A stretch of 64,000 nucleotides of DNA from Marilutibacter spongiae (GTDB lineage: Bacteria; Pseudomonadota; Gammaproteobacteria; Xanthomonadales; Xanthomonadaceae), in assembly GCF_014145325.1 (NCBI RefSeq), contig NZ_JACHTF010000001.1, positions 1-64,000 on the forward strand. Reading direction: 5' to 3'. A program made the position numbers and the translations under genes. The notes under the pieces were generated by a model that did not search any database, had not been told where the DNA came from, and worked only from the letters and a program-made list of their open reading frames with translations. This document shows, in pieces, positions 1 to 64,000 of this stretch (its first letter is position 1; the number at the start of each line of letters is the position of its first letter).

Positions 1-127
1 ACAACGAGGAGCGACCCAAGAAGGTGCTCGGCGGACTGACCCCGAGCGACTACGCCAGCCAGCTGGCATCCGCTACGATTGATCCCGGACTCTAAACCGC
101 CTTGCTACTGAAGGCGGGGGGACGTCG
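1..127 (+). mobile_element. Right end of an IS3-family insertion sequence (approximate boundary)
   Basis: After the transposase stop at 95 comes a short non-coding stretch with a run of G residues followed by GACGTCG near 116-127. That resembles the terminal sequence of IS407-like IS3 elements. The exact inverted-repeat boundary and target duplication cannot be fixed because the left end is outside the window. Confidence 0.4.
3..95 (+). CDS. IS3-family transposase (OrfB), C-terminal end only
   Basis: The first codons of the window read NEERPKKVLGGLTP and then a short tail ending in TAA. This is the conserved C-terminus of IS3-family OrfB/DDE integrase-type transposases, where an (Y)NEERPH/K-x-ALGGLTP block follows the catalytic core. 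Only about 30 residues lie in the window; the catalytic DDE residues would be upstream and cannot be assessed. It marks the right-hand end of an insertion sequence abutting the membrane-protein gene that follows. Whether the element is complete or a relic is unknown from here. Confidence 0.8.
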   Translation, partial: NEERPKKVLGGLTPSDYASQLASATIDPGL

Positions 128-150
128 ATCGAGTGCGAAACAAGCAGAAA

Positions 151-714
151 ATGAGCAAGACGCTCGAAAGTGAGCCACGCGGAAAGATGTTCGAGCGCGC
201 ATGCGGCGCCTACTGGGTCGTGGGCGTTCTTCTGGCATTCGTCCTTCCTGAGGGTAGCGGGCTGGACACGGCACTTGGGATCGAGGCATCCGATGTTCCG
301 TTTGCCATGATATTGATCGAAGTTCCGGGCCGGCTCGACCATGTCGGCCTCTACTTTCTAGTCATGTGGATGTTGATGCCAGCGCTGTTGCTATGGCTAT
401 ACAGGCACCCGCAGACACGAGCACAGTTCGAGCAGTATGGCTTCGTTCGTATGGATCTTGCCCGGGTGGTTGGGGCGAGCCTTGTATCCGTCACGATGAT
501 CGCCGGCTTTGTCTACTTTGTTTTAATGGCGCCGATCACCTGCCCAAAGGTGACCGCCCGTGGGACGGCGCTGATCTGCTTCGCTGCAAGATACAGGCTT
601 GGGCTTGGGGTGGTCGGTGGAGGGCTGATGCTCACAATTGCGCTCGCCGCCTATTGCGCCATTTTCAGGGTTCCGGCGATGTGGAGGGAATACTTGGGTC
701 AGGATGGATCGTGA
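151..714 (+). CDS. Hypothetical four-helix membrane protein
   Basis: I do not recognise this family. The product (about 187 residues from the ATG at 151) has four hydrophobic stretches, roughly residues 20-38, 75-95, 110-133 and 153-175, with charged loops between them, so an integral inner-membrane protein is likely. A GTG at 133 and an ATG at 187 (preceded by GGAAAG) are alternative starts. Base composition is clearly less G+C-rich than the rest of the window, with many A/T-ending codons. It directly follows an IS3-family transposase tail. Both points suggest horizontal acquisition, but no function can be assigned. Confidence 0.6.
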   Translation: MSKTLESEPRGKMFERACGAYWVVGVLLAFVLPEGSGLDTALGIEASDVPFAMILIEVPGRLDHVGLYFLVMWMLMPALLLWLYRHPQTRAQFEQYGFVRMDLARVVGASLVSVTMIAGFVYFVLMAPITCPKVTARGTALICFAARYRLGLGVVGGGLMLTIALAAYCAIFRVPAMWREYLGQDGS

Positions 715-876
715 GCTGGATCGGCCATTGTTGACACAATCAAGCGTCGGGTCTTGCAGCCGGCCCCTCGTAAGGAGCCAGCCCGGTCGGCCGGCCTGCA
801 ATGCATGACCATGGGCGAGACGCGTCTATTAGGTGTTTATTGGACGGGTTAGACCTCCCGCCGCCAAGGGGCGACA

Positions 877-1959
877 ATGCGGCCTCAGGGCCACCGCCAG
901 CCCATCGTGCCGTCCATGAGCCTTGCATCCCCCGCCCCTGTCGCGCCGCCAATCGATCCGGCCGCCCTGCGCCTGTCCGTCGCGCCGATGATGGATTGGA
1001 CGGATTCGCATTGCCGGGTGTTCCATCGGCTGCTGGCGCCGCATGCGCGTTTGTATAGCGAGATGGTCCATGCCAATGCGGTGATCCACGGCGATCGCGA
1101 GCGCTTGCTGGGGATGGATCCGGTGGAGCATCCGGTGGCGCTGCAGCTGGGCGGCAGCGAGCCGGCGTTGCTGGCCCAGGCGGCGCGTATTGGCGCGGAC
1201 TGGGGCTATGACGAGATCAACCTCAACTGCGGCTGCCCGTCCGACCGGGTGCAGGCGGGGCGCTTCGGTGCCTGCCTGATGCGCGAGCCGGGCCTGGTCG
1301 CCGATTCGGTGGCGGCGATGGTGGCTGCCAGCGCCACTGCGGCGCGGCCGGTGCCGGTGACGGTGAAGTGCCGCCTGGGGGTCGACGACGACCACGATTA
1401 CGACCGCTTCCGCGCCTTCGTCGACACCGTCGCCGAGGCGGGCTGCGGTATGTTCATCGTGCACGCGCGCAATGCCTGGCTGCAGGGCCTGAGCCCGAAG
1501 GAGAACCGCGAAGTGCCGCCCCTGCGCTACGACTGGGCGTACCGGCTCAAGCGCGAGCGGCCCGACCTGCAGGTTGTCGTGAACGGCGGCATCGCCGACG
1601 CGGAGGAGGCCACCGCGCACCTGGCGCACGCCGATGGCGCCATGCTCGGTCGCGCCGCCTACCACACGCCCTACCTGCTGCACCGGCTCGACGTGGCCTG
1701 GTTCGGCGGTCAGCTTCAGCCGCGCGCGGAGCTGCTGCGGGCGATGCGCCCCTACGTGGAGGCGCAACTGGCGCGCGGGGTCTTCCTCAAGCACATCAGC
1801 CGCCACCTGCTGGGCCTGTTCGCCAACGAACGCGGCGGCCGTGCGTTCCGCCAGGTCCTCAGCGAGGGCGCGCACAAGCCCGGGGCGGGGTGGGCGCTGG
1901 TCGAGGAGGCGATCGCGATCACCGAGTCCTTCGCCCAGCCCGTCGCGCAGGACGCGTGA
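877..1959 (+). CDS. dusA: tRNA-dihydrouridine(20/20a) synthase DusA
   Basis: An FMN- and NADPH-dependent enzyme that reduces uridine to dihydrouridine at positions 20/20a in the D-loop of tRNAs. The TIM-barrel start SVAPMMDWTD (about residues 34-43) is the DusA form of the FMN-binding first strand. NLNCGCPSDRVQ carries the catalytic cysteine near residue 120, TVKCRLG is the FMN-binding lysine strand, and VHARNAWLQGLSPKENR and VNGGI are typical DusA motifs. Length 360 is slightly long. The ATG at 877 has AAGGGG just upstream; an ATG at 916 gives a 347-residue product closer to the family mean but lacks a good ribosome site. The stop overlaps the GTG start of the next gene. Confidence 0.93.
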   Translation: MRPQGHRQPIVPSMSLASPAPVAPPIDPAALRLSVAPMMDWTDSHCRVFHRLLAPHARLYSEMVHANAVIHGDRERLLGMDPVEHPVALQLGGSEPALLAQAARIGADWGYDEINLNCGCPSDRVQAGRFGACLMREPGLVADSVAAMVAASATAARPVPVTVKCRLGVDDDHDYDRFRAFVDTVAEAGCGMFIVHARNAWLQGLSPKENREVPPLRYDWAYRLKRERPDLQVVVNGGIADAEEATAHLAHADGAMLGRAAYHTPYLLHRLDVAWFGGQLQPRAELLRAMRPYVEAQLARGVFLKHISRHLLGLFANERGGRAFRQVLSEGAHKPGAGWALVEEAIAITESFAQPVAQDA

Positions 1960-2867
1960 TCACCCGCGATCCCGGGGCCTTCCTCGCGCAGGCCCGCCGC
2001 TGCGGGCCGGACTTCGGACCGGCGACCGCGCGCGCGGCCTTCCTGGTCGCGCCGGAGGGCTTCCGGCGGGCCGAGCAGTCGGCGCTGGACAATGCCTACA
2101 TGGCCGAGGGGTCGAGCTTCGAAGCCGAGCGCGCGCTGGCCCAGCACCGCGCCCTGCATGCCGCGCTGGCAGCGTCCTGCCCGGTCCTGTGCTTTCCCGG
2201 CGACCCGGACACGCCCGACGCGGTCTTCCCCAACAATGCCTTCGCCAGCGCGCCGGGCCGCCTGCTGGTCGGCCGCATGCGGCACCCGGTACGGCAATGC
2301 GAGACCGCGCGCGATGACATCCGCCGCTTCTTCGGCGAGGTCCTGGGCGTGCGCACGATCGACCTGTCCGGGCAGCCGCATCCCTGCGAGCTGACCGGAT
2401 CGCTGGTCATCGACCGGGCGCGGGGACTGGGCTACTGCGGCCTGTCCGAGCGCTGCGACGAGGACGGCGCCCGCCTGATGCACGAGGCCTTCGACCTGCG
2501 CGCGACCCTGGTGTTCGATCTCGCGCCGGGCGAGTACCACGCCAACGTGGTGATGAGCGTGCTGGCCGGGCGCTGCGTGCTGCTGTGCGAGGACGGCTTT
2601 GCCTCGCCGGCGGTGGCCGCGGCCATCGCGGACCTGTACGCGCCGCACGCGATCCGCCTGTCGGCCGCCGAGCGCCGGGGTTTCGTCGCCAACTGCATGG
2701 CCCTGGACGCCGACACGGTCTGGATGAGCGCCCGCGCCGGGCGTGCCCTGGACCCACTGCACCGGGCCGCCCTGGGGCGGGCGGGCTTCGCCGTGCGCGA
2801 GGTGCCGCTGGACGCCATCGAGGCGGCCGGGGGCTCGCTGCGCTGCTGCGTCGGCGAAATTTTCTGA
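1956..2867 (+). CDS. ctlX: CtlX-like citrulline/arginine hydrolase (amidinotransferase fold)
   Basis: A guanidine/ureido-group-modifying enzyme of the arginine deiminase / DDAH superfamily, 303 residues. The pentein fold is shown by FPNNAF (near residue 91), the CELTGSLVIDR substrate strand, a catalytic histidine in EYHANVVM (H195), and the terminal nucleophile in GSLRCCVGEIF (C297/C298). This arrangement matches the citrulline-utilisation hydrolase CtlX family; the exact substrate (citrulline, arginine or a methylated form) is inference. The GTG start at 1956 overlaps the dusA stop by four bases, implying translational coupling. The N-terminus follows the family with no extra residues, which supports this start. 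Confidence 0.75.
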   Translation: MITRDPGAFLAQARRCGPDFGPATARAAFLVAPEGFRRAEQSALDNAYMAEGSSFEAERALAQHRALHAALAASCPVLCFPGDPDTPDAVFPNNAFASAPGRLLVGRMRHPVRQCETARDDIRRFFGEVLGVRTIDLSGQPHPCELTGSLVIDRARGLGYCGLSERCDEDGARLMHEAFDLRATLVFDLAPGEYHANVVMSVLAGRCVLLCEDGFASPAVAAAIADLYAPHAIRLSAAERRGFVANCMALDADTVWMSARAGRALDPLHRAALGRAGFAVREVPLDAIEAAGGSLRCCVGEIF

Positions 2868-2893
2868 GTGTCCTCAATCACTTGTCTTTCACA

Positions 2894-2940
2894 CTGAAAC
2901 CGGGCCAGCACTTGCCAAGAACCTGAATGCGTGGCTGAAT
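2894..2940 (+). promoter_or_regulatory. Direct CTGAA(T/A) repeats upstream of the PepSY-phoPQ genes
   Basis: CTGAAA at 2894, CTGAAT at 2923 and CTGAAT at 2935 lie in the short spacer before the PepSY gene, the last two with a 12-bp period. Further TTCAG/CTGAA half-sites occur near 2964 and 2985. OmpR-type regulators such as PhoP bind direct repeats about one helical turn apart, so autoregulation is possible. This is inference from spacing alone. Confidence 0.25.
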
Positions 2941-3076
2941 GGGCCCCGCCCACCCCCGGAAAAGTTCAGACCGGATTCACCGCCTGATTCAGAGAATGCC
3001 CCTGCAGCCCAACGCCCGCAGCCCATTCCCCCTCCGCCGTCCCAGCGGTGGCCTGCGAGGCACGTCCCGGAGTCGC

Positions 3077-3487
3077 ATGACCAACTTTTCCACCCCCGCC
3101 TTCACGTCCCGCATCGCCGCGCTCAGCCTGCTTGCCGCTTCCCTGGCGGTGATGGGCGGCGCCTCCGCGCAGGGCGCGAGCGACGGCCGGGCGCAGGCCC
3201 CGCGCAACCCGCAGCACCAGGCGCCGCAGCCGCCCGCGCGCGCGCATGCCCGCGGCAGCGACCAGCGCGCCCTCAGCGAAGCCGTGCGCCGGGTCGAGCG
3301 GCGTACCGGTGGACAGGTGCTGAGCGCCGAGCGCGTCCCCTTCGACGGACGCAACGTCAACCGCATCAAGGTGGTCGATTCCCGTGGTCGCGTCCGCGTC
3401 TACATGGACGACCCGACCTCCGCGCGTCCGATGCGCGGGCAGCCGGTCCCGCAGCGCGACCGCCGTACACGCGGCGACGACGACTGA
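3077..3487 (+). CDS. Secreted PepSY-like small protein
   Basis: A 136-residue exported protein. Residues 1-33 form a classic signal peptide with a hydrophobic AALSLLAASLAVMGG core and an A-S-A cleavage site. The mature part starts with a Pro/Gln/Ala-rich linker. It is followed by about 45 residues (ALSEAVRRVERRTGGQVLSA onward) with the helix-turn-strand pattern of a single PepSY domain and a charged tail. It sits directly upstream of a PhoP/PhoQ pair, a common arrangement in xanthomonads. A periplasmic modulator of the sensor kinase, or of peptidase activity, is plausible but unproven. An in-frame start at 2939 would add 46 residues before the signal peptide and is rejected. Confidence 0.7.
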   Translation: MTNFSTPAFTSRIAALSLLAASLAVMGGASAQGASDGRAQAPRNPQHQAPQPPARAHARGSDQRALSEAVRRVERRTGGQVLSAERVPFDGRNVNRIKVVDSRGRVRVYMDDPTSARPMRGQPVPQRDRRTRGDDD

Positions 3488-3564
3488 AGCTCCAAGGTGT
3501 ACGTATCGGCGGCGCCTGAACAGCGCGGCCTTCCCTCCACGGAGTTCCCCCGAATGGAGTTCCC

Positions 3565-4248
3565 ATGCGAATTTTGCTTGTAGAAGACGAAGCCCCCTTG
3601 CGCGAGACCCTGGCCGCGCGCCTCAAGCGCGAAGGCTACGCGGTCGACGCCGCGCAGGATGGTGAAGAAGGCCTGTACATGGGCCGCGAGGTCCCGTTCG
3701 ACCTCGGCATCATCGACCTCGGCCTGCCCAAGATGTCGGGCATGGAGCTGATCAAGGCCCTGCGCGAGGAAGGCAAGAAGTTCCCGGTGCTGATCCTCAC
3801 CGCGCGCTCGAGCTGGCAGGACAAGGTCGAGGGCCTGAAGCAGGGCGCCGACGACTACCTGGTCAAGCCCTTCCACGTCGAGGAGCTGCTGGCGCGCATC
3901 AACGCGCTGGTGCGCCGCGCCGCCGGCTGGAGCAAGCCGACCCTGGAGTGCGGTCCGGTCATGCTCGACCTCGCCGCGCAGACGGTGAGCGTCGAGGGCC
4001 AGAACGTCGACCTGACCAGCTACGAGTACAAAGTGCTCGAGTACCTGATGATGCACGCCGGCGAGCTGGTCTCGAAGGCCGACCTCACCGAGCACATCTA
4101 CCAGCAGGATTTCGACCGCGATTCGAACGTGCTCGAGGTCTTCATCGGTCGCCTGCGCAAGAAGCTCGATCCGGAAGGCAGCCTCAAGCCGATCGAGACC
4201 GTGCGCGGTCGCGGCTACCGCTTCGCGATCCCGCGCAGCGGCGAGTAA
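3565..4248 (+). CDS. phoP: PhoP-type response regulator
   Basis: An OmpR/PhoB-class DNA-binding response regulator, 227 residues. The receiver domain spans residues 1-115, with the acidic pocket VEDEA at the N-terminus, phospho-acceptor Asp51 in IIDLGLP, and the conserved Thr and Lys in ILTARSS and YLVKPF. A winged-helix effector domain occupies about 128-222, ending in ETVRGRGYRFAIP. The sequence is very close to the PhoP proteins of Xanthomonas and Lysobacter, which respond to low divalent cations and cationic peptides and control envelope and virulence genes. It precedes its cognate sensor kinase by 177 bases and probably shares its operon. Confidence 0.9.
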   Translation: MRILLVEDEAPLRETLAARLKREGYAVDAAQDGEEGLYMGREVPFDLGIIDLGLPKMSGMELIKALREEGKKFPVLILTARSSWQDKVEGLKQGADDYLVKPFHVEELLARINALVRRAAGWSKPTLECGPVMLDLAAQTVSVEGQNVDLTSYEYKVLEYLMMHAGELVSKADLTEHIYQQDFDRDSNVLEVFIGRLRKKLDPEGSLKPIETVRGRGYRFAIPRSGE

Positions 4249-4425
4249 TCCGCGCGGCCCACGCCGCGCGGAACGCATCGCGCGCCCCCGCCGCCCCGTC
4301 CCCATGGCGGGGCGGCGTCGTGTCCGGCCCCGCGAAGGCCGCCGGCGCGATCCGTGCGGTCGAGCCAAAGTCATGCAAGGATTGGCGATGTCATCCACCA
4401 CCCGCGGCCCCGTCGCGATGCGCCC

Positions 4426-5823
4426 ATGAGCTGGGGCCAGCCCCGTTCCCTGCAGGCACGACAGTTGCTGGCGGCCAGCCTGGGCCTGCTGGCCTTCCTC
4501 GCGCTGGCGGGCTACGCGCTCGACCGCGCCTTCATCGAGACCGCGGAAAGCAACCTGCACCAGCGCCTGAAGAGCTACGCGCTGGCCTACACCGGGCAGG
4601 GCGAATTCGCCCGCAACGGCGAGTACATGCCGCCCTACGACGCGGTCGATCCCCGCTTCGACCGGCCAGGCAGCGGCCTGTACGCCGAGATCGTCATGGC
4701 CAACTCGCAACACTGGGATTCGGTGTCCGCCGTCGGCCCGGAGCTGCCGCCGGGCACCATGCTCGAACCCGGCCAGGAGCGCTTCGAAGGGCCGCTGTCG
4801 ATCACCGAACTCGACGGCAGCCAGGGCGAGGCCTACCGCTACGGCTACGGCGTCGTCCACGACACCGGCGAGAGCGAGGACGGCCTGCCGTACACGATCT
4901 ACATCCTCGAGAACACGACCCAGCTCAGCCGCCAGGTCGCGGTGTTCCGCGAAGCGCTGTGGCGGTACCTCGGCGGCGCCGGCCTGATCCTGCTGCTGCT
5001 GCAGGGCCTGATCCTGCGCTGGAGCCTGCGCCCGATGCGGCGCGTGATCGACGAGCTCAAGCGCGTGCAGCGCGGCCTGCTCTCGCGCATGAGCGGTCGC
5101 CACCCGCGCGAGCTCGAGCCGCTGACCGAAAGCATCAACGCCTTCATCGAAAGCGAGCGCGAGAACCTGGAGCGCCAGCGCAACACCATGGCCGACCTCG
5201 CCCACAGCCTGAAGACGCCGCTCGCGGTGCTGCGCGCGCGCAGTGGCGACGACGTGCCGGTGGAGGAGCTGCGCGAGGAGGTCGACACGCAGGTGCGGCG
5301 GATGACCGACCTGGTGTCCTACCAGTTGGGGCGCGCCGCCCGCTCGGGCCATGCGCTGTTCGCCGCGCCGGTGGAGATCGAACCCTACGCGGACCAGATC
5401 GTGCGCAGCCTGGAGAAGATATATGCCGGCAAGGGCGTGCTGTGCGAGTTCGAGATCGACCCCGGCATCGCGTTCCACGGCGAGCCGGGCGACCTGCAGG
5501 AGGTGCTGGGCAACCTGCTGGAGAACGCGTTCAAGTGGGCACGATCGCGCGTGCTGCTGACCATCCGCCCGAGCGAGGGCGCGCCGAACCGCCGGCCCGG
5601 CCTGATGCTGTGCGTCGAGGACGATGGTCCCGGCATCCCGGAGGAGAAAGTGGCCACGCTGCTGCAGCGGGGCGTGCGCGGCGACGAACGCGTGCAGGGC
5701 CACGGCATCGGCCTGGCCACCGTGCAGGACGTGGTGCGCAGCTATCGCGGTTCGCTCGAGGTCGGGCGCTCGCAGGAGCTGGGCGGCGCCTCGTTCGAGG
5801 TCCGCTTCCCGCCGGGATTGTAG
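4426..5823 (+). CDS. phoQ: PhoQ-type sensor histidine kinase
   Basis: The membrane-bound partner of PhoP, 465 residues. A first transmembrane helix lies at about 12-33 and a second at about 178-198. They flank a periplasmic sensing domain of roughly 145 residues rich in acidic residues, as expected for a divalent-cation sensor. A HAMP-like linker is followed by the H-box DLAHSLKTPLAVLRA with phospho-acceptor His260. The N-box is NLLENAFKWA and the ATP-lid motifs are EDDGPGIPEE and GHGIGLATV. The ATG at 4426 is chosen because it begins just before the first membrane helix; an upstream frame to 4354 adds only unlikely N-terminal residues. A degenerate heptamer array follows the stop. Confidence 0.88.
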   Translation: MSWGQPRSLQARQLLAASLGLLAFLALAGYALDRAFIETAESNLHQRLKSYALAYTGQGEFARNGEYMPPYDAVDPRFDRPGSGLYAEIVMANSQHWDSVSAVGPELPPGTMLEPGQERFEGPLSITELDGSQGEAYRYGYGVVHDTGESEDGLPYTIYILENTTQLSRQVAVFREALWRYLGGAGLILLLLQGLILRWSLRPMRRVIDELKRVQRGLLSRMSGRHPRELEPLTESINAFIESERENLERQRNTMADLAHSLKTPLAVLRARSGDDVPVEELREEVDTQVRRMTDLVSYQLGRAARSGHALFAAPVEIEPYADQIVRSLEKIYAGKGVLCEFEIDPGIAFHGEPGDLQEVLGNLLENAFKWARSRVLLTIRPSEGAPNRRPGLMLCVEDDGPGIPEEKVATLLQRGVRGDERVQGHGIGLATVQDVVRSYRGSLEVGRSQELGGASFEVRFPPGL

Positions 5824-5832
5824 GGTTGGGTG

Positions 5833-5867
5833 TGATTGGTTATTCGTAATTCGTGATTCGTGATTCG
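5833..5867 (+). repeat. Degenerate heptamer array (TGATTGG/TGATTCG units)
   Basis: Five consecutive 7-bp units (TGATTGG, TTATTCG, TAATTCG, TGATTCG, TGATTCG) begin 9 bases after the phoQ stop. Two more TGATTCG units stand alone at 6080-6093. Confidence 0.8.
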
Positions 5868-5904
5868 GCGGTGCTGCCTTCGAACCCGGTCCGTGCATCG
5901 GCTT

Positions 5905-6238
5905 CGTAGGATGGGTAGCGCGAAGCAAAACCCATCGTGTGGTCAATCGCGCGGCGGAGGTAACCTGCGCCGGCTTGGTGCAATGCGCTTTGCTTGTTGC
6001 GCGGCTACGGCGGCGTGGCCCCCATGCCCGTCATCCCAGCGAACGCTGGGATCCAGCTTTGGGCGTGGTGGCGGATGGGTGATTCGTGATTCGGGATGGG
6101 ATCGCGGATCGGCGGTGCTTCATTCGCACCCGGGCCGTGCGCCCGCTACATGGGAAGGGTCGCGCGAAGCCGAAACCGTCGCTTGGGATTTGAGCTACGA
6201 CCGATGGGTTTCGCCTTCGGCTCTACCCATCCTACGGG
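5905..6238. repeat. Split copy of the GTAGGATGGGTAG palindromic element
   Basis: The left arm (5905-5940, CGTAGGATGGGTAGCGCGAA onward) and right arm (about 6202-6238, ending in CTACCCATCCTACGG) are inverted relative to one another. They match the arms of the compact copies at 11488-11577 and 11690-11775. Here they are separated by about 260 bases containing another palindrome. Confidence 0.7.
6029..6056. repeat. Intergenic palindrome, CGTCATCCC...GGGATCCA type
   Basis: CGTCATCCCAGC, four bases, then GCTGGGATCCAG forms a short stem-loop. Related copies with different stems lie at 29001-29028 and, inverted, at 49859-49888. This is a dispersed REP-like sequence common in proteobacterial spacers. 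The remainder of the 5824-6283 spacer shows no gene. Confidence 0.65.
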
Positions 6239-6250
6239 TCTATCGTTTCA

Positions 6251-6278
6251 CCATTCCCCATTCCCCATTCCCCATTCC
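6251..6278 (+). repeat. Heptamer array, four CCATTCC units
   Basis: Four exact copies of CCATTCC end 5 bases before the (minus-strand) stop codon of the mtfA homologue. Confidence 0.85.
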
Positions 6279-6283
6279 CGCTC

Positions 6284-7042
6284 TCAAGCAAACGGGGAGG
6301 GGCCGTAGAAGCGGGTGAGATGGGCGGCGACGGCGGGCATCGTGCGGGCCAGGCGCGCGGGGTCGCTGAAATGGTATTCGCTGGCCACGGCGAAGAACTC
6401 TTCCGGGGATTCGGCGGCGTAAGGGTCGATGTCGGACGGGTCGTCTTCGCCGCTCGCATCGAGCTTCTCGTTGAAGGCGTCGAACGCGGCCTGGAAGTCG
6501 CGCGCCCATTCGCGCTGCCACGGGCGCGGCAAGGGCGGGGTGCCGTCCATCTCGCCGTCGAGCGCATCGAGCTTGTGGGCCATTTCATGGACCGCCACGC
6601 AGAAGCCTTCGCGCGGGGTTTCGCAATCCGAGCGGACGTCGCCCCAGGAGAGGATCAGCGGGCCTGCGTCCCAGGATTCCCCGATCAGGGTGTCGTCGCC
6701 TTCGTGGACCACGCCGGCGACGTCGACGTGGTGGCGGCGGACGCGGAAGGCCTCCGGATAGACGATCAGCTGCGCCCAGCCGTGCAGGCCTTCTTCGCCG
6801 AATTCGAGCAAGGGCAGGCAGCACATCGCCGCCAGTTGCGCACGCTGGCCGGCATCCAGAGCCAGGCCGTCGACCGGGGTCACGGTCTTCTCGTGCAGGA
6901 AGCGGGCGGTCAGGGCGGCCAGGCGTTGCGAGCGGACGTCGTCGAGAGCGTCGATCCAGGGCACGGCCCCCCGCACGGCCTGCCACTCATGCGCCGCCAG
7001 GGGCTCGGGGCGGGCGCCCAGTCGTCCAAGCCATCCGAACAA
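6284..7042 (-). CDS. mtfA: MtfA-like zinc-dependent peptidase
   Basis: A cytosolic metallopeptidase of the MtfA/YeeI family, 252 residues, near the family size. HEMAHKLD (residues 152-159) provides the HExxH zinc-binding and catalytic motif. The third ligand is expected in the ESPEEFFAVASEYHF segment around residue 215, which is conserved in the family. In E. coli MtfA titrates the Mlc repressor and so affects ptsG; Xanthomonadaceae generally lack that system, so the physiological role here is uncertain. The gene is immediately downstream of, and co-oriented with, a small secreted-protein gene. A heptamer array lies just past the stop. Confidence 0.85.
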   Translation of the reverse strand: MFGWLGRLGARPEPLAAHEWQAVRGAVPWIDALDDVRSQRLAALTARFLHEKTVTPVDGLALDAGQRAQLAAMCCLPLLEFGEEGLHGWAQLIVYPEAFRVRRHHVDVAGVVHEGDDTLIGESWDAGPLILSWGDVRSDCETPREGFCVAVHEMAHKLDALDGEMDGTPPLPRPWQREWARDFQAAFDAFNEKLDASGEDDPSDIDPYAAESPEEFFAVASEYHFSDPARLARTMPAVAAHLTRFYGPSPFA

Positions 7043-7057
7043 ACCCGAAGCGCCGGT

Positions 7058-7333
7058 TCAGCGCACCATGCCGGGCAGGAAGCTGTGCCAGCGCGGCGAC
7101 TGCAGGCGGCCACTGGGGGCCGCATCGCCATGCACGCTGGGCTTGGCGCGGGTTTCGTTCGGGGCCGGCTTGCTGCGCGATGCGCGCGGCTGGGCGGTGG
7201 CCTGCTTGGACTCGGTCACGGAAGGGGCCGAATCCGAACAGCCTCCACCGTTCGGGCTGCTGAGCTTGACCTCGCGCGCCACGACGGGCGCGGCCACGAG
7301 GGCGATCACCAGGCAAAGGCAGATCCGGAACAT
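7058..7333 (-). CDS. Small secreted protein of unknown function
   Basis: 91 residues from the ATG at 7333. MFRICLCLVIALVAAPVVA is a strong signal peptide with cleavage predicted after residue 19. The mature chain is low in hydrophobic residues and rich in Ser, Pro, Lys and Arg with a single cysteine (GGGCSDSAP), so it looks disordered and basic. I recognise no domain. A TTG six codons upstream is possible but less likely. It ends 15 bases before mtfA on the same strand and is probably co-transcribed with it. Confidence 0.55.
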   Translation of the reverse strand: MFRICLCLVIALVAAPVVAREVKLSSPNGGGCSDSAPSVTESKQATAQPRASRSKPAPNETRAKPSVHGDAAPSGRLQSPRWHSFLPGMVR

Positions 7334-7455
7334 GACAGGTCCTTGCTGCAAGGGCTGGGCGGAGTCCCAGTCCTTTCCCGACCATATCAGGTTTTCATCA
7401 GGTTTTCACACCGCGCCCGGACCGCTCGTCAGCAGCGGCCCGGGCCTCGCGCATA

Positions 7456-8490
7456 ATGCGCGGGTCGTTGAACGTGGGCGGGGCCGTGATCGAGGAACGC
7501 GAACTGCTGGAACGCCTGATCGCCGGGCCGGTCTCGGGCGACGCGTTGGCGCGCGAAGGCGGGCTGAGCCGGGCCGCGGTGTGGAAGCGCATCCAGGCCC
7601 TGCGCGATGCCGGCGTGCCGATCCAGGCCCAGGCCGGACGCGGCTACCGCCTGGAGCGGCCGATGGACCTGCTGTCGCCCGCCACCATCCTCCGGGCCCT
7701 GGACCCCGCCGCTGCGGCCAGCCTGCATGGCCTCGAGGTCGAATGGAGCCTGGACTCCACCAACAGCGCCCTGTTGCGACGGACCCCACCGCTGCCGCCG
7801 GGCCGGGTGGAGGTGCTGCTGGCCGAACGCCAGACCGGGGGGCGCGGTCGTCGTGGCCGGCACTGGGCTTCGCCATTGGCCGCGCACCTGTACCTCTCGG
7901 TGGCGCGCGGCTTCGAAGGCGGCCTCGCCCGCCTGGGCGGGCTCAGCCTGGTCGCCGGCATCGCCGCGGTGGAGGCCCTGCATGCCCTGGGCATCGGCGC
8001 GGCGCGCCTGAAGTGGCCCAACGACATCGTCGTCGAGGCGGCCGATGGCCTGCGCAAGCTGGGGGGCGTGCTGGTCGAAGGCGGCGGGGAACATGCCGGC
8101 CCGGTGCGCGCGGTGATCGGCCTGGGCCTCAACGTGCGCATGCCCCCGGCCGAGGCGGCCGCGATCGACCAGCCCTGGTGCGACCTGGAGGCCCTGGCCG
8201 GCCCCGGCGTGGACCGCAGCCGGGTCGCGGCGACCCTGCTGTCGCACCTGTTGCCGGCGCTGGATGCCTTCGATGCCGGCGGCCTGGCGCCCTTCATGGA
8301 TCGCCATGCGGCGCTGGACGTGCTCGCCGGGCGCGCGGTCCGCCTGCACGGCGAGGGCCTGGCGGAGCGGCAGGGCACGGCCCTGGGGCTGGCTGCGGAC
8401 GGCGCACTGCGGGTCAGGCTCGACTCCGGCGACTGCTGCGACGTCCACTCGGGCGAGGTCAGCGTGCGCCGCCTGGAGTCGCCGGCATGA
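7456..8490 (+). CDS. birA: Bifunctional biotin ligase / biotin operon repressor BirA
   Basis: Attaches biotin to the biotin carboxyl carrier protein via biotinyl-5'-AMP and, in the two-domain form, represses biotin synthesis genes. An N-terminal winged helix (about residues 12-65, with GLSRAAVWKRIQAL as recognition region) is followed by the catalytic domain. The ligase loop appears as ERQTGGRGRRGRHWASP and the KWPNDI motif follows. A C-terminal SH3-like domain ends the protein. ATG 7456 and GTG 7486 are both possible starts; the CATAAT around 7453 resembles a -10 element, which would favour the GTG. The last four bases overlap the coaX start. Confidence 0.9.
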   Translation: MRGSLNVGGAVIEERELLERLIAGPVSGDALAREGGLSRAAVWKRIQALRDAGVPIQAQAGRGYRLERPMDLLSPATILRALDPAAAASLHGLEVEWSLDSTNSALLRRTPPLPPGRVEVLLAERQTGGRGRRGRHWASPLAAHLYLSVARGFEGGLARLGGLSLVAGIAAVEALHALGIGAARLKWPNDIVVEAADGLRKLGGVLVEGGGEHAGPVRAVIGLGLNVRMPPAEAAAIDQPWCDLEALAGPGVDRSRVAATLLSHLLPALDAFDAGGLAPFMDRHAALDVLAGRAVRLHGEGLAERQGTALGLAADGALRVRLDSGDCCDVHSGEVSVRRLESPA

Positions 8491-9260
8491 ATGCCGTGCC
8501 CACGCGCTGGCTGTTCGACCTGGGCAACACCCGGCTCAAGTGCGCGCCCCTGCACGCGGACGGCAGCGTCGGCGAGGCGGTGGCGCTGGATCACCACGGC
8601 GCGGAGGTCGACCTGGCCACCGCGATGGCGCGCGCGCTGCCGGCGCGGATCGAGGTCGCGTACCTGGCGTCGGTGGCCTCCGCGGACACGACCGTCGACG
8701 TGCTCGATGCCTTGTCCGCGCGCTGCCGTCGCATCTCGCGTGCGCGCACGCAGGCCGTGTTCGATGGCGTCGCGATCGCCTACGCGCGACCGCAGAAGCT
8801 CGGTGTCGATCGCTTCCTCGCCCTGCTCGCGGCGCATGCGCGCGGCGGCGCTGCCCTGGTCTGCGGGGTCGGCACGGCGCTCACCCTGGACCTCGTCGAC
8901 GCCGATGGCCGCCACCATGGCGGGCGCATCGCGCCGTCGCCGACGCTGATGCGCGAATCCCTGCACGGCCGTGCCCGGCAACTGGCGCCGCAGGGAGGCG
9001 CTTACGCGGTATTCGCCACCGACACCGAGGACGCGCTCGCCTCGGGCTGCGACGGCGCCGCGCTGGCCCTGGTCGAGCACAGCCTGGCCGAGGCCCGCCG
9101 ACGCCTGGGCGAAGCGCCGCGCCTTTACCTGCATGGCGGCGGCGCGGACGACCTGGTCGCGCGCCTGCCGGGCGCGCTGCCTGCGCCCGGCCTGGTGCTG
9201 GAGGGGCTCGCGCGCTGGGCAGAGGTCGAGGCCGAGCGTCCCGGCCCGCCGGTGTCCTAG
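8487..9260 (+). CDS. coaX: Type III pantothenate kinase
   Basis: Phosphorylates pantothenate in the first committed step of coenzyme A synthesis; CoaX enzymes are not feedback-inhibited by CoA. The 257-residue product has the ASKHA-fold signatures of the family: FDLGNTRLK at the N-terminus (phosphate-binding DxGNT), YARPQKLGVDR (substrate-binding block) and CGVGTALTLDLVDADG with GGRIAPS (catalytic aspartate region). Its ATG overlaps the birA stop as ATGA, and birA-coaX is a common pair. This start is fixed by the DxGNT motif lying about ten residues in. Confidence 0.93.
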   Translation: MNAVPTRWLFDLGNTRLKCAPLHADGSVGEAVALDHHGAEVDLATAMARALPARIEVAYLASVASADTTVDVLDALSARCRRISRARTQAVFDGVAIAYARPQKLGVDRFLALLAAHARGGAALVCGVGTALTLDLVDADGRHHGGRIAPSPTLMRESLHGRARQLAPQGGAYAVFATDTEDALASGCDGAALALVEHSLAEARRRLGEAPRLYLHGGGADDLVARLPGALPAPGLVLEGLARWAEVEAERPGPPVS

Positions 9261-9269
9261 AATCCCCGC

Positions 9270-9935
9270 ATGCTGATCCGTTCCCTGATCGTCTTCCTGG
9301 TGGTGCTGAACCTGGGCGTCTCCGCCTGGTGGATCTTCCACGCACCGCCCCCGGCCGCGCCCGAGCCGGCATTGCCGCTGGGCGTCGCCCGACTGCAACT
9401 GGCCACCGAAGCGGCCGCCGCGCCGACCGATGCCGATGCGGGCCCGGTCGATGCGTCGCCGTCCGACGACACCCGCGTCGCCCAGTGCGCCGGCTTCGGT
9501 CCGTTCGCCGAGGACGAGGTCGTCGCGGCGCGCAACGTCCTCGAACCCCGGGTGCTGCGCCTGGTGCCGCGCCGCCAGGAAGAAGGGCCCACTCGCGGCT
9601 GGCGCGTCTACCTGCCGCCGTTCGACAGCGTGGAGGCCGTCGAGGCCGCCGCGGGCCGGGTATCGGAGGCGGGCTTCAGCGATTACTTCATCGTCCGCGA
9701 CGGCATCGAGGCCAATTCCCTGGCGCTCGGACGCTACGGCAGCGAGACGGCGGCGCAACGCCGCGTGGCCGAACTCGCCGAGAAGGGCATCGCTGCGCGG
9801 GCGATGCCGATCGGCAGCGGCGCGGCGCGCGTGTGGCTGGACGTGGAAGCCAACGCGGCCTTCGACGTGGAGCTCGCGCAGGCCGACGCAGGGGCGCCCG
9901 GCCACGTCATGCTGGACTGCGCGCCGGCGCCCTGA
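9270..9935 (+). CDS. SPOR-domain membrane-anchored protein
   Basis: 221 residues with one N-terminal transmembrane segment (about 5-24) and no cleavage site, so probably anchored in the inner membrane facing the periplasm. A low-complexity Ala/Pro/Asp linker (about 25-72) leads to a C-terminal region (RGWRVYLPPFDSVEAVEAAA and following) with the strand-helix pattern of SPOR domains, which bind denuded glycan strands at division sites. It starts 9 bases after coaX and completes a birA-coaX-SPOR operon typical of Xanthomonadaceae. A specific role in division is inference. Confidence 0.7.
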   Translation: MLIRSLIVFLVVLNLGVSAWWIFHAPPPAAPEPALPLGVARLQLATEAAAAPTDADAGPVDASPSDDTRVAQCAGFGPFAEDEVVAARNVLEPRVLRLVPRRQEEGPTRGWRVYLPPFDSVEAVEAAAGRVSEAGFSDYFIVRDGIEANSLALGRYGSETAAQRRVAELAEKGIAARAMPIGSGAARVWLDVEANAAFDVELAQADAGAPGHVMLDCAPAP

Positions 9936-9987
9936 GCCGGCGCTGACCCGGCCCGGCCCGCGCCTCGGGCTGGCCGGACGCATCGGT

Positions 9988-9993
9988 TAGAAT
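9988..9993 (+). promoter_or_regulatory. -10 element (TAGAAT) of the tRNA-Thr gene
   Basis: TAGAAT lies 10 bases before the first base of the tRNA. No convincing -35 hexamer is visible. Confidence 0.5.
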
Positions 9994-10003
9994 GTCCCGC
10001 CGT

Positions 10004-10079
10004 GCCGGCTTAGCTCAGTTGGTAGAGCAACCGCCTTGTAAGCGGTAGGTCGTCAGTTCGACTCTGACAGCCGGCACCA
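10004..10079 (+). tRNA. tRNA-Thr (anticodon TGT)
   Basis: A 76-base cloverleaf. The acceptor arms GCCGGCT and AGCCGGC pair, the D-arm reads AGCTCAGTTGGTAGAGC, and the anticodon stem ACCGC/GCGGT encloses loop CTTGTAA with anticodon TGT (reads ACA). The T-arm contains GTTCGACTC and the CCA end is encoded (10077-10079). Confidence 0.97.
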
Positions 10080-10113
10080 GTCCTGGAGACATCCCTTCGC
10101 ACAGGAGCCGCGC

Positions 10114-11037
10114 ATGAGCCGTGTTTATCCCCCCGTATCACTCATTGGCGCCCCGACCGACGTTGGCGCCGGAGACCGGGGCGCGCGGCTGGGCCCTGAG
10201 GCCCTGCGCATCGCCGGCCTTGGCGAAGCCCTGGTCGCGCGCGGCGTCGACGTACTCGACCGCGGCAACCTCGACGGCCCGCGCAACCCCTGGCAGCCGC
10301 CGCACGAAGGCTACCGCCACATCAACGAGGTGGTGGCCTGGAACCGGCTGGTCATGGACGCCGTCTACGCCGAACTGAAGGGCGGGCGCATGCCGATCCT
10401 GCTGGGCGGCGACCACTGCCTGGGCCTGGGCTCGATCACCGGCGTGGCCCGCCATTGCCGCGAGAACGGGCGCAAGCTGCGCGTGCTGTGGCTCGACGCG
10501 CACGCCGACTTCAACACCAGTCAGGTCACGCCCTCGGGCAACATCCACGGCATGCCGGTGGCCTGCCTGTGCGGCATCGGCCCGCGCGAGCTGACCCACC
10601 TGGGCGGCGACGGCCCGGCGATCACCCCGGACGTGGTGCGGCAGATCGGCATCCGCTCGGTCGACCAGGGCGAGAAGCGCCTGGTCAAGGAACACGGGCT
10701 GGAGGTCTACGACATGCGCTACATCGACGAGGTCGGCATGAAGCGCACCATGGAGGCCGCGCTGGCGGACATGGACGAGGATACCCACCTGCACGTCAGC
10801 TTCGACGTCGACTTCCTCGATCCCAGCATCGCGCCCGGTGTCGGCACCACCGTGCCCGGCGGTCCCAACTACCGCGAGGCGCAGCTGGTGATGGAAATGA
10901 TCGCCGACAGCGGGCGGCTGGCATCGCTGGACATCGTCGAGCTCAACCCGGTCATCGACACGCGCAACGTCACCGGCGAGCTGTCGGTCGACCTGGTGGA
11001 AAGCCTGTTCGGCAAGTCCACCCTGATGCGCGACTGA
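10114..11037 (+). CDS. rocF: Arginase
   Basis: Hydrolyses L-arginine to ornithine and urea with a binuclear manganese centre. The 307-residue product has all ureohydrolase metal motifs: GGDHCLGLGS (His101), WLDAHADFNT (Asp128, His130, Asp132) and SFDVDFLDPSIAPGVGT (Asp231, Asp233), with the arginase-type GTTVPGG loop and the C-terminal VELNPVID glutamate. The SGNIHGMPVA substrate-specificity loop supports arginase rather than agmatinase. It stands alone between tRNA-Thr and the entericidin gene. The ctlX-like hydrolase near 2 kb acts on related substrates. Confidence 0.93.
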   Translation: MSRVYPPVSLIGAPTDVGAGDRGARLGPEALRIAGLGEALVARGVDVLDRGNLDGPRNPWQPPHEGYRHINEVVAWNRLVMDAVYAELKGGRMPILLGGDHCLGLGSITGVARHCRENGRKLRVLWLDAHADFNTSQVTPSGNIHGMPVACLCGIGPRELTHLGGDGPAITPDVVRQIGIRSVDQGEKRLVKEHGLEVYDMRYIDEVGMKRTMEAALADMDEDTHLHVSFDVDFLDPSIAPGVGTTVPGGPNYREAQLVMEMIADSGRLASLDIVELNPVIDTRNVTGELSVDLVESLFGKSTLMRD

Positions 11038-11178
11038 CGGCACCGCCCGCAGCGCGAACCTGAACCGAATGCCGCCGCGGCGGCGCGTTTTCACATCGCC
11101 GCGATGGCCGGTGTCGTGGGATAGCGCCCAAGCATGCAGTCGCATGCGGGCAAGACACTATCCACGAGGAGTCGCGAC

Positions 11179-11331
11179 ATGAAACGTTTGACTGCACTGA
11201 TGCTGCTGGCCATGTATTCGATGACCTTCCTGAGCGCCTGCAACACCATGGCGGGCGCCGGCAAGGACGTCCAGGACGTCGGCGAGAAGGTCGAAGAGAA
11301 GGCCGAGGATTGCAAGGACGGCAAGTGCTGA
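11179..11331 (+). CDS. Entericidin A/B family lipoprotein
   Basis: A 50-residue peptide with a lipoprotein signal (MLLAMYSMTFLSAC; lipobox LSAC, modified cysteine about residue 20). A short mature helix rich in Lys, Glu and Asp follows, as in entericidin-like toxin/antidote lipoproteins. The mature part carries two further cysteines at the C-terminus (DCKDGKC). The ribosome site ACGAGGAG precedes the ATG at 11179, which decides the start over the in-frame ATG at 11134. A strong hairpin terminator follows. Members in xanthomonads are stress-induced envelope lipoproteins; the role here is unknown. Confidence 0.8.
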   Translation: MKRLTALMLLAMYSMTFLSACNTMAGAGKDVQDVGEKVEEKAEDCKDGKC

Positions 11332-11389
11332 TACCGAGCGCTGCATGCCGCTGACGTCTGTCCCCCAGGGGTGACGGAGGCGATGGAAG

Positions 11390-11414
11390 AGGCCGGGCTT
11401 GCCCGGCCTTTTTC
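11390..11414 (+). terminator. Rho-independent terminator after the entericidin gene
   Basis: AGGCCGGGC and GCCCGGCCT form the stem with a two-base loop, followed by TTTTC. Confidence 0.8.
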
Positions 11415-11487
11415 ATGGGCGTCTTCAGGCGCGCAGGTGCGCCAGTGCCCGTCTGGCGAGCCAATGCCGGAACTCCGCATTTGGTTT

Positions 11488-11577
11488 CGCAGGATGGATA
11501 GCGCGAACCAGGACCCATCATGTCGGCTCCGTGCGTGGACGATGGGTTTCGCCTTCGGCTCTACCCATCCTACGGGT
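11488..11577. repeat. GTAGGATGGGTAG palindromic element, copy 2
   Basis: A degenerate left arm (11488-11523) and a well-kept right arm ending CTACCCATCCTACGG flank a short centre. The fold would be an imperfect long hairpin. It lies in the 11332-12056 spacer, in which I see no protein gene. Confidence 0.75.
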
Positions 11578-11623
11578 CCTCCGGCCGCCACGGCCTGCGG
11601 TGCTCGGCGGCCTCTAAGTCGCG

Positions 11624-11669
11624 AAGATCAAGATCAAGATCAACGCCAACGGCAACGGCAACGGCAACG
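11624..11669 (+). repeat. Short hexanucleotide repeats
   Basis: Three AAGATC units are followed by several AACGGC-type units, a 6-bp period over about 46 bases between two palindromic elements. No function is evident. Confidence 0.6.
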
Positions 11670-11689
11670 ACCACACGCCGCGTAGCCTC

Positions 11690-11775
11690 GTAGGATGGGT
11701 AGCGCGAAGCAAAACCCATCATGTCGCTTCCGGGCGGGGACGATGGGTTTCGCCTTCGGCTCTACCCATCCTACG
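11690..11775. repeat. GTAGGATGGGTAG palindromic element, copy 3
   Basis: The cleanest copy. GTAGGATGGGTAGCGCGAAG at the left and the inverted CTACCCATCCTACGG at the right enclose a central GC-rich segment, about 86 bases in all. The 11776-12056 remainder holds only the leader of the CsbD-like gene. Confidence 0.8.
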
Positions 11776-12056
11776 GTTCTGCGGCCGCAATACGAGGTAA
11801 ACGGCAGCCTTCTCGGCCAGGTCGCTCGACTCAGCTCTCACCCTTGGCCCGCCGCGAAAACGGCGCACAGGACATGGCGCATGACGCGTGTCGGCAGCCG
11901 GTGAAGCCGGGCCTGAACCGTTGCCGGGGATTCACCGAGGTCAAGTGGTGCGTAACCGAATCATGATTCGATCCGAACGGCGGGATTGCGATGCTGTCCC
12001 TGCGGTCGACGACGAGGACCGCTCCCCCACGCAAACAAAAAAAGAGGAACCATCAT

Positions 12057-12257
12057 ATGAACAAGGACATCATTGCCGGCAAGTGGACGCAGATCAAAGG
12101 CCAGGCCCAGGCGAAATGGGGCGACCTGACCGACGACGTATTCGATGTCGCCGAAGGCAACTCGGAATACCTCGCGGGCAAGCTGCAGGAGCAGTATGGC
12201 TGGGAGCGCGAGCGCGCCGAGCGCGAGGTGAGCGACTTCGAGAAGAGCCTGCACTGA
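12057..12257 (+). CDS. CsbD-like general stress protein
   Basis: A 66-residue acidic, helical protein. [20 protein letters not shown] begins the CsbD/YjbJ domain, with the family's conserved K-G and GD-LTDD-x5-EG segments. These small proteins are abundant in stationary and osmotically or heat-stressed cells; no biochemical activity is established. The start is fixed by the ribosome site AAAGAGGAAC seven bases upstream. It is a single-gene unit with a hairpin terminator after it. Confidence 0.88.
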
Positions 12258-12306
12258 TTCCGGGTCGCGCGACCCGTTGAGGTCGCGACCATGGTTCTCG
12301 AGACGA

Positions 12307-12333
12307 CGGGCCGGCCTTGTGCCGGCCCGTTTC
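12307..12333 (+). terminator. Terminator downstream of the CsbD-like gene
   Basis: CGGGCCGGC and GCCGGCCCG pair around a CTTGT loop and are followed by TTTCGTT. A second, shorter dyad sits at about 12263-12290. Confidence 0.7.
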
Positions 12334-12407
12334 GTTGTCCGTGTGTCCTTGCCTCGCGCGGGCGGCGGGCATCCGGGAGCCCCAGCGCCCCCTTTGCGAT
12401 GCCCGGC

Positions 12408-13253
12408 TCAGCGCCAGCCGGGCGGGTCCGCGACGAAGCCGGAGGGGAACGCACGCGGCTCGGACGGAGCGTGCGGATGCCGCGGCATGATCCCCATCGC
12501 GACCAGCCGGTGCCGGGCGTCGTAGCGCAGTTCGGTGACCTGCATGGGCCGAGACGACGCCCGGGCGAAATGGGTCTGCGACACCGGCGACCACGCGCGT
12601 TCGCCATGGCCCGTCCCGAGGGTCTGCACCTCGCTTTCCTCGGCGGCGATTGCGCGCGACGCACGGGCGCCCGCGTCCGCGACCGGTGCAGCCGGTGCGT
12701 CTTCTGCGCGCGAAGCCTTGCCGTCGGCACGGCCGATCAATGGCCTGGCTTCCAAGCGCGGCCTGGCCTCGTCGAACACCGCGATGCCGATGACGCCGAC
12801 ATTGCCCGGACGCCCGGTGCGCGAGGCATAGGCATCGGCGTGGTCGGTGAACACGAAGCGTGCGACGTCCGACATGGACTTGCGCCAGCCGTCGATGCGC
12901 ACGGTCTGCCATGGCCCGAGTACGTAACCCGTCTGCGACGGATGCGCGGTCTCGCCGCTGATCGCGTTGACGCCGTCGACCGAAAGGACCACCAGCACGC
13001 GGCGGTCGGAGGCATTGGTCATGCGCACCGCGTAGCGATGCCCCGGCGTGCCGGCGACCCACTGCCGTCGGCCGTCGGGCCAGGCCTGCAGGACGCTGTC
13101 GCCCGCATCCTCGTCGACGATCGACAGCTGTACCGGATGGCCGGGGGGATGGGCGATGCCGCGGTGCCCCGCGCGCGCGGGCGCATGGGCGAGCAGGGCG
13201 GTGGCGAGCACCAGGACGGCGGCCTGGAGGGCGGGCAGGGGCGAGCGTTGCAT
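12408..13253 (-). CDS. Hypothetical secreted protein
   Basis: 281 residues from the ATG at 13253 (GGAG lies upstream). Residues 1-28 (QAAVLVLATALLAHAPARAG at the core) form a signal peptide. The first half of the mature protein looks beta-rich and ordered, with motifs such as VVLSVDGVNAISGETA and RFVFTDHADAYASRTG. The second half is an Ala/Arg/Glu-rich low-complexity linker ending in a short ordered tail (VTELRYDARHRLVAMGIM). I do not recognise the family. The gene is divergent from trpS, with 119 bases between the starts. Confidence 0.6.
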   Translation of the reverse strand: MQRSPLPALQAAVLVLATALLAHAPARAGHRGIAHPPGHPVQLSIVDEDAGDSVLQAWPDGRRQWVAGTPGHRYAVRMTNASDRRVLVVLSVDGVNAISGETAHPSQTGYVLGPWQTVRIDGWRKSMSDVARFVFTDHADAYASRTGRPGNVGVIGIAVFDEARPRLEARPLIGRADGKASRAEDAPAAPVADAGARASRAIAAEESEVQTLGTGHGERAWSPVSQTHFARASSRPMQVTELRYDARHRLVAMGIMPRHPHAPSEPRAFPSGFVADPPGWR

Positions 13254-13372
13254 GGTCGATCTCCGACGGGGCGTACGGCATCCAACGCGCGGCCGGCGGC
13301 AACGGGGTTGGCAACGCGGCGGGCGCCGCGCTCCGGTAAACTGCACCGTCGTTTCGCAGGTGCCTCCGTCCG

Positions 13373-14713
<1,341 letters not shown>

Positions 14714-14718
14714 GCGCG

Positions 14719-15036
14719 ATGGGCGAGACGGTCCAACTCAACCTGGCCCTGATCCTGTTCCTGCCGTGGTTCCTGATCCTCGGCGTGCTGTACTGGCTGT
14801 TCCCGCGCCAGCCGCGGCCCCCGGCGCGCTGGGTGTTCGATGCCGCGACGCTGGTCGTTGCGGTGGTGGCCTTTCTCGTGGGCATCCACTGGGCGCATGC
14901 GAACGCGGATCCGGGTTACGGTCGGATGTGGGCGCAGGTGCTGGCCACCGCGCTGGGCTACGGCATCTTCCTGGCGGTGATGACGGTGGCCTTCTTCCTG
15001 CGCCGGGCGTGGCTGCGTCGCCTCGCGGGAGATTGA
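14719..15036 (+). CDS. Small conserved membrane protein
   Basis: 105 residues with three hydrophobic helices at about 8-30, 40-60 and 73-95. The first is NLALILFLPWFLILGVLYWL and the last ends in a basic RRAWLRRL tail on the cytoplasmic side. It begins 5 bases after trpS and is likely co-transcribed. No domain is recognised; function unknown. Confidence 0.65.
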   Translation: MGETVQLNLALILFLPWFLILGVLYWLFPRQPRPPARWVFDAATLVVAVVAFLVGIHWAHANADPGYGRMWAQVLATALGYGIFLAVMTVAFFLRRAWLRRLAGD

Positions 15037-15126
15037 CCGCGGCTTGATCGCCCGGGGCGATCCAACGCATCCTCGGGCCCTGGGCGCGGGGCCTCCCCGT
15101 GCCGCCCGGGCATCACGAGGAGACGC

Positions 15127-16065
15127 ATGAGCGCCGAGCACGGCATTTACACCATCGACACCGGCTTCCATCGGCCCCGCTTCGACGCGGCCTACCTGAT
15201 GGTCGAAGAGGGCCGGGCCGCGTTCATCGATTGCGGCACCAACCACAGCGTGCCGCGCATGCTTGAAGCGCTTGCGGCACAGGGCCTGGGGCCGGGCGAC
15301 GTCGACTGGCTGGTGCTCACCCACGTCCATCTCGACCATGCCGGTGGCGCGGGCGCGCTGATGCGCGAACTTCCCCGCGCCAGGCTGCTGGTGCATCCGC
15401 GCGGCGCGCCCCACATGATCGATCCCTCCAGGCTCATCGCCGGCGCCACCGCGGTGTACGGCGAGGCCGAAATGGCGCGCAGCTACGGCACGATCCTGCC
15501 GGTCGCCGCCGAGCGCGTGGTCGAGGCGCCCGACGGCCACGAATTCGCGCTGGCCGGCCGTCCCTTGCGCTGCATCGACACGCCGGGCCATGCACGCCAC
15601 CACCTGTGCCTGTGGGACGCGCGCAGCCGCAGCTGGTTCACCGGCGATACCTTCGGCCTGTCCTACCGGGAGTTCGACACGGCGCAGGGCGCGATCGCGA
15701 TCCCCACCAGCTCGCCGGTGCAGTTCGAGCCCGAAGCGCTGAAGGCCTCCATCCGCCGCCTGCTCGACGCCTCGCCCACGGCCATGTACCCCACCCATTA
15801 CGGGCGGGTCGAGGAGGCCGAACGCCTCGCCGACGGCCTCTTCGTCCTGGTCGACGGGATGGTCGAAGCCGTCCGCCACGCCGCGACCGCGGGCGACGAC
15901 GCCCATGCCCGCCTCGTCGAGGCCCTGCGCACGCTGTACCTGGGGCACCTGCGGGCCCATGGTGTCGCACTGCCCACCGCGGAGGTCCTGGAGGTGCTCG
16001 GGGTCGACATCGAACTCAACGCGCAGGGCCTGCTGGTATGGTGGCAACGTACGGCGTCGGCCTGA
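15127..16065 (+). CDS. MBL-fold metallo-hydrolase
   Basis: 312 residues of the metallo-beta-lactamase superfamily. The di-zinc (or di-iron) motif HxHxDH is THVHLDH at residues 65-71. Further ligands are in CIDTPGHARHH and WFTGDTF, with the late histidine in MYPTHYG. The last 70 residues form a helical extension. The closest group is the glyoxalase-II-like/YobT type, but the substrate cannot be read from the sequence. A GGAG ribosome site precedes the ATG. It is a monocistronic gene between the trpS unit and a diguanylate cyclase. Confidence 0.8.
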   Translation: MSAEHGIYTIDTGFHRPRFDAAYLMVEEGRAAFIDCGTNHSVPRMLEALAAQGLGPGDVDWLVLTHVHLDHAGGAGALMRELPRARLLVHPRGAPHMIDPSRLIAGATAVYGEAEMARSYGTILPVAAERVVEAPDGHEFALAGRPLRCIDTPGHARHHLCLWDARSRSWFTGDTFGLSYREFDTAQGAIAIPTSSPVQFEPEALKASIRRLLDASPTAMYPTHYGRVEEAERLADGLFVLVDGMVEAVRHAATAGDDAHARLVEALRTLYLGHLRAHGVALPTAEVLEVLGVDIELNAQGLLVWWQRTASA

Positions 16066-16171
16066 ACGGCAGGCCCGTACGAATGGAAGCGACCTCCGGG
16101 TCTGAGGCGTCCATCACGGGGCGTCGCCGGTGCCGGGGATACGCTGCACTCAACGGACGCCTGCCTCGCCC

Positions 16172-17317
16172 ATGGTCAACCTGCGCCATCGATCGCCGAC
16201 CACCGCCTTCCGGCCGGACACGCTCCGGGCGGGCCATGTCCTCGACCCGGTGCGCGAAGCGCGGCGGCAGGCCGCGCTGGAGGCCTACCACGTCCTCGAC
16301 ACCCGGCCCGAACAGGCCTACGACGACATCGTCCGCCTGGCGGTGACGATCTGCGCCACCCCCGGCGCGCTGATTTCACTGATCGACCACGAACGGCAAT
16401 GGTTCAAGGCGCGCCTGGGCGTGGACGTCGAACAGACGCCGCGCAGCCACGCGGTCTGCGACTACGCGATCCGCACGCCCGGGCAACTGCTGGTGGTGGG
16501 CGACACCCAGGCCGACGCGCGCTTCGCGCACATCGACATCCGCCTGGAGGGCAAGCCGATGCGTTTCTATGCCGGCATGCCGCTGCGCAGTCCCGATGGC
16601 CATGCGCTGGGCACGGTTTGCGTGGTCGATACGGTGCCCCGCGACCTCGACGCCAAGCAGCGCGAGGGCCTGGAAGTGCTGGCGCGGCAGACCCAGCACC
16701 TGCTTGAGCTGCGTCGCTACGCGCACCAGCAACGGCGCCTGCTGGCCGAGCGCGAGGCCTTCGCGCAGGGCCTGGAAGAGGCCCGGGCCGACCTGCAGCG
16801 CCGCAACGAGCAGCTCCAGCACAGTGCGCACCACGACCAGCTGACCGGCCTGATGAACCGCGTCGGCCTGGCCCAGTTGCGCGAGAACACCGAGGCGATG
16901 GCGCGCCTGACCCGCGAGCCGTACAGCCTGATGCTGATCGACGTGGACCACTTCAAGCAGGTCAACGACCGCCATGGGCACCTGCTGGGCGACCGCGCGC
17001 TGCAGGCCGTCGCCGATGCGGTCGAGCGCTCCATCCGCGGTGGCGACGTCGCGGTGCGCTACGGCGGCGAGGAAATCCTGGTGGTGCTGCCGAGCACGCG
17101 GCTGGCCGACGCCGCCGAGGTCGCCGAGCGCCTGCGCCTGCGGGTCACGCAGGCGGCGCTGCCGTTCTCGCTGACCGTGTCGATCGGCGTGGCCGGGGGC
17201 GAGCCGGGCACGGCGCTGGCCGAGCAAGTCTTCGACCGCGCCGACCAGGCGCTGTACCGGGCAAAGTCGAGCGGTCGCAACTGCGTCGTCGTCGACGACA
17301 CGCCGCTGCTGGGCTAG
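16172..17317 (+). CDS. GAF-GGDEF diguanylate cyclase
   Basis: Predicted to make the second messenger cyclic di-GMP. 381 residues: an N-terminal GAF sensor domain (about 40-190) has the form common in soluble cyclases (AICATPGALISL-like region, then GTVCVVDTVPRDL). A short coiled coil (about 190-220) links it to a GGDEF domain (about 225-375) with active-site RYGGEEI (GGEEI, residues 298-302). The active-site glutamates are present, so catalysis is expected. No transmembrane segment is seen, so it is cytosolic. The clp product nearby (57.5 kb) belongs to a family that binds c-di-GMP. A GTG at 16130 would add 14 residues. Confidence 0.85.
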   Translation: MVNLRHRSPTTAFRPDTLRAGHVLDPVREARRQAALEAYHVLDTRPEQAYDDIVRLAVTICATPGALISLIDHERQWFKARLGVDVEQTPRSHAVCDYAIRTPGQLLVVGDTQADARFAHIDIRLEGKPMRFYAGMPLRSPDGHALGTVCVVDTVPRDLDAKQREGLEVLARQTQHLLELRRYAHQQRRLLAEREAFAQGLEEARADLQRRNEQLQHSAHHDQLTGLMNRVGLAQLRENTEAMARLTREPYSLMLIDVDHFKQVNDRHGHLLGDRALQAVADAVERSIRGGDVAVRYGGEEILVVLPSTRLADAAEVAERLRLRVTQAALPFSLTVSIGVAGGEPGTALAEQVFDRADQALYRAKSSGRNCVVVDDTPLLG

Positions 17318-17336
17318 GGGCCGGGCGGGACGCGCT

Positions 17337-17723
17337 TCAGTCCCATTCGGTGGGTGGCGCGCCGCGCTCGGGATGCTTCATCCGCACGATGCAGAAGCGA
17401 TGGCCCGTGGGCGCTTCCATCACCCACCAGCGCTTGACGTAGGCGACCTTGCGCGCCCCCAGCGCTTCCAGCCGCGCCGCCTCGGCGTCGACGTCGTCGG
17501 CTTCGATGTCCAGGTGCACGCGCGAGGCGTGGTCGACCTTCTGCACTTCGATGTGGAGGTCGCCCGGCGTGTCGCCGAACTGCTGGTACTCGGCGCTGCC
17601 GTCGCCCGCGTCGCGGTCGGCGATGCGCACGCCCAATGCCTGGCTCCAGAAGTCCGCCGCGGCGTCGAGGTCGTCGGAGCGGCAATCGATGATGAATCCG
17701 GCCAGTCGGCTGCGGTGGGCCAT
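17337..17723 (-). CDS. VOC-family (glyoxalase/bleomycin-resistance fold) protein
   Basis: 128 residues with two beta-alpha-beta-beta-beta modules: FIIDCRSDDLDAAADFWSQA opens the first and VHLDIEADDVDAEAARLEAL the second. C-terminal PTGHRFCIVR is the usual final strand with a metal-ligand or substrate-side position. Such small VOC proteins cover diverse activities, so substrate and metal cannot be assigned. It converges on the GGDEF gene with a 19-base gap. Confidence 0.8.
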   Translation of the reverse strand: MAHRSRLAGFIIDCRSDDLDAAADFWSQALGVRIADRDAGDGSAEYQQFGDTPGDLHIEVQKVDHASRVHLDIEADDVDAEAARLEALGARKVAYVKRWWVMEAPTGHRFCIVRMKHPERGAPPTEWD

Positions 17724-17864
17724 GGCATTGCTCCGTGGGGGCCTGGCCCGATCCTACGCCGGACCGGCCGATGGGGCGCGTCATGCGTCGGCGACTGCTG
17801 ACAACACCCTGGCAGTTGCGCCGACCCCGAGGGCCGCCGGCGGAGCATGTCGCATGCTTCCGCC

Positions 17865-17955
17865 GATTCCCGATTCCCGATTCCCGATTCCCGATTCCCG
17901 ATTCCCGATTCCCGATTCCCGATTCCCGATTCCCGATTCCCGATTCCCGATTCCC
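17865..17955 (-). repeat. Perfect heptamer array, 13 copies of GATTCCC
   Basis: Thirteen uninterrupted GATTCCC units (91 bp) end four bases before the minus-strand stop codon of the E2 gene. They lie in its 3' untranslated region. Perfect identity suggests recent expansion and probable copy-number variation. Confidence 0.95.
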
Positions 17956-17959
17956 GCCC

Positions 17960-19387
17960 TTAGTCCGCCAGGGCGAGGTCGTCGATCATCGCGCGCAGGA
18001 AGCGCGCCGCCTCGCCGCCGGTGCAGGCGCGGTGGTCGAAGGTCACCGACAGCGGGATGACCTTGTGCGCTTCCACGCCGCCCATCACCGGCGTCATCTG
18101 GTGGCGGCCACGACCGGCGGCGATGATCGCCACGCAGGGCGGCACGACGACCGGGGTGGCATAACGGCCGGCGAACATGCCGAAGTTGGACAGCGAGATC
18201 GTGTAGCCGGTCAGTTCCGACGCCGGGATGCTGCGGTCCTCAACCTGGGTGCGCAGGCGGTTGACCGCCTCGCGCACGCCGCGCGCGTCGAGCACGTCGG
18301 CGTTGCGCAGCGCCGGCACGAACAGCCCATCCTCGGTGTCCACGGCGATGCCGATGTCGACATGCGGGTGGAGCGTGCGGGTGAGCTGGTCGCCGTCGAA
18401 CCAGGCGTTCAGGGCCGGCACCGCCCTGCAGGCCGCGACGATCGCCCGCACCAGTCGGCCGGTGATGTCGTTGCCGGCGGTCCAGGCGTGGATGTCGGCG
18501 TCGTCCGACAGCGTGGTCGGGACGACCTTGCTGTGCGCGTCGGCCATCACCCGCGCCATGTTCCGGCGCACGCCCTTGAGCTGCTCGGGCTGGCCGCTGG
18601 CAACGACGCCCGGCGGGCGCGTACGCATCGGGCGCCCGGCCTGCGAAAGCGTGCTGCGCTGTTGCGCTTCCCTTTGCGCCCCGGAAGAAGGTGCCCGCAG
18701 GGCGGATGGGGCTTCGCCATGTGCCGCGCCGCCGCCCGTCGCTTCGGCAGGCGGGAGCAGGCGCGATGAATCCGCCGCGGCCTGCTTGACGTCGGCCATC
18801 GTGACCACGCCGTCGGCGCCGGTGGCCCTGACCCGGGACAAGTCGACCTTGAGCTTGCGGGCCATCGCCCGCACCGCAGGCATCGCCTTGACGCCGCCCA
18901 CGCTGCTGGCCCGTTCGCTGTGCACGGTGTCGGAGGACTGCATGGCGCCGACGACGGTGCCGCTGTCGGCGCGCTCGGCGTCGGACTTCGCGGCCGGCGT
19001 ACCGGCGTCGCTGATCGCGCCGCCCTCGTCGGAGGCCACGACCTTGTCGTCCGGCGCCGGATCCGGGCTGCCGACGCTGTCGTGGTCGCCGCCGCCGTGG
19101 TGGTGGCCGGTGTCCTGGCCTTCGGCGCGTTGCGGCATCGAGGGATCGACCTCGAACTCGGCGAGCATCCGCCCGGTGACGATCACATCGCCGGCGTCGC
19201 CGGCGAGCTTGAGCACCTTGCCCGAGACGGGCGAGGGCACTTCGACGACGGCCTTGGCGGTCTCCATCGACACCAGGTTGTCGTCCAGGCGGATCGTGTC
19301 GCCCTCCTTGACGAACCACTCGACGATGGTCGCGTCCGGCAGGCCTTCGCCGAGGTCGGGCAGGTGGAAGGTTTTCTTGTGGCTCAT
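17960..19387 (-). CDS. Dihydrolipoamide acyltransferase (E2) of a 2-oxoacid dehydrogenase
   Basis: The core of the complex: it transfers the acyl group from lipoamide to CoA. 475 residues: a single lipoyl domain (about 5-80) with lipoylated Lys45 in VSMETAKAVVEV, then a long Ala/Asp/Ser-rich linker. A peripheral-subunit-binding domain follows (about 168-205, AVRAMARKLKVDLSRVRATG). The catalytic domain runs from about 245 to the end, with His452 in FDHRACTGGEAARF. The usual HRxxDG aspartate is Thr456 here, a variant seen in some branched-chain and acetoin-type E2s. It is the last gene of the E1alpha-E1beta-E2 operon. Branched-chain or pyruvate specificity is not settled by sequence. Confidence 0.88.
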   Translation of the reverse strand: MSHKKTFHLPDLGEGLPDATIVEWFVKEGDTIRLDDNLVSMETAKAVVEVPSPVSGKVLKLAGDAGDVIVTGRMLAEFEVDPSMPQRAEGQDTGHHHGGGDHDSVGSPDPAPDDKVVASDEGGAISDAGTPAAKSDAERADSGTVVGAMQSSDTVHSERASSVGGVKAMPAVRAMARKLKVDLSRVRATGADGVVTMADVKQAAADSSRLLPPAEATGGGAAHGEAPSALRAPSSGAQREAQQRSTLSQAGRPMRTRPPGVVASGQPEQLKGVRRNMARVMADAHSKVVPTTLSDDADIHAWTAGNDITGRLVRAIVAACRAVPALNAWFDGDQLTRTLHPHVDIGIAVDTEDGLFVPALRNADVLDARGVREAVNRLRTQVEDRSIPASELTGYTISLSNFGMFAGRYATPVVVPPCVAIIAAGRGRHQMTPVMGGVEAHKVIPLSVTFDHRACTGGEAARFLRAMIDDLALAD

Positions 19388-19409
19388 GGGGTTCCCTGGA
19401 AGTCGTCGG

Positions 19410-20444
19410 TCAGCCGTTGGCGAGGGCGCGCCTGGCCGCGGCGACGATGCGGTCGACGCCGGGCAGGTACTTCATCTCGAGGCGGAACAGCGGGATGTGG
19501 GTGTCGTAACCGGTGACGCGTTCGACCGGCGCGAGCAGGTCGTACATCGACTCCTCGGCCAGGCGCGCGGCGATCTCGGCGCCGAAGCCCGCGGTCTTGG
19601 GCGCCTCGTGCACGATCACGCAGCGACCGGTGCGCGACACCGACTCGGCGATCGTCGCGAAGTCCAGCGGGCGCAGGGTGGCGACGTCGATGACCTCGGC
19701 GCTGATGCCCTCGGCGGCGAGCTTGTCGGCGGCCTCCAGGGTTTCCTTCACCTGCGCGCCCCAGGTCACCAGGGTCACGTCGCTGCCGTCGCGCAGCACG
19801 TAGCACACGTCCAGCGGCAGGTCCTCGCCGTCGTCGGGGACCACTTCCTTGTACTGGCGATAGATGCGCTTGGGCTCGAAGAAGATCACCGGGTCGGGGT
19901 CGCGGATCGCCGCCAGCAGCAGCCCATAGGCGCGCGCCGGCGAGGACGGCATGACCACCCGCAGGCCCGGCACGTTGGTGAAGATCGCCTCGTTGGCCTC
20001 GCTGTGGTGCTCCGGCGCGCGGATGCCGCCGCCCCAGGGCACGCGCAGCACCATCGGGCAGGTCAGGCGGCCGCGGGTGCGGTAGCGGAAGCGCGCGGCA
20101 TGGCAGACGATGTGGTCGACCATGGGGTACATGAAGCCGTCGAACTGCGACTCGGCGACCGGCTTCATGCCCTGGCTGGCCAGGCCGACGGTGAGGCCGG
20201 CGATGGTGGTTTCGTCCAGGGGCGTGTCGAGCACGCGTTCGGGCCCGAACCGCTGCTGCAGCCCGGCGGTCGCGCGGAACACGCCGCCGTTGACGCCGAC
20301 GTCCTCGCCGAGCACGAGCACGCTGTCGTCGACGCGCATCTCGTGGGCCAGGGCCTGGGTGATGGCCTCGATCAGGGTGATCGCCGCGGGGGTGTCGGCC
20401 GCGTTCGCGGCGGCGGGCCTGCGGGTGGCGACGGTGTCGTTCAT
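19410..20444 (-). CDS. 2-oxoacid dehydrogenase E1 component, beta subunit
   Basis: 344 residues; the beta chain of the thiamine-diphosphate-dependent alpha2beta2 E1. Typical transketolase-like signatures are VLGEDVGVNGGVFRAT, DTPLDETTIAGLTVGLA and PWGGGIRAPEHHSE. The transketolase C-domain follows (TLVTWGAQVKETLEAA, IDVATLRPLD, VHEAPKTAGFGAE). Its ATG overlaps the E1alpha stop by four bases (ATGA), so the subunits are translationally coupled for stoichiometric assembly. The family cannot be split into pyruvate and branched-chain types by eye. Xanthomonads need branched-chain acyl-CoA primers for iso-fatty acids and DSF signals, which makes the branched-chain reading attractive. Confidence 0.88.
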   Translation of the reverse strand: MNDTVATRRPAAANAADTPAAITLIEAITQALAHEMRVDDSVLVLGEDVGVNGGVFRATAGLQQRFGPERVLDTPLDETTIAGLTVGLASQGMKPVAESQFDGFMYPMVDHIVCHAARFRYRTRGRLTCPMVLRVPWGGGIRAPEHHSEANEAIFTNVPGLRVVMPSSPARAYGLLLAAIRDPDPVIFFEPKRIYRQYKEVVPDDGEDLPLDVCYVLRDGSDVTLVTWGAQVKETLEAADKLAAEGISAEVIDVATLRPLDFATIAESVSRTGRCVIVHEAPKTAGFGAEIAARLAEESMYDLLAPVERVTGYDTHIPLFRLEMKYLPGVDRIVAAARRALANG

Positions 20445-21529
20445 GCGCGTGCCTCCTTCGCCTTGCGATCGAGCGCGATGGCCGCCTCGCGCTGTTCCAG
20501 CAGGTCCGGCGGCGGATCGGCGTACAGGAAGTCGAACATCGCCTCGACCGGCTGCACCGGGGTTTCCAGGTAGGCGTTGATCTCGACGTCGACCTTGCGG
20601 CCGCACTCCTCGATCCAGGCCTTTTCCTCGTCCTTGCTCCACAGGCCCTGGTCGGTGAGGTAGGTACGCAGGCGGGTCATCGGGTCTCGCGTCCAGGCGT
20701 CCTTGACCTCGGCGTCGTCGCGGTAGCGGCGCGCATCGTCGGCGGTGGTGTGGTCGTGCAGGCGGTAGGTGAGGAATTCGATGACGCTGCCGCCCTCGCC
20801 GTTGCGTGCGCGCTCGGCGCAGCGGCGCATGCCTTCGAGCACGGCGACCAGGTCGTTGCCGTCGACCTGCAGGCAATGCAGGCCGCCGGCCAGGCCCTTT
20901 TGCGCCAGGGTGCGCGCGCCGGTCTGGGCCGAGCGCGGCACCGAGATGGCCCAGCCGTTGTTGACCACGCACAGGACCAGCGGAAGCGCGTAGGCGCCGG
21001 CGGAGTTGAGCGCGGCGTAGAAATCGGTCTTCGACGAACCACCATCGCCGCAGCAGGCCACCGCCAGCTGCTTCTGCCCGCGCAGCTTGAACGCCAGCGC
21101 TGCGCCGGCCGCGTGCAGGCACTGGGTGGAGATCGGCACCGACCAGCTGAAGTCGTTGCGCGGGCCCCCGAAGTCGTTGCCGCGCTCGTCGCCGCCCCAG
21201 TAGAGCAGGATCTCGCGCGCCTGCACGCCGCGCATGAACTGGGCGCCGTACTCGCGATAGCTGGGGGCGAACACGTCGTCCTTCTCCATCGACGCGCCGA
21301 TGCCGACGTGGGTCGCCTCGTGGCCGAGGCAGGACGCGTAGGTGCCCAGCTTGCCGGTGCGCTGCAGGGCGATCGCCTTGGTGTCGAAGGTGCGCACGAA
21401 CAGCATCTGCCTGAACAGCGGCAGCAGGGCCTTCGGGTCCTTGAAGGCGGGGGGCATGTCGCCGACCGGTTGGCCGGCGGCATCGAGGTATTGCAGGTAC
21501 TCGATCTCAAACCTTGCAGCGATGGTCAT
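20441..21529 (-). CDS. 2-oxoacid dehydrogenase E1 component, alpha subunit
   Basis: 362 residues; decarboxylates a 2-oxoacid using thiamine diphosphate. The TDP-binding motif runs from CCGDGGSSKTDF (GDG at 161-163) to VVNN (190-191). The active-site histidine is in the RLHDHTTADDARRYR phosphorylation-loop region and RTGKLGTYASCLGHEA is the E1alpha N-terminal signature. It heads the operon E1alpha-E1beta-E2; no E3 gene is present in the window, so a shared lipoamide dehydrogenase elsewhere is expected. The ATG at 21529 is the only reasonable start. Confidence 0.88.
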   Translation of the reverse strand: MTIAARFEIEYLQYLDAAGQPVGDMPPAFKDPKALLPLFRQMLFVRTFDTKAIALQRTGKLGTYASCLGHEATHVGIGASMEKDDVFAPSYREYGAQFMRGVQAREILLYWGGDERGNDFGGPRNDFSWSVPISTQCLHAAGAALAFKLRGQKQLAVACCGDGGSSKTDFYAALNSAGAYALPLVLCVVNNGWAISVPRSAQTGARTLAQKGLAGGLHCLQVDGNDLVAVLEGMRRCAERARNGEGGSVIEFLTYRLHDHTTADDARRYRDDAEVKDAWTRDPMTRLRTYLTDQGLWSKDEEKAWIEECGRKVDVEINAYLETPVQPVEAMFDFLYADPPPDLLEQREAAIALDRKAKEARA

Positions 21530-21683
21530 CGCACGGGATTCCTGTACAACACGATCCTTCGATCATACCCAAGGGCCGTGCATTCCCCGTTGCGCGCTGC
21601 CGCATGCAAGCGGGCGCGAAAACCGCTACGCAACTGCCGGACGGGGCGGTATGGTGCGGCCCGTGGGGCCCGGTCGCTGCCGT

Positions 21684-22859
21684 TCAGCGTGTCGTCGCGC
21701 CGGCGTCTTCGCGCAGGCCGGCACGCACGGAAAGGCCGGCGAGCTCATCGAGCACATCGTCGAGCCCGAGCAGGCCAACGCAGGGCATCGCGCCGCGCGC
21801 GCGGAGGCGCCCGGTCGCCAGCGCGCGGGCGATCGCGATCGACGCGGCGCACGGCACGTACAGGCCGTGTTCGCGTTCGGCGACCAGTTCCCAGCACAGC
21901 GAAAGCGGCCGCCCATCGTGGTCGCTGCCCGACAGCGATACGAACATGCCGCTGCAGCCGTCCCCCAGCGGCGCCAGGCGTTGCGCGATCGCCTGCATCG
22001 CTCCGGCCAGTGGCACCGGGTCGGGCAGCAGGCCCCAGCGCACCGGCCAGGACAGCAGCCAGCCGCCCAGCTGGTAGAGGTCCAGTCCCAGGCCGGCGGA
22101 GAAGCGGACCGCGGCGAGGTCGGGATGGCGTCGTGGCAGCAGCGCCAGGTCGGGCACGTCGCAGTCGAGCAGCCAGCGGGTGCCCAGCGGCGCCGGGAAT
22201 ACGTGGCGCACCGGTCCCTGCAGGCCATGCGCCACGCCGACGCCGGGGCCGCTACGCGGGAGGGGGCGGCCGCACCAGGACAGCACCGAGGCGAGGGTGG
22301 CACGGCCGGGCGCCTGCGCGGAGGCGGTGATGCCCACGTGGACGCCTTGCAGTCGCGCGAAGCGCGGGCGCAGGGCGTCGACCACCGCTCCGCTGAGCGC
22401 CGGCACCGAGCTGGCGCCGCTGCAGACCAGGCGGTCGAGGGCGCGGGCGCGGGCATCGAGCGCGTCGATGCCGAGCACGTGCGCGCGGCCGTCGGCGAGG
22501 TCGACGTAGTGCATGCCGGCACTAAGGGCAGCCTCGGCGACGCGCAGGTCCAGGTGCTGGAAGGGGCCGGCGGCATGTATCACCAGGCTCGCTCCCGTCG
22601 AGCGCAGGCGCTCGGCCAGGCCGGGGTCGCACAGGTCGACGTGCAGGACGCGGGCACCGTATTGCCTGGCCATTGCAGTGGCCCGGTCGCGGTCGCGTCC
22701 GCCGACCCAGGCCTCGCAGCCGCCGATTCCTGAGATACGTTCGACGATGAGGCGGCCGAAGTGCCCGTATCCGCCCAGCACCACCACGCCGAATGCCTTG
22801 CCTGCCACTGCGCCTCTGCGAGCCTGCCGCCCTGGGAAGTCGCCATTATCGCCGCGCAT
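21684..22859 (-). CDS. Saccharopine dehydrogenase-like NAD(P)-binding protein
   Basis: About 391 residues. A Rossmann fold at the N-terminus (FGVVVLGGYGHFGRLIVERI) is followed by WVGGRDRDRATAMARQYG and VIHAAGPFQHLD. These are the pattern of saccharopine dehydrogenase-like oxidoreductases, including trans-acting enoyl reductases, rather than lysine-pathway enzymes. The remainder is an alpha/beta domain of the same family. The upstream terminator hairpin at 22873-22897 argues against a start at 22910. ATG 22859 or GTG 22808 (with AGAGG upstream, directly before the Rossmann strand) are the candidates. Substrate unknown. Confidence 0.7.
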   Translation of the reverse strand: MRGDNGDFPGRQARRGAVAGKAFGVVVLGGYGHFGRLIVERISGIGGCEAWVGGRDRDRATAMARQYGARVLHVDLCDPGLAERLRSTGASLVIHAAGPFQHLDLRVAEAALSAGMHYVDLADGRAHVLGIDALDARARALDRLVCSGASSVPALSGAVVDALRPRFARLQGVHVGITASAQAPGRATLASVLSWCGRPLPRSGPGVGVAHGLQGPVRHVFPAPLGTRWLLDCDVPDLALLPRRHPDLAAVRFSAGLGLDLYQLGGWLLSWPVRWGLLPDPVPLAGAMQAIAQRLAPLGDGCSGMFVSLSGSDHDGRPLSLCWELVAEREHGLYVPCAASIAIARALATGRLRARGAMPCVGLLGLDDVLDELAGLSVRAGLREDAGATTR

Positions 22860-22872
22860 GCCCCAAGCGAAG

Positions 22873-22897
22873 AAGGCCGCGGGATCGCCGCGGCCTT
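22873..22897 (-). terminator. Terminator hairpin of the secreted nuclease gene
   Basis: A perfect 10-bp inverted repeat, AAGGCCGCGG and CCGCGGCCTT around GATCG, lies just beyond the nuclease stop on the minus strand. It continues into TTCTTC. Confidence 0.7.
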
Positions 22898-22922
22898 CGG
22901 GGTGTCGCATGCAACGGCGGGA

Positions 22923-25900
22923 TCAGCGACCGCGGTGGCCGATCCGGACGTCCAGGGTGTCGCGGTTGTTGCGGCGGTCCGGGTCGGGCGTCGCCGCGTC
23001 GACCTCGGCGCTGAAGTGGAGCACCTGGCCGGGCGGCGAGGCCGCGGCCACCACGACCGCGAAGGCCAGCCACTGGACGCGCCGCGACAGCGCGCCGGGA
23101 TGGCGGCACTCGGCGCGGAAGCCCGTCGCGGTGTCGGCGAGCGGTGCGCAGGTCCAGCCACGCGGTGCGGCGATGGCGGCGCGACGGGCCGAGGTGCTGC
23201 CCTCGACGACGAGCGTGGTGCCCTCGGCGGCGTCCGGGCCTGCATTGCGCACCGGTACCAGGAAGGTGGCGATGGCATTGCCGTGGGTGGCGTGCGCCGC
23301 GCCCAGCAGGCGGACCGACAGGTCGGCCGAGCCCAGCGCCGCGACCGGGATCGCGATGCCGGCCTGGTTGTCGCCGTTGGCCGGATCGCGCTGCTGCGAG
23401 CGCACGGCGGCGCCGAAGCGAAGCGCGTCGCCGGCGCTGGCGGCCGGCACGATCGCGTCGATCGCGAATTCGGCCCGGGCGCCCACGGCGAACGCGGCGG
23501 TGGTGCAGGTCAGCGTGGTGGTATCGGCGTCCTGCTCCGGCGCGCCGCAGCTCCAGCCTGCCGGTACCGTCGCCGGCGCCGGCGCCAGGAGGGCGTCGAA
23601 CACGAACGCGACGGCGGCCGATCCGGCCACGCCGGGACCGTCGTTCGCGGCGGTGGCCTCGAAGCGGACCGTATCGCCGACGCGGGCCGTGGCCATGTCG
23701 GCGGTGGCCTGGATCGACAGGTCGGCGCGGGCGAAGGCCGGCACGGCGATGCTCAGGCGCACCGGGTCGTGGTCGGAGGAGCGCACCGCGATCGTGGCAT
23801 CGTCGAAGTTGTCGACGCCGAAGTCGGCGTTGACGCGCGGATGGTCGACGCGGAGCATGCCCGCGTCCATCGCCAGCGCCTCGTTGACCAGCACGTGGTC
23901 GAGCGTCTGCGCATTGCCGGCGAACACGTAGGAGTAGCGCTCCTCCGGGTCGGCGATCAGCTGCGAGCCGTCCACCAGCGGGGTCGTCAGCGGGCTCGGC
24001 ACCCAGGCCAGTACCTGGTCGGCCGGCGCGGCGTCGCCGCGCACGATGCCCATCACATCGACGTAGCCGTCGTTCACCTCGAAAGCGTTGAAGTCGCCGA
24101 CCAGCACGATGCGCTCGCCCGGATTGGCCTGCTGCATCTGCTCGACGAGCCCCGCCAGGTACGCGGCCTGCGCACCGCGCTTGGCGCGCACGCGATCGCC
24201 GCCGCTCGCCCAGCCGGAGCTGCCCGAGCCGACGTCGTCGATACCGTTGAGCGAGCGCAGGTGGTTGACCACGATCGTGAGCGGATAGCTGTCGGTGCCG
24301 TCCTGGTGGATCCGCGCGCGCAGCCGCAGCGGCGGGCGGTCGTTGAGCAGGCTGGTGCTGCCGTCGGGGTTGGCGAGCGTCGCGTCCTTGCCGAACTGGG
24401 TCACCTCCAGCACCTCGACGCGCGATGCGCCGCCGTCCACCGGACGCGTGCTGACGAGGAAGCCGACGTTGATGCCGCCCACGTCGTTGCCCGGCTCCAG
24501 GTAGGGCACGTAGCCGGGCGCGGAGGCGCAGGTCGCGTCGATGCGCTCGGACAGCAACTGCAGCACGCGCGCGTTCTCGACCTCCACCACGCCCAGCACG
24601 TCGGGCGTCTTGAGGTAGTCGCAGATCGTCGCCGCGGCCTTGGCCAGGCGCTTGTCCAGCGCCGCCGGGGTCAGCGTGGTCGCGCCGTTGCCATCGGCGA
24701 CCTCGTCGAACAGGCGCAGCAGGTTGAAGCTGCCGACGGTCACTTCGTCGTAGGCGGCGTCGTTGACCGCTTCGGGCAGGCGGCCGCCCGCGACCGCCGG
24801 CGGCGTGGCGGCGTCGGGCAACAGGGCCCAGGTGCCATCGTAGTAGTCGAGCACGCCCAGCAGGCCCGCGACCTCCGCGTCGGTGTCCACCGAAAGCGGC
24901 GCAGCGCCCACCTGGCCCCAGCTGCGCACCATCAGGCGCTCGGGGTTGGTGTCGAAGCGCGGCGGGTCCTTGTCGGCCGGGATCGTGATCGCATCGAGCA
25001 CGCCGATGCCGGGCTCGCGGAAGGGTCGCTCGACACCGGGCAGGGTCACGTGGAACACGCCGTTGGACGAAGCGGTGGCATCGTTCTCGTCGATGCTGCC
25101 GCCGGAGGGCGCGATGACGATCGCGGCGGCGACGCTGACCCGCATGCCCTCCAGCCGTTCGAGGCTGGCCGGCGAGGCCGTCGGCCCGAGCACGTCATCG
25201 CCCAGTTCGATCGCGGCCGGCAGCGTCTGGCCACTGGCCAGCACTTCCACGACCGGAGCGACGAGTTCGGTGATCGCCAACTGGTTGGGGTTCGAGGAGG
25301 GCGTGAACTCGGAGACCTTGGCGGTCACCTTCACCCGGTCGCCCACCGCGACGATCGCGCCGGGGGCGCTGGCGGTATAGACGAAGATGCCGTCGGACGT
25401 GGCCGGGTCGCCGTCGTCGGTGGCGCTCTGCAGGAAGAAACCGTTGTTGAACTTGAGCGCGGTGACCACGCCCTCGGTAACGACATCGCGGTCCGCGTAG
25501 GGCGAGGCCAGGCCGCTGCCCTGGATCTGCGCGATGCTCAGCGCGACCGGCGGTTCGGGCGGGTCCGGCGGCTCGGCGCCGCTGTTGCGCGGGTCGGGCG
25601 CGCCACGGGTGAAGTCGCTCCCGTTGTCGTCGGTGTCGACGCTGCCGTCGCCATTGCGCAGCGCCGCGGAGGTGTTGTTCAGCGCCGGCGTCGCCGCGCT
25701 GCCCTCGAAGCAGTTGGCGCTGCCGAAACCGACGAAATCCACGACCGTGGCGCCGCCCAGCGGGCAGGTGCCCGAGAGCGTGCCGCCGCCGTTGACCAGG
25801 GCCACCTTGCCGTTGCTCGACGAGAGCGCGATCGTGCCGATCGCGTCCGGCGTGGGCAGGTCGGCGCTGCCGCCGGCACCCTGCGCCTGCTGGACCAGGT

Positions 25901-26171
25901 AGAAGCCGCCCGGCGCGATGCTGCCGGCCAGCGTGGTCGCTTGCCAGCTGCTGCCGCTGGAGGAGGCGTACTGCACCGACCAGCCGGTCAGGTCGACGGC
26001 CGTCGCGCCATTGTTGCGCAGCTCGATGAAGTCGTTGCGCCAAGTCGAACCGGAGTTGCCGCCGCCGCCATAGATTTGGCTGACGACGACCTGGGCGTGG
26101 GCATGGGAGGCCAGTCCGAGCGTGGCCAGTAACAACAGTATCGCCGTCGATCGGCGGTATGGATCGCGCAT
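22923..26171 (-). CDS. Large secreted ExeM/NucH-type endonuclease
   Basis: 1082 residues, exported (signal peptide 1-26, core AILLLLATLGLASHAHA). The order is as follows. A lamin-tail domain (about 27-150, VVVSQIYGGGGNSGS, FIELRNNG) comes first. An OB-fold extracellular-nuclease domain (about 210-330) is next. An endonuclease/exonuclease/phosphatase domain (about 478-805) has VGSFNLLRLF, GVVEVEN, VGDFNAFEVNDG and the catalytic RSSDHDPVR. Two C-terminal immunoglobulin-like DUF11-type repeats (about 815-1070) finish the chain. This is the architecture of ExeM and NucH biofilm/eDNA nucleases. Unlike some relatives it ends in ..RIGHRGR without a rhombosortase-type anchor, so release into the medium is likely. 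A possible role in DNA scavenging or biofilm turnover is inference. Confidence 0.88.
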   Translation of the reverse strand: MRDPYRRSTAILLLLATLGLASHAHAQVVVSQIYGGGGNSGSTWRNDFIELRNNGATAVDLTGWSVQYASSSGSSWQATTLAGSIAPGGFYLVQQAQGAGGSADLPTPDAIGTIALSSSNGKVALVNGGGTLSGTCPLGGATVVDFVGFGSANCFEGSAATPALNNTSAALRNGDGSVDTDDNGSDFTRGAPDPRNSGAEPPDPPEPPVALSIAQIQGSGLASPYADRDVVTEGVVTALKFNNGFFLQSATDDGDPATSDGIFVYTASAPGAIVAVGDRVKVTAKVSEFTPSSNPNQLAITELVAPVVEVLASGQTLPAAIELGDDVLGPTASPASLERLEGMRVSVAAAIVIAPSGGSIDENDATASSNGVFHVTLPGVERPFREPGIGVLDAITIPADKDPPRFDTNPERLMVRSWGQVGAAPLSVDTDAEVAGLLGVLDYYDGTWALLPDAATPPAVAGGRLPEAVNDAAYDEVTVGSFNLLRLFDEVADGNGATTLTPAALDKRLAKAAATICDYLKTPDVLGVVEVENARVLQLLSERIDATCASAPGYVPYLEPGNDVGGINVGFLVSTRPVDGGASRVEVLEVTQFGKDATLANPDGSTSLLNDRPPLRLRARIHQDGTDSYPLTIVVNHLRSLNGIDDVGSGSSGWASGGDRVRAKRGAQAAYLAGLVEQMQQANPGERIVLVGDFNAFEVNDGYVDVMGIVRGDAAPADQVLAWVPSPLTTPLVDGSQLIADPEERYSYVFAGNAQTLDHVLVNEALAMDAGMLRVDHPRVNADFGVDNFDDATIAVRSSDHDPVRLSIAVPAFARADLSIQATADMATARVGDTVRFEATAANDGPGVAGSAAVAFVFDALLAPAPATVPAGWSCGAPEQDADTTTLTCTTAAFAVGARAEFAIDAIVPAASAGDALRFGAAVRSQQRDPANGDNQAGIAIPVAALGSADLSVRLLGAAHATHGNAIATFLVPVRNAGPDAAEGTTLVVEGSTSARRAAIAAPRGWTCAPLADTATGFRAECRHPGALSRRVQWLAFAVVVAAASPPGQVLHFSAEVDAATPDPDRRNNRDTLDVRIGHRGR

Positions 26172-26357
26172 TGCAGTCTTCCCTGTGGTCGCGAACGCCA
26201 TACCCCCTTTTCGGAACCGGCCCCGGTTCCGTATGGCGCTGGCCGGACAGATTGACTGCCGGAAGTTACAGGAGCGTGAAGACGGCGGATGGCGATGCCA
26301 GGCTGCTGTCCGCGGGCCGCCTTGCGGTACCCTTGCGCGCCTGGGCAGGGAATCGAA

Positions 26358-27251
26358 ATGACCGTCAAGAAGAACGAACGCGAGCTGGAATCCGGTATCC
26401 ACACCGATCTGTCGGGCCGGATGAGCTATGGCGGCTACCTGCATCTGGACCGGCTGCTGTCGGCGCAGGCGCCCCTGTCCGATCCGGCGCACCATGACGA
26501 GTTGCTGTTCATCATCCAGCACCAGACCTCGGAACTGTGGATGAAACTCATGATCCACGAGCTCAAGGCCGCGCTCGGGCACCTGCAGCGCGACGAGGTC
26601 TGGCAGTGCCGCAAGATCTTCGCGCGCTGCAAGCAGGTGCTGCGGCAGCTGACCGAGCAGTGGTCGGTGCTGGAGACGTTGACGCCTTCGGAGTACATGG
26701 GCTTCCGCGATACCCTCGGGCCGTCGTCGGGGTTCCAGTCGCTGCAGTACCGCACCATCGAGTTCCTGCTGGGCAACAAGAACGAGTCCATGCTCAAGGT
26801 CTTCGCCTACGATCCGGCGCTGCAGGCCGGACTGGCCGAAGTGCTGGACGCGCCCAGCCTGTACGACGAGTTCCTGCGCTACCTGTCCCGCTTCGGCCAT
26901 GCGGTGCCGGCGCGGCACCTGGAGCGCGACTGGCGCCATACCCACGTCCACGATCCCGCCCTGGTCGAGGTGTTCGAGCGCATCTACGAGGACACCGACC
27001 GCTTCTGGCGCGAATACTCGCTGTGCGAAGACATGGTCGACCTGGAGAGCCAGTTCCAGTTGTGGCGGTTCCGGCACATGCGCACGGTCATGCGGATCAT
27101 CGGCTTCAAGCGCGGCACTGGCGGCTCCAGCGGCGTGGGCTTCCTCAAGCAGGCGCTCGAACTGACCTTCTTCCCGGAACTGTTCGACGTGCGCACCTCG
27201 ATCGGTCCCGCCAGTGGTTACGGCGCTGCGCCGTCCCACGCCGGGGACTGA
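26358..27251 (+). CDS. kynA: Tryptophan 2,3-dioxygenase
   Basis: A heme enzyme that opens the indole ring of L-tryptophan to N-formylkynurenine, the first step of the kynurenine route. 297 residues; active-site His55 lies in [11 protein letters not shown] and the proximal heme ligand His240 in [11 protein letters not shown]. Both numbers match the structurally characterised Xanthomonas campestris enzyme. [14 protein letters not shown] and [13 protein letters not shown] are further family signatures. ATG 26358 is preceded by AGGGAA. It is divergent from the nuclease gene. The rest of the kynurenine pathway is not in this window. Confidence 0.97.
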
Positions 27252-27370
27252 GGGCGCAGGCCGAGCGCCGGGGCCGCGCCCCGTTCATCTTTTCGCACGC
27301 CGGCATGCTGCGACGCAGCAATACGCCGTCGGTTTGACGTGGGGGGCCCGCGTCGGTAATTCTCGCCCGT

Positions 27371-27389
27371 CCCGTGCGTTCGGCACGGG
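27371..27389 (+). terminator. Hairpin between kynA and the peptide transporter
   Basis: CCCGTGC and GCACGGG around a GTTCG loop, followed by only a modest T run. It could end kynA transcription or lie in the transporter leader. Confidence 0.35.
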
Positions 27390-27427
27390 CAGCACTTTCC
27401 GATAGCCAGCACGACGGGGGAGACCGC

Positions 27428-28954
27428 ATGAGCGGAGCCGCATCGCAAACGCCGGGGCATGACGCCGCCATTCCGGAATTCAAACAGGTCCTGGGCCATC
27501 CCAAGCCACTCTGGATGCTGTTCATGTCCGAGTTCTGGGAGCGCTTCGCCTTCTACGGCATGCGTTGGGCGCTCACGCTCTACATCGTCGCCCAGTTCTT
27601 CGGCGGCGACGCCAGCGGCGAAGCCTACGCCGGACGCACCTACGGCGCCTTCCTCGCGCTGGTCTACGCCACGGCGATCTTCGGCGGCTACGTCGCCGAC
27701 CGGGTGATCGGCTACCAGCGTTCGATCCTCGTCGGCGCGGTGGTCATGGCCGCGGGCCTGTTCATGATCACCATTCCCAACCAGCAGATCTTCCTGCTCG
27801 GCCTGGCGGTGGCGATCGTCGGCAACGGCCTGTTCAAGCCGAACATCTCCTCGATGATCGGCAAGCTCTATGCCCCGGACGATTCGCGGCGCGACCGCGG
27901 CTTCACCCTGTTCTACATGGGCATCAACGCCGGTGCGCTGGTCGCGCCGATCCTGACCGGCTGGCTCGCCAGCCAGGTCTTCGGCACCCCGATGGAGCAG
28001 AACTACCGCGTGGTGTTCATCGCCACCGGCATCGGCATGCTGATCAGCCTGGTGTGGTTCTACTTCGGACGCAGCCAGCTCAAGGGCATCGGTGCGCCGC
28101 CGGCGGACCGCAACCCGGGCAAGGCGATGACCGCGGTGATCATCGGCGTGCTGGTCTCGATCCCGATCGTCTACTTCCTGATGGCGAAGGTCGGCGGCGT
28201 CGGCCTGGCGTGGCTGCTCGGCGCGCTGTTCGTGGGCCTGTGCGTGATGCTGGTCGGCGCGGGCATGAAGACCGACAAGGTCGGCCTGCACCGCGTGCTG
28301 GCCATGCTCATCCTGTTCGTGTTCAACGTCCTGTTCTGGATGTTCTTCGAACAGGCCGGCAGCTCGTTCAACTTCCTGGCCCAGAACCTGGTCGACCGCG
28401 ATCTGTTCGGCCCCGGCGGGTTCGTCTTCCCCACGGGCTGGTTCCAGTCGGTCAACCCGGTGGCGATCGTGATCTTCGCGCCGATCATCACCGCGATCTG
28501 GGCCTTCACCAGCAAGAAGGGCTTCGAGCCCTCGATCCCGCGCAAGTTCGGCCTGGGCCTGATCGGCAACGCCCTGGGCTTCGCGGTGCTGATGTACGCG
28601 CTGACCAACCTGGTCGACGTGGAGGCCAACACCATCCCGTTCTGGCCGCTGGTGCTGTGCTACGTCCTGCAGACCCTGGGCGAGCTGTGCCTGTCGCCGA
28701 TCGGCCTGTCGATGGTGACCAAGCTGGCCCCGCTGCGCATGGTCGGCTTCGCGATGGGCGGCTGGTTCCTCAGCGTCGCGATCGGCAACAACCTGTCGGG
28801 CCTGCTGGCCGGCGAGATGTCCGGCGAGGAGGGCCTGACCGTGGCCTCCGCGCTGCAGGGCTTCAGCTTCAGCTTCTGGCTGCTGCTGGGCGCGGGCATC
28901 CTGCTGTTCCTGATCGCGCCCCTGGTCAACCGGCTGATGCACGGCGTCAAGTGA
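27428..28954 (+). CDS. POT/PTR-family proton-dependent oligopeptide transporter
   Basis: An inner-membrane di/tripeptide:proton symporter of the POT family, 508 residues with about 14 hydrophobic helices. The diagnostic ExxER-type motif on helix 1 is MSEFWERFAFYGMR (proton coupling). GFTLFYMGINAGALVAP is the PTR2 signature on helix 5. Helices continue to the C-terminus (LLGAGILLFLIAPLVNRL). ATG 27428 is preceded by GGGGGAGA. A strong terminator follows at 28966. Lysobacter and Xanthomonas secrete many proteases, so peptide uptake fits that lifestyle. Confidence 0.92.
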   Translation: MSGAASQTPGHDAAIPEFKQVLGHPKPLWMLFMSEFWERFAFYGMRWALTLYIVAQFFGGDASGEAYAGRTYGAFLALVYATAIFGGYVADRVIGYQRSILVGAVVMAAGLFMITIPNQQIFLLGLAVAIVGNGLFKPNISSMIGKLYAPDDSRRDRGFTLFYMGINAGALVAPILTGWLASQVFGTPMEQNYRVVFIATGIGMLISLVWFYFGRSQLKGIGAPPADRNPGKAMTAVIIGVLVSIPIVYFLMAKVGGVGLAWLLGALFVGLCVMLVGAGMKTDKVGLHRVLAMLILFVFNVLFWMFFEQAGSSFNFLAQNLVDRDLFGPGGFVFPTGWFQSVNPVAIVIFAPIITAIWAFTSKKGFEPSIPRKFGLGLIGNALGFAVLMYALTNLVDVEANTIPFWPLVLCYVLQTLGELCLSPIGLSMVTKLAPLRMVGFAMGGWFLSVAIGNNLSGLLAGEMSGEEGLTVASALQGFSFSFWLLLGAGILLFLIAPLVNRLMHGVK

Positions 28955-28965
28955 CGCTCCGGCCC

Positions 28966-28992
28966 GTGCCCGCACAGCGGGCACGGCTTTGC
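28966..28992 (+). terminator. Terminator after the peptide transporter
   Basis: CCGTGCCCG and CGGGCACGG form a 9-bp stem with loop CACAG, followed by CTTT. Confidence 0.75.
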
Positions 28993-29000
28993 CGGATCGT

Positions 29001-29028
29001 CATCCCCGCGGAAGCGGGGATCCAGTCA
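29001..29028. repeat. Intergenic palindrome, CGTCATCCC type
   Basis: GTCATCCCCGC and GCGGGGATCCAG flank a GGAA loop. It is related to 6029-6056 and to the inverted copy at 49859-49888. A second small CCCGC/GCGGG stem follows at about 29040-29053. Confidence 0.65.
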
Positions 29029-29073
29029 AGGACTTCCGTGCCCGCGAAGCGGGCATGGGCTTGGCTTCATTGA

Positions 29074-29108
29074 AACGAAAACGGCGGCCTTGGGCCGCCG
29101 TTTTCGTT
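29074..29108. terminator. Bidirectional terminator between the transporter and the MarR gene
   Basis: A perfect 16-bp stem, AACGAAAACGGCGGCC and its complement around TTG, has A-rich and T-rich outer bases. It can terminate both convergent genes. Confidence 0.85.
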
Positions 29109-29147
29109 CGCGGGCGTGGGCCCGGCGGGACGCGACCGGCGCCCGTC

Positions 29148-29642
29148 TCAGCCGCCGGCGGCCTCGGCCTCGGCCTGCAGCTCCAGCTCGTCGAGCCGGT
29201 CGAGCAGGCCGAACAGCAGCTCGCGCTCGGCGGCGTCGATGCCGCCCAGCAAGCGACGCTCGAAGTCCAGCGCCAACGGTGCGACCTCGTCGTAGATCCG
29301 GTAGCCGTCCTCACTCAGGCGCAGCACCGAGCGGCGGCGGTCGTCGTCATGCATCTCGCGCACCAGGCGGCCCGACTCGACCAGGCGCGAGACCGCGCGG
29401 CTGACCGCGACCTTGTCCATCGCCGTGCGCTGGGCGACCTCGTTGGCCGACAGGTCCCGGTAGCGACCGAGCACGGCCATGACACGCCACTCGGTGATGC
29501 TCAGCGCGAAGCGGTCCGAATACACCTGCGCGATGGCGCTGCTGACCCGGTTCGACAGCACCGAGAGGCGGTAGGGCAGGAACTGTTCCAGGTCGAGCTG
29601 GGCATGCCCGTGCGGGGCGTGTGGGGGCCGCGTCGTGTTCAT
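29148..29642 (-). CDS. MarR-family transcriptional regulator of the homogentisate block
   Basis: 164 residues; a winged-helix dimeric regulator. YRLSVLSNRVSSAIAQVYSD is the dimerisation helix, ITEWRVMAVLGR and LSANEVAQRTAMDKVAVSRA the helix-turn-helix, and DDDRRRSVLRLSEDG the wing. It is divergently transcribed from hppD, with a dyad operator candidate between them. That arrangement matches HmgR/HpaR-like repressors of tyrosine or phenylacetate catabolism. An aromatic acid such as homogentisate is the likely inducer (inference). The C-terminus is helical and acidic. Confidence 0.85.
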   Translation of the reverse strand: MNTTRPPHAPHGHAQLDLEQFLPYRLSVLSNRVSSAIAQVYSDRFALSITEWRVMAVLGRYRDLSANEVAQRTAMDKVAVSRAVSRLVESGRLVREMHDDDRRRSVLRLSEDGYRIYDEVAPLALDFERRLLGGIDAAERELLFGLLDRLDELELQAEAEAAGG

Positions 29643-29660
29643 GTTCGGGACTATCGCACC

Positions 29661-29689
29661 TTGCGCATGGTTTCATTTGTAACTATAAA
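29661..29689 (+). promoter_or_regulatory. hppD promoter with an embedded dyad operator
   Basis: TTGCGC (29661-29666) and TATAAA (29684-29689) are 17 bp apart and face hppD. The dyad GTTTCATTTGTAAC (29670-29683) occupies the spacer. Half-sites of this kind are bound by MarR proteins, so repression by promoter occlusion is expected. The regulator's own start codon is 27 bp away. Confidence 0.5.
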
Positions 29690-29832
29690 GGAAGGGCAGG
29701 TCCGGCCCGCCGCGCCCCCGATCATCCGGGGGCGGCCCCGAGCATACAACCCGTCCATTCGTGCCGGGCCCCCGCGGGGCGCGCGGCACTTCGGCCGCCA
29801 CTTTTTTCGTCTTCAGCAGTCAGGAGTTCGCC

Positions 29833-30918
29833 ATGAGCGCCCAGCCCAACCTCGGCATGGAAGTCACCACCTTCGAGAACCCGATGGGGATCAACGGGTT
29901 CGAATTCGTCGAATTCGCCGCGCCGGCGGGCGAGGGCGCCCGCATGCGCGCCTACCTCGAGAACCTGGGCTTCACCGCGGTCGCCCGGCACAAGGCGCGT
30001 GACATCACGCTGTTCCGCCAGGGCACGATCAACTTCCTGCTCAACGAGTCGACCGGTTCCTTCGCCTCGGACTTCGCCGGCAAGCATGGCCCCTCCGCCT
30101 GCGGCTTCGCGATCCGTTTTCGCAAGCCGACCGCCGAAGTGCTCGAGCACGTGCTGGCCAACGGTGGCGAGAAGATCGACTTCAAGCCCGAGAGCGGCGC
30201 GGTCGACGCGCTCGCCATCAAGGGCATCGGCGACTGCATGCTGTACCTCGTCGACGACGCCCAGGGCGACCTGTACGCGGACTACGAGCCGCTGCCCGGC
30301 GTGGACCAGCACCCGGCCGGCTTCGGGCTCACTTTCATCGACCACCTGACCCACAACCTGTTCCTGGGCAACATGCAGAAGTGGTCGGACTACTACGAGA
30401 AGCTGTTCAACTTCCGCGAGATCCGCTACTTCGACATCAAGGGCGCCAAGACCGGCCTGCTGTCGAAGGCGATGACCGCGCCGGACGGCATCGTGCGCAT
30501 CCCGCTCAACGAGTCCAGCGACGAGAAGAGCCAGATCAACGAATACCTGCGCGACTACAAGGGCGAGGGCATCCAGCACATCGCCCTGTTCACCGACGAC
30601 ATCTACGCCTCGGTCGAGAAGATGCGCGAGCGCGGCATCGAGTTCCTCGACACGCCCGACACCTACTTCGACGTGATCGAGCAGCGTGTGCCGGGGCATG
30701 GCGAGGACGTGCCGCGACTGGCGCGCAACAAGATCCTGATCGACGCCGATCCCGAGACCAAGCAACGCAAGCTGCTGCAGATCTTCACCCAGAACGCGTT
30801 CGGCCCGATCTTCTTCGAGATCATCCAGCGCAAGGGCAACGAAGGCTTCGGCGAAGGCAACTTCCAGGCCCTGTTCGAGAGCATCGAGCGCGACCAGATG
30901 AAGCGCGGCGTGCTTTGA
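29833..30918 (+). CDS. hppD: 4-hydroxyphenylpyruvate dioxygenase
   Basis: A non-heme Fe(II) dioxygenase converting 4-hydroxyphenylpyruvate to homogentisate in tyrosine degradation (and pyomelanin formation if homogentisate accumulates). 361 residues in two VOC-like halves. Iron ligands are His171 (FIDHLTHN), His249 (GIQHIALF) and Glu329 (PIFFEIIQRKG). The C-terminal NEGFGEGNFQALFESIE gate helix is intact. The ATG at 29833 follows CAGGAG. It is separated from hmgA by a DUF559 gene and repeats, although the two enzymes catalyse consecutive steps. Confidence 0.96.
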   Translation: MSAQPNLGMEVTTFENPMGINGFEFVEFAAPAGEGARMRAYLENLGFTAVARHKARDITLFRQGTINFLLNESTGSFASDFAGKHGPSACGFAIRFRKPTAEVLEHVLANGGEKIDFKPESGAVDALAIKGIGDCMLYLVDDAQGDLYADYEPLPGVDQHPAGFGLTFIDHLTHNLFLGNMQKWSDYYEKLFNFREIRYFDIKGAKTGLLSKAMTAPDGIVRIPLNESSDEKSQINEYLRDYKGEGIQHIALFTDDIYASVEKMRERGIEFLDTPDTYFDVIEQRVPGHGEDVPRLARNKILIDADPETKQRKLLQIFTQNAFGPIFFEIIQRKGNEGFGEGNFQALFESIERDQMKRGVL

Positions 30919-30935
30919 TGCCGTGACGTTCCTGG

Positions 30936-30971
30936 CCCCTCTCCCCACGGGAGAGGGGTTGGGGTGAGGGG
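30936..30971. repeat. Left 36-bp inverted repeat of the DUF559 cassette
   Basis: CCCCTCTCCC, CAC loop, GGGAGAGGGG, then TT and GGGGTGAGGGG. Its reverse complement is almost identical to 31335-31370. It lies 17 bases after the hppD stop. Confidence 0.85.
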
Positions 30972-30977
30972 TGGAGC

Positions 30978-31373
30978 ATGGAAGGACGTCGGCGGGCAAG
31001 GCTGCCCACGAACACTTTGGAAACGGCGCGATCGTTGCGAAGGGACATGACGGACGCGGAGCGAGGGCTCTGGCGGCTGATCCGGTCCGGGCAGCTGGGC
31101 GGTGCGAAGTTCCGGCGGCAGCATCCGATTCCACCGTACGTCGTGGATTTTTGCTGCCTGGATGCGAAACTCGTCATCGAGCTCGATGGGTCGCAGCACA
31201 CGCAACAGTCCGATGCCGCCCGCACGCGTTTCCTGGAGCGACAAGGTTACCGAGTGCTGCGCTTCTGGAACAACGAGGTCCTGTGTCAGCCCGACAGCGT
31301 GATCGCGGCGATCTTCGACGCGGTCGGCTGCCGGCCCCTCACCCCTTCCCCTCTCCCGGCGGGAGAGGGGTGA
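30978..31373 (+). CDS. DUF559 (Vsr-like PD-(D/E)xK fold) protein
   Basis: 131 residues. [39 protein letters not shown] and [11 protein letters not shown] are hallmarks of DUF559, a family predicted to share the Vsr/very-short-patch endonuclease fold; the D-x(n)-ExD/Q-type residues (VVDF...VIELDG) would bind metal. The C-terminal [11 protein letters not shown] is encoded by a 36-bp palindromic repeat rather than by the family domain. The gene is bracketed by inverted repeats and interrupts the hppD-hmgA pair, suggesting insertion. Activity and target are unknown. Confidence 0.8.
31335..31370. repeat. Right 36-bp inverted repeat of the DUF559 cassette
   Basis: CCCCTCACCCC, TT, CCCCTCTCCC, GGC loop, GGGAGAGGGG: the inverse of 30936-30971 except for the AA/TT pair and loop. 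It forms the last codons of the DUF559 gene. A degraded third copy lies at about 31473-31508. Confidence 0.85.
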
Positions 31374-31391
31374 TACGAGCGAGATGTCCGC

Positions 31392-31532
31392 ATGCTGATT
31401 TCCTGGAACAACGCGATCCCGTGTCGGCCCGAACGCGCGGTCGCGGCGATCTCCGACGCGGTCGGCTGCCGGCCCATTGCCCCGTTCCCTTTCCCGGCCG
31501 GAGAGGGGTCACAAGAGCGAGACTTCCGATGA
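31392..31532 (+). pseudogene. Tandem duplicate of the DUF559 3' end, still open
   Basis: Bases 31392-31528 repeat 31254-31390 at an exact 138-bp offset with about 81% identity (26 mismatches in 137 compared by hand). The copy keeps the reading frame, encoding 46 residues with [10 protein letters not shown] and [10 protein letters not shown] where the parent has [10 protein letters not shown] and [10 protein letters not shown]. Its TGA overlaps the hmgA ATG (ATGA). It lacks the catalytic part, so it is best read as a gene fragment. Whether it is translated ahead of hmgA is unknown. Confidence 0.6.
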
Positions 31533-32830
31533 GTGTTGCAAGCAACGGTTACCAGTCCGGCTTTGGCAACGAGTTCGCCACCGAAGCCCTGCCCGGCACC
31601 CTGCCGGTCGGCCGCAACTCGCCGCAGCGGGTCGCGCATGGGCTGTATGCGGAGCAGTTGTCCGGTACCGCGTTCACCGCGCCCCGCAGCGAGAACCGCC
31701 GCAGCTGGCTCTATCGCATCCGTCCGGCGGCGATGCACGGGCGTTTCGAGCCGATCCAGCAGCCACGACTGCACAGCGCGTTCGGCGACGGACCGGTGAC
31801 GCCGGACCAACTGCGCTGGAACCCGATGCCGATGCCCGGAGCGGCCACGGATTTCGTCGACGGCCTGTTCACCATGGCCGGCAACGGCTCGCCCGCGGGG
31901 CAGCACGGGATCGGCGTGCACGTCTATGCCGCCAACCGCGACATGGAGGGCCGCTACTTCTACGATGCCGACGGCGAGCTGCTGATCCTGCCGCAGGAAG
32001 GCCGCCTGCACATCGCCACCGAGATGGGCGTGCTCGAGGTGGAGCCGCAGGAGATCGCGGTGATCCCGCGCGGCGTGCGCTTCAGCGTGGCGCTGCCCGA
32101 TGGCCAGGCCCGTGGCTACGTCTGCGAGAACTTCGGCGCATTGCTCAAGCTGCCCGACCTGGGCCCGATCGGCAGCAACGGCCTGGCCAATCCGCGCGAC
32201 TTCCTCGCGCCGAACGCCGCCTATGAGGACCGCGAGGGCGACTTCGAGCTCGTCGCCAAGTTCCAGGGCCACCTGTGGCGCGCCGACATCGGCCACTCGC
32301 CGCTGGACGTCGTCGCCTGGCACGGCAACTACGCGCCGTACAAATACGACCTGCGTCGCTTCAACACGATCGGTTCGATCAGCTACGACCACCCCGACCC
32401 GAGCATCTTCCTGGTGCTGCATTCGCCCAGCGATACCCCGGGGACGAGCAACCTGGACTTCGTGATCTTCCCGCCGCGCTGGCTGGTGGCCCAGGACACG
32501 TTCCGGCCGCCGTGGTTCCACCGCAACATCGCCAGTGAGTTCATGGGCCTCATCCACGGTGTCTACGACGCCAAGGCCGACGGTTTCTCGCCCGGCGGCG
32601 CGTCGCTGCACAACTCGATGACCGGGCACGGACCGGACGCGGCGACGTTCGAGAAGGCCAGCGCCGCGGATCTGTCCAGGCCCGACGTGATCGAGGGCAC
32701 CATGGCCTTCATGTTCGAGTCGCGGGCGGTGATCCGTCCCACAGGCCAGGCATTGGAGGCCCCGCACCGGCAACGCGATTACCAGGCCTGCTGGGCGGGC
32801 CTGCGCAAGCACTTCGCCCCACCGGCCTGA
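31529..32830 (+). CDS. hmgA: Homogentisate 1,2-dioxygenase
   Basis: Cleaves the homogentisate ring to maleylacetoacetate, the step after HppD. 433 residues, the family length. The cupin-like C-terminal half carries the iron ligands in [16 protein letters not shown] (His and Glu) and the later [12 protein letters not shown] histidines. [19 protein letters not shown] is the family N-terminal signature, which fixes the start at 31529. The ribosome-binding region (AGAGCGAGA) lies inside the duplicated DUF559-derived sequence. Maleylacetoacetate isomerase and fumarylacetoacetase are not in the window. Confidence 0.96.
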
Positions 32831-32845
32831 CCCGGCACCGGGCCT

Positions 32846-33445
32846 TCAGCCCTCCGCGGCGATCAACGCGGAGGGCGCACGGGGCAGCTGCGCCAGCTGC
32901 GCCTCGGGGGTGATCTCCCGCAGGCGTTCGAGCACGCGCAGGGTGTAGGACGGCTTGCAGCTGGCGGCGATGCAGTCGAGCGAATCCGCGATCGACGCCA
33001 TGATCGCGTCGGGTTCCCGGCAGGTCTGCAACAGCGCGGCCTGCGCGACCGCTTCGGGGTTGCGCTGCAACTGCAGCAGGCCGATCACGTACATCTTGGC
33101 CGCGACCACCGAGCGCCGCCGCGCCGGGGCCGGGTCCGTCCCGGGGGCAGGCGGCCGGTCTGCACCGCGGGGCGGCGGCGCGGCGGGGACCGGACCCGCC
33201 CTGCGCTCGCCGCGAAGCGCCATCAGCGCCTGGCCCAGTGCGCCCCGCGGCACCGCAACCCCACTGAGATAATCCTCCGCCAGCAGGCGGCGCACGGCGA
33301 CGGCGGCCTCGACGCCGAGCAGGCCCCGGACCTCGTCCAGGGTCCGGGTGCCGTTGCAGATGATCAGGACCCGGCGCTCGAAGGCGCTGAGCGCATCGGA
33401 GCGGTCGGCGAGCGCGGCGTGCGCCCTCGGCGTCTTGTTGAGCAT
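32846..33445 (-). CDS. Hypothetical protein with an N-terminal winged-helix-like segment
   Basis: 199 residues, not recognised. Residues 18-62 (FERRVLIICNGTRTLDEVRG, GVEAAVAVRRLLAEDYL) look like a small winged-helix domain of the type found in uncharacterised proteobacterial proteins. A Pro/Arg/Ala-rich linker (about 75-115) leads to a helical C-terminal domain (KMYVIGLLQLQRNPEAVAQA onward) with a conserved-looking CIAASCKPSYTLRVLERL segment. No signal peptide. It is convergent with hmgA and divergent from the lipoprotein gene. Confidence 0.6.
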   Translation of the reverse strand: MLNKTPRAHAALADRSDALSAFERRVLIICNGTRTLDEVRGLLGVEAAVAVRRLLAEDYLSGVAVPRGALGQALMALRGERRAGPVPAAPPPRGADRPPAPGTDPAPARRRSVVAAKMYVIGLLQLQRNPEAVAQAALLQTCREPDAIMASIADSLDCIAASCKPSYTLRVLERLREITPEAQLAQLPRAPSALIAAEG

Positions 33446-33642
33446 CAAAGCGGTGGTCCCCCTGTTGGCGCGTCCGGACCTTACGCATCCGCGGTGAAAT
33501 CGCGATGACAGGTCCTTGCGGTGGGCGCCGCGCGGCGGCTCCACGCGGGCTGCACAAGCGCTCGGGGTAGGCTGTCGGTCGATATCCGCCCCCGACCGCC
33601 TGCCGGCGTCCGCGAGCGGCCCCGCGATCCACGAGGTATCCG

Positions 33643-34326
33643 ATGAAGTCCTGGCCCACGATCGTTCTTCCCGCCCTGGCCGCGCTCGCGCTGGCTTCCT
33701 GCAATGCACCCGACGACACGGACGCCCCGGGCACCGCGGAGGATGCGACCAACGTCGCCCCGGCCGGCGCGTCGCCGGATGCGACGCCGCCCTCGCTCGA
33801 CGACCAGCCGACCGAGGATGTCCCGCCCGCCACCGCCTCGGCGCTGCTGCCGCCGCCGCCGCGGGAGGGGGGCATGGCGCGACTCGATGGCTACGGACCC
33901 CTGCGCGTGGGCATGACGGCCGCCGAGGTCGAGGCGGCCTGGGACCAGGATGCGCCGCTGGGCGGGGGCGGCGCGCCCACCGGGGGCAGCTGCTACTACC
34001 TGTTCCCGGGCACCGACGCGGCCTCCGCGCCGGTGGCCTTCATGATCGAGAACGACACGTTCGTCCGCTACGACGCGCGCAGCGACGCCCTGGAAGCACC
34101 GGGAGGCGGCCACATCGGCGACAGTGCCGATGACATCCGCCAGCGCCACGCCGGCATGGTCGAGTCGCGCCCGCACAAGTACGTCGAAGGCGGCGAGTAC
34201 CTGCGCGTCACCGGCGTGTCGGGGCAGTCGGGCGTCCTCGTGTTCGTGGTCGACGCCGCGGGCCGCGTGACCGGTTGGCACGTCGGCCAGGCGCCGCAGG
34301 TCGACTACGTCGAAGGCTGCTCCTGA
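33643..34326 (+). CDS. Lipoprotein of unknown function (xanthomonad type)
   Basis: 227 residues. The lipobox LASC (modified cysteine near residue 20) follows a short hydrophobic signal. A Pro/Asp/Ala-rich tether (about 21-75) precedes a globular domain. Its motifs GYGPLRVGMTAAEVEAAWDQ, CYYLFPG and VAFMIENDTFVRYDARSD, plus ESRPHKYVEGGEYLRV, recur in proteins annotated lectin-like in Xanthomonas; I cannot confirm sugar binding. Two cysteines in the domain (CYYL and the terminal EGCS) could form a disulfide. Probably outer-membrane attached. Confidence 0.7.
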   Translation: MKSWPTIVLPALAALALASCNAPDDTDAPGTAEDATNVAPAGASPDATPPSLDDQPTEDVPPATASALLPPPPREGGMARLDGYGPLRVGMTAAEVEAAWDQDAPLGGGGAPTGGSCYYLFPGTDAASAPVAFMIENDTFVRYDARSDALEAPGGGHIGDSADDIRQRHAGMVESRPHKYVEGGEYLRVTGVSGQSGVLVFVVDAAGRVTGWHVGQAPQVDYVEGCS

Positions 34327-34380
34327 TCCGGGGAGGTATCCTCGTGCCGGATCGTCCGATCGCCTGACTGGGAGCAGCGC

Positions 34381-35334
34381 ATGACCACCGCCATCGTGAT
34401 GTTCGTCCTGGGCCTGGCCCTGCTTGCGCTCGGCGGCGACTCGATCGTCAAGGGCGCCTCCGGCCTCGCCCAGCGCCTGGGCCTGTCCCCGTTCGTGGCC
34501 GGCCTGCTGCTGGTCGCCTTCGGTACCTCGCTGCCCGAGCTCGCGGTCAACCTGCAGGCCGTGCTGGCCGGCGAACAGGCACTGGCGCTGGGCAATGCGA
34601 TCGGCAGCAATGTCGTCAACTTCGGCCTCACGCTGGGGGCGGCGGCGCTCGCGGCGCCGCTGCTGGTGCGCTGGCGCGCGCTGTCGCCGCTGCTGTTGCT
34701 CCTGCTGCTGGGCACCCTGCTGGTGATCGCCTTCAGCCTGGACGGCACCCTGGGCCGCGTGGAGGGCGCCGGCATGCTGGTTGCCTTCGTCGCGGTGGTC
34801 GCCTTCGCACTCGCGCGCACGCGGCAGGAGGCTGTCGAGGTACAGGACGCCATCGCCGCCTACGCGCGCACGCAGACCGTGCTGGGCCTGAACCTGGTCC
34901 GTTTCGCGATCGCCGCGGCGCTGCTCTACTTCGGCGCGCGGCTGGTCGTGCAGAACGCTGCGCCCATCGGCGCGGCGATGGGCATGACGCCCCTGTTGAC
35001 CGGCCTGTTGCCGGTGGCGATCGCGACCGCATTGCCGGAAATGGCCGCGGCGATCGCCGCGGCGCGGCGCGGGCAGGGCGACATGGTGGCCGGCCACGTG
35101 ATCGGTTCCAGCCTGTTCAACCTGCTGGTGGTGCTGGGGGCGATGGCGGCCTGGCAGCCGGTGCCGATGGCGGCCTCGTTCGTCCACTTCGAGTTGCCGG
35201 CGGCCCTGCTGTTCGCCCTGATGCTGGTGCCGATGCTTCGCGGCGACCTGCGCATCAGCCGGGCCGAGGGCGGCATCCTGCTGCTGGGACTGCTGGGCTG
35301 GGTCGCGATGGAACTGGTGGCGCTCTACGCCTGA
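34381..35334 (+). CDS. Calcium/sodium antiporter (CaCA family)
   Basis: 317 residues with about ten hydrophobic helices in two inverted halves. The alpha-1 repeat has VAFGTSLPELAVNLQA followed by LGNAIGSNVVNFGLTLG; the alpha-2 repeat has ATALPEMAAAIAAARRGQ and VIGSSLFNLLVVLGAM. The acidic P-E residues that coordinate Ca2+ are present in both. This is the bacterial YrbG-like K+-independent exchanger group. Its last 10 bases overlap, tail to tail, the end of the ATP-grasp ligase gene. It may use the sodium gradient maintained by the Mrp system nearby. Confidence 0.88.
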   Translation: MTTAIVMFVLGLALLALGGDSIVKGASGLAQRLGLSPFVAGLLLVAFGTSLPELAVNLQAVLAGEQALALGNAIGSNVVNFGLTLGAAALAAPLLVRWRALSPLLLLLLLGTLLVIAFSLDGTLGRVEGAGMLVAFVAVVAFALARTRQEAVEVQDAIAAYARTQTVLGLNLVRFAIAAALLYFGARLVVQNAAPIGAAMGMTPLLTGLLPVAIATALPEMAAAIAAARRGQGDMVAGHVIGSSLFNLLVVLGAMAAWQPVPMAASFVHFELPAALLFALMLVPMLRGDLRISRAEGGILLLGLLGWVAMELVALYA

Positions 35335-36311
35335 TCGGCGCCCGGGTCGGGGGCCGACGGCATCGGCTGGGCGAATGCGTTGCGCACGTAGGCGGCGCGT
35401 TCGCTGGCGCCCAGGGACGTGTCGGCGTCGCGATCGACGATCTCCAGGCGCTCGCGCAGGCCACGCCGGTTGGCGACCTGGATCGCCAGGCCCGGGCGTG
35501 CGTTGAGTTCCAGGATCAGCGGGCCGCGATCGCGGTCGATGACGATGTCGACGCCCAGGTAGCCCAGTCCGGTCAGCTCGAAACCACCGGCCGACAGCTC
35601 CAGGATGCGGTCCCAGCCGGAGATGGCGACGCCTTCCAGCGGTTCCATCGAATCGGGGTGGCGGTCGACCGGCTGTCCATGCCAGACGCCGTGCGTGGTG
35701 CGGCCGCTGGCGATGTCGATGCCGGTGCCCACCGCGCCCTGGTGCAGGTTGGCCTTGCCGCCCGAATTGCGGGTGGGCAGGCGCAGCATCGCCAGCACCG
35801 GGAAGCCGCGATGGACGATGACGCGGACATCGGGCACGCCCAGGTGCGAGATCGTGTTGAACACGGCGTCGGGCTTGACCCGGTACTCGATCATCGCGCG
35901 GTCCGGGCGACCGCCGAAGCTGTACATGCCCGAGAGGATGTTGCCCAGGTGGTAGACGATGTCCTCGCGCATCATGCGCGTGCCGTTGATCTTCAGGTAG
36001 CCGTCGCCGAGGCGCCCGGACACCACGACGATGCCGTCGCCGCCGGCGCCGCAGGCGGGCTTGATCACGAAGTCCTCGCGGCCTTCGAGCAGGCGCTCGA
36101 AGCCGCGTGCGTCGTGGTAGCTGGAGACCACGCCATAGAGCTCGGGCACGGCCAGCCCCGCATCCAGCGCCAACTGCTTGGTCAGCAGCTTGTCGTCGAC
36201 CCGCGGGTACAGGCGGCGCGGGTTGCGCCGGGCGATGTAGAGCGCGTTGCGCGCGTTCATGCTCAGCACGCCGGCGCGACGCAGTTCGCTGGGCAGCGCG
36301 AACCACCTCAT
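35325..36311 (-). CDS. Alpha-L-glutamate ligase-like (RimK-type ATP-grasp) protein, RloC-like
   Basis: 328 residues. ATP-grasp elements: DDKLLTKQLALDAGL, DFVIKPACGAGGDGIVVVSG (P-loop-like grasp lysine and Gly loop) and YLGVDIVIDRDRG with LILELNARPGLAIQ (Mg2+-binding Glu/Asn). It belongs to the subgroup related to RimK that adds amino acids, commonly glutamate, to peptides or proteins. It is the third gene of a retropepsin / 7TM / ATP-grasp operon, ATGA-coupled to the 7TM gene. In Pseudomonas syringae a similar set (rloABC) was linked to osmoadaptation. The acceptor substrate is unknown. Confidence 0.82.
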   Translation of the reverse strand: MRWFALPSELRRAGVLSMNARNALYIARRNPRRLYPRVDDKLLTKQLALDAGLAVPELYGVVSSYHDARGFERLLEGREDFVIKPACGAGGDGIVVVSGRLGDGYLKINGTRMMREDIVYHLGNILSGMYSFGGRPDRAMIEYRVKPDAVFNTISHLGVPDVRVIVHRGFPVLAMLRLPTRNSGGKANLHQGAVGTGIDIASGRTTHGVWHGQPVDRHPDSMEPLEGVAISGWDRILELSAGGFELTGLGYLGVDIVIDRDRGPLILELNARPGLAIQVANRRGLRERLEIVDRDADTSLGASERAAYVRNAFAQPMPSAPDPGADQA

Positions 36312-37837
36312 CGCGGCTTGCCTGCCGCCAGCGCGCGGAAGCGCAGCAGTTCGCTGAGCCGGTAGCCGGTGTAGCGCCCCATCATCAGGGTGATGGCGAG
36401 CACCAGCAGCAGCACTTCCGGGAACACGAACACGAAGTACTCCACGCGCTCGTTGTACATCGCCAGGTAGCAGGCGATCGCGACCACCAGGCTGCCGACC
36501 GCCTGGGTGATCGCATCGGCCGGGCCATGCTCTTCCCAGACGATGGAGATGCGCTCGATGGTCATCGCCATGATCACCATCGGGAACAGCGCGACCGACA
36601 GGCCGATGTCGAACTCGAGCCGGTAGGAGAGCATGCTGACGAACAGCATCAGCAGGATCACCACGATCACCACCACCGCCAGCCGCGGCACCAGCAGCAG
36701 TTTGAGGTGTTCCAGGTAGAAGCGGACCGCCAGGCCCATCGTCACGATCACCGAGAACAGCAGCACGCCGGAGGCCAGGTCGGTCTCGCGGAACGCCAGC
36801 GAGATCAGGACCGGCATGAAGGTGCCGAACGTGCGCACGCCGATGACGTTGCGCAGGATGACGATCAGGAGGATGCCGATCGGCACCAGCAACAGCGACG
36901 CGTACACGTTCTGCACGTGCACCGGCAGGGTCGACAGCGAGTAGCTCATGATGGGCGAATCGATCAGTTCGCCCTTGCGGCCGACCATGTCCAGTGCCGG
37001 CTCGAGCTTGCGGCTGGTGGAGAACTGCAGCTCGGCATGGCGGGCATTCTCGACCGAGAACAGCGGCGCGTCGCCATGCCACCACACCAGCAGGTCGGGC
37101 GGATAGCCGTGCGAGGCGTCGGCCGGGTTGATCGGGATCCAGCGCTCGCCGTTGTTGACCTCCAGCCAGGGCTCGGGCACCGGATCGCGCGTGCCCTCGG
37201 ACAGGCGCAGGCCCCAGACCATGCGCGCCGGGATGTGCGCGCCGGCGAGGATGTGGATCGCCGCGCGCGTCATGGCCTCGCGCGAGGCCGGCTGCGGGAG
37301 CAGCAACTGCACGTTCTCGTCGGGCGAGGGGTTGCCGAGCATCTTGACCAGCAGCGAGGAGAAGGTGGCGATGTCGGCGGACTTGCTGCGTACCTCGTCG
37401 AGGATCGCCTGCACCGCCTCGCCTTCCAGGCCATCGTATTCCGGCGTTTCCTCGAGCGCGGGGACGGCCTCGGGCTCGGTCTCGCGCGAGTGGCGCGCCA
37501 CCGTGGCGCGGTAGTACAGCGCCTGCTGCCCGGACGCGCGGCGGATGCTCCACAGCGCCAGGCGGTTGTCGCCGCGGGTTTCGGTCTGCACGCCGTAGCC
37601 GCGCGAGACGAAGTTCTCGTCCAGGACGATGAAGCCTTCCGGCTCGGCCGGGATCGCCAGTTCGGCCTTGATCGCGCTGTTCTCGGGCTCGAAGCCCAGC
37701 CGCGCCTCGATGACCCAGCTCTCGACCTGGTCGGAGGGGCTCAGCGGGTAGCCGAGCACGCGCGCCTTGTAGCCGATCAGGCCGATCGCGGTGATGGCCA
37801 GCAGTGCGGCGAGGATCCTCAGGTGCCAGCGTTTCAT
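36308..37837 (-). CDS. Inactive-transglutaminase / 7TM membrane protein, RloB-like
   Basis: 509 residues. One N-terminal transmembrane helix (about 7-24) is followed by a roughly 290-residue periplasmic region. That region contains a transglutaminase-like fold (AIHILAGAHIPARMVWGLRL, PWLEVNNGERWIPINPADAS) lacking the catalytic cysteine, hence inactive. Seven predicted C-terminal helices follow, from about 315, including LLLVPIGILLIVILRNVIG, VIVVILLMLFVSML and the last EVLLLVLAITLMMG. This matches the UUP1/7TM inactive transglutaminase fusion family. Both ends overlap neighbours by four bases, so the three genes are translated together. It probably forms a membrane platform for the ligase and protease. 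Confidence 0.85.
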   Translation of the reverse strand: MKRWHLRILAALLAITAIGLIGYKARVLGYPLSPSDQVESWVIEARLGFEPENSAIKAELAIPAEPEGFIVLDENFVSRGYGVQTETRGDNRLALWSIRRASGQQALYYRATVARHSRETEPEAVPALEETPEYDGLEGEAVQAILDEVRSKSADIATFSSLLVKMLGNPSPDENVQLLLPQPASREAMTRAAIHILAGAHIPARMVWGLRLSEGTRDPVPEPWLEVNNGERWIPINPADASHGYPPDLLVWWHGDAPLFSVENARHAELQFSTSRKLEPALDMVGRKGELIDSPIMSYSLSTLPVHVQNVYASLLLVPIGILLIVILRNVIGVRTFGTFMPVLISLAFRETDLASGVLLFSVIVTMGLAVRFYLEHLKLLLVPRLAVVVIVVILLMLFVSMLSYRLEFDIGLSVALFPMVIMAMTIERISIVWEEHGPADAITQAVGSLVVAIACYLAMYNERVEYFVFVFPEVLLLVLAITLMMGRYTGYRLSELLRFRALAAGKPR

Positions 37838-38400
37838 GCGCGCGCCGCCGTCCTGGCGTCACGGCCGTCGGCTTCGGGGTCGCGCGCGCCCTGGCGGTTG
37901 CAGGCGGGGCGCTGGATGAAGGTGTCGCCCGGATCGACCAGGATCACCCCTTCCATGTAGTTGCGGCCCACCAGCACCGGGTAGACGAACGAACTGCGGT
38001 CGACCAGGGTGAACTCTTCCTTGCGGTTGACGTGGCCGACGCACATGCGCATCTCGACCACCGGGCGACGCTGGGTCGAGCCGTCGTGGCGGCGGATGCG
38101 CACGTGGCGGACCAGGCGCGCCTCGAAGGTCTCCTCGACGTCGTGGTCCTCGTCGCGGACCACGAAGCGCACGTAGCGCTTGCCGTCCTTCTTGAATTCC
38201 TCGATGTCCTCGGCGGTGAGCGAGGACGTCGTCGCGCCGGTGTCCAGCTTGGCCTTCAGGCGAAGCGGTCCGCGGCCGACGTCGACCCATTCGATCCAGC
38301 CAAGGATGTCCTTGCGGGTCACGGTGTCTTCGGCCGCGGCCGTGGGCGATGTCGCCAGCAGGCAGGCGGCGCAGAGGCTCAACAGGGCTCGGTGGATCAT
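37834..38400 (-). CDS. Retropepsin-like aspartic peptidase, RloA-like
   Basis: 188 residues, exported (signal peptide about 1-23). The catalytic triplet is KLDTGATTSSL (Asp53-Thr-Gly), followed by the single-lobe beta-fold (VRFVVRDEDHDVEETFEARL, YPVLVGRNYMEG). It belongs to the family once called ATP-dependent zinc proteases but now viewed as retropepsin-like; a dimer would supply both catalytic aspartates. The C-terminus is basic and low-complexity. First gene of the rlo-like operon; ATG 38400 leads straight into the signal peptide. Confidence 0.82.
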   Translation of the reverse strand: MIHRALLSLCAACLLATSPTAAAEDTVTRKDILGWIEWVDVGRGPLRLKAKLDTGATTSSLTAEDIEEFKKDGKRYVRFVVRDEDHDVEETFEARLVRHVRIRRHDGSTQRRPVVEMRMCVGHVNRKEEFTLVDRSSFVYPVLVGRNYMEGVILVDPGDTFIQRPACNRQGARDPEADGRDARTAARA

Positions 38401-38551
38401 CGGCACTCCGTGCGGGATGGGTATGGCGGATCGAACAGGCAATGCTACTGCGCCGAGGGCAGGGTTTCGGCCCGGCACGGGGTGCAATCTACCCGAAATG
38501 TGCGCCCGGTCGGTGCCGGGACGGCGAAACTGCGGAGCCGGCCGCTCGCGC

Positions 38552-38893
38552 TCAGTCTTTCCCGTCGTCGGTCGCCGGCCCCGGCGCGCGCGGGCGCTGG
38601 CCGGGGTCGAGCTTGAGCGCCGCCAGCGACATCAGGTGCGCGCTGATCGGCGCGGTGATGAACAGGAACAGGGTGATCAGGACCTCGCGCAGGCCCAGGC
38701 CGTCCCCGGCCCAGGCGTGGTAGCCGATGGATCCCAGCAGGATGCAGCCCACGCCCAGGGTGGTCGCCTTGGTCGGCCCGTGCAGGCGCTTGAAGAAGTC
38801 CGACAGCTTGACCAGGCCGAAGGAGCCGACGAGCACGAAGCCGCTGCCGACCAGCAGCAGGACCGACAGCAGGATTTCCAGTGCCATGCTCAT
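38552..38893 (-). CDS. mnhG: Mrp-type Na+/H+ antiporter subunit G
   Basis: 113 residues, three transmembrane helices. LVGSGFVLVGSFGLVKLSDF and RLHGPTKATTLGVG are the MnhG/PhaG/MrpG signature, followed by LFLFITAPISAHLMSLAAL. It is the last gene of the seven-function Mrp operon and overlaps mnhF by ATGA. The subunit is essential for assembly in studied complexes, though its chemistry is unknown. Confidence 0.9.
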   Translation of the reverse strand: MSMALEILLSVLLLVGSGFVLVGSFGLVKLSDFFKRLHGPTKATTLGVGCILLGSIGYHAWAGDGLGLREVLITLFLFITAPISAHLMSLAALKLDPGQRPRAPGPATDDGKD

Positions 38894-39237
38894 TCGACGA
38901 TGTCCCGGCGCAACACGTACTTGCTGAGCATCACCGTGCCGACGAAGCCGAGCATGGCGATGACCAGGGCGGCCTCGAAGTAGACCACGCTGCGCAGCTG
39001 CATGCCGAAGAGGATCAGCGCGGCGATGGTGTTCACGTAGAGCGTGTCCAGGGCGAGGATGCGGTCGGGCACGCTGGGCCCGCGCAGCAGCCGGTAGAGG
39101 CTGAGCAGCAGCGCGATGCCGACCATGTACAACGACACCGAGACCGCCTTGTCCACCAGCGTGTCGCCGGGCAGCAGGGTGGCCGCCAGCGCCACCGGGG
39201 GCGGGCCCGCGAGGGCCGTGGCCGCGTCGAGGATCAT
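38890..39237 (-). CDS. mnhF: Mrp-type Na+/H+ antiporter subunit F
   Basis: 115 residues, three helices. RLLRGPSVPDRILALDTLYV is the MrpF/PhaF hallmark. The N-terminus (about 1-26) is longer than usual and hydrophobic. ATGA overlaps at both ends tie it to mnhE and mnhG. Confidence 0.9.
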   Translation of the reverse strand: MILDAATALAGPPPVALAATLLPGDTLVDKAVSVSLYMVGIALLLSLYRLLRGPSVPDRILALDTLYVNTIAALILFGMQLRSVVYFEAALVIAMLGFVGTVMLSKYVLRRDIVE

Positions 39238-39719
39238 GGGAAGATCTCCTTGAGCAGGGTCTCGTAGCGCGCCTTGATCTCGGCCACCTGCGCGCCGGGA
39301 TCCTTGAGATTGAAGCAGTGCACCAGCAGGTGGCGGCGGTCGCCGGCCAGCTCGGCCGACACCGTGCCCGGGGTCAGGGTGATGATGCTGGCCAGGGCGG
39401 TGATGCCGTGGATGTTGGTCAGCTCCAGCGGGACCCAGACGAAGCCCGGCGTCAGCGCGCGTTCCGGACCGAGGATGCGGCGCGCGACCTCGATGTTGGA
39501 CAGCAGCATGTCCCACAGGACCCGTCGGGTGAGCTGCAGGATCGCGATCGTGCGCCCGAAGTTCGCGCGCTCGGGCTCCAGCATGCCCGCCAGCCAGGGC
39601 AGCAGCAGGCCGAGGATGGCACCGATGGCGATCTGCCCGGGCGAGAAGTCCGCCACCAGCAGCAGCCACAGCACCAGCACCGCGACGCTCAGCGGGATGG
39701 AGGGCAGCAGGCGCTTCAT
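39234..39719 (-). CDS. mnhE: Mrp-type Na+/H+ antiporter subunit E
   Basis: 161 residues. Two N-terminal helices (SVAVLVLWLLLVADFSPGQI and GAILGLLLPWLAGM) precede a cytosolic domain with GFVWVPLELTNIHGITALAS and IITLTPGTVSAEL, the conserved MrpE motifs. The C-terminal helix EIKARYETLLKEIF ends the protein. Overlaps mnhD and mnhF by four bases. Confidence 0.9.
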   Translation of the reverse strand: MKRLLPSIPLSVAVLVLWLLLVADFSPGQIAIGAILGLLLPWLAGMLEPERANFGRTIAILQLTRRVLWDMLLSNIEVARRILGPERALTPGFVWVPLELTNIHGITALASIITLTPGTVSAELAGDRRHLLVHCFNLKDPGAQVAEIKARYETLLKEIFP

Positions 39720-41275
39720 GGCGACGGCTCCCGCAGCAGCGGACGCGTCGCGTGCGCCGCCTCCACGTAGTCCGCGGGCGCCTGCAGCTGGCGCGCGGCG
39801 GCTTCGGCGTAGGCCAGCACCGGTGCGGCCCATGCCGTCATGGCGATGCCGTAGGCCAGCAGCAGCACGGCGGCAGCGACATGGGCGCGGCCCGGGGGCG
39901 CCGGCACGGGCGTCGTGTCGGGCCAGGGCTGGGCGCGCCAGAAGACCTGGCTGGCGGTCCGCGCCAGTGCGACGACCGTCAGCAGGCCGGTCAGCAGGAT
40001 CACCGTCCAGACCCAGGCCATCGACGTGGCGGGCACGGCGTCGAGCAGCAGGGTCTTGCCGATGAAGCCCGACAGCGGCGGCATGCCGGAGACCGACACC
40101 GCCGCGGTGGCGAACAGCAGGCCGAGCAGGGCGTTGTGGCGCAGCGGCCCGTTGCGGTCCAGGGTGTCGCCGGCGCCGCCGCGCTGGCGCCGGACAAGGT
40201 CGGCGATGAGGAACAGGGCGGCGGCGACGAAGGTGCTGTGGACCAGGTAGTAGAGCCCGGCGGCGAGGGTGTCCGTGGTGCCCAGCGAGAAGGCGATGAA
40301 CAGCGTCGCCGCCGAGGCGATCACCAGGAACGCGACCAGCATCCGCAGCGAGGAGCTGGCCAGCACGCCGAGGGTCGCCAGCACCAGGGTGACGGCGCCG
40401 GCCGGGAGCAGCCAGGCCCAGGCCCAGTCGGCCAACATGGCCGCCGGCGTGCCCTCGGCGAGGCCGCCGAAGACCAGCGTGTACACCCGCAGCACCGCGT
40501 AGATGCCGACCTTGGTCATCACCGCGAACAGCGCGGCCACCGCGGCCGGCGCCCGTGCGTAGGCATTGGGCAGCCACAGGTACAGCGGCGCCAGCGCGGC
40601 CTTGGCGCAGAACACGACCAGCAGGATCCCGGACGCGGCGCGGATGAGCGACAGGTTGGCCGGATCGGCCTGGGCCGCGCGCTGGGCCATCTCGGCCATG
40701 TTGAGCGTGCCCAGCAGGCCGTAGAGCAGGCCCAGGGCGATCAGGAACAGCGTCGAGGCGGTGATGTTGAACACCACGTAGTGCAGTCCCGCCCGCATGC
40801 GCGGCCCGCGCCCGCCGCTGAGCAGCAGGCCGTAGGAGGCGATCAGCATTACCTCGAAGAACACGAACAGGTTGAACAGGTCGCCGGTGAGGAACGCGCC
40901 GTTGAGGCCCGCGAGCTGCAGTTGGAACAGCGCGTGGAAGTGGATCGCGCGACGGTCCCAGCCGCCGCAGGCGTGGAGCAGGCAGGCCGCGCCCAGCAGC
41001 GTGGTCGTGAGCACCATCAGGGCGTTGAGCCGGTCGACCATCAGGGCGATGCCAAGGCGCGCCGGCCAGTCGCCGAGCAGGTAGGCGGTGATGCGGCCCT
41101 CGTCGGCCACCGCGACCAGTGCGATCGAGATCGCCAGCAGGCAGGCCAGGCCCACCGCCGACAGCGCGCGCTGCACGACGATGCCGCGTCGCTCGGACAG
41201 CAGCATGACCGCCGCGAACAGCAGCGGCACCAGGATGGGCAGGACGGGCAGGTGGACGTGCAGGGCGTCGATCAC
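39716..41275 (-). CDS. mnhD: Mrp-type Na+/H+ antiporter subunit D
   Basis: 519 residues, about 14 helices; a complex-I NuoM/N-like proton-translocating subunit. TKVGIYAVLRVYTLVFGG contains the key lysine-bearing helix and LVHSTFVAAALFLIADLV the lateral-helix region. The start is GTG at 41275, overlapping the mnhC stop (GTGA). It pairs with MnhA as the two antiporter-like channels of the complex, which uses the proton motive force to expel Na+ and helps alkaline and salt tolerance. Confidence 0.92.
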   Translation of the reverse strand: MIDALHVHLPVLPILVPLLFAAVMLLSERRGIVVQRALSAVGLACLLAISIALVAVADEGRITAYLLGDWPARLGIALMVDRLNALMVLTTTLLGAACLLHACGGWDRRAIHFHALFQLQLAGLNGAFLTGDLFNLFVFFEVMLIASYGLLLSGGRGPRMRAGLHYVVFNITASTLFLIALGLLYGLLGTLNMAEMAQRAAQADPANLSLIRAASGILLVVFCAKAALAPLYLWLPNAYARAPAAVAALFAVMTKVGIYAVLRVYTLVFGGLAEGTPAAMLADWAWAWLLPAGAVTLVLATLGVLASSSLRMLVAFLVIASAATLFIAFSLGTTDTLAAGLYYLVHSTFVAAALFLIADLVRRQRGGAGDTLDRNGPLRHNALLGLLFATAAVSVSGMPPLSGFIGKTLLLDAVPATSMAWVWTVILLTGLLTVVALARTASQVFWRAQPWPDTTPVPAPPGRAHVAAAVLLLAYGIAMTAWAAPVLAYAEAAARQLQAPADYVEAAHATRPLLREPSP

Positions 41276-41619
41276 GGCATGCCCTCGTCGCCGGCGTCGA
41301 CGTGGTCGCTGCCGTTGTCGGCGCGGCTGCGCATCGCGATCACGATGGTCACCGCGGTCATCGCGAAGGCGATGACGATGGCGGTCAGCACCAGCGCCTG
41401 CGGCAGCGGGTCGGTGTAGTGCGCCAGGGTCGGGGCGACGCCGTCGCGCAGGACCGGCGGCTTGCCCACCACCAGCCGGCCGGCCGAGAAGATCAGCAGG
41501 TTGGTCGCGTACGACAGCAGGGTCAGGCCGAGGATCACGTCGAAGCTGCGCGCGCGCAGCATCAGGTAGACGCCTCCGGCGGTGAGCAGGCCGATCATGC
41601 TGGCCAGGGCGAACTCCAT
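41272..41619 (-). CDS. mnhC: Mrp-type Na+/H+ antiporter subunit C
   Basis: 115 residues, three helices; NuoK-like. ASMIGLLTAGGVYLMLRARS and GLTLLSYATNLLIFSAGRL with DPLPQALVLTAIVIAFAMTA are the MrpC/NuoK motifs. The C-terminus is a short acidic tail. It shares one base with the mnhA stop (TGATG) and four with mnhD. Confidence 0.92.
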   Translation of the reverse strand: MEFALASMIGLLTAGGVYLMLRARSFDVILGLTLLSYATNLLIFSAGRLVVGKPPVLRDGVAPTLAHYTDPLPQALVLTAIVIAFAMTAVTIVIAMRSRADNGSDHVDAGDEGMP

Positions 41620-44411
41620 CAGCGAGCCTCCTGCGGGGTCCGGAGTGGGGTCGCGGGCGCCTTGGGCGGCCGGATGGTGCCCATCATCGACAGGATCAGC
41701 ATCGCGCCGCCGAACACGACCAGGTAGACGCCGGTATCGAAGGCCATGGCACTGGCCAGCGGCATGGGGCCGAGCAGCGGCAGCTGGGGTTCGACGTGGC
41801 CGCTGGTGAGGAACGGATAGCCGAGCACCATCGAGGCCAGCCCGCTGAGCGCGGCGACCAGCAGGCCGGCGCCGATGCAGGCCACGTAATTGAAGCCCAG
41901 GCGCGATTCGACGTACTGCGAGCCCAGCAGCACGTACTGCAGCAGCAGCGGTACCGCGAGCACCAGTCCGGCGATGAAGCCGCCGCCGGGCGCGTTGTGG
42001 CCGCGCAGGAACATGTAGGCCGACACCGCCAGCGCCAGCGGGAACAGCAGGTGGCTGAGGTTGGACGGCATCGGCAAAGCGCCGGGCAGGCCCGGCATGA
42101 CGCGGTCGGGGGCGATGCGCGCGCGCCGCAGCAGCGCATGCACCACCAGTCCGGCGATCCCGAACACGGTGATCTCGCCGAAGGTATCGAAGCCGCGGAA
42201 GTCCACCAGGATCACGTTGACCACGTTGCGGCCGTAGCCCTCGGGGAGCGAGCGGGCGAGAAGCTCGGTGGAGATGGTGTCCAAGGGGCGCGTCATCACC
42301 GCATAGGCGAGGCCGCCGATGCCGATGCCCACGACCAGGGCGATCGCGACGTCGCGCCAGCGGCGGGCCGGGTGGTTGCTGCGCTCGGACGCCTGCGGCA
42401 GGTAGTTCAGCGCCAGCAGCATCAACGCGATGGTCACCATCTCGACCAGCAACTGGGTCAACGCGAGGTCCGGTGCGGAAAACAGCACGAACACCAGGCT
42501 GACGGCGAGGCCGACCGCGCCCACCACCAGCAGGGCGACCAGGCGCTGGCGGTGCAGCACGACGGTGGCCACCGTCGCCGCCATCAGGATCGTCCACAGC
42601 ACCCAGCCGGTGGGCGGCATGGGCTGGCTGCGGCCCACGCCCTCGGCCAGGGCCTGCCAGGTCGCCGGTCCGGCGAGCGCGACCACCGCCACGAGCACCC
42701 ACCACAGCGAGCGTTGCAGGCTGCCCTGGGTGATGCGGAACGTCAGCCGGCGGGCGCCCAGCAGCAGGGCGCGCGTATTGACCCGGAACAGGTGGCGACC
42801 CATTGCGTGTCGGGCCACCGCGTGCAGGTCGATCAGGCGACGCAGGCCCAGGTAAAGCAGGCCGCCGGCGAGCATGCCGCCGATGCTCATCATCAACGGG
42901 TGGTTGAAGCCGTGCCAGATCGCCAGGCTGTACGCCGGCACCGCGTCGCCGAGCACGCCGTGCGCCGCCGTCGCGAGCACCGGGGCCACCGTCCACGCCG
43001 GGACGATGCCCACCATCAGGCACAGGATGGCGAGGATGCCGACCGGGATGCGCATGAAGCGCGGCGGCTCGTGGATCTCGCGCTCGACCGACCGCGGGCC
43101 GTCTCCGAAGAACGTGTCGTGCACGAAGCGCAGGCTGTAGGCCACGCCGAACGCACCGGCCAGGAAGGCCACCACCGCGACTGCGATGCGCATGGTGGCA
43201 CCGCCGGTTTCCAGCTCCAGGGCCTGGGCGAAGAACATTTCCTTCGACAGGAAGCCGTTGAGCAGCGGAATGCCGGCCATCGCCAGTGCGGCGACGATCG
43301 CCAGCGCGCTGGTGTAGGGCAGGTAGCGGCGCAGGTTGCCCAGGCGCCGCATGTCGCGGGTGCCGGTTTCGTGGTCGATGATGCCGGCCGCCATGAACAG
43401 CGAGGCCTTGAAAGTCGCGTGGTTGAGGATGTGGAACAGGCCGGCGACCACCGCGAACGGCGTGGAAAGACCGAACAGCAGGGTGATCAGGCCCAGGTGG
43501 GAGATCGTCGAGTACGCCAGCAGGCCCTTGAGGTCGTGCTGGAAGATCGCGTTCCAGGCGCCGATCAGCAGCGTCGCCGCGCCGACCGCGCTGACCACGT
43601 AGAAGAACAGGTCGGTGCCCGACAGCACCGGGTACAGGCGTGCCAGCAGGAACACGCCGGCCTTCACCATCGTCGCCGAATGCAGGTAGGCCGAGACCGG
43701 GGTCGGCGCGGCCATCGCGTGCGGCAGCCAGAAGTGGAACGGGAACTGCGCGCTCTTGGTGAAGATGCCCAGCAGCACCAGCCCCAGGATCGCCGGGTAG
43801 AGCGTACTGGCGCGGATCGCGTCGCCGGCGGCGAGCACCGCGTCGAGCTCGAAGCTGCCCACCACCTGGCCGATCAGGATCACGCCACCGAGCAGCGCCA
43901 GCCCGCCGGCGCCGGTGATCGTCAGTGCCATGCGCGCGCCCTCGCGGGCGTCGTTCTTGTGCGACCAGTAGCCGATCAGCAGGAAGGAGGTGATCGAGGT
44001 CAGTTCCCAGAACACCGCCAGCAGCAACAGGTTCCCCGCCAGCACCATGCCGAGCATCGAGCCCATGAACAGCAGCAGGTAGCCGAAGAACCGGGGCGCG
44101 TCCTCGCGCCGGCCCAGGTAGTAGCGCGCGTACATCACCACCAGCGCGCCGATCGCCAGCACCATCAGGGCGAACATCCAGGCCAGGCCGTCCATGCGCA
44201 GCGAGAACGCCAGCCCGATCTGCGGGATCCACGGATGCGTGGCCTGCGGCACGTCGCCGGCAAGGACCCGGGGCGTCAGCGCGGCGAGGATGCCCAGTCC
44301 CGCGAGGGGCGCCAGCCCGGCCAGCCATGCGGTGGTCCTGCGCGACGCCGAACGGTAGAGCATCACCCCGAGGGCGGCCACGAAAGGCAGGGCTAGCAGC
44401 AGTTGCAGCAT
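41619..44411 (-). CDS. mnhA: Mrp-type Na+/H+ antiporter fused subunit A-B
   Basis: 930 residues, about 25 helices. The N-terminal NuoL-like channel (about 1-500) has LLLIGYWSHKNDAREGA, FPFHFWLPHAMAAPTPVSAY and SHLGLITLLFGLSTPFA. A middle DUF4040-like helical region follows (about 560-690). A C-terminal MrpB domain (about 790-915) has LFPLALAVSAYMFLRGHNAP. The A-B fusion is the group-2 (Pha) arrangement, as in Rhizobium phaAB and pseudomonads. It is the first and largest gene of the operon A/B-C-D-E-F-G on the minus strand, all coupled by overlaps, so one promoter near 44.45 kb should drive seven functions. Confidence 0.92.
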   Translation of the reverse strand: MLQLLLALPFVAALGVMLYRSASRRTTAWLAGLAPLAGLGILAALTPRVLAGDVPQATHPWIPQIGLAFSLRMDGLAWMFALMVLAIGALVVMYARYYLGRREDAPRFFGYLLLFMGSMLGMVLAGNLLLLAVFWELTSITSFLLIGYWSHKNDAREGARMALTITGAGGLALLGGVILIGQVVGSFELDAVLAAGDAIRASTLYPAILGLVLLGIFTKSAQFPFHFWLPHAMAAPTPVSAYLHSATMVKAGVFLLARLYPVLSGTDLFFYVVSAVGAATLLIGAWNAIFQHDLKGLLAYSTISHLGLITLLFGLSTPFAVVAGLFHILNHATFKASLFMAAGIIDHETGTRDMRRLGNLRRYLPYTSALAIVAALAMAGIPLLNGFLSKEMFFAQALELETGGATMRIAVAVVAFLAGAFGVAYSLRFVHDTFFGDGPRSVEREIHEPPRFMRIPVGILAILCLMVGIVPAWTVAPVLATAAHGVLGDAVPAYSLAIWHGFNHPLMMSIGGMLAGGLLYLGLRRLIDLHAVARHAMGRHLFRVNTRALLLGARRLTFRITQGSLQRSLWWVLVAVVALAGPATWQALAEGVGRSQPMPPTGWVLWTILMAATVATVVLHRQRLVALLVVGAVGLAVSLVFVLFSAPDLALTQLLVEMVTIALMLLALNYLPQASERSNHPARRWRDVAIALVVGIGIGGLAYAVMTRPLDTISTELLARSLPEGYGRNVVNVILVDFRGFDTFGEITVFGIAGLVVHALLRRARIAPDRVMPGLPGALPMPSNLSHLLFPLALAVSAYMFLRGHNAPGGGFIAGLVLAVPLLLQYVLLGSQYVESRLGFNYVACIGAGLLVAALSGLASMVLGYPFLTSGHVEPQLPLLGPMPLASAMAFDTGVYLVVFGGAMLILSMMGTIRPPKAPATPLRTPQEAR

Positions 44412-44748
44412 CTCGCTCCAGTGTCGGTGCGGCGCGGCACCGGGCCGCGCGTGGGCAGTGGGGGAGGCGGCGGCGGGCGACCCGGTCCGGAGGCCGGCGC
44501 GCCCTGCTCGCGACTGGCCATTCTACCCGAAGCCAATGCCGCGACCTCCGCGTCCGGGTGCCCCGGTATGCTGTGCCGATGACATGCCCGCGTCCGTTCG
44601 CCCCGCTCGTTCCAGCCCCGCCTCGCGCGCGCGCGAACGTGCTTATATGCGCCGCCGCGATCGCGCGCCGTGGACGGCCCGGCGGGCATCGCGCGGGCCC
44701 GGTTGCCGGCGTTCGCGGTTCAGCTGCCGATCACCTTGGGAGGTCCCG
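44412..44748. other. Intergenic region with the divergent mnh promoter area
   Basis: 337 bases without a gene. It must hold the mnh promoter (minus) and the leader of the SDR gene (plus). I see no clear -35/-10 pair, terminator or RNA gene. Several in-frame starts extend from the SDR frame into it, but they lack family similarity. Confidence 0.5.
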
Positions 44749-45636
44749 GTGCGCCGCGCGTTGATCCTCGGCGGCAGCGGTCAGGTCGGCGAGGCGCTGC
44801 TGGCGCGCCTGCGGGCGGACGGCTGGTCACTGGTCGCGGTCTCGCGCCAGCCGCGGACCGGTCCCGCGGGCGTGGCCTGGGTGCAAGGCGAGCTGGACGC
44901 CATGCCCGCGTTGCCGGCCGGCTTCGAGGCCGGCCGGCTGGACGCGATCTTCAGTGCCGGACCGCTGGATGCCTTCGCCCGCTGGTACGCCGGCAACGAC
45001 GTTCGCGCGCCGCGGATCGTGGCCTTCGGCTCGACCAGCGTGGCGACCAAGCAGGCCTCGGTCGAGGCCACCGAACGCGACGTCGCCCGCCGCCTGCGCG
45101 AGGCCGAGGCGACGGTCCTTGCCCGGGCCCGCGAACGCGGTACCGCGGCGACCCTCCTGCGACCCACCCTGGTCTACGGCGCCGGGCGGGATGCGACGCT
45201 CACGCGGATCGCGGCGCTCGCCCGCCCGCGGGGCTGGTTCCCGTTGCCGCGCGGCGCCCGCGGCCTGCGCCAGCCGGTGCATGTCGAGGACCTGGCCGAC
45301 GCCGCGGTCGCCTGCTGCGACGTGCCGGCCTGCGCCGGCCAGGCCTACGACCTGCCGGGCGGCGAGACCTTGCCCTACCGCGAGATGGTCGTCCGCGTGC
45401 TGGCCAGCCTGGAGCCGCCGGCGCGATGCATCGAGTTGCCCGGGCCGCTGTTCCGCCTCCTGCTGGGCGGCGCGCGCCTGGCCGGCATGGCGCGGGGTCT
45501 GGGCGCGGCGGTGCCGCGGATGCGCGAGGACCTGGTGTTCGACGCGACGCCAGCGATGCGCGACTTCGGCTACGCGCCGCGCCGCTTCGCCCCCGTGGCC
45601 GGCATGTTCGCGCCCGCGCGGCGGCCGGTGCCGTAG
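44749..45636 (+). CDS. NAD(P)-dependent epimerase/dehydratase-type SDR protein
   Basis: 295 residues. The GTG at 44749 (ribosome site GGGAGG) opens directly on the Rossmann strand VRRALILGGSGQVGEALLAR with the GxxGxxG dinucleotide motif. VAFGSTSVATKQAS and LRPTLVYGAGRD follow the extended-SDR pattern, but the YxxxK catalytic pair is not evident. It may therefore be a non-catalytic or atypical member. PVHVEDLADAAVACCDVP and YDLPGGETLPYREMV are common in sugar-nucleotide or quinone-linked relatives. Substrate unknown. Confidence 0.72.
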   Translation: MRRALILGGSGQVGEALLARLRADGWSLVAVSRQPRTGPAGVAWVQGELDAMPALPAGFEAGRLDAIFSAGPLDAFARWYAGNDVRAPRIVAFGSTSVATKQASVEATERDVARRLREAEATVLARARERGTAATLLRPTLVYGAGRDATLTRIAALARPRGWFPLPRGARGLRQPVHVEDLADAAVACCDVPACAGQAYDLPGGETLPYREMVVRVLASLEPPARCIELPGPLFRLLLGGARLAGMARGLGAAVPRMREDLVFDATPAMRDFGYAPRRFAPVAGMFAPARRPVP

Positions 45637-45640
45637 CGGT

Positions 45641-46555
45641 TCAGATCGTATCGGTCGGCGGGATTTCGTGCGGGCCGGTGGCATCGCGCGGCGCGCGGCT
45701 CTTGTGCAGCACGCGCAGGGCGATGACCAGTACGCCGCCGAGGACCATCGCGCCGCCGATCCACAGTTTGGGGCCGGGCCGGTCGCCCCAGAACGCGATG
45801 CCCAGGCCGACCGCCAGCACCGGGACCAGCAGCAGCCATGGCGTCACCTGCGCGACCGGATAGCGCTGGACCAGCACGTAATAGAGGCCGTGGCCCAGCA
45901 GCGACGAGATGAAGGCGGCGTAGAACGCGCCGAACCAGGCCACCGCACCGACATCCGGCAGTTTCGCCAGGGCGCCGGGTTCGAGCCACAGGCTGATCGC
46001 CAGCAGCGGCACCACGCTGAACACCGCCGTCCATCCCTGCATGCTGTAGGCATTGAGCTGCTTGAGCGGTTTCATCAGCACCGTGCCGGCCGCCAGGAAG
46101 AAGGCCGCGACCAGCATCAGCACCAGGGCCATCGGCCGGTCCAGTACCAGCGGGTCGAAGCCCAGCACCAGGACACCGCCGAAGCTGATCGCGATCGCGA
46201 CGCCGGTGCGCCAGCCGAAACGCTCGCCCAGGACCGCCCAGGCCAGCAGCGCCGTCATCGGCACGTAGCTCTGCATGACGATCGCGGTGGACGAGAGGTC
46301 GCCGGCCAGCTTGAGTGCGCTGAAGCTCAGGCCGAAATGCAACACGCCCACGCACAGGCAGGTCGCCACCAGTCGGGGCCACTGGCCCGGTGCGGGTCGT
46401 TTGAGCACGAACACCAGCGGCAGCGCGAGCAGGGCGAAGCGCAGCGCGGTGAACAGGAAGGGCGGGATTTCCCGCATCGCCAGGGCCGAGGTCAGGAAAT
46501 TGAACGCCCAGGCCAGGACGATGAGCAGCACGAGGAACAGGTCGCGGGTCGGCAT
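45641..46555 (-). CDS. EamA/DMT-family transporter
   Basis: 304 residues, ten helices in two EamA repeats. The first opens with DLFLVLLIVLAWAFNFLTSA and the second with MQGWTAVFSVVPLLAISLWL. This matches RhaT/YdcZ-like drug/metabolite exporters such as O-acetylserine/cysteine exporters (EamA). The cargo cannot be deduced. It is convergent with the SDR gene, four bases apart. Confidence 0.85.
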   Translation of the reverse strand: MPTRDLFLVLLIVLAWAFNFLTSALAMREIPPFLFTALRFALLALPLVFVLKRPAPGQWPRLVATCLCVGVLHFGLSFSALKLAGDLSSTAIVMQSYVPMTALLAWAVLGERFGWRTGVAIAISFGGVLVLGFDPLVLDRPMALVLMLVAAFFLAAGTVLMKPLKQLNAYSMQGWTAVFSVVPLLAISLWLEPGALAKLPDVGAVAWFGAFYAAFISSLLGHGLYYVLVQRYPVAQVTPWLLLVPVLAVGLGIAFWGDRPGPKLWIGGAMVLGGVLVIALRVLHKSRAPRDATGPHEIPPTDTI

Positions 46556-46763
46556 GGAGGGTCCGGGGCAGCAGGGTGGGGCGGCCGACGTCCGGGTCCT
46601 GCCGTCGCCCGGGAGGTGGCGCGAGTCGCCAGTAGAACATGCGCGGGCAACGGCCGACAGCGTGGGATGGCCCGGCGCCGGCCAGTGGCCACGCCCGGCA
46701 AGGTCGCGGCCCGTGGTGTCGGTTGCGTGCGTGGAGGCCGCGGCGTGGGCGGCGATCAGGGGC

Positions 46764-47276
46764 TCAGTAGGGCCAGCCCAGCTTGCGGTACAGCTTCGAC
46801 AGCACCCACACCGGGCCGATCAACAGGTAGCGCAGGTCGGTCAGGAAGCTCGGCCGCTTCCCCTCGAACAGCTTGCTGTGGCCGATGAACTGGCCGATCC
46901 AGGCGACCACGAACACGGCGATGGCCAGGTAGAGCAGCTGCATCGTCCCCAGGCTGCCGTGCAGCCATCGCGTCAGCCAGCCCATCAGCACGAACACCGC
47001 CAGCATGCCGAAACCGAGCGGGCGCGAGGCGCGGTAGTAGAACGCCCACGCGGCGAACATCGCCGCACCGGCCCAGAAGCCCGGTCCGAACCAGGTGCCC
47101 GGCGACGGGATGCACCACAGCAGCGCGACCACGCTCCACAGGATCGCGGGCACGCACAGCACGTGGATCGCCTGGTTGGCGGTGTTCTGGTGGTCGCCGG
47201 AATAGTGGGCGAACCAGATGTCGATCGGCCGGCGTGGGGCGGTCGCGTCGTGCGGGGTGTCGTGGACGGTGCTCAT
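46764..47276 (-). CDS. DUF962 / Mpo1-like membrane protein
   Basis: 170 residues, about four helices. IWFAHYSGDHQNTANQAIHV matches the conserved H-x(n)-N-x(n)-H start of DUF962. Yeast Mpo1, an Fe(II)-dependent fatty-acid alpha-dioxygenase of the ER, belongs to the same family; the histidines expected to bind iron include the ones here and a later IGQFIGHSKLFEGKRP. Bacterial members are uncharacterised. ATG 47276 is preferred over 47333 because the family begins near here. Confidence 0.78.
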   Translation of the reverse strand: MSTVHDTPHDATAPRRPIDIWFAHYSGDHQNTANQAIHVLCVPAILWSVVALLWCIPSPGTWFGPGFWAGAAMFAAWAFYYRASRPLGFGMLAVFVLMGWLTRWLHGSLGTMQLLYLAIAVFVVAWIGQFIGHSKLFEGKRPSFLTDLRYLLIGPVWVLSKLYRKLGWPY

Positions 47277-47391
47277 GGCGACTCCAGCGGGAATGCGCAG
47301 GCGTATGGCAGGCGCGTCCGAGCATAGCGGCAATGCCCGCGGGATGCCCGCGGCAGTGCAGCGTCGCCGGCCACCGGTCGGCTCGGCGCCT

Positions 47392-48333
47392 TCAGTCGAC
47401 GCTGAGCCCGGCCAGGCGCTGCAGCGCCTCGGCGTAGCGGGCGCGGGTTCGCTCGATCACTTCCGGCGGCAGGCGCGGACCCGGCGCGGTCTTGTCCCAG
47501 TCCAGCGTCTCCAGGTAGTCGCGCACGATCTGCTTGTCGTAGCTCGGCGGGCTGGTGCCCACTTCGTACTCGTCGGCCGGCCAGTAGCGCGACGAGTCCG
47601 GGGTCAGCATCTCGTCCATCACGTACAGGCGGCCGTCGGCATCGGTACCGAACTCGAACTTGGTGTCCGCCAGCAGGATGCCGCGCTCGGCCGCATGCTC
47701 GGCGGCGAACCGGTAGAGGCGCAGCGTGGCGTCGCGGACGGCTTCGGCGAGGTCGGCGCCGCACAGCTTGACCGCCGTGTCGAAATCGATGTTCTCGTCG
47801 TGGTCGCCCACCGCGGCCTTGGTGGAGGGGGTGAAGATGGGTTCGGCCAGCTTCTCGGCCTGGCGCAGGCCGTCGGGCAGGGCGATGCCGCTGATCCGGC
47901 CGGTGCGCTGGTAGTCCTTCCAGCCGCTGCCGATCACGTAACCGCGGGCGATGCATTCGATCGGCACGGGCTTGAGCCGGCGCGCCACGACCGCGCGCTG
48001 CAGGTAGGGCGCCGGGTCGACGCCGGCCGGCAACACCGAGGCCACGTCGATGCCGCTGAGGTGGTTGCGGACGATGTGCTCGGTCTTGCCGAACCAGAAG
48101 TTGCTGATCTGGCAGAGCATCGCGCCCTTGCCGGGGATCGGGTCGGGCAGGACCACGTCGAAGGCGCTGAGCCGGTCGGTCGCGACCATCAACAGGTACT
48201 CGCCGGCGGGCGCGTCGTCCGGCAGGGCGGCACGGGGCAGGTCGAATACGTCGCGGACCTTGCCGCGGTGGCGCAGGGGCAGGCCCGGCAGTTCGGATTC
48301 GGACAGGACGTTCTGGGTCGATATGGTGGACAA
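47392..48333 (-). CDS. purC: SAICAR synthetase (PurC)
   Basis: Phosphoribosylaminoimidazole-succinocarboxamide synthase of de novo purine synthesis, 313 residues. [16 protein letters not shown] (nucleotide-binding GKVRD), [37 protein letters not shown] and [10 protein letters not shown] with [14 protein letters not shown] are the PurC signatures. The start is probably TTG at 48333, with GGGGA upstream, because the homologous N-terminus begins [20 protein letters not shown]. An upstream frame to 48456 adds residues not found in the family. Confidence 0.92.
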
Positions 48334-48548
48334 CGTGTATTCCCCGATCGTGCGATTCTGCTGCGTGCATCCCCCTGCGGGGCGGGGCCGGGAAGCCCGC
48401 GCCGACGCGACAGGGCCGGCCAGTGTACGCCGGTCCGGGCCAAGGTGCAGGTACACTGCGCGCGTGAATCGGGGCGCCTGTCCCGGTATGGCGCGCGGGG
48501 CCGTCCGCCGGCGGCCCCGGCACCTCCCTTTCCCCGTCCTGGAGCCCC

Positions 48549-48884
48549 ATGAAACGCTGGTACGGAAAACTGCTGGGATTCATCGCCGGGGCCCTGCTGC
48601 TGCGCTTCAACCCGTTGCTGGGGGCCTTGATCGGCCTGCTGGTCGGGCATGCCTTCGATGCCGACTGGTTCCGCTCGCGCCGGGCCAACCCGTATGCGGT
48701 CTTCGACCTGGGCGAGGATGCCAGCGACGACGAGGTCGATCGCGCCTACCGTCGCCTGATCGCCCAGTACCATCCGGACCGCCTGCAGGGGGCTGCGCCC
48801 GAACTGCGCCAGCGCGCCGAAGTGCGGGCCCGCGAGCTGAACGCGGCCTACGACCGCATCAAGGCCCTGCGCAGGAAGCGCTAG
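48549..48884 (+). CDS. Membrane-anchored J-domain protein
   Basis: 111 residues. Hydrophobic helices (about 9-33, [20 protein letters not shown]) anchor a cytosolic C-terminal J-domain. [11 protein letters not shown] contains the HPD motif (75-77) that stimulates DnaK ATPase, and [18 protein letters not shown] is helix IV. It resembles the C-terminal part of DjlA but lacks the TerB-like middle domain. A dedicated client is unknown. Confidence 0.82.
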
Positions 48885-48983
48885 CGCCGGGCACGGGCCC
48901 GCGGCGATGTCACGCCCGGACCCAGGGCTTAGAATGGCGTCCCGCCCTGCGCCGGCCGGCGCAGGGTGCCCGTCCACTCCCAC

Positions 48984-49667
48984 ATGGCCCCCCGCATGCA
49001 GCCGACCGTCATCGCCCCGTCCATCCTGTCCGCCAATTTCGCCCGCCTGGGCGAAGAGGTCGACAACGTGCTCGCGGCCGGTGCCGACTGGGTGCACTTC
49101 GACGTCATGGACAACCATTACGTGCCCAACCTGACCATCGGTCCGCTGGTGTGCGAGGCCTTGCGCAAGCACGGCGTCACCGCGCCGATCGACGTGCACC
49201 TGATGGTCGAGCCGGTCGACCGCATCATCCCCGACTTCGCCAGTGCCGGCGCGTCCATGATCAGCTTCCACCCCGAAGCCAGCCGTCACGTCCATCGCAG
49301 CATCCAGCTCATCAAGGGCGCGGGCTGCCAGGCCGGCCTCGTGCTGAACCCCGCCACCCCGGTGGAGGTGCTCGACTACGTGCTCGAGGACCTGGACATG
49401 GTGCTGCTGATGTCGGTCAATCCGGGTTTCGGCGGCCAGTCCTTCATTCCTTCCGCGCTGGAGAAGCTGCGCGCGGTGCGCGCAATGATCGACGCGCGCG
49501 CGCCCCACGTGCGCCTGGAGATCGACGGCGGGGTGAAGGTCGACAACATCGCCGAGATCGCGGCGGCAGGCGCGGACACCTTCGTCGCCGGCTCGGCGAT
49601 CTTCAATGCCGGCGACTATGCCGATGTCGTGGGCCGCATGAAGGCCGCCGTGGCAGGCGTGCGCTGA
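48984..49667 (+). CDS. rpe: Ribulose-phosphate 3-epimerase
   Basis: Interconverts ribulose-5-phosphate and xylulose-5-phosphate. 227 residues from ATG 48984; the family usually begins at [14 protein letters not shown], so ATG 48996 is an equally good start. Motifs: [19 protein letters not shown] (zinc-binding His and Asp), [24 protein letters not shown] and [14 protein letters not shown] (phosphate loop). TIM-barrel enzyme of the pentose phosphate cycle. Upstream of a lipid kinase and trpE. Confidence 0.94.
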
Positions 49668-49858
49668 GGCAGCACCCAGGCCGCTGGCGCAGCACAGCGG
49701 CGCAAGCCAGCGCTTGCCGAGCAGCCCGGGCAAGCGAAGCGCACCCGGGGCCCCGGTCCGAAGGGAGCATGGGCGATGCGTGGGAGGGCCGTCGCACCAC
49801 GACTTCTTCCGGCCGGCCACCCGGGTGCGAGGGTCGACGGCAACGTGAAGAACAACAG

Positions 49859-49888
49859 CGGGATCCCGGCGTTCGCCGGGATGACGGT
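49859..49888. repeat. Intergenic palindrome, GGGATCC...GGGATGACGG type
   Basis: Inverted copy of the CGTCATCCC element seen at 6029 and 29001. It lies in the 49668-50150 spacer, which contains no gene I can support. Confidence 0.65.
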
Positions 49889-49914
49889 GAGCGGTGCCTG
49901 GCAGGCAGCATGAA

Positions 49915-49943
49915 CCCCGGGATCCGCCGTGCGGATCCCGGGG
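49915..49943. terminator. Perfect 13-bp palindrome, possible bidirectional terminator
   Basis: CCCCGGGATCCGC and its exact complement surround CGT, without a T run. It is similar in sequence to the repeat 30 bp upstream and may itself be a repeat element. Confidence 0.4.
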
Positions 49944-50150
49944 TGGTCGTGCGTCAGCACTGAAAATTTGGAGGCGATCCTGCCTCCGCCCGTCGTCCCT
50001 GAGAATGGACTCCCATGCTCCGCGTCGACGATGACGGCGTCATGACAGCCGCATGCCGATGGCATGTCGGCCGTGCCGCGCGTCGCCGGCGTTCATGTCC
50101 CGGACAGCGGCTTCACGGCGACGCGCGGGCGGCTTGGCTAGCCTCGCGGC

Positions 50151-51182
50151 ATGGACCCCACGACCACGCCCACTGCCTCCCCCGCGACCGCGCCGCGTTG
50201 GCGCCTCGTGCTCAATGGCAAGGCCGCCGGCGACGAGGATGTGCGCGCCGCCGTCCAGGCGCTGCGCGATGCCGGCGTCGACCTGGGCGTGCGCGTGACC
50301 TGGGAAAGCGGCGACGCCGAGCGCTACGTCGACGAGGCGCTCCGCGATGGCGTCGGCGTGCTGGTCGCCGGTGGCGGCGACGGTACGCTCAGCGCCATCG
50401 CCGCCGCCCTGGCCCACCACGACCGTCCCGCCGCCGACCTGCCTGCGCTGGCCCTGCTGCCGCTGGGCACCGCCAATGATTTCGCGTCCGCCGCCGGCCT
50501 GCCCGACACGCCCGAGGCGGCCCTTCGCCTGGTCCTGGAGACGCGCGCCCAGCCCATCGACCTGTTGCGCATCGAGTCCGACGGTGCCGTGCACTGGTGC
50601 GCCAACCTCGCCAGCGGCGGCTTCGGCACGCAGGTGACGGTGGAAACCGACGAAGGCCTGAAGAAAGTGCTTGGGGGACTGGCCTACCTGGTCACCGGCA
50701 TCGCCCGCCTGGGGCGGATCGAGCCGGTGGCGGCCCGCCTCGACGGACCGGGCTTCCAGTGGCAGGGCGAGTTCATCGCTCTGGGCCTGGGCAATGGACG
50801 CCAGGCCGGCGGCGGGCAGCAGCTGTGCCCGGAGGCGCTCGTCGACGACGGCCGGCTCGACCTGACCCTGATCCCGCCGCTCGACGGCGAAGTCGGCGAG
50901 ACCGTCGCCGCCCTGCTGACCGAAGGCCGCGAAGGCGCGCTCGAGCGCATCGCGCTGCGCGAACGGCTGCCCTGGGTCCGCCTGGAGAGCGAATCGGCCC
51001 TGGTCCTGAACCTCGACGGGGAACCGGTGCAGTCGCATCGTTTCCGTATCGACTGCGTGGGCGCCCGCCTGCGCATGCACCTGCCGCCTGGCTGCCCCTT
51101 GCTCGGCGTGCCCGGCGATCCCGGTGCGGCGACGGGCGCCGGGCCCGAGGCACCCCTCGCCGGCGGCCTGTTGCCCGCCTGA
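50151..51182 (+). CDS. YegS-like diacylglycerol/sphingosine kinase family protein
   Basis: 343 residues with the DAGK catalytic fold: [15 protein letters not shown] (first strand), [18 protein letters not shown] (GGDGT nucleotide motif) and [18 protein letters not shown] (GTxNDFA). A C-terminal beta domain has [12 protein letters not shown] and [11 protein letters not shown]. YegS-type enzymes phosphorylate lipids such as phosphatidylglycerol; the substrate here is unknown. The C-terminal 25 residues are Gly/Ala/Pro-rich. Confidence 0.87.
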
Positions 51183-51215
51183 GCGGTGCGCCGGCGGCTG
51201 CCGCCCCGGATCGGC

Positions 51216-51318
51216 TAAAGTAGCGGCCATGACTGTCGGGGCGATCACGAATGCCGGCCGTGGCGACACGGGTTGGCGATGGTGGACAAGCGCAAGCTCG
51301 CCCACCGTTGCCATCGCC
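51216..51318 (+). promoter_or_regulatory. trpE leader: -10 element and Trp-codon hairpin
   Basis: TAAAGT (51216-51221) stands 7 bases before the leader ATG, so transcription may begin at that ATG. The Trp-codon segment GGCGATGG (51275-51282) pairs perfectly with CCATCGCC (51311-51318); an alternative GGTGG (51281-51285) : CCACC (51302-51306) pairing is mutually exclusive with it. No classical oligo-T terminator is visible. Confidence 0.45.
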
Positions 51319-51405
51319 CTGCCGCACCCAAAGGAACTGCCGCGTGAATCGTCCAGCCCACACCGCCGCCCAGTCGCTCGAGCATTTCCAGCAGCTTGCT
51401 GCTGA
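51229..51405 (+). CDS. Putative Trp leader peptide of trpE
   Basis: A 58-codon frame starting [14 protein letters not shown] and then [10 protein letters not shown], with Trp at codons 16, 18 and 19. It has no protein-family match and overlaps the first 62 bases of trpE. Tandem Trp codons just ahead of trpE, a -10-like hexamer immediately before the ATG, and complementary segments downstream are the features of an attenuation leader. The same TGGCGATGGTGG stretch occurs in the trpG leader. The physiologically relevant part is probably only the first 20 codons or so. Confidence 0.55.
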
Positions 51406-52858
51406 AGGGCATACCCGGATCCCGGTCGTGCGCGAGGTCTTCTCCGACCTCGACACCCCCTTGTCGGTCTATCTCAAGCTCGCCGACGGCCCGCACACCT
51501 ACCTGTTCGAATCGGTCGAGGGCGGCGAACGCTTCGGGCGCTACTCGATCATCGGACTGCCGGCGCGCCGCGTGTACGCCTTCGCCGGCCACACGCTCTA
51601 CGTCACCGAGCACGGCGAGCTGGTCGAGCACCGCCACGTCGACGACCCCTTCGCCGAGGTCGAGCGCCTGCGCACCGAACACTCGGTGCCGCGCATCGAG
51701 GGCCTGCCCGGTTTCACTGGCGGGCTGGTCGGCTGGTTCGGCTTCGAGTGCATCGGCTACATCGAGCCGCGGTTGGCCGGCGGCGACAAGCCCGACGAAC
51801 TGGGGACGCCCGACATCCTGTTGATGCTCAGCGAGGAACTCGCGGTCTTCGACAACCTGCGCGGACGCCTCTACCTGATCGTCCACGCCGATCCGCGCGA
51901 ACCGCAGGCCCACGCCCGGGCGACCCGGCGGCTGGACCAGCTGGTGCATCGCCTTCGCCACGGCGGCACCAGCTATCCCGAGACCCTCGACCCCAACGGC
52001 CTGGACGAAGCGGACTTCGTGTCCGGCTTCACCCGCGAGGGCTTCATCGACGCGGTCGAGCGCTCCAAGGCGTACATCCGCGCCGGCGACATCTTCCAGG
52101 TGGTGCTCAGCCAGCGCATGTCGGTACCGTTCAAGGCCCGCCCGGTCGATGTCTACCGCGCGCTGCGGGCGCTGAACCCGTCGCCGTACATGTATTTCCT
52201 CGACGTCGGCGACATGCAGGTGGTGGGCTCCTCCCCCGAGATCCTGGTGCGCCTGCAGCACGACGAGCAGGGCAGGGGCGAGGTGACCGTGCGACCGATC
52301 GCCGGGACGCGTCCGCGCGGCGACACGCCCGAACACGACCTGGCCCTGGAGGCCGAACTGCTGGCCGACCCCAAGGAACGCGCCGAGCACCTGATGCTGA
52401 TCGACCTGGGCCGCAACGACACCGGCCGCGTTTCCGAACCGGGCACGGTGAAGATGGGCGAGCAGTTCACCATCGAACGCTACAGCCACGTGATGCACAT
52501 CGTCAGCGAAGTCACCGGCACCCTGAAGCAGGGCATGAGCTACGCCGACGTGCTGCGCGCGACGTTTCCGGCGGGCACGGTCAGCGGCGCGCCGAAGATC
52601 CGCGCGCTCGAGATCATCCGCGAGATGGAGCCGATCAAGCGCAACATCTATTCCGGCGCGGTCGGCTACATCGGCTGGCACGGCGATGCCGACACCGCCA
52701 TCGCCATCCGCACCGCGGTCATCCAGGATGGCCGCCTGCACGTGCAGGCCGGCGCGGGGATCGTCCACGACTCCGATCCGCAGAAGGAGTGGGAAGAAAC
52801 GATGAACAAGGGCCGCGCGCTGTTCCGGGCCGTCGACGAAGCCGCGCGCGGACTCTGA
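51344..52858 (+). CDS. trpE: Anthranilate synthase component I
   Basis: Converts chorismate to anthranilate using ammonia from TrpG. 504 residues. The N-terminal Trp-binding region ([19 protein letters not shown]) and the C-terminal chorismate domain ([79 protein letters not shown]) are complete. The start is GTG 51344 with AAGGAA upstream. It is 1.27 kb from trpG, separated by an unrelated gene, so the two synthase subunits are expressed from separate units, each with a Trp-rich leader. Confidence 0.95.
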
Positions 52859-53068
52859 ACGGGCGCCGTCAGCGGGGCGGACGATTCTCAGCAATGACTG
52901 CGATGCCTGCCGTGGCGGGCGCCGCGGCGCGCCGCCGAAACCGTCACGCGCGCCGCGTGTCCGCGTTTATCAATCCCAGACGTTGCCTTCACGAGGGACG
53001 GTGTTCATTGGTCCCGCGGGTCGCACGATCGCCCGCCGTATCCGGAAGCGAAGCAGGAGGGGATTGCG

Positions 53069-53773
53069 ATGCAGCCTGTCGAAGATCGTTATGTACAGTC
53101 GCGCTTTTCCAACACGTTTCCGCGCACCGTCGAGCTGACCTGCCCGCACTGCTTCAAGCAGTCGGTCCTGGAAGCCCGCAGCTGGCAGGAGCACGGCCAG
53201 CAGGTCGCGGCCAGCGAGATGGTGTGCTCGCGCTGCGAGGAGCGCGTGCTGTTCGTGCAGCTGCTCAACGAGGACGGCGTCATCCGCGAGGGCGGCCTGT
53301 TCTGCCATCCCGGATCGGCCCGCCGCGAGGCGATGCCGGGCGTGGCCTACCTGCAGAACCTCTCGGGGCCGCTGGCGCGCACCTACGATTCCGCCCTCAA
53401 GCTCTACAACCACGCCGAGTGGGGCGCCTCGGCGCTGATGATCCGACACCTGCTGGCGGGGCTGGCGGTGCAGTTGCTGGGCGAGGAACGCCGCGACCTG
53501 CCGCTTGCCCAGCAACTGGAGGCGTTGCCGCAGGACCTCGACCTGGAGCGGCCGCTGCAGGACATCTCGCCCCTGCTCGACTCCAGCGGCACCTTCGGCC
53601 GCCAGTTCGAGGACGAAGCGGCGATCGACAAGGTCAGCGCCGACCTGCTGCTGGAACTGGCCGAGCAGCTCATGGCTTACCTGGTGGTCATGCCAGGGTC
53701 GATGGACGACCTGAAGAAGCGCATCGCCACCGCCCCCGTACCCCTGCGGCGCGGCAACACCGGCACCGCCTGA
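53069..53773 (+). CDS. Zinc-ribbon protein with a DUF4145-like domain
   Basis: 234 residues. CPHCFKQSV (about residues 26-34) and CSRCEERV (about 51-58) form a four-cysteine zinc ribbon. The helical remainder (ARTYDSALKLYNHAEWGASA, MIRHLLAGLAVQLLG) has the pattern of DUF4145-type C-terminal domains, which occur in restriction- and defence-related and housekeeping proteins alike. It sits between trpE and trpG. I see no link to tryptophan synthesis and cannot assign a function. Confidence 0.62.
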   Translation: MQPVEDRYVQSRFSNTFPRTVELTCPHCFKQSVLEARSWQEHGQQVAASEMVCSRCEERVLFVQLLNEDGVIREGGLFCHPGSARREAMPGVAYLQNLSGPLARTYDSALKLYNHAEWGASALMIRHLLAGLAVQLLGEERRDLPLAQQLEALPQDLDLERPLQDISPLLDSSGTFGRQFEDEAAIDKVSADLLLELAEQLMAYLVVMPGSMDDLKKRIATAPVPLRRGNTGTA

Positions 53774-53834
53774 GCGACGCCCGGGGCGCGCGCCCGTGCC
53801 CCGGCGCAGGGTCGCGCGGCGCCCGCGCAGCCGG

Positions 53835-53962
53835 TACAGTGGGCCCATGGTCATGCGCGGCGCACATCGAGACATCGCCTGCACCCCGGCCGGGGACGCC
53901 GGGCGCGTAGGTGGCACCGCCTGGCGATGGTGGCGCTGAGGCCCCGCCGTCCCGACCCACCG
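53835..53962 (+). promoter_or_regulatory. trpG leader: -10 element and Trp-codon pairing region
   Basis: TACAGT (53835-53840) lies 6 bases before the leader ATG. GGTGG of the Trp codons (53929-53933) can pair with CCACC (53957-53961). GGCCCC (53940-53945) is also complementary to GGGGCC (54013-54018), which in turn can pair with GCCCC (54030-54034). No strong oligo-T terminator is seen. Confidence 0.4.
53847..53939 (+). CDS. Putative Trp leader peptide of trpGDC
   Basis: A 30-codon frame, start MVMRGAHRD, ending GGTAWRWWR before TGA, with Trp codons at 53922, 53928 and 53931. The 12-base string TGGCGATGGTGG is identical to that in the trpE leader, and CCCACCG follows in both. It lies 188 bases before trpG in a spacer (53774-54126) that otherwise holds no gene. 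Neither leader resembles a folded protein. A ribosome site is weak, compatible with leaderless translation. Confidence 0.5.
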
Positions 53963-54126
53963 CCCCCCGAGACTCCCCGCGTGACCCCATCGTTCCGACC
54001 CGCCCCGCCGCAGGGGCCTTCCCGGTCCTGCCCCGGACCCCGCCGCGCGGCGCAAGGCGCGATGGCGACCTTCCTTTCCCTCCTCGAAACCCGGGCCCGT
54101 GCCCGGCCCACACCGAGTGCGCGCCG

Positions 54127-54717
54127 ATGCTGCTGATGATCGACAACTACGACAGCTTCACCTGGAACCTCGTGCAGTACCTGCAGATGCTGGGCGCCGA
54201 GGTGAAGGTGGTGCGCAACGACGAGCTCGACGTGGCCGCCATCGAGGCGCTGGCGCCGTCGCGGATCGTCATATCGCCCGGCCCCTGCACCCCCAACGAG
54301 GCCGGCGTGTCGGTGGCCGTGATCGAACGCCTGGGCGCGACGACGCCGATCTTCGGCGTCTGCCTCGGCCACCAGAGCCTGGGCCAGGCCTACGGCGGCG
54401 AAGTGGTCCGCGCGCGGCAGATCATGCACGGCAAGACCTCGCCCATCCGCCACGCCGGTGGCGGCGTGTTCGATGGACTGCCCGACGCCTTCGAGGCCAC
54501 CCGCTACCACTCGCTGGTGGTCCGGCGCGAAAGCCTGCCCGACTGCCTGGAGGTCACCGCCTGGACCGAGGACGCGGCCGGCGGATTCGACGAGATCATG
54601 GGCCTGCGCCATCGCGAACACCCCGTCGAGGGCGTGCAGTTCCATCCCGAATCGATCCTGACCGAGCACGGGCACGCCATGCTCAGGAACTTCCTGGAGC
54701 AGCCGGGGCGGGCCTGA
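54127..54717 (+). CDS. trpG: Anthranilate synthase component II (glutamine amidotransferase)
   Basis: Supplies ammonia to TrpE from glutamine. 196 residues of the class I GATase family. [16 protein letters not shown] is the TrpG/PabA N-terminus, [12 protein letters not shown] the synthase-interface loop and [18 protein letters not shown] holds nucleophile Cys79. [14 protein letters not shown] completes the triad (His173, Glu175). It may also serve p-aminobenzoate synthesis, as no pabA is seen nearby. Followed by trpD at 67 bases. Confidence 0.95.
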
Positions 54718-54784
54718 GCCGGGCCGCTCGTCTACCATTACGCGCGGCGCCGAGCGCCAGCCCCACGCGAACAAGGAGTCGCCC

Positions 54785-55828
54785 ATGCCGATCAATGCGC
54801 AGGAAGCCCTGCAACGCACCATCGAACATCGCGAGATCTTCCACGACGAGATGGTCGAGTTGATGCGCCAGATCATGCGTGGCGAGATCAGCCCGGCGAT
54901 GACCGCGGCCATCCTGACCGGCCTGCGGGTGAAGAAGGAGACCGTCGGCGAGATCGCGGGCGCGGCGACGGTGCTGCGCGAGTTCGCCCTGCCGGTCGAC
55001 GTCGCCGATCGCTCGCAACTGGTCGACATCGTCGGCACCGGCGGCGATGGCGCCCATACCTTCAACATCTCCACCGCCAGCATGTTCGTGGTCGCCGCCG
55101 CCGGCGCGCGGGTCGCCAAGCACGGCAACCGCAGCGTGTCGTCGAAGTCCGGCAGCGCCGACGTGCTCGAGGCCCTCGGGGCCTGCATCGAGCTGCAGCC
55201 CGCCCAGGTCGCGCAGTGCATCGACAGCTGCGGGATCGGCTTCATGTTCGCCCCGGTCCACCACCCGGCGATGAAGGTGGTCGCGCCGGTGCGCCGCGAG
55301 ATGGGCGTGCGCACGCTGTTCAACATCCTCGGGCCGCTGACCAACCCGGCCGGCGCCCCGAACATCCTGATGGGCGTCTTCCACCCCGACCTCGTCGGCA
55401 TCCAGGTACGCGTGCTGCGAAAGCTGGGCGCCAAGCGCGCGCTGGTGGTCTGGGGCCGGGATGGCCTGGACGAGCTGTCGCTGGGCGCGGCCACCCTGGT
55501 CGGCGAACTGCGCGACGGCGAGGTGCGCGAGTACGAGGTGCACCCCGAAGACTACGGCATCGCCATGGCGGCGACCCGCAACCTCCAGGTCGGCGACGCG
55601 CTGGAGTCCAGGCAGATCGTGCTCGACGTGCTGTCGGGCAGCCCGGGATTGCCGCTGGAGATCGTGGCGATGAATGCCGGCGCGGCGCTCTACGTGGCCG
55701 GCGTGGCCGATTCCATCGCCGACGGCATCGCCCGGGCCCGCGAGGCCATGGCCTCCGGCGCGGCGCGGGCGAAACTGGACGAATTCGTCGCCCTCACGCG
55801 CGTACTGGGCGGCCTGCCGCCCGCCTGA
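54785..55828 (+). CDS. trpD: Anthranilate phosphoribosyltransferase
   Basis: Joins anthranilate to phosphoribosyl diphosphate. 347 residues. An N-terminal helical domain leads to [17 protein letters not shown] (PRPP/Mg2+ loop), [16 protein letters not shown] (GN and SxxS anthranilate site) and [12 protein letters not shown] with [13 protein letters not shown]. All catalytic segments are present. Genes trpG-trpD-trpC and a HAD gene follow one another with short gaps and form one operon. Confidence 0.95.
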
Positions 55829-55888
55829 ATCCCCACCACCCATGCGCCGGCCCCGCGGCCGGTGACCCACGGAAGCCAAGCAACGCTC

Positions 55889-56680
55889 ATGAGCGACATC
55901 CTCAACACCATCCTCGCGCGCAAGGCCGTGGAGATCGAACAGCGCAGCAGGATGCGCCCCCTGGAGATGGTTCGCGCCCGCGCCGAGGCCATGCCGCCCG
56001 CGCGCGGCTTCGTGCAGGCCATCCAGCGCAAGCGCGACGCGGGCGAGGCCGCGGTGATCGCCGAGGTCAAGAAGGCGAGCCCGTCCAAGGGCCTGATCCG
56101 CCCCGACTTCCGGCCGGCCGACATCGCGCGCAGCTACGAGGCCGGCGGCGCCGCCTGCCTGTCGGTGCTCACCGACGTCGACTTCTTCCAGGGCAGCAAC
56201 CTGTACCTGGGCGAGGCGCGCGACGCCTGCGGCCTGCCGGTGCTGCGCAAGGACTTCACCGTCGACCCCTACCAGGTCTACGAGGCGCGGATGATCGGTG
56301 CCGACGCCATCCTGCTGATCGTCGCCGCGCTCGAGGACGGGCCGATGATCGAGATGGCGAACCTCGCGCACGCGCTGGGTATGGACGTGCTGGTCGAGGT
56401 GCACGACATCGACGAGCTCGAGCGCGCGCTGCAGACCGACTGCGAACTGATCGGCGTCAACAACCGCAACCTGCGCACCTTCGAGGTCTCGCTCGAGACC
56501 ACCCTCGGGCTCAGGCAGGCCGTGCCGCCGGACCGTACCCTGGTCACCGAGAGCGGCATCGCCACGCCCGCGGACGTGACCCGCATGCGCGAAGCCGGCA
56601 TCGACACCTTCCTGGTCGGTGAAAGCTTCATGCGCGAGGCGGACCCCGGCGCCGCCCTCAAGCGCCTGTTCGCGGCATGA
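55889..56680 (+). CDS. trpC: Indole-3-glycerol phosphate synthase
   Basis: A (beta-alpha)8 barrel enzyme closing the indole ring. 263 residues, monofunctional (no TrpF domain). [20 protein letters not shown] contains the catalytic Glu and Lys, [20 protein letters not shown] the second lysine, and [18 protein letters not shown] the glutamate/asparagine; [14 protein letters not shown] closes the phosphate site. ATG 55889 is chosen over GTG 55862 by family length. The stop overlaps the HAD gene as ATGA. trpF and trpBA are absent from the window. Confidence 0.95.
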
Positions 56681-57411
56681 GCGTCGCCGGCCCGCGCTAT
56701 CCGCAGGCGGCGCCCGGCGCGCCGCTGGTGGTGTTCGACTTCGACCACACCCTGTACGACGGCGACTCCGGCAGCCACCTGTTCCGCTGGATGATCGGCC
56801 GCGCCTGGTGGCGCGTGCTGCTGGCGTTGGCGATCGCGCCGGTGTTCGGTCCGCTGGTGGCCTTCCTGCCGACCCGCCGCTTCGGCATCTCCGGGTTCGT
56901 CTGGGTGGGCTCGGTGTTCGGCCTGCACGGGCGCGGCGACCTCGATGCGGTGATCGACCGCTACGTCGATGGCCATGCCGGGGTGATCCGCGCGCGCCTG
57001 CTGCCCGTGGCGCTGGAGGTGTTCCGCGCGCATCGCGAGGCAGGCGACCGGGTGGTGGTGGCGACCGGTGCGCCGCCCGAACTGGCCCGCGCGATCCTGG
57101 CCTTCGTCGCCCACGAGGACGTGCCGGTCGTGGGGACCCAGGTCGGCCCGCGCTGGGGCGGCGTCGGCCCCGTGCGCCACTGCCACAACGAGATGAAGAT
57201 GACGATGCTGCGCGACGCGGGCTTCGCTGGACCGGTCGAGAAGGCCTATTCCGACAGCTCCGCCGACCTGCCCCTGCTCAAGGCGGCGCGCGCGCCGGTG
57301 GTGGTCAACCCGAAGGCGAGCCGCGTGGCGATGTTCCGCGAGGTGCTGCCCGCCGGCACGCCGATCCTCAACTGGGGGTGCCCGGGCCGCGCGGGCGAGC
57401 CGGTGGCCTGA
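56677..57411 (+). CDS. HAD-IB family phosphatase
   Basis: 244 residues. [20 protein letters not shown] holds the nucleophile Asp and acid/base Asp of the HAD motif I (DxD, here F-D-F-D-H), [11 protein letters not shown] the motif II threonine region, and [13 protein letters not shown] the motif IV aspartates. A helical cap segment (about 35-85, hydrophobic) resembles the SerB/HAD-IB subgroup, including phosphoserine and lipid-head phosphatases. Coupled to trpC by ATGA; a shared operon does not prove a tryptophan-pathway role. Confidence 0.82.
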
Positions 57412-57428
57412 TCGCGGCCCCCGGAACG

Positions 57429-57456
57429 CGACAGGCGGCCCGCAGGCCGCCTGTCG
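57429..57456 (+). terminator. Hairpin after the HAD gene
   Basis: CGACAGGCGGCC and GGCCGCCTGTCG around CGCA, a 12-bp stem without a long T run. It lies between the convergent HAD and clp genes. Confidence 0.6.
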
Positions 57457-57483
57457 TGGCGAAGAAACCGGGGAATCCCGGGG

Positions 57484-58176
57484 TCAGTCGCGGGTGCCGT
57501 AGAGGACCACCGTCTTGCCGCGGGCGTGCAGCTTGCCGTCGGCCTGCAGCTTCTTGAGCACGCGGCCGGCCATCTCGCGGGAGCAGCCGACGAGGCGGGA
57601 GAGTTCCTGGCGCGACACCCGCAGCTGGGTCCCGTCCGGGTGGCTCATCGCCTCCGGTTCCTGGGCCAGGTCGTGCAGGGCCCGGACGATGCGGTCGGTG
57701 ACGTCCAGGAAGGCCAGGCGGCCGGCCTTGCGGCTGGTGTCGAGGAGGCGGCGCGAGATCTGCGCGCCGATCGCGTACAGCAGCTTGGGCGCATCCGCCG
57801 CCAGGCGCGTCATGAGCAGGTCGTAGAAGCGGTCGTGGCCGATCTCGGCCAGCTCACAGGCCACGCGGGTACGCAGGATGACTTCGCGCTGCTGGCTCTC
57901 GATGAACAGTCCCAGCTCGCCGACGAACTCGCCGGGGCCGAAATAGCCCAGCACCAGCTCGCGACCGTCGTCTTCCTCGGTGATGATGCTGACCGAGCCG
58001 GAGATGACGTAATAAAGGGTGCTCGCCGGGTCGCCGGGCCGGAACACGTCGGTGCGCGACGGATAGCGGCGGCGGTGGCAGTGCGCGAGGAATCGCTCGA
58101 TCGTGGACGCGTCCGGGGTGAGCGGGCTGTGCGAGCGGCGGAGAGCGGTGAGGTGTGCGACCGAATCGGCTGACAT
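57484..58176 (-). CDS. clp: Clp, CRP-like global regulator
   Basis: 230 residues, closely matching Clp of Xanthomonas and Lysobacter. A cyclic-nucleotide-binding beta-roll (about 20-140, YYVISGSVSIITEEDDGREL, GYFGPGEFVGELGLFIES) joins a long dimer helix and a C-terminal helix-turn-helix (QLRVSRQELSRLVGCSREMA and GRVLKKLQ). Clp binds cyclic di-GMP rather than cAMP, which releases it from DNA; Glu98 corresponds to the position reported important for that in Xanthomonas. It controls exoenzymes, pili, antibiotics and virulence. Divergent from speD. Confidence 0.95.
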   Translation of the reverse strand: MSADSVAHLTALRRSHSPLTPDASTIERFLAHCHRRRYPSRTDVFRPGDPASTLYYVISGSVSIITEEDDGRELVLGYFGPGEFVGELGLFIESQQREVILRTRVACELAEIGHDRFYDLLMTRLAADAPKLLYAIGAQISRRLLDTSRKAGRLAFLDVTDRIVRALHDLAQEPEAMSHPDGTQLRVSRQELSRLVGCSREMAGRVLKKLQADGKLHARGKTVVLYGTRD

Positions 58177-58384
58177 AGGTTTTTCTGGGCAAGTGTGGCC
58201 TTGACCCGCTGGAGCTTAGGGCCAAGCGACGCTCTTGGGCAAATCCTGACGTTTTTGCGAAGAGCGCCGGGGCCCTCCCGGGGGCGCCCGGCGGCCCGGG
58301 ACGGCCCCCGCCGGGCGCCTTGCTTTCGTCGTCATCCCGATTGCCTCATAATCCCCGACCCAGTCGTCCCCCGGGTACAAAGTC

Positions 58385-59176
58385 GTGGTCAAGCCGTTGC
58401 CTCGCTTGAGGCTGCAGGGTTTCAACAACCTCACCAAGGCCCTCTCGTTCAACATCTACGATGTCTGCTACGCCGTGTCCGAGGACCAGCGCCAGCGGTA
58501 CATCGAGTACATCGACGAGGCCTACAACGCCGACCGCCTGACCCAGATCCTCACCGACGTGGCGGAGATCATCGGCGCGAACATCCTCAACATCGCGCGA
58601 CAGGACTACGATCCGCAGGGCGCCTCGGTGACGATCCTGATCTCCGAAGAGCCGGTGATCGACAAGTCGCAGGCCAAGGGCGTGATTTCCGACGCCGTGG
58701 TCGCGCACATGGACAAGTCGCACATCACCGTCCACACGTATCCGGAGACCCACCCGGACAACGGCATCGCGACCTTCCGCGCGGACATCGACGTCGCCAC
58801 CTGCGGCGTGATCTCGCCGCTGAAGGCCCTGAACTACCTGATCGAGAGCTTCGAGTCCGACATCGTGGTGATGGACTACCGCGTGCGCGGCTTCACCCGC
58901 GACATCAAGGGCCGCAAGCACTACATCGACCACAAGATCAATTCGATCCAGGACTACCTGGCCAAGAACGTGAAGTCGCGCTACGACATGCTCGACGTCA
59001 ACGTCTACCAGGAAAACATCTACCACACCAAGATGCAGCTGATGGACTTCGACCTCGACCGCTACCTGTTCGAGGAGAAGGCGCGCAACCTGTCGTTCAA
59101 GGAGCGCATGAAGATCGAGGCCCGGCTCAAGCGCGAGATCGAAGAGCTGTACCACGGGCGGAACCTCGTGGATTGA
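58385..59176 (+). CDS. speD: S-adenosylmethionine decarboxylase proenzyme
   Basis: Makes decarboxylated SAM, the aminopropyl donor for spermidine. 263 residues of the E. coli-type (class 1A) enzyme. Autocatalytic cleavage occurs between Lys111 and Ser112 in [14 protein letters not shown], giving a pyruvoyl group; the numbering is the same as in E. coli. [20 protein letters not shown] and [20 protein letters not shown] are family blocks. The start is GTG 58385. The clp-speD divergent pair is conserved in xanthomonads; speE is not in the window. Confidence 0.95.
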
Positions 59177-59183
59177 TGGCTGG

Positions 59184-59211
59184 TGATTGGTGATTGGTGA
59201 TTGGTGATTGG
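59184..59211 (+). repeat. Heptamer array, four TGATTGG units
   Basis: Four exact TGATTGG copies start 7 bases after the speD stop and just before a bidirectional terminator. Confidence 0.9.
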
Positions 59212-59225
59212 TCAAGAACCAACGC

Positions 59226-59252
59226 AAAAGGCCCGCGTGATGCGGGCCTTTT
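59226..59252. terminator. Bidirectional terminator between speD and coq7
   Basis: AAAAGGCCCGC and GCGGGCCTTTT form an 11-bp stem with loop GTGAT. The A and T tails make it work in both directions. Confidence 0.88.
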
Positions 59253-59270
59253 GCTTTCTCAAGCTCTTCT

Positions 59271-59347
59271 CGAATCACGAATCACGAATCACCAATTACG
59301 AATCACGAATCACCAATTACGAATCACGAATCACCAATTACGAATCA
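59271..59347 (-). repeat. Heptamer array with 21-bp higher-order period, reaching into coq7
   Basis: Eleven consecutive 7-bp units of CGAATCA (8) and CCAATTA (3). The central part repeats as CGAATCA, CGAATCA, CCAATTA. The last unit (59341-59347) contains the coq7 stop codon. Confidence 0.93.
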
Positions 59348-59986
59348 CACCCTATAAGCCACCGCCTTCATCACCTTCGACGCCGCGGCCATGATGCCCG
59401 GGATCGGCGGCGGCAGGATGCGCGCGCCGGCGGCTTCGGCATTGTCGGCATGGCGGGCCTCGTCGGCCTTCATGACCTGGAGGATCGCGCGGCTGCGTCC
59501 GTCGGCCGCCGGCAGCGAGGCGAGGTGTTCGTCGATGTGCGCCTCGACCTGGCGTTCGGTCTCGACCACGAAGCCCAGGTTCCAGCCGTCGCCGCGAAGG
59601 CCGGCGAGCACGCCGATTGCGTAACTGCCGCCGTACCACAGGGGGTTGAACAGGCTGGGACGGCTGTCGAGCTCGCGCAGGCGATCCCCGCACCAGGCCA
59701 GGTGGTCGGTCTCCTCCTGCGCGGCGTGGAGGAGGTGCTCGCGGGTCGCCGGGTCGCGCGCCACGGTGGCCTGCCCGCAGTAAAGCGCCTGCGCGCAGAC
59801 TTCGCCGACATGGTTGATCCGCATCAGTCCCGCGGCGTGGCGGCGCTCTTCCTCGCCCAGCACGACGTCGGGTTCGTGCAGGCCCGGGTTGGCGCGTTCG
59901 GCGAGCGGGGCGCCGAGGACGGTTTCCATCGCGCGCTGCGCCTGGTCGATGAGCCGGTCGAGCCGGCTGAGGTGGCGTGTCTGCAT
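59345..59986 (-). CDS. coq7: Coq7-type demethoxyubiquinone hydroxylase
   Basis: A membrane-associated di-iron monooxygenase of ubiquinone synthesis, 213 residues. GLMRINHVGEVCAQALYCGQ is the family signature with the first iron-binding glutamate (Glu62). HAAQEETDHLAWC, VVETERQVEAHIDEHL and KADEARHADNA carry the remaining Glu/His ligands. The C-terminus MKAVAYRV is the normal family end; the TGA that follows lies in the terminal heptamer of the downstream array. Convergent with speD. Confidence 0.93.
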   Translation of the reverse strand: MQTRHLSRLDRLIDQAQRAMETVLGAPLAERANPGLHEPDVVLGEEERRHAAGLMRINHVGEVCAQALYCGQATVARDPATREHLLHAAQEETDHLAWCGDRLRELDSRPSLFNPLWYGGSYAIGVLAGLRGDGWNLGFVVETERQVEAHIDEHLASLPAADGRSRAILQVMKADEARHADNAEAAGARILPPPIPGIMAAASKVMKAVAYRV

Positions 59987-60039
59987 GACGCCATTCTAGG
60001 CGTTGGGGCGGCCACGGGCGATGAAGCCCATGCGGTCCC

Positions 60040-61200
60040 TCAGTCCGTGGCCAGTTGGTCGGCCAGCAGTTCCAGCGGATGCTCGATGCGGCGCCCCGTC
60101 CCGTTGCCCAGGTGCAGGCGGCAGCCGATGTTGGCGCTGAGGATGCGATCGGGCCCCAGGCGTTCGATCTGGTCCAGCAGGGGCTGGCGATGCGCCGCCG
60201 CGCGGGCGGGGTCGAGCAGCATGCGCGAGCCGGCCGCGCCGCAGCAGCCGGTGCCGGCATCGAGGCGCTGGACCTCCAGCCCCGGCACGCGCGCCAGCAG
60301 GGCCAGCATCGCCGCCGCGCTTTCGCTGTCGCGTTGGGTGCACGGCAGCTGCAGTGCGACGCGCGCACGCAGTGGACGGAAGCGGAGCCGGTCGCCCCGG
60401 GCATGCAGGTAGTGGAAGGCGTCGACGGCGACGCCGGGCGGCAGCGCCGCCGCGATCGCTTCGTGGCAGCCGCTGGCCAGGGTGAGCACGCGGGATGCGC
60501 CGGCGAATGCCCCGGCGTTGCGCCTGCCCAGGCGATCCTGTCCCGTGGCGTCGCCGGCATGCGCATGCAGGCTGCCGCAGCAGGCCTGCGCCGGCGGTGC
60601 GACGAGCGCGACCCCCAGCGCCTCGCACAGGCGCGCGAGGGCGTTGCGCACCGGGCCTTCGTAGGCACGCGCCACGCAGCCTTCGAACACGGCCACCCAT
60701 GGGCGGGCATCGGTGGGGTCCGGACGGTTCGCGCGCGCGGCCGGCGTTGGCGGCCGGGGCAGGGGGCGCCAGGCCGTCGGCAGCAGCGGATGGGCGCGCC
60801 GGTAGGTGTCCAGGAGTACGCGGAGCATGCGCGGCCGGGCGACCAGCGTCTCGAGCAGGCGCTGGCGCAGGGCGGGTCGGCGACGCTGCCGCTGTTCGGC
60901 GCGCGCGGCCAGGAGCAGCGCGCCGTAGGACACGCCAGCCGGACAGGCGCGCTCGCAGGCGCGGCATCCCAGGCAGTGGTCCAGGTGGGCTTCGCCGGCC
61001 GGCGTGGCCGCGATCCGCCCCTGCGACCACGCGCGGGCGAGGGCGATCCGGCCACGCGGCGATTCGGCCTCGATCCGCTCCAGGGCATACGTGGGGCAGG
61101 CCGGCAGGCACAGCCCGCACTGCACGCAGCGGTCCGCCAGCGCCGCCAGCGATGCGGCACCGGTCGGAAGAGCGGGTGGGCAGGCGGACTCGGGCATCAT
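60040..61200 (-). CDS. GlcF-like iron-sulfur protein (glycolate oxidase subunit / CCG domain)
   Basis: 386 residues. Two 4Fe-4S ferredoxin motifs lie near the N-terminus (CVQCGLCLPACP and CLGCRACERACP). Two CCG heterodisulfide-reductase-type cysteine domains follow (CCGSLHAH in the middle, CCGAAGSRMLL later). This is the GlcF architecture of the glycolate oxidase iron-sulfur subunit. glcD and glcE are not adjacent, so it may pair with an FAD oxidase elsewhere. Two ATGs at 61200 and 61197 are equivalent starts. Confidence 0.82.
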   Translation of the reverse strand: MMPESACPPALPTGAASLAALADRCVQCGLCLPACPTYALERIEAESPRGRIALARAWSQGRIAATPAGEAHLDHCLGCRACERACPAGVSYGALLLAARAEQRQRRRPALRQRLLETLVARPRMLRVLLDTYRRAHPLLPTAWRPLPRPPTPAARANRPDPTDARPWVAVFEGCVARAYEGPVRNALARLCEALGVALVAPPAQACCGSLHAHAGDATGQDRLGRRNAGAFAGASRVLTLASGCHEAIAAALPPGVAVDAFHYLHARGDRLRFRPLRARVALQLPCTQRDSESAAAMLALLARVPGLEVQRLDAGTGCCGAAGSRMLLDPARAAAHRQPLLDQIERLGPDRILSANIGCRLHLGNGTGRRIEHPLELLADQLATD

Positions 61201-61240
61201 CGGCGATGCTAGCGCAGTCTGAACGCGTCCAGGGGCGAAC

Positions 61241-61269
61241 TTGCAGCGTCGGGGGCAAGCCGCTATCAT
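61241..61269 (+). promoter_or_regulatory. rplM-rpsI promoter
   Basis: TTGCAG (61241-61246) and TATCAT (61264-61269) with exactly 17 bp between. Transcription from about 61277 gives a leader of about 100 bases before rplM, in which L13 autoregulation could act (known in other bacteria, not shown here). Confidence 0.65.
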
Positions 61270-61378
61270 TCCGCCTCTTGAGTTCCGCAAACAACGCGAG
61301 GTGAAGTTCCAGTCGCCCCGGGCACGGCCCGCGCGCGACTGCAACCAACCCGACCATGCACCCCCAAGTAGAGCCGTC

Positions 61379-61807
61379 ATGAAGACTTTCACTGCCAAGA
61401 ACGAGACCGTCCAGCGCGACTGGTACGTCGTCGATGCCGCGGGCAAGACCCTCGGCCGCCTGAGCTCCGAGCTCGCGCGCCGCCTCCGCGGCAAGCACAA
61501 GCCCGTGTACACCCCCCACGTCGATACCGGCGATTACCTCGTGGTGATCAACGCCGAGAAGATCGCCGTGACCGGCAAGAAGCTGCAGGACAAGATGTAC
61601 CACCGCTTCACCGGCTACATCGGCAACCTGAAGTCCGAGACCCTGGCCCAGGCACTGGAGCGCCACCCCGAGCGCGTGATCGAGATCGCCGTCAAGGGCA
61701 TGCTGCCGAAGAACACGCTCGGCCGCGCAATGTACCGCAAGCTCAAGGTCTACAAGGGCTCCGAGCATCCGCACGCCGCGCAGCAGCCGCAGCCCCTGGA
61801 CCTCTAA
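61379..61807 (+). CDS. rplM: 50S ribosomal protein L13
   Basis: 142 residues, the usual length. [40 protein letters not shown] and [19 protein letters not shown] are the L13 signatures, with [18 protein letters not shown] at the C-terminal side. ATG 61379 is decided by the family N-terminus MKTFTAKNE. It binds 23S rRNA early in assembly and is co-transcribed with rpsI, 12 bases downstream. Confidence 0.98.
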
Positions 61808-61819
61808 GGTAAACGACAC

Positions 61820-62212
61820 ATGGCTATCCAGCAGAATTACGGCACCGGCCGTCGCAAGTCCTCCACCGCGCGCGTTTTCCTGCGCAAGGGCAGCGGCGCC
61901 ATCACCATCAACCAGCGTCCGCTCGACGAGTTCTTCGGTCGCGAGACCGCGCGCATGATCGTGCGCCAGCCGCTCGAACTGACCCAGTCGACCGACAAGT
62001 TCGACGTCAACGTCACCGTGATCGGCGGCGGCACCACCGGCCAGGCCGGTGCGATCCGCCTCGGCATCGCGCGCGCCCTCGTCGAGTACGACGAGAGCCT
62101 GAAGTCCGAGCTGCGCAAGGCCGGCTTCATGACCCGCGACGCCCGCGAAGTCGAGCGCAAGAAGGTCGGCCTGCACAAGGCACGTCGCGCCACGCAGTTC
62201 TCCAAGCGCTAA
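61820..62212 (+). CDS. rpsI: 30S ribosomal protein S9
   Basis: 130 residues. [20 protein letters not shown] and [20 protein letters not shown] are S9 motifs. The basic C-terminal tail [11 protein letters not shown] reaches the P-site tRNA in the ribosome. Second gene of the rplM-rpsI operon. Confidence 0.98.
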
Positions 62213-62233
62213 TCCACTTGGTGGCATTTGCGT

Positions 62234-62239
62234 TATAAT
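62234..62239 (+). promoter_or_regulatory. -10 element (TATAAT) of the tRNA-Gln gene
   Basis: A perfect TATAAT nine bases before the tRNA. The -35 region is not obvious. Confidence 0.7.
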
Positions 62240-62248
62240 CGGTCTCAT

Positions 62249-62323
62249 AGCCCCGTCGCCAAGCGGTAAGGCACCTGACTCTGACTCAGGCATTCGGTGG
62301 TTCGAATCCATCCGGGGCTGCCA
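62249..62323 (+). tRNA. tRNA-Gln (anticodon CTG)
   Basis: 75 bases. Acceptor AGCCCCG/CGGGGCT, anticodon stem CCTGA/TCAGG with loop CTCTGAC (anticodon CTG, reads CAG), T-loop GTTCGAATC and encoded CCA at 62321-62323. The D-arm CGCCAAGCGGTAAGGC is typical of glutamine tRNAs. Confidence 0.97.
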
Positions 62324-62330
62324 TATCCGA

Positions 62331-62365
62331 ACAAGAACGCCCGCCCATCCGGCGGGCGTTCTTGT
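62331..62365. terminator. Terminator after tRNA-Gln
   Basis: A 15-bp perfect stem, ACAAGAACGCCCGCC and its complement with loop CATCC. The remaining bases to 62738 carry no gene I can support. Confidence 0.75.
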
Positions 62366-62738
62366 GTCCGGGCTTCCGATACCCCGCTGCCCTGCGTCCG
62401 CGCGCGACGGTGCTGCAGCGCGGTAATCACCCCGTCGCTGCGTGCCGGATCCTTCGTGAAGGCATCGCCCAAGCGCGATCAGCGTCGCAAAACCGGAATC
62501 CCGCCTGGCCTGGCCCACCCACGCGGCGACGCACCACGGCCGCCGCCGCGCCCCGGGAAGGGCAGGCGCCGCTTGCTGGGGGCCGTGGAGGGCAGGGGCG
62601 CGCCTGCCTGCACCCGTGGATTCACGCACCCGGATACCTGTCGGTTCTGACAGGTGTCGAGCCATGGACGATGACGCTAATTTGCCCCTCGCCACGGGGA
62701 TGGCGAGTCATCCAAAGGGGAAGGAAGTGCTGGGTTTC

Positions 62739-63260
62739 ATGCGAAGGCTCATGGGCGGGCAGCCCACCAGCCACAAGGGCGGCGCGACGCCACGGGCGCC
62801 GATCCAGTTCGACGTGCCGACCGGGCGCGCGAGGCAGATCAAGTACGACCCGTCGCTGGTCGAGTCGCTGGAGAAGGACCACCGCGAACTGGTCGCCCTG
62901 TTCAAGGAGATCGGGCAGTGCGCCAAGCTCGACGAGTACGGCGACGTGCCGGCCCTCCTGCTGTCGTTCAAGACCCGGCTCGAAGCCCACCTGATCGCCG
63001 AGAACGTGCGCTTCTACAACTACGTCGAGAACACCCTCCAGGACGACGCGGAGAACTCGATGCTGATCCGCAGCTTCCGCCGCGAGATGAACAGCATCGC
63101 GCGAGGCGTGGTGGATTTCGTCAAGAAGTACCAGGTCGCCAGCTTCGACGTGCGTGGCCGCGCGGAGTTCCTGGAGGACTACAACACCGTCGGCGGCCTG
63201 CTGACGCAACGCATCGAACGCGAGGAGAACAGCCTCTACCCCCTGTACCAACCGCATTGA
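62739..63260 (+). CDS. Hemerythrin-domain protein
   Basis: 173 residues from ATG 62739. The start is favoured by the strong GGAAGGAAG ribosome site ten bases upstream; ATG 62664 and 62700 are alternatives. After a Pro/Gly-rich N-terminus, SLVESLEKDHRELVALFKEI, KTRLEAHLIAENVRFYNYVE and RIEREENSLYPLYQPH supply the His/Glu di-iron ligands of a four-helix hemerythrin-like bundle (HHE pattern). It may bind or sense oxygen or nitric oxide; this is inference. It is followed 52 bases on by a DUF3050 gene. Confidence 0.82.
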   Translation: MRRLMGGQPTSHKGGATPRAPIQFDVPTGRARQIKYDPSLVESLEKDHRELVALFKEIGQCAKLDEYGDVPALLLSFKTRLEAHLIAENVRFYNYVENTLQDDAENSMLIRSFRREMNSIARGVVDFVKKYQVASFDVRGRAEFLEDYNTVGGLLTQRIEREENSLYPLYQPH

Positions 63261-63312
63261 CCGGCGGTACGCCACGTCCGCCGTCATCGAATCACAACGA
63301 GCGAGGACCGAC

Positions 63313-64000
63313 ATGGACGCGAACATGCATATGGAAGGCGACGCCGTACTGACCCCCCAGATCGCACGGTTGCGAGCGGGGCTGGAAAGCCACGGCGTGT
63401 TCGAGGAACTGCGAGACATCCAGGCGCTGCGCGCCTTCATGCAGGTGCATGTGTTCGCGGTCTGGGACTTCATGTCCCTGGTCAAGCGGCTGCAGCAGGA
63501 CCTGACCTGCGTGCGCCTGCCCTGGATGCCCCCGGCCGACCCGGCCAGCGCCCGGCTGATCAACGACATCGTGCTGGCCGAGGAAAGCGACATCGATGCG
63601 GAGGGGCGGCCCGCGAGCCACCTCGACCTCTACCTCAAGGCGATGGAAGACGTGGGCGCGCCGACGCGGGCGTTCAGGCATTTCCTCGACCTGCTGGGCC
63701 AGGGCCATGGCCACGAGCAGGCACTCGCCGAGGCGGGGGCCCCCGATTTCGTCGCCGAGTTCGTCTGCGACACCCTGCGCACCGCCACCGGTGGCACCAC
63801 CCTGCAGGTGATGGCCAGCTTCCTCTACGGCCGCGAGAACGTGATTCCCGGGATGTTCCAGGGCCTGCTCGACCGCTGGGGGCTCGACACCCTGCAGGCA
63901 CCGGGCTTCGTCTACTACCTGGAGCGCCATATCGAGCTCGATGCCGACGAACACGGGCCGGCCGCCAGCCGCATGCTGGCCACCATGCTGGGCCGCCAGC
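63313..64000 (+). CDS. DUF3050 family protein, cut by the window end
   Basis: 229 codons of an open frame run off the end. DIQALRAFMQVHVFAVWDFM, CVRLPWMPPADPASARLIND, NDIVLAEESDID, LDLYLKAMEDVGAPT and YYLERHIELDADEHGPAASR are DUF3050 features. The family is predicted to share the heme-oxygenase-like four-helix fold with metal-binding His/Glu residues (here H46 region, EESD, HIELDADEH). DUF3050 proteins are about 250-260 residues, so nearly all is present. The preceding hemerythrin gene suggests a joint iron- or redox-related role. Confidence 0.82.
   Translation, partial: MDANMHMEGDAVLTPQIARLRAGLESHGVFEELRDIQALRAFMQVHVFAVWDFMSLVKRLQQDLTCVRLPWMPPADPASARLINDIVLAEESDIDAEGRPASHLDLYLKAMEDVGAPTRAFRHFLDLLGQGHGHEQALAEAGAPDFVAEFVCDTLRTATGGTTLQVMASFLYGRENVIPGMFQGLLDRWGLDTLQAPGFVYYLERHIELDADEHGPAASRMLATMLGRQ

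Follow-up and report, generated by a model that had tools for sequence, protein, structure and literature searches.

A second tryptophan-codon leader before trpG in Marilutibacter spongiae and its likely place in a Lysobacteraceae family of probably translational leaders

The trpG gene of Marilutibacter spongiae is preceded by a second leader with clustered Trp codons, and comparison across relatives showed that this leader and the one before trpE are of one kind, as the earlier note on this DNA had proposed in calling them sister leaders. The family element to which they belong, whose commonest place is before trpE, most likely acts on translation. We consider it rather probable that the trpG leader is a second copy of this Lysobacteraceae Trp leader, and that it brings about Trp-responsive translational attenuation that a small ORF relays to trpG. 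The anatomy, the pairing statistics and the keeping of frames come from comparison; a leaderless start, a response to Trp, coupling and a part for Rho are what we infer.

The trp locus of the window

The trpE and trpG genes and the parts of their leaders described here lie on the forward strand of the window, by which we mean the whole 64,000-nt stretch that was analysed (contig NZ_JACHTF010000001.1, positions 1 to 64,000). The trpE gene (51344..52858) was identified by Pfam, as were trpG, trpD and trpC, and its GTG start was picked by the Shine-Dalgarno (SD) sequence AAGGAAC at 51331..51337. Upstream of it, a -10 box, TAAAGT (51216..51221), precedes a leader peptide ORF of 58 codons (51229..51405) that overlaps the trpE start out of frame. 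Its Trp core, TGGCGATGGTGG, occupies 51274..51285, and in the minimum free energy (MFE) fold of locus L031 this core pairs with a 3' arm, CCACCGTTGCC, at 51302..51312. The trpG gene (54127..54717; Pfam GATase, 3' limit from the ORF end) begins 1.27 kb further on, on the same strand and with one ORF between, so that the trpE and trpG units are not unlinked, contrary to what had been supposed. The intervening ORF (53069-53773) matched no Pfam family above the cut-off and gave only weak zinc-finger-like matches; an ORF of this kind also sits between trpE and trpG in G004, in G005 and in all six g64 loci that were looked at.

The leader before trpG has the parts that had been described for it. Its -10 box, TACAGT, was located at 53835..53840, six bases 5' of an ATG at 53847, and the frame of 30 codons that opens there (53847..53939, TGA at 53937-53939) ends in AWRWWR and is predicted to be translated leaderless. 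GGTCGCG, a candidate -35 element or regulator site, lies at 53810..53816, 18 nt 5' of the -10 box. The Trp core (53922..53933, encoding W-R-W-W) is again TGGCGATGGTGG, of which these two are the sole exact copies in the window, and it forms the 5' arm of a hairpin predicted by MFE folding, with the 3' arm at 53944..53954. The motif CCCACCG does follow both cores, at 15 nt in the trpE leader and at 22 nt in the trpG leader, which is not the similar distance that had been reported. We rejected CCCACCG as a common pairing partner in the case of trpG, where the core pairs, in the predicted fold, with 53944-53954, 5' of CCCACCG. Further downstream, a weak SD-like site, CGAGACT (53968..53974), precedes a putative relay ORF of 51 codons (53981..54136) that starts with GTG at core+59, and whose position and frame are kept across genera. 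Its stop codon, TGA at 54134-54136, overlaps trpG and forms TGATG with a second in-frame trpG ATG at 54136. This small ORF, the out-of-frame overlap of the trpE leader with trpE and the negative search for an intrinsic terminator in 50900-54400 had all been absent from the earlier note.

The 12-mer TGGCGATGGTGG occurs 11 times in the 3.63-Mb genome, against two copies of a reversed control, and is therefore weak evidence by itself. The bare string was dropped as evidence, and the argument is built on comparison. Rfam at the gathering cut-off found only tRNAs in the whole window and no Trp leader family; at E <= 1 on four relatives (L075, L068, L141 and L153) it gave one weak unrelated match. 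A Pfam search of the leaders and the small ORF gave no match.

The leader in relatives, before trpE and before trpG

We collected 110 trpE loci (L031-L140), 30 kept from 60 relatives and 80 kept from named genomes, which span the inside and the outside of the family, some genomes being present in both collections. A core of the TGGCGATGG type (parser pattern TGGCGA[T/G]GG) stood directly before trpE in 54 of them, including named Xanthomonas, Stenotrophomonas, Pseudoxanthomonas and Lysobacter records. For 51 of the 54 the parser found a start codon, mostly 45-48 nt before the core, and a -10 box 6-10 nt before the start (27 at 6 nt, 16 at 7, 6 at 8 and one each at 9 and 10); L119, L131 and L134 yielded neither. 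Given that the parser, here and for the trpG leaders, required TA...T within 5-10 nt of the start, the presence of the box is partly by construction, but its narrow spacing and its TAnAGT form, seen in 47 of 51 trpE leaders, are not. The Trp cluster lies about 15 codons into the trpE leader, and a predicted hairpin pairs leader sequence with the trpE SD. The leader's stop codon falls within trpE in 46 of 48 loci (35 of the 48 have it at +35), and the frame offset of the leader relative to trpE is identical in 47 of 48. A covariance model of 41 leaders, R1, matched 163 of 247 Lysobacteraceae genomes at E <= 0.05 with strict filters.

Several side observations concern these loci. In most Xanthomonas, Stenotrophomonas and Pseudoxanthomonas loci trpE apparently starts with TTG, and in several of them a GTCGTC before this start can pair with GACGAC of the leader. 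The trpE leader of L077 (MAG GL140_5) stops after WRWWR, like the trpG leaders of the window's genus, with trpE about 90 nt or more downstream. Four Marinobacter loci (L128, L131, L133 and L136), which are outside the Lysobacteraceae, have a different Trp leader that ends ...RWWRWRTG before its stop, about 100-120 nt before trpE.

Comparing leader pairs in other genomes, a check that had been suggested earlier, revealed that trpG, too, is preceded by a leader of this type in 38 loci, which come from four genera. R1 gave exactly two matches per genome in 20 of 20 g16 genomes, 9 of 12 g64 genomes and 4 of 8 g26 genomes; the remaining genomes had one match (two in g64, two in g26) or none (one and two, respectively). 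Of 40 genome stretches taken for reading, two (L177 and L179) were without trpG, and in L158, L178 and L180 no trpG leader was parsed despite the model matches there in G081 and G185. The 38 loci with a parsed leader comprise 20 from g16, 10 from g64, three from g26 and five from g1, the window's genus, where the leader was found in G000, G001, G003, G004 and G005 among seven genomes; R1 alone detected it only in G004 and G005. Neither by eye nor by scan did G002 show a trpG leader, and in G006 trpG itself was not found. In G002 (locus L006), the DNA upstream of trpG looks unrelated, and trpG and trpE are on different contigs. Short ORFs with clustered Trp codons (WRW or WRWW), as judged from sequence, thus appear to precede trpE in the relatives and trpG in the 38 loci.

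The trpG leaders also share predicted promoter elements. TA[CAG]AGT lies 6-7 nt before the ATG in 38 of 38, and GGTCGCG, 18 nt before the -10 box, is the majority consensus of the 38 promoters from four genera (each base kept in at least half of them); it is unlike TTGACA, and no TTGACA-like -35 element was found in these promoters. Where both genes are on one stretch, the distance from trpE downstream to trpG is 1.26 to 6.6 kb; in G001 it is about 16.5 kb. A scan for Trp motifs found no leader of this type before trpG where trpE and trpG adjoin, nor in several Stenotrophomonas and Pseudoxanthomonas loci and one Xanthomonas locus with gaps of 0.76-2.4 kb. Because there are separated loci without a trpG leader, separation of trpE and trpG alone does not predict one. 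In 15 of 20 g16 loci the trpG leader reaches its stop at +35, counted from the downstream start, which is the same point as in 35 of 48 trpE leaders; the g1 leader stops directly after the Trp codons, with no overlap into the small ORF, and the frame relation of the two varies.

Sought at core+57 to core+65, the start codon of the small ORF was present 58-61 nt after the Trp core in 38 of 38 (GTG in 36, TTG in one and ATG in one), which is also where trpE begins after most trpE leader cores; the offset was 58 in 20 of 20 g16 loci, 58 or 61 in g64, 61 in g26 and 58-60 in g1. The ORF has 44-136 codons, and its TGA overlaps trpG exactly as TGATG in 33 of 38 loci, the exceptions being L170 (+8), L151 (+86), L155 (in frame with trpG), L156 (-15) and L160 (-22). 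Since this TGA is fixed by trpG codons, what has to be asked is whether the ORF stays open and keeps its register. Of 37 distinct regions, 35 had this frame open, where dinucleotide shuffles predict 22.3, while the other two frames were open in 26 and 4 of 37; the rows less duplicates gave 37 for these frame counts, and 35 and 33 for the folding and helix counts below. In g16, 15 of 16 distinct lengths were in register (P 8e-7 at 1/3 each). By eye, the peptide sequence is not conserved.

We also considered whether the head of the small ORF is a stub of trpE. In g16, identity to trpE over the 34 nt that follow the start is 43%, against 29% after shuffling, but the likeness is confined to the final 9 nt (73%), at the point where the leader terminates, and the preceding 25 nt are near chance (32%). 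A stub carried over from trpE is therefore possible though poorly supported by the sequences, and was rejected as an established feature.

Shine-Dalgarno pairing, the proposed switch and its alternatives

In the relatives, the SD of the next ORF is predicted to be held by leader sequence. Four loci were set aside before folding, namely L077 (trpE further downstream), L061, L062 (= L041) and L041 (unsure start), as were identical sequences. In the 46 distinct trpE leaders kept, the modelled probability that the SD is unpaired averaged 0.20 against 0.43 for codon-shuffled sequences, and in 35 distinct trpG leaders it averaged 0.22 against 0.40. The best Watson-Crick helix between SD and leader averaged 5.75 in 40 trpE leaders against 5.13 with swapped SDs (maximum of 300 swaps 5.42), and 5.79 in 33 trpG leaders against 4.58 (maximum 5.09). 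For the trpE alignment, A1, the covariation score was 0.175 against 0.136 in shuffles, with 0 of 500 as high, a figure that, like the other p-values and pairing figures given here, overstates independence because the sequences are related and the structures were derived from them. Cells changed on both sides numbered 71 against 46.4 in shuffles, although there was no excess of pairs changed on both sides (15 against 15.3) or of further pair types (55 against 56.9), and slid controls reached at most 0.108. The trpG alignment, A2, which is the source of covariance model R2, contains 31 leaders and omits G000, G001 and G003. It scored 0.172 where shuffles scored 0.128, and it had 18 pairs with changes in both partners where shuffles had 11.7; none of 500 shuffles reached either value. 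For further pair types (48 against 44.2), 42 of the 500 did so, and the score of slid controls stayed at or below 0.118. The predicted pairing of the SD with leader sequence thus has covariation support in the relatives.

We then modelled the effect of a ribosome on the leader. The first footprint extended from 17 nt before the core to 16 nt beyond it, and other footprints were tried afterwards. With the first, predicted SD access was 0.43 for trpE; for trpG it was 0.26 against 0.22 (p 0.29), which is no effect. A ribosome stalled at the first Trp codon, with a later footprint, gave modelled access of 0.46 (trpE) and 0.37 (trpG), rising to 0.56 and 0.45 with a queued ribosome behind it. With the ribosome stalled at the third Trp codon, the model gave no more than 0.30 and 0.26, and with a ribosome beyond the Trp codons 0.29 and 0.24.

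These results suggest the following switch. Transcription would probably start at or beside the leader ATG, the -10 box being separated from the leader start by 6-8 nt in 49 of 51 trpE leaders and by 6-7 nt in 38 of 38 trpG leaders, and translation of the leader would then begin on a leaderless mRNA. Most of the relatives sampled would have the SD of the following ORF paired with part of the leader ORF and, above this pairing, the Trp-codon hairpin. When charged Trp-tRNA is scarce, a ribosome would stall at the Trp codons, open the hairpin and keep the anti-SD off, so that the next ORF could be initiated; when Trp is plentiful, the hairpin would re-form. In the case of trpE, leader ribosomes would in addition cross the trpE start and stop inside the gene when Trp is plentiful, which may add to the block. 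In the case of trpG, the next ORF would be the small relay ORF, and translation would pass to trpG by translational coupling at the TGATG overlap. Translation of the small ORF may also protect C-rich RNA from Rho.

In the window's own leaders, this switch may be weakened. The trpE SD is not sequestered there (unpaired probability 0.68 native against 0.71 codon-shuffled), nor is the SD-like site of the small ORF (0.55 against 0.56); the longest helix between leader and SD is 2 nt for trpE and 4 nt for trpG, and stall modelling opened neither SD. Because the pairing of SD and anti-SD is lost in both leaders, the mechanism is less certain in this species, where, to judge from folding, the Trp hairpin and the relay ORF may work weakly or otherwise. 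It could even be, though we think it unlikely, that the trpG leader of the window is a decaying remnant, homologous to working leaders and no longer regulating trpG there. The lost SD pairing agrees with such decay, as do the weak SD CGAGACT, the divergence of the leader in length and sequence, and its low scores with both models when the 64 kb were searched: 16.7 bits (E 0.04) with R1 and 16.6 bits (E 0.11) with R2. The two alignments do not place its Trp core on theirs, and in a whole-genome search the leader went undetected by R1 at E <= 1 and by R2 at E <= 0.001. R2 was also tried as added support for this leader and strengthened nothing. However, G000 and G003 both retain the -10 box, WRWWR, the hairpin, the position of the small-ORF start and its frame to trpG. 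What links the window's trpG leader to those of the relatives is the promoter (GGTCGCG, 18 nt, TA[CA]AGT), the terminal WRWWR, a small ORF that starts at core+59 and keeps its frame as far as trpG, and the tree described below.

Two other mechanisms have to be weighed, and we regard each as improbable. In classical transcription attenuation, a stall on the Trp codons would decide, upstream of trpE and of trpG, whether an antiterminator or a terminator hairpin forms. The Trp codons do sit in a hairpin arm, and the trpE and trpGDC operons of Pseudomonas putida are reportedly regulated by attenuation. However, no terminator-like hairpin with a T run was found in 50900-54400, by a scan that is blind to Rho-dependent stops; the conserved pairing involves the SD; and the trpE leader enters trpE in 46 of 48 loci, which leaves little room for a terminator before the gene. 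The second mechanism, to which we give the same small weight, is specific to trpG: translation of the small ORF would protect a C-rich stretch on which Rho would otherwise halt transcription before trpG. The region of the small ORF has a mean C content of 0.46 and a mean G content of 0.29, values for that region alone; such C richness would suit Rho loading, and the frame is kept open as far as trpG, but the exact TGATG overlap fits coupling equally well.

Finally, that the trpG leader is a functionless short Trp-codon frame beside an A+T-rich hexamer is very improbable and largely refuted by comparison, since, for all that the 12-mer has 11 genomic copies and small frames are common in high-GC DNA, the feature set is found again upstream of trpG, at near-fixed spacing, in 38 loci that belong to four genera, and the g1 and g16 leaders cluster in the tree.

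Origin of the trpG leaders and comparison with known systems

To consider the origin of the second leader, we used a tree of 21 trpG and 22 trpE leaders picked by hand. The trpG leaders of g1 (four of five) and g16 (all eight used) grouped together (95/88), apart from the trpE leaders of their own genomes; the fifth g1 trpG leader, L003, has a long branch and was placed elsewhere. The trpG leaders of g64 (98/96) and g26 (99/99) were separate, so that the trpG leaders do not form one clade, and three changes are needed, at least two of them forced by starred branches. The sequences make a copying of the leader likely, and the tree speaks against a single origin of the trpG leaders. A recent duplication within the species is unsupported, given that the g1 and g16 trpG leaders group together. 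The earlier explanation, duplication of an ancestral leader when trpE and trpG separated, has partial support: the joint g1 and g16 group and the +35 end shared by g16 trpG leaders and trpE leaders speak for a copying, and the scattered positions of the trpG leaders in the tree speak against one origin for all.

Taken together, we tentatively propose, while holding the combined reading to be somewhat more doubtful than not, that Trp-sensing translational attenuators with leaderless leaders occur throughout the Lysobacteraceae, including Xanthomonas and Stenotrophomonas, and that the leader ribosome acts twice in them, exposing the next SD when stalled and crossing and blocking the next start when running. 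After trpE and trpG had split, the module would have been copied together with its start site and set before trpG, once or more, and the ORF so opened would have become a relay to trpG with a free sequence and a guarded frame. If this is true, then much of the Lysobacteraceae controls trpE, and several genera control trpG, translationally through leaderless leader peptides; the small ORF serves purely as a ribosome relay; and the locus is an example of a regulatory element copied after the split of an operon. The reading also yields clear and cheap tests, at the Trp codons, the anti-SD and the stop of the small ORF.

Textbooks explain transcription attenuation by the example of tryptophan control. 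Two trp units under leader control, which the earlier note did not know as described, are already known: Olekhnovich and Gussin reportedly showed in 2001 that the trpE and trpGDC operons of P. putida are under attenuation, and the mechanism there is said to be transcription attenuation. The likeness lies in the two units, trpE and trpGDC, each under attenuation; the differences here are that no terminator was found, that the SD pairing is conserved in relatives, and that a small ORF lies between the leader and trpG. In translational attenuation of the ermC type, a stalled leader ribosome frees the SD of the next gene; the stall is induced by a drug there, whereas a shortage of charged tRNA would cause it here. 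We know of no relay ORF in the polycysteine systems of mycobacteria. These are leaderless short ORFs that act on the translation of the next gene (Canestrari 2020, via the portion of PMC9031893 available), and they resemble the present leaders in being leaderless, in carrying codons of the sensed amino acid and in their target, but they sense cysteine instead of tryptophan and belong to an unrelated organism. Corynebacterium diphtheriae likewise has two trp operons with attenuators, according to the available text of PMC1262725. The trpL leader of Sinorhizobium meliloti, in the excerpt of PMC7298713 at hand, is also a leaderless Trp-codon leader peptide, its RNA beginning at the leader ATG; it differs in having a terminator and a released sRNA, and that excerpt describes neither a hairpin sequestering an SD nor a relay ORF. 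The LEU element before leuA in Actinobacteria is the likeness in pairing: in the available part of PMC1262725, a leader region with codons of the end product is predicted to pair with the SD of the biosynthetic gene. There, however, the leucine codons themselves pair with the SD, together with a pseudoknot, whereas the anti-SD of the Lysobacteraceae leaders lies upstream of the Trp codons. A literature search that named Xanthomonas, and not Stenotrophomonas or Lysobacter, and that covered few subscription journals gave no Lysobacteraceae trpE or trpG leader peptide among the matches listed, and the available portions of PMC1173090 and PMC5343134 describe none. The double leader arrangement is already known elsewhere; what is new here is the probable action on translation, the running of the leader into trpE and the putative relay ORF before trpG.
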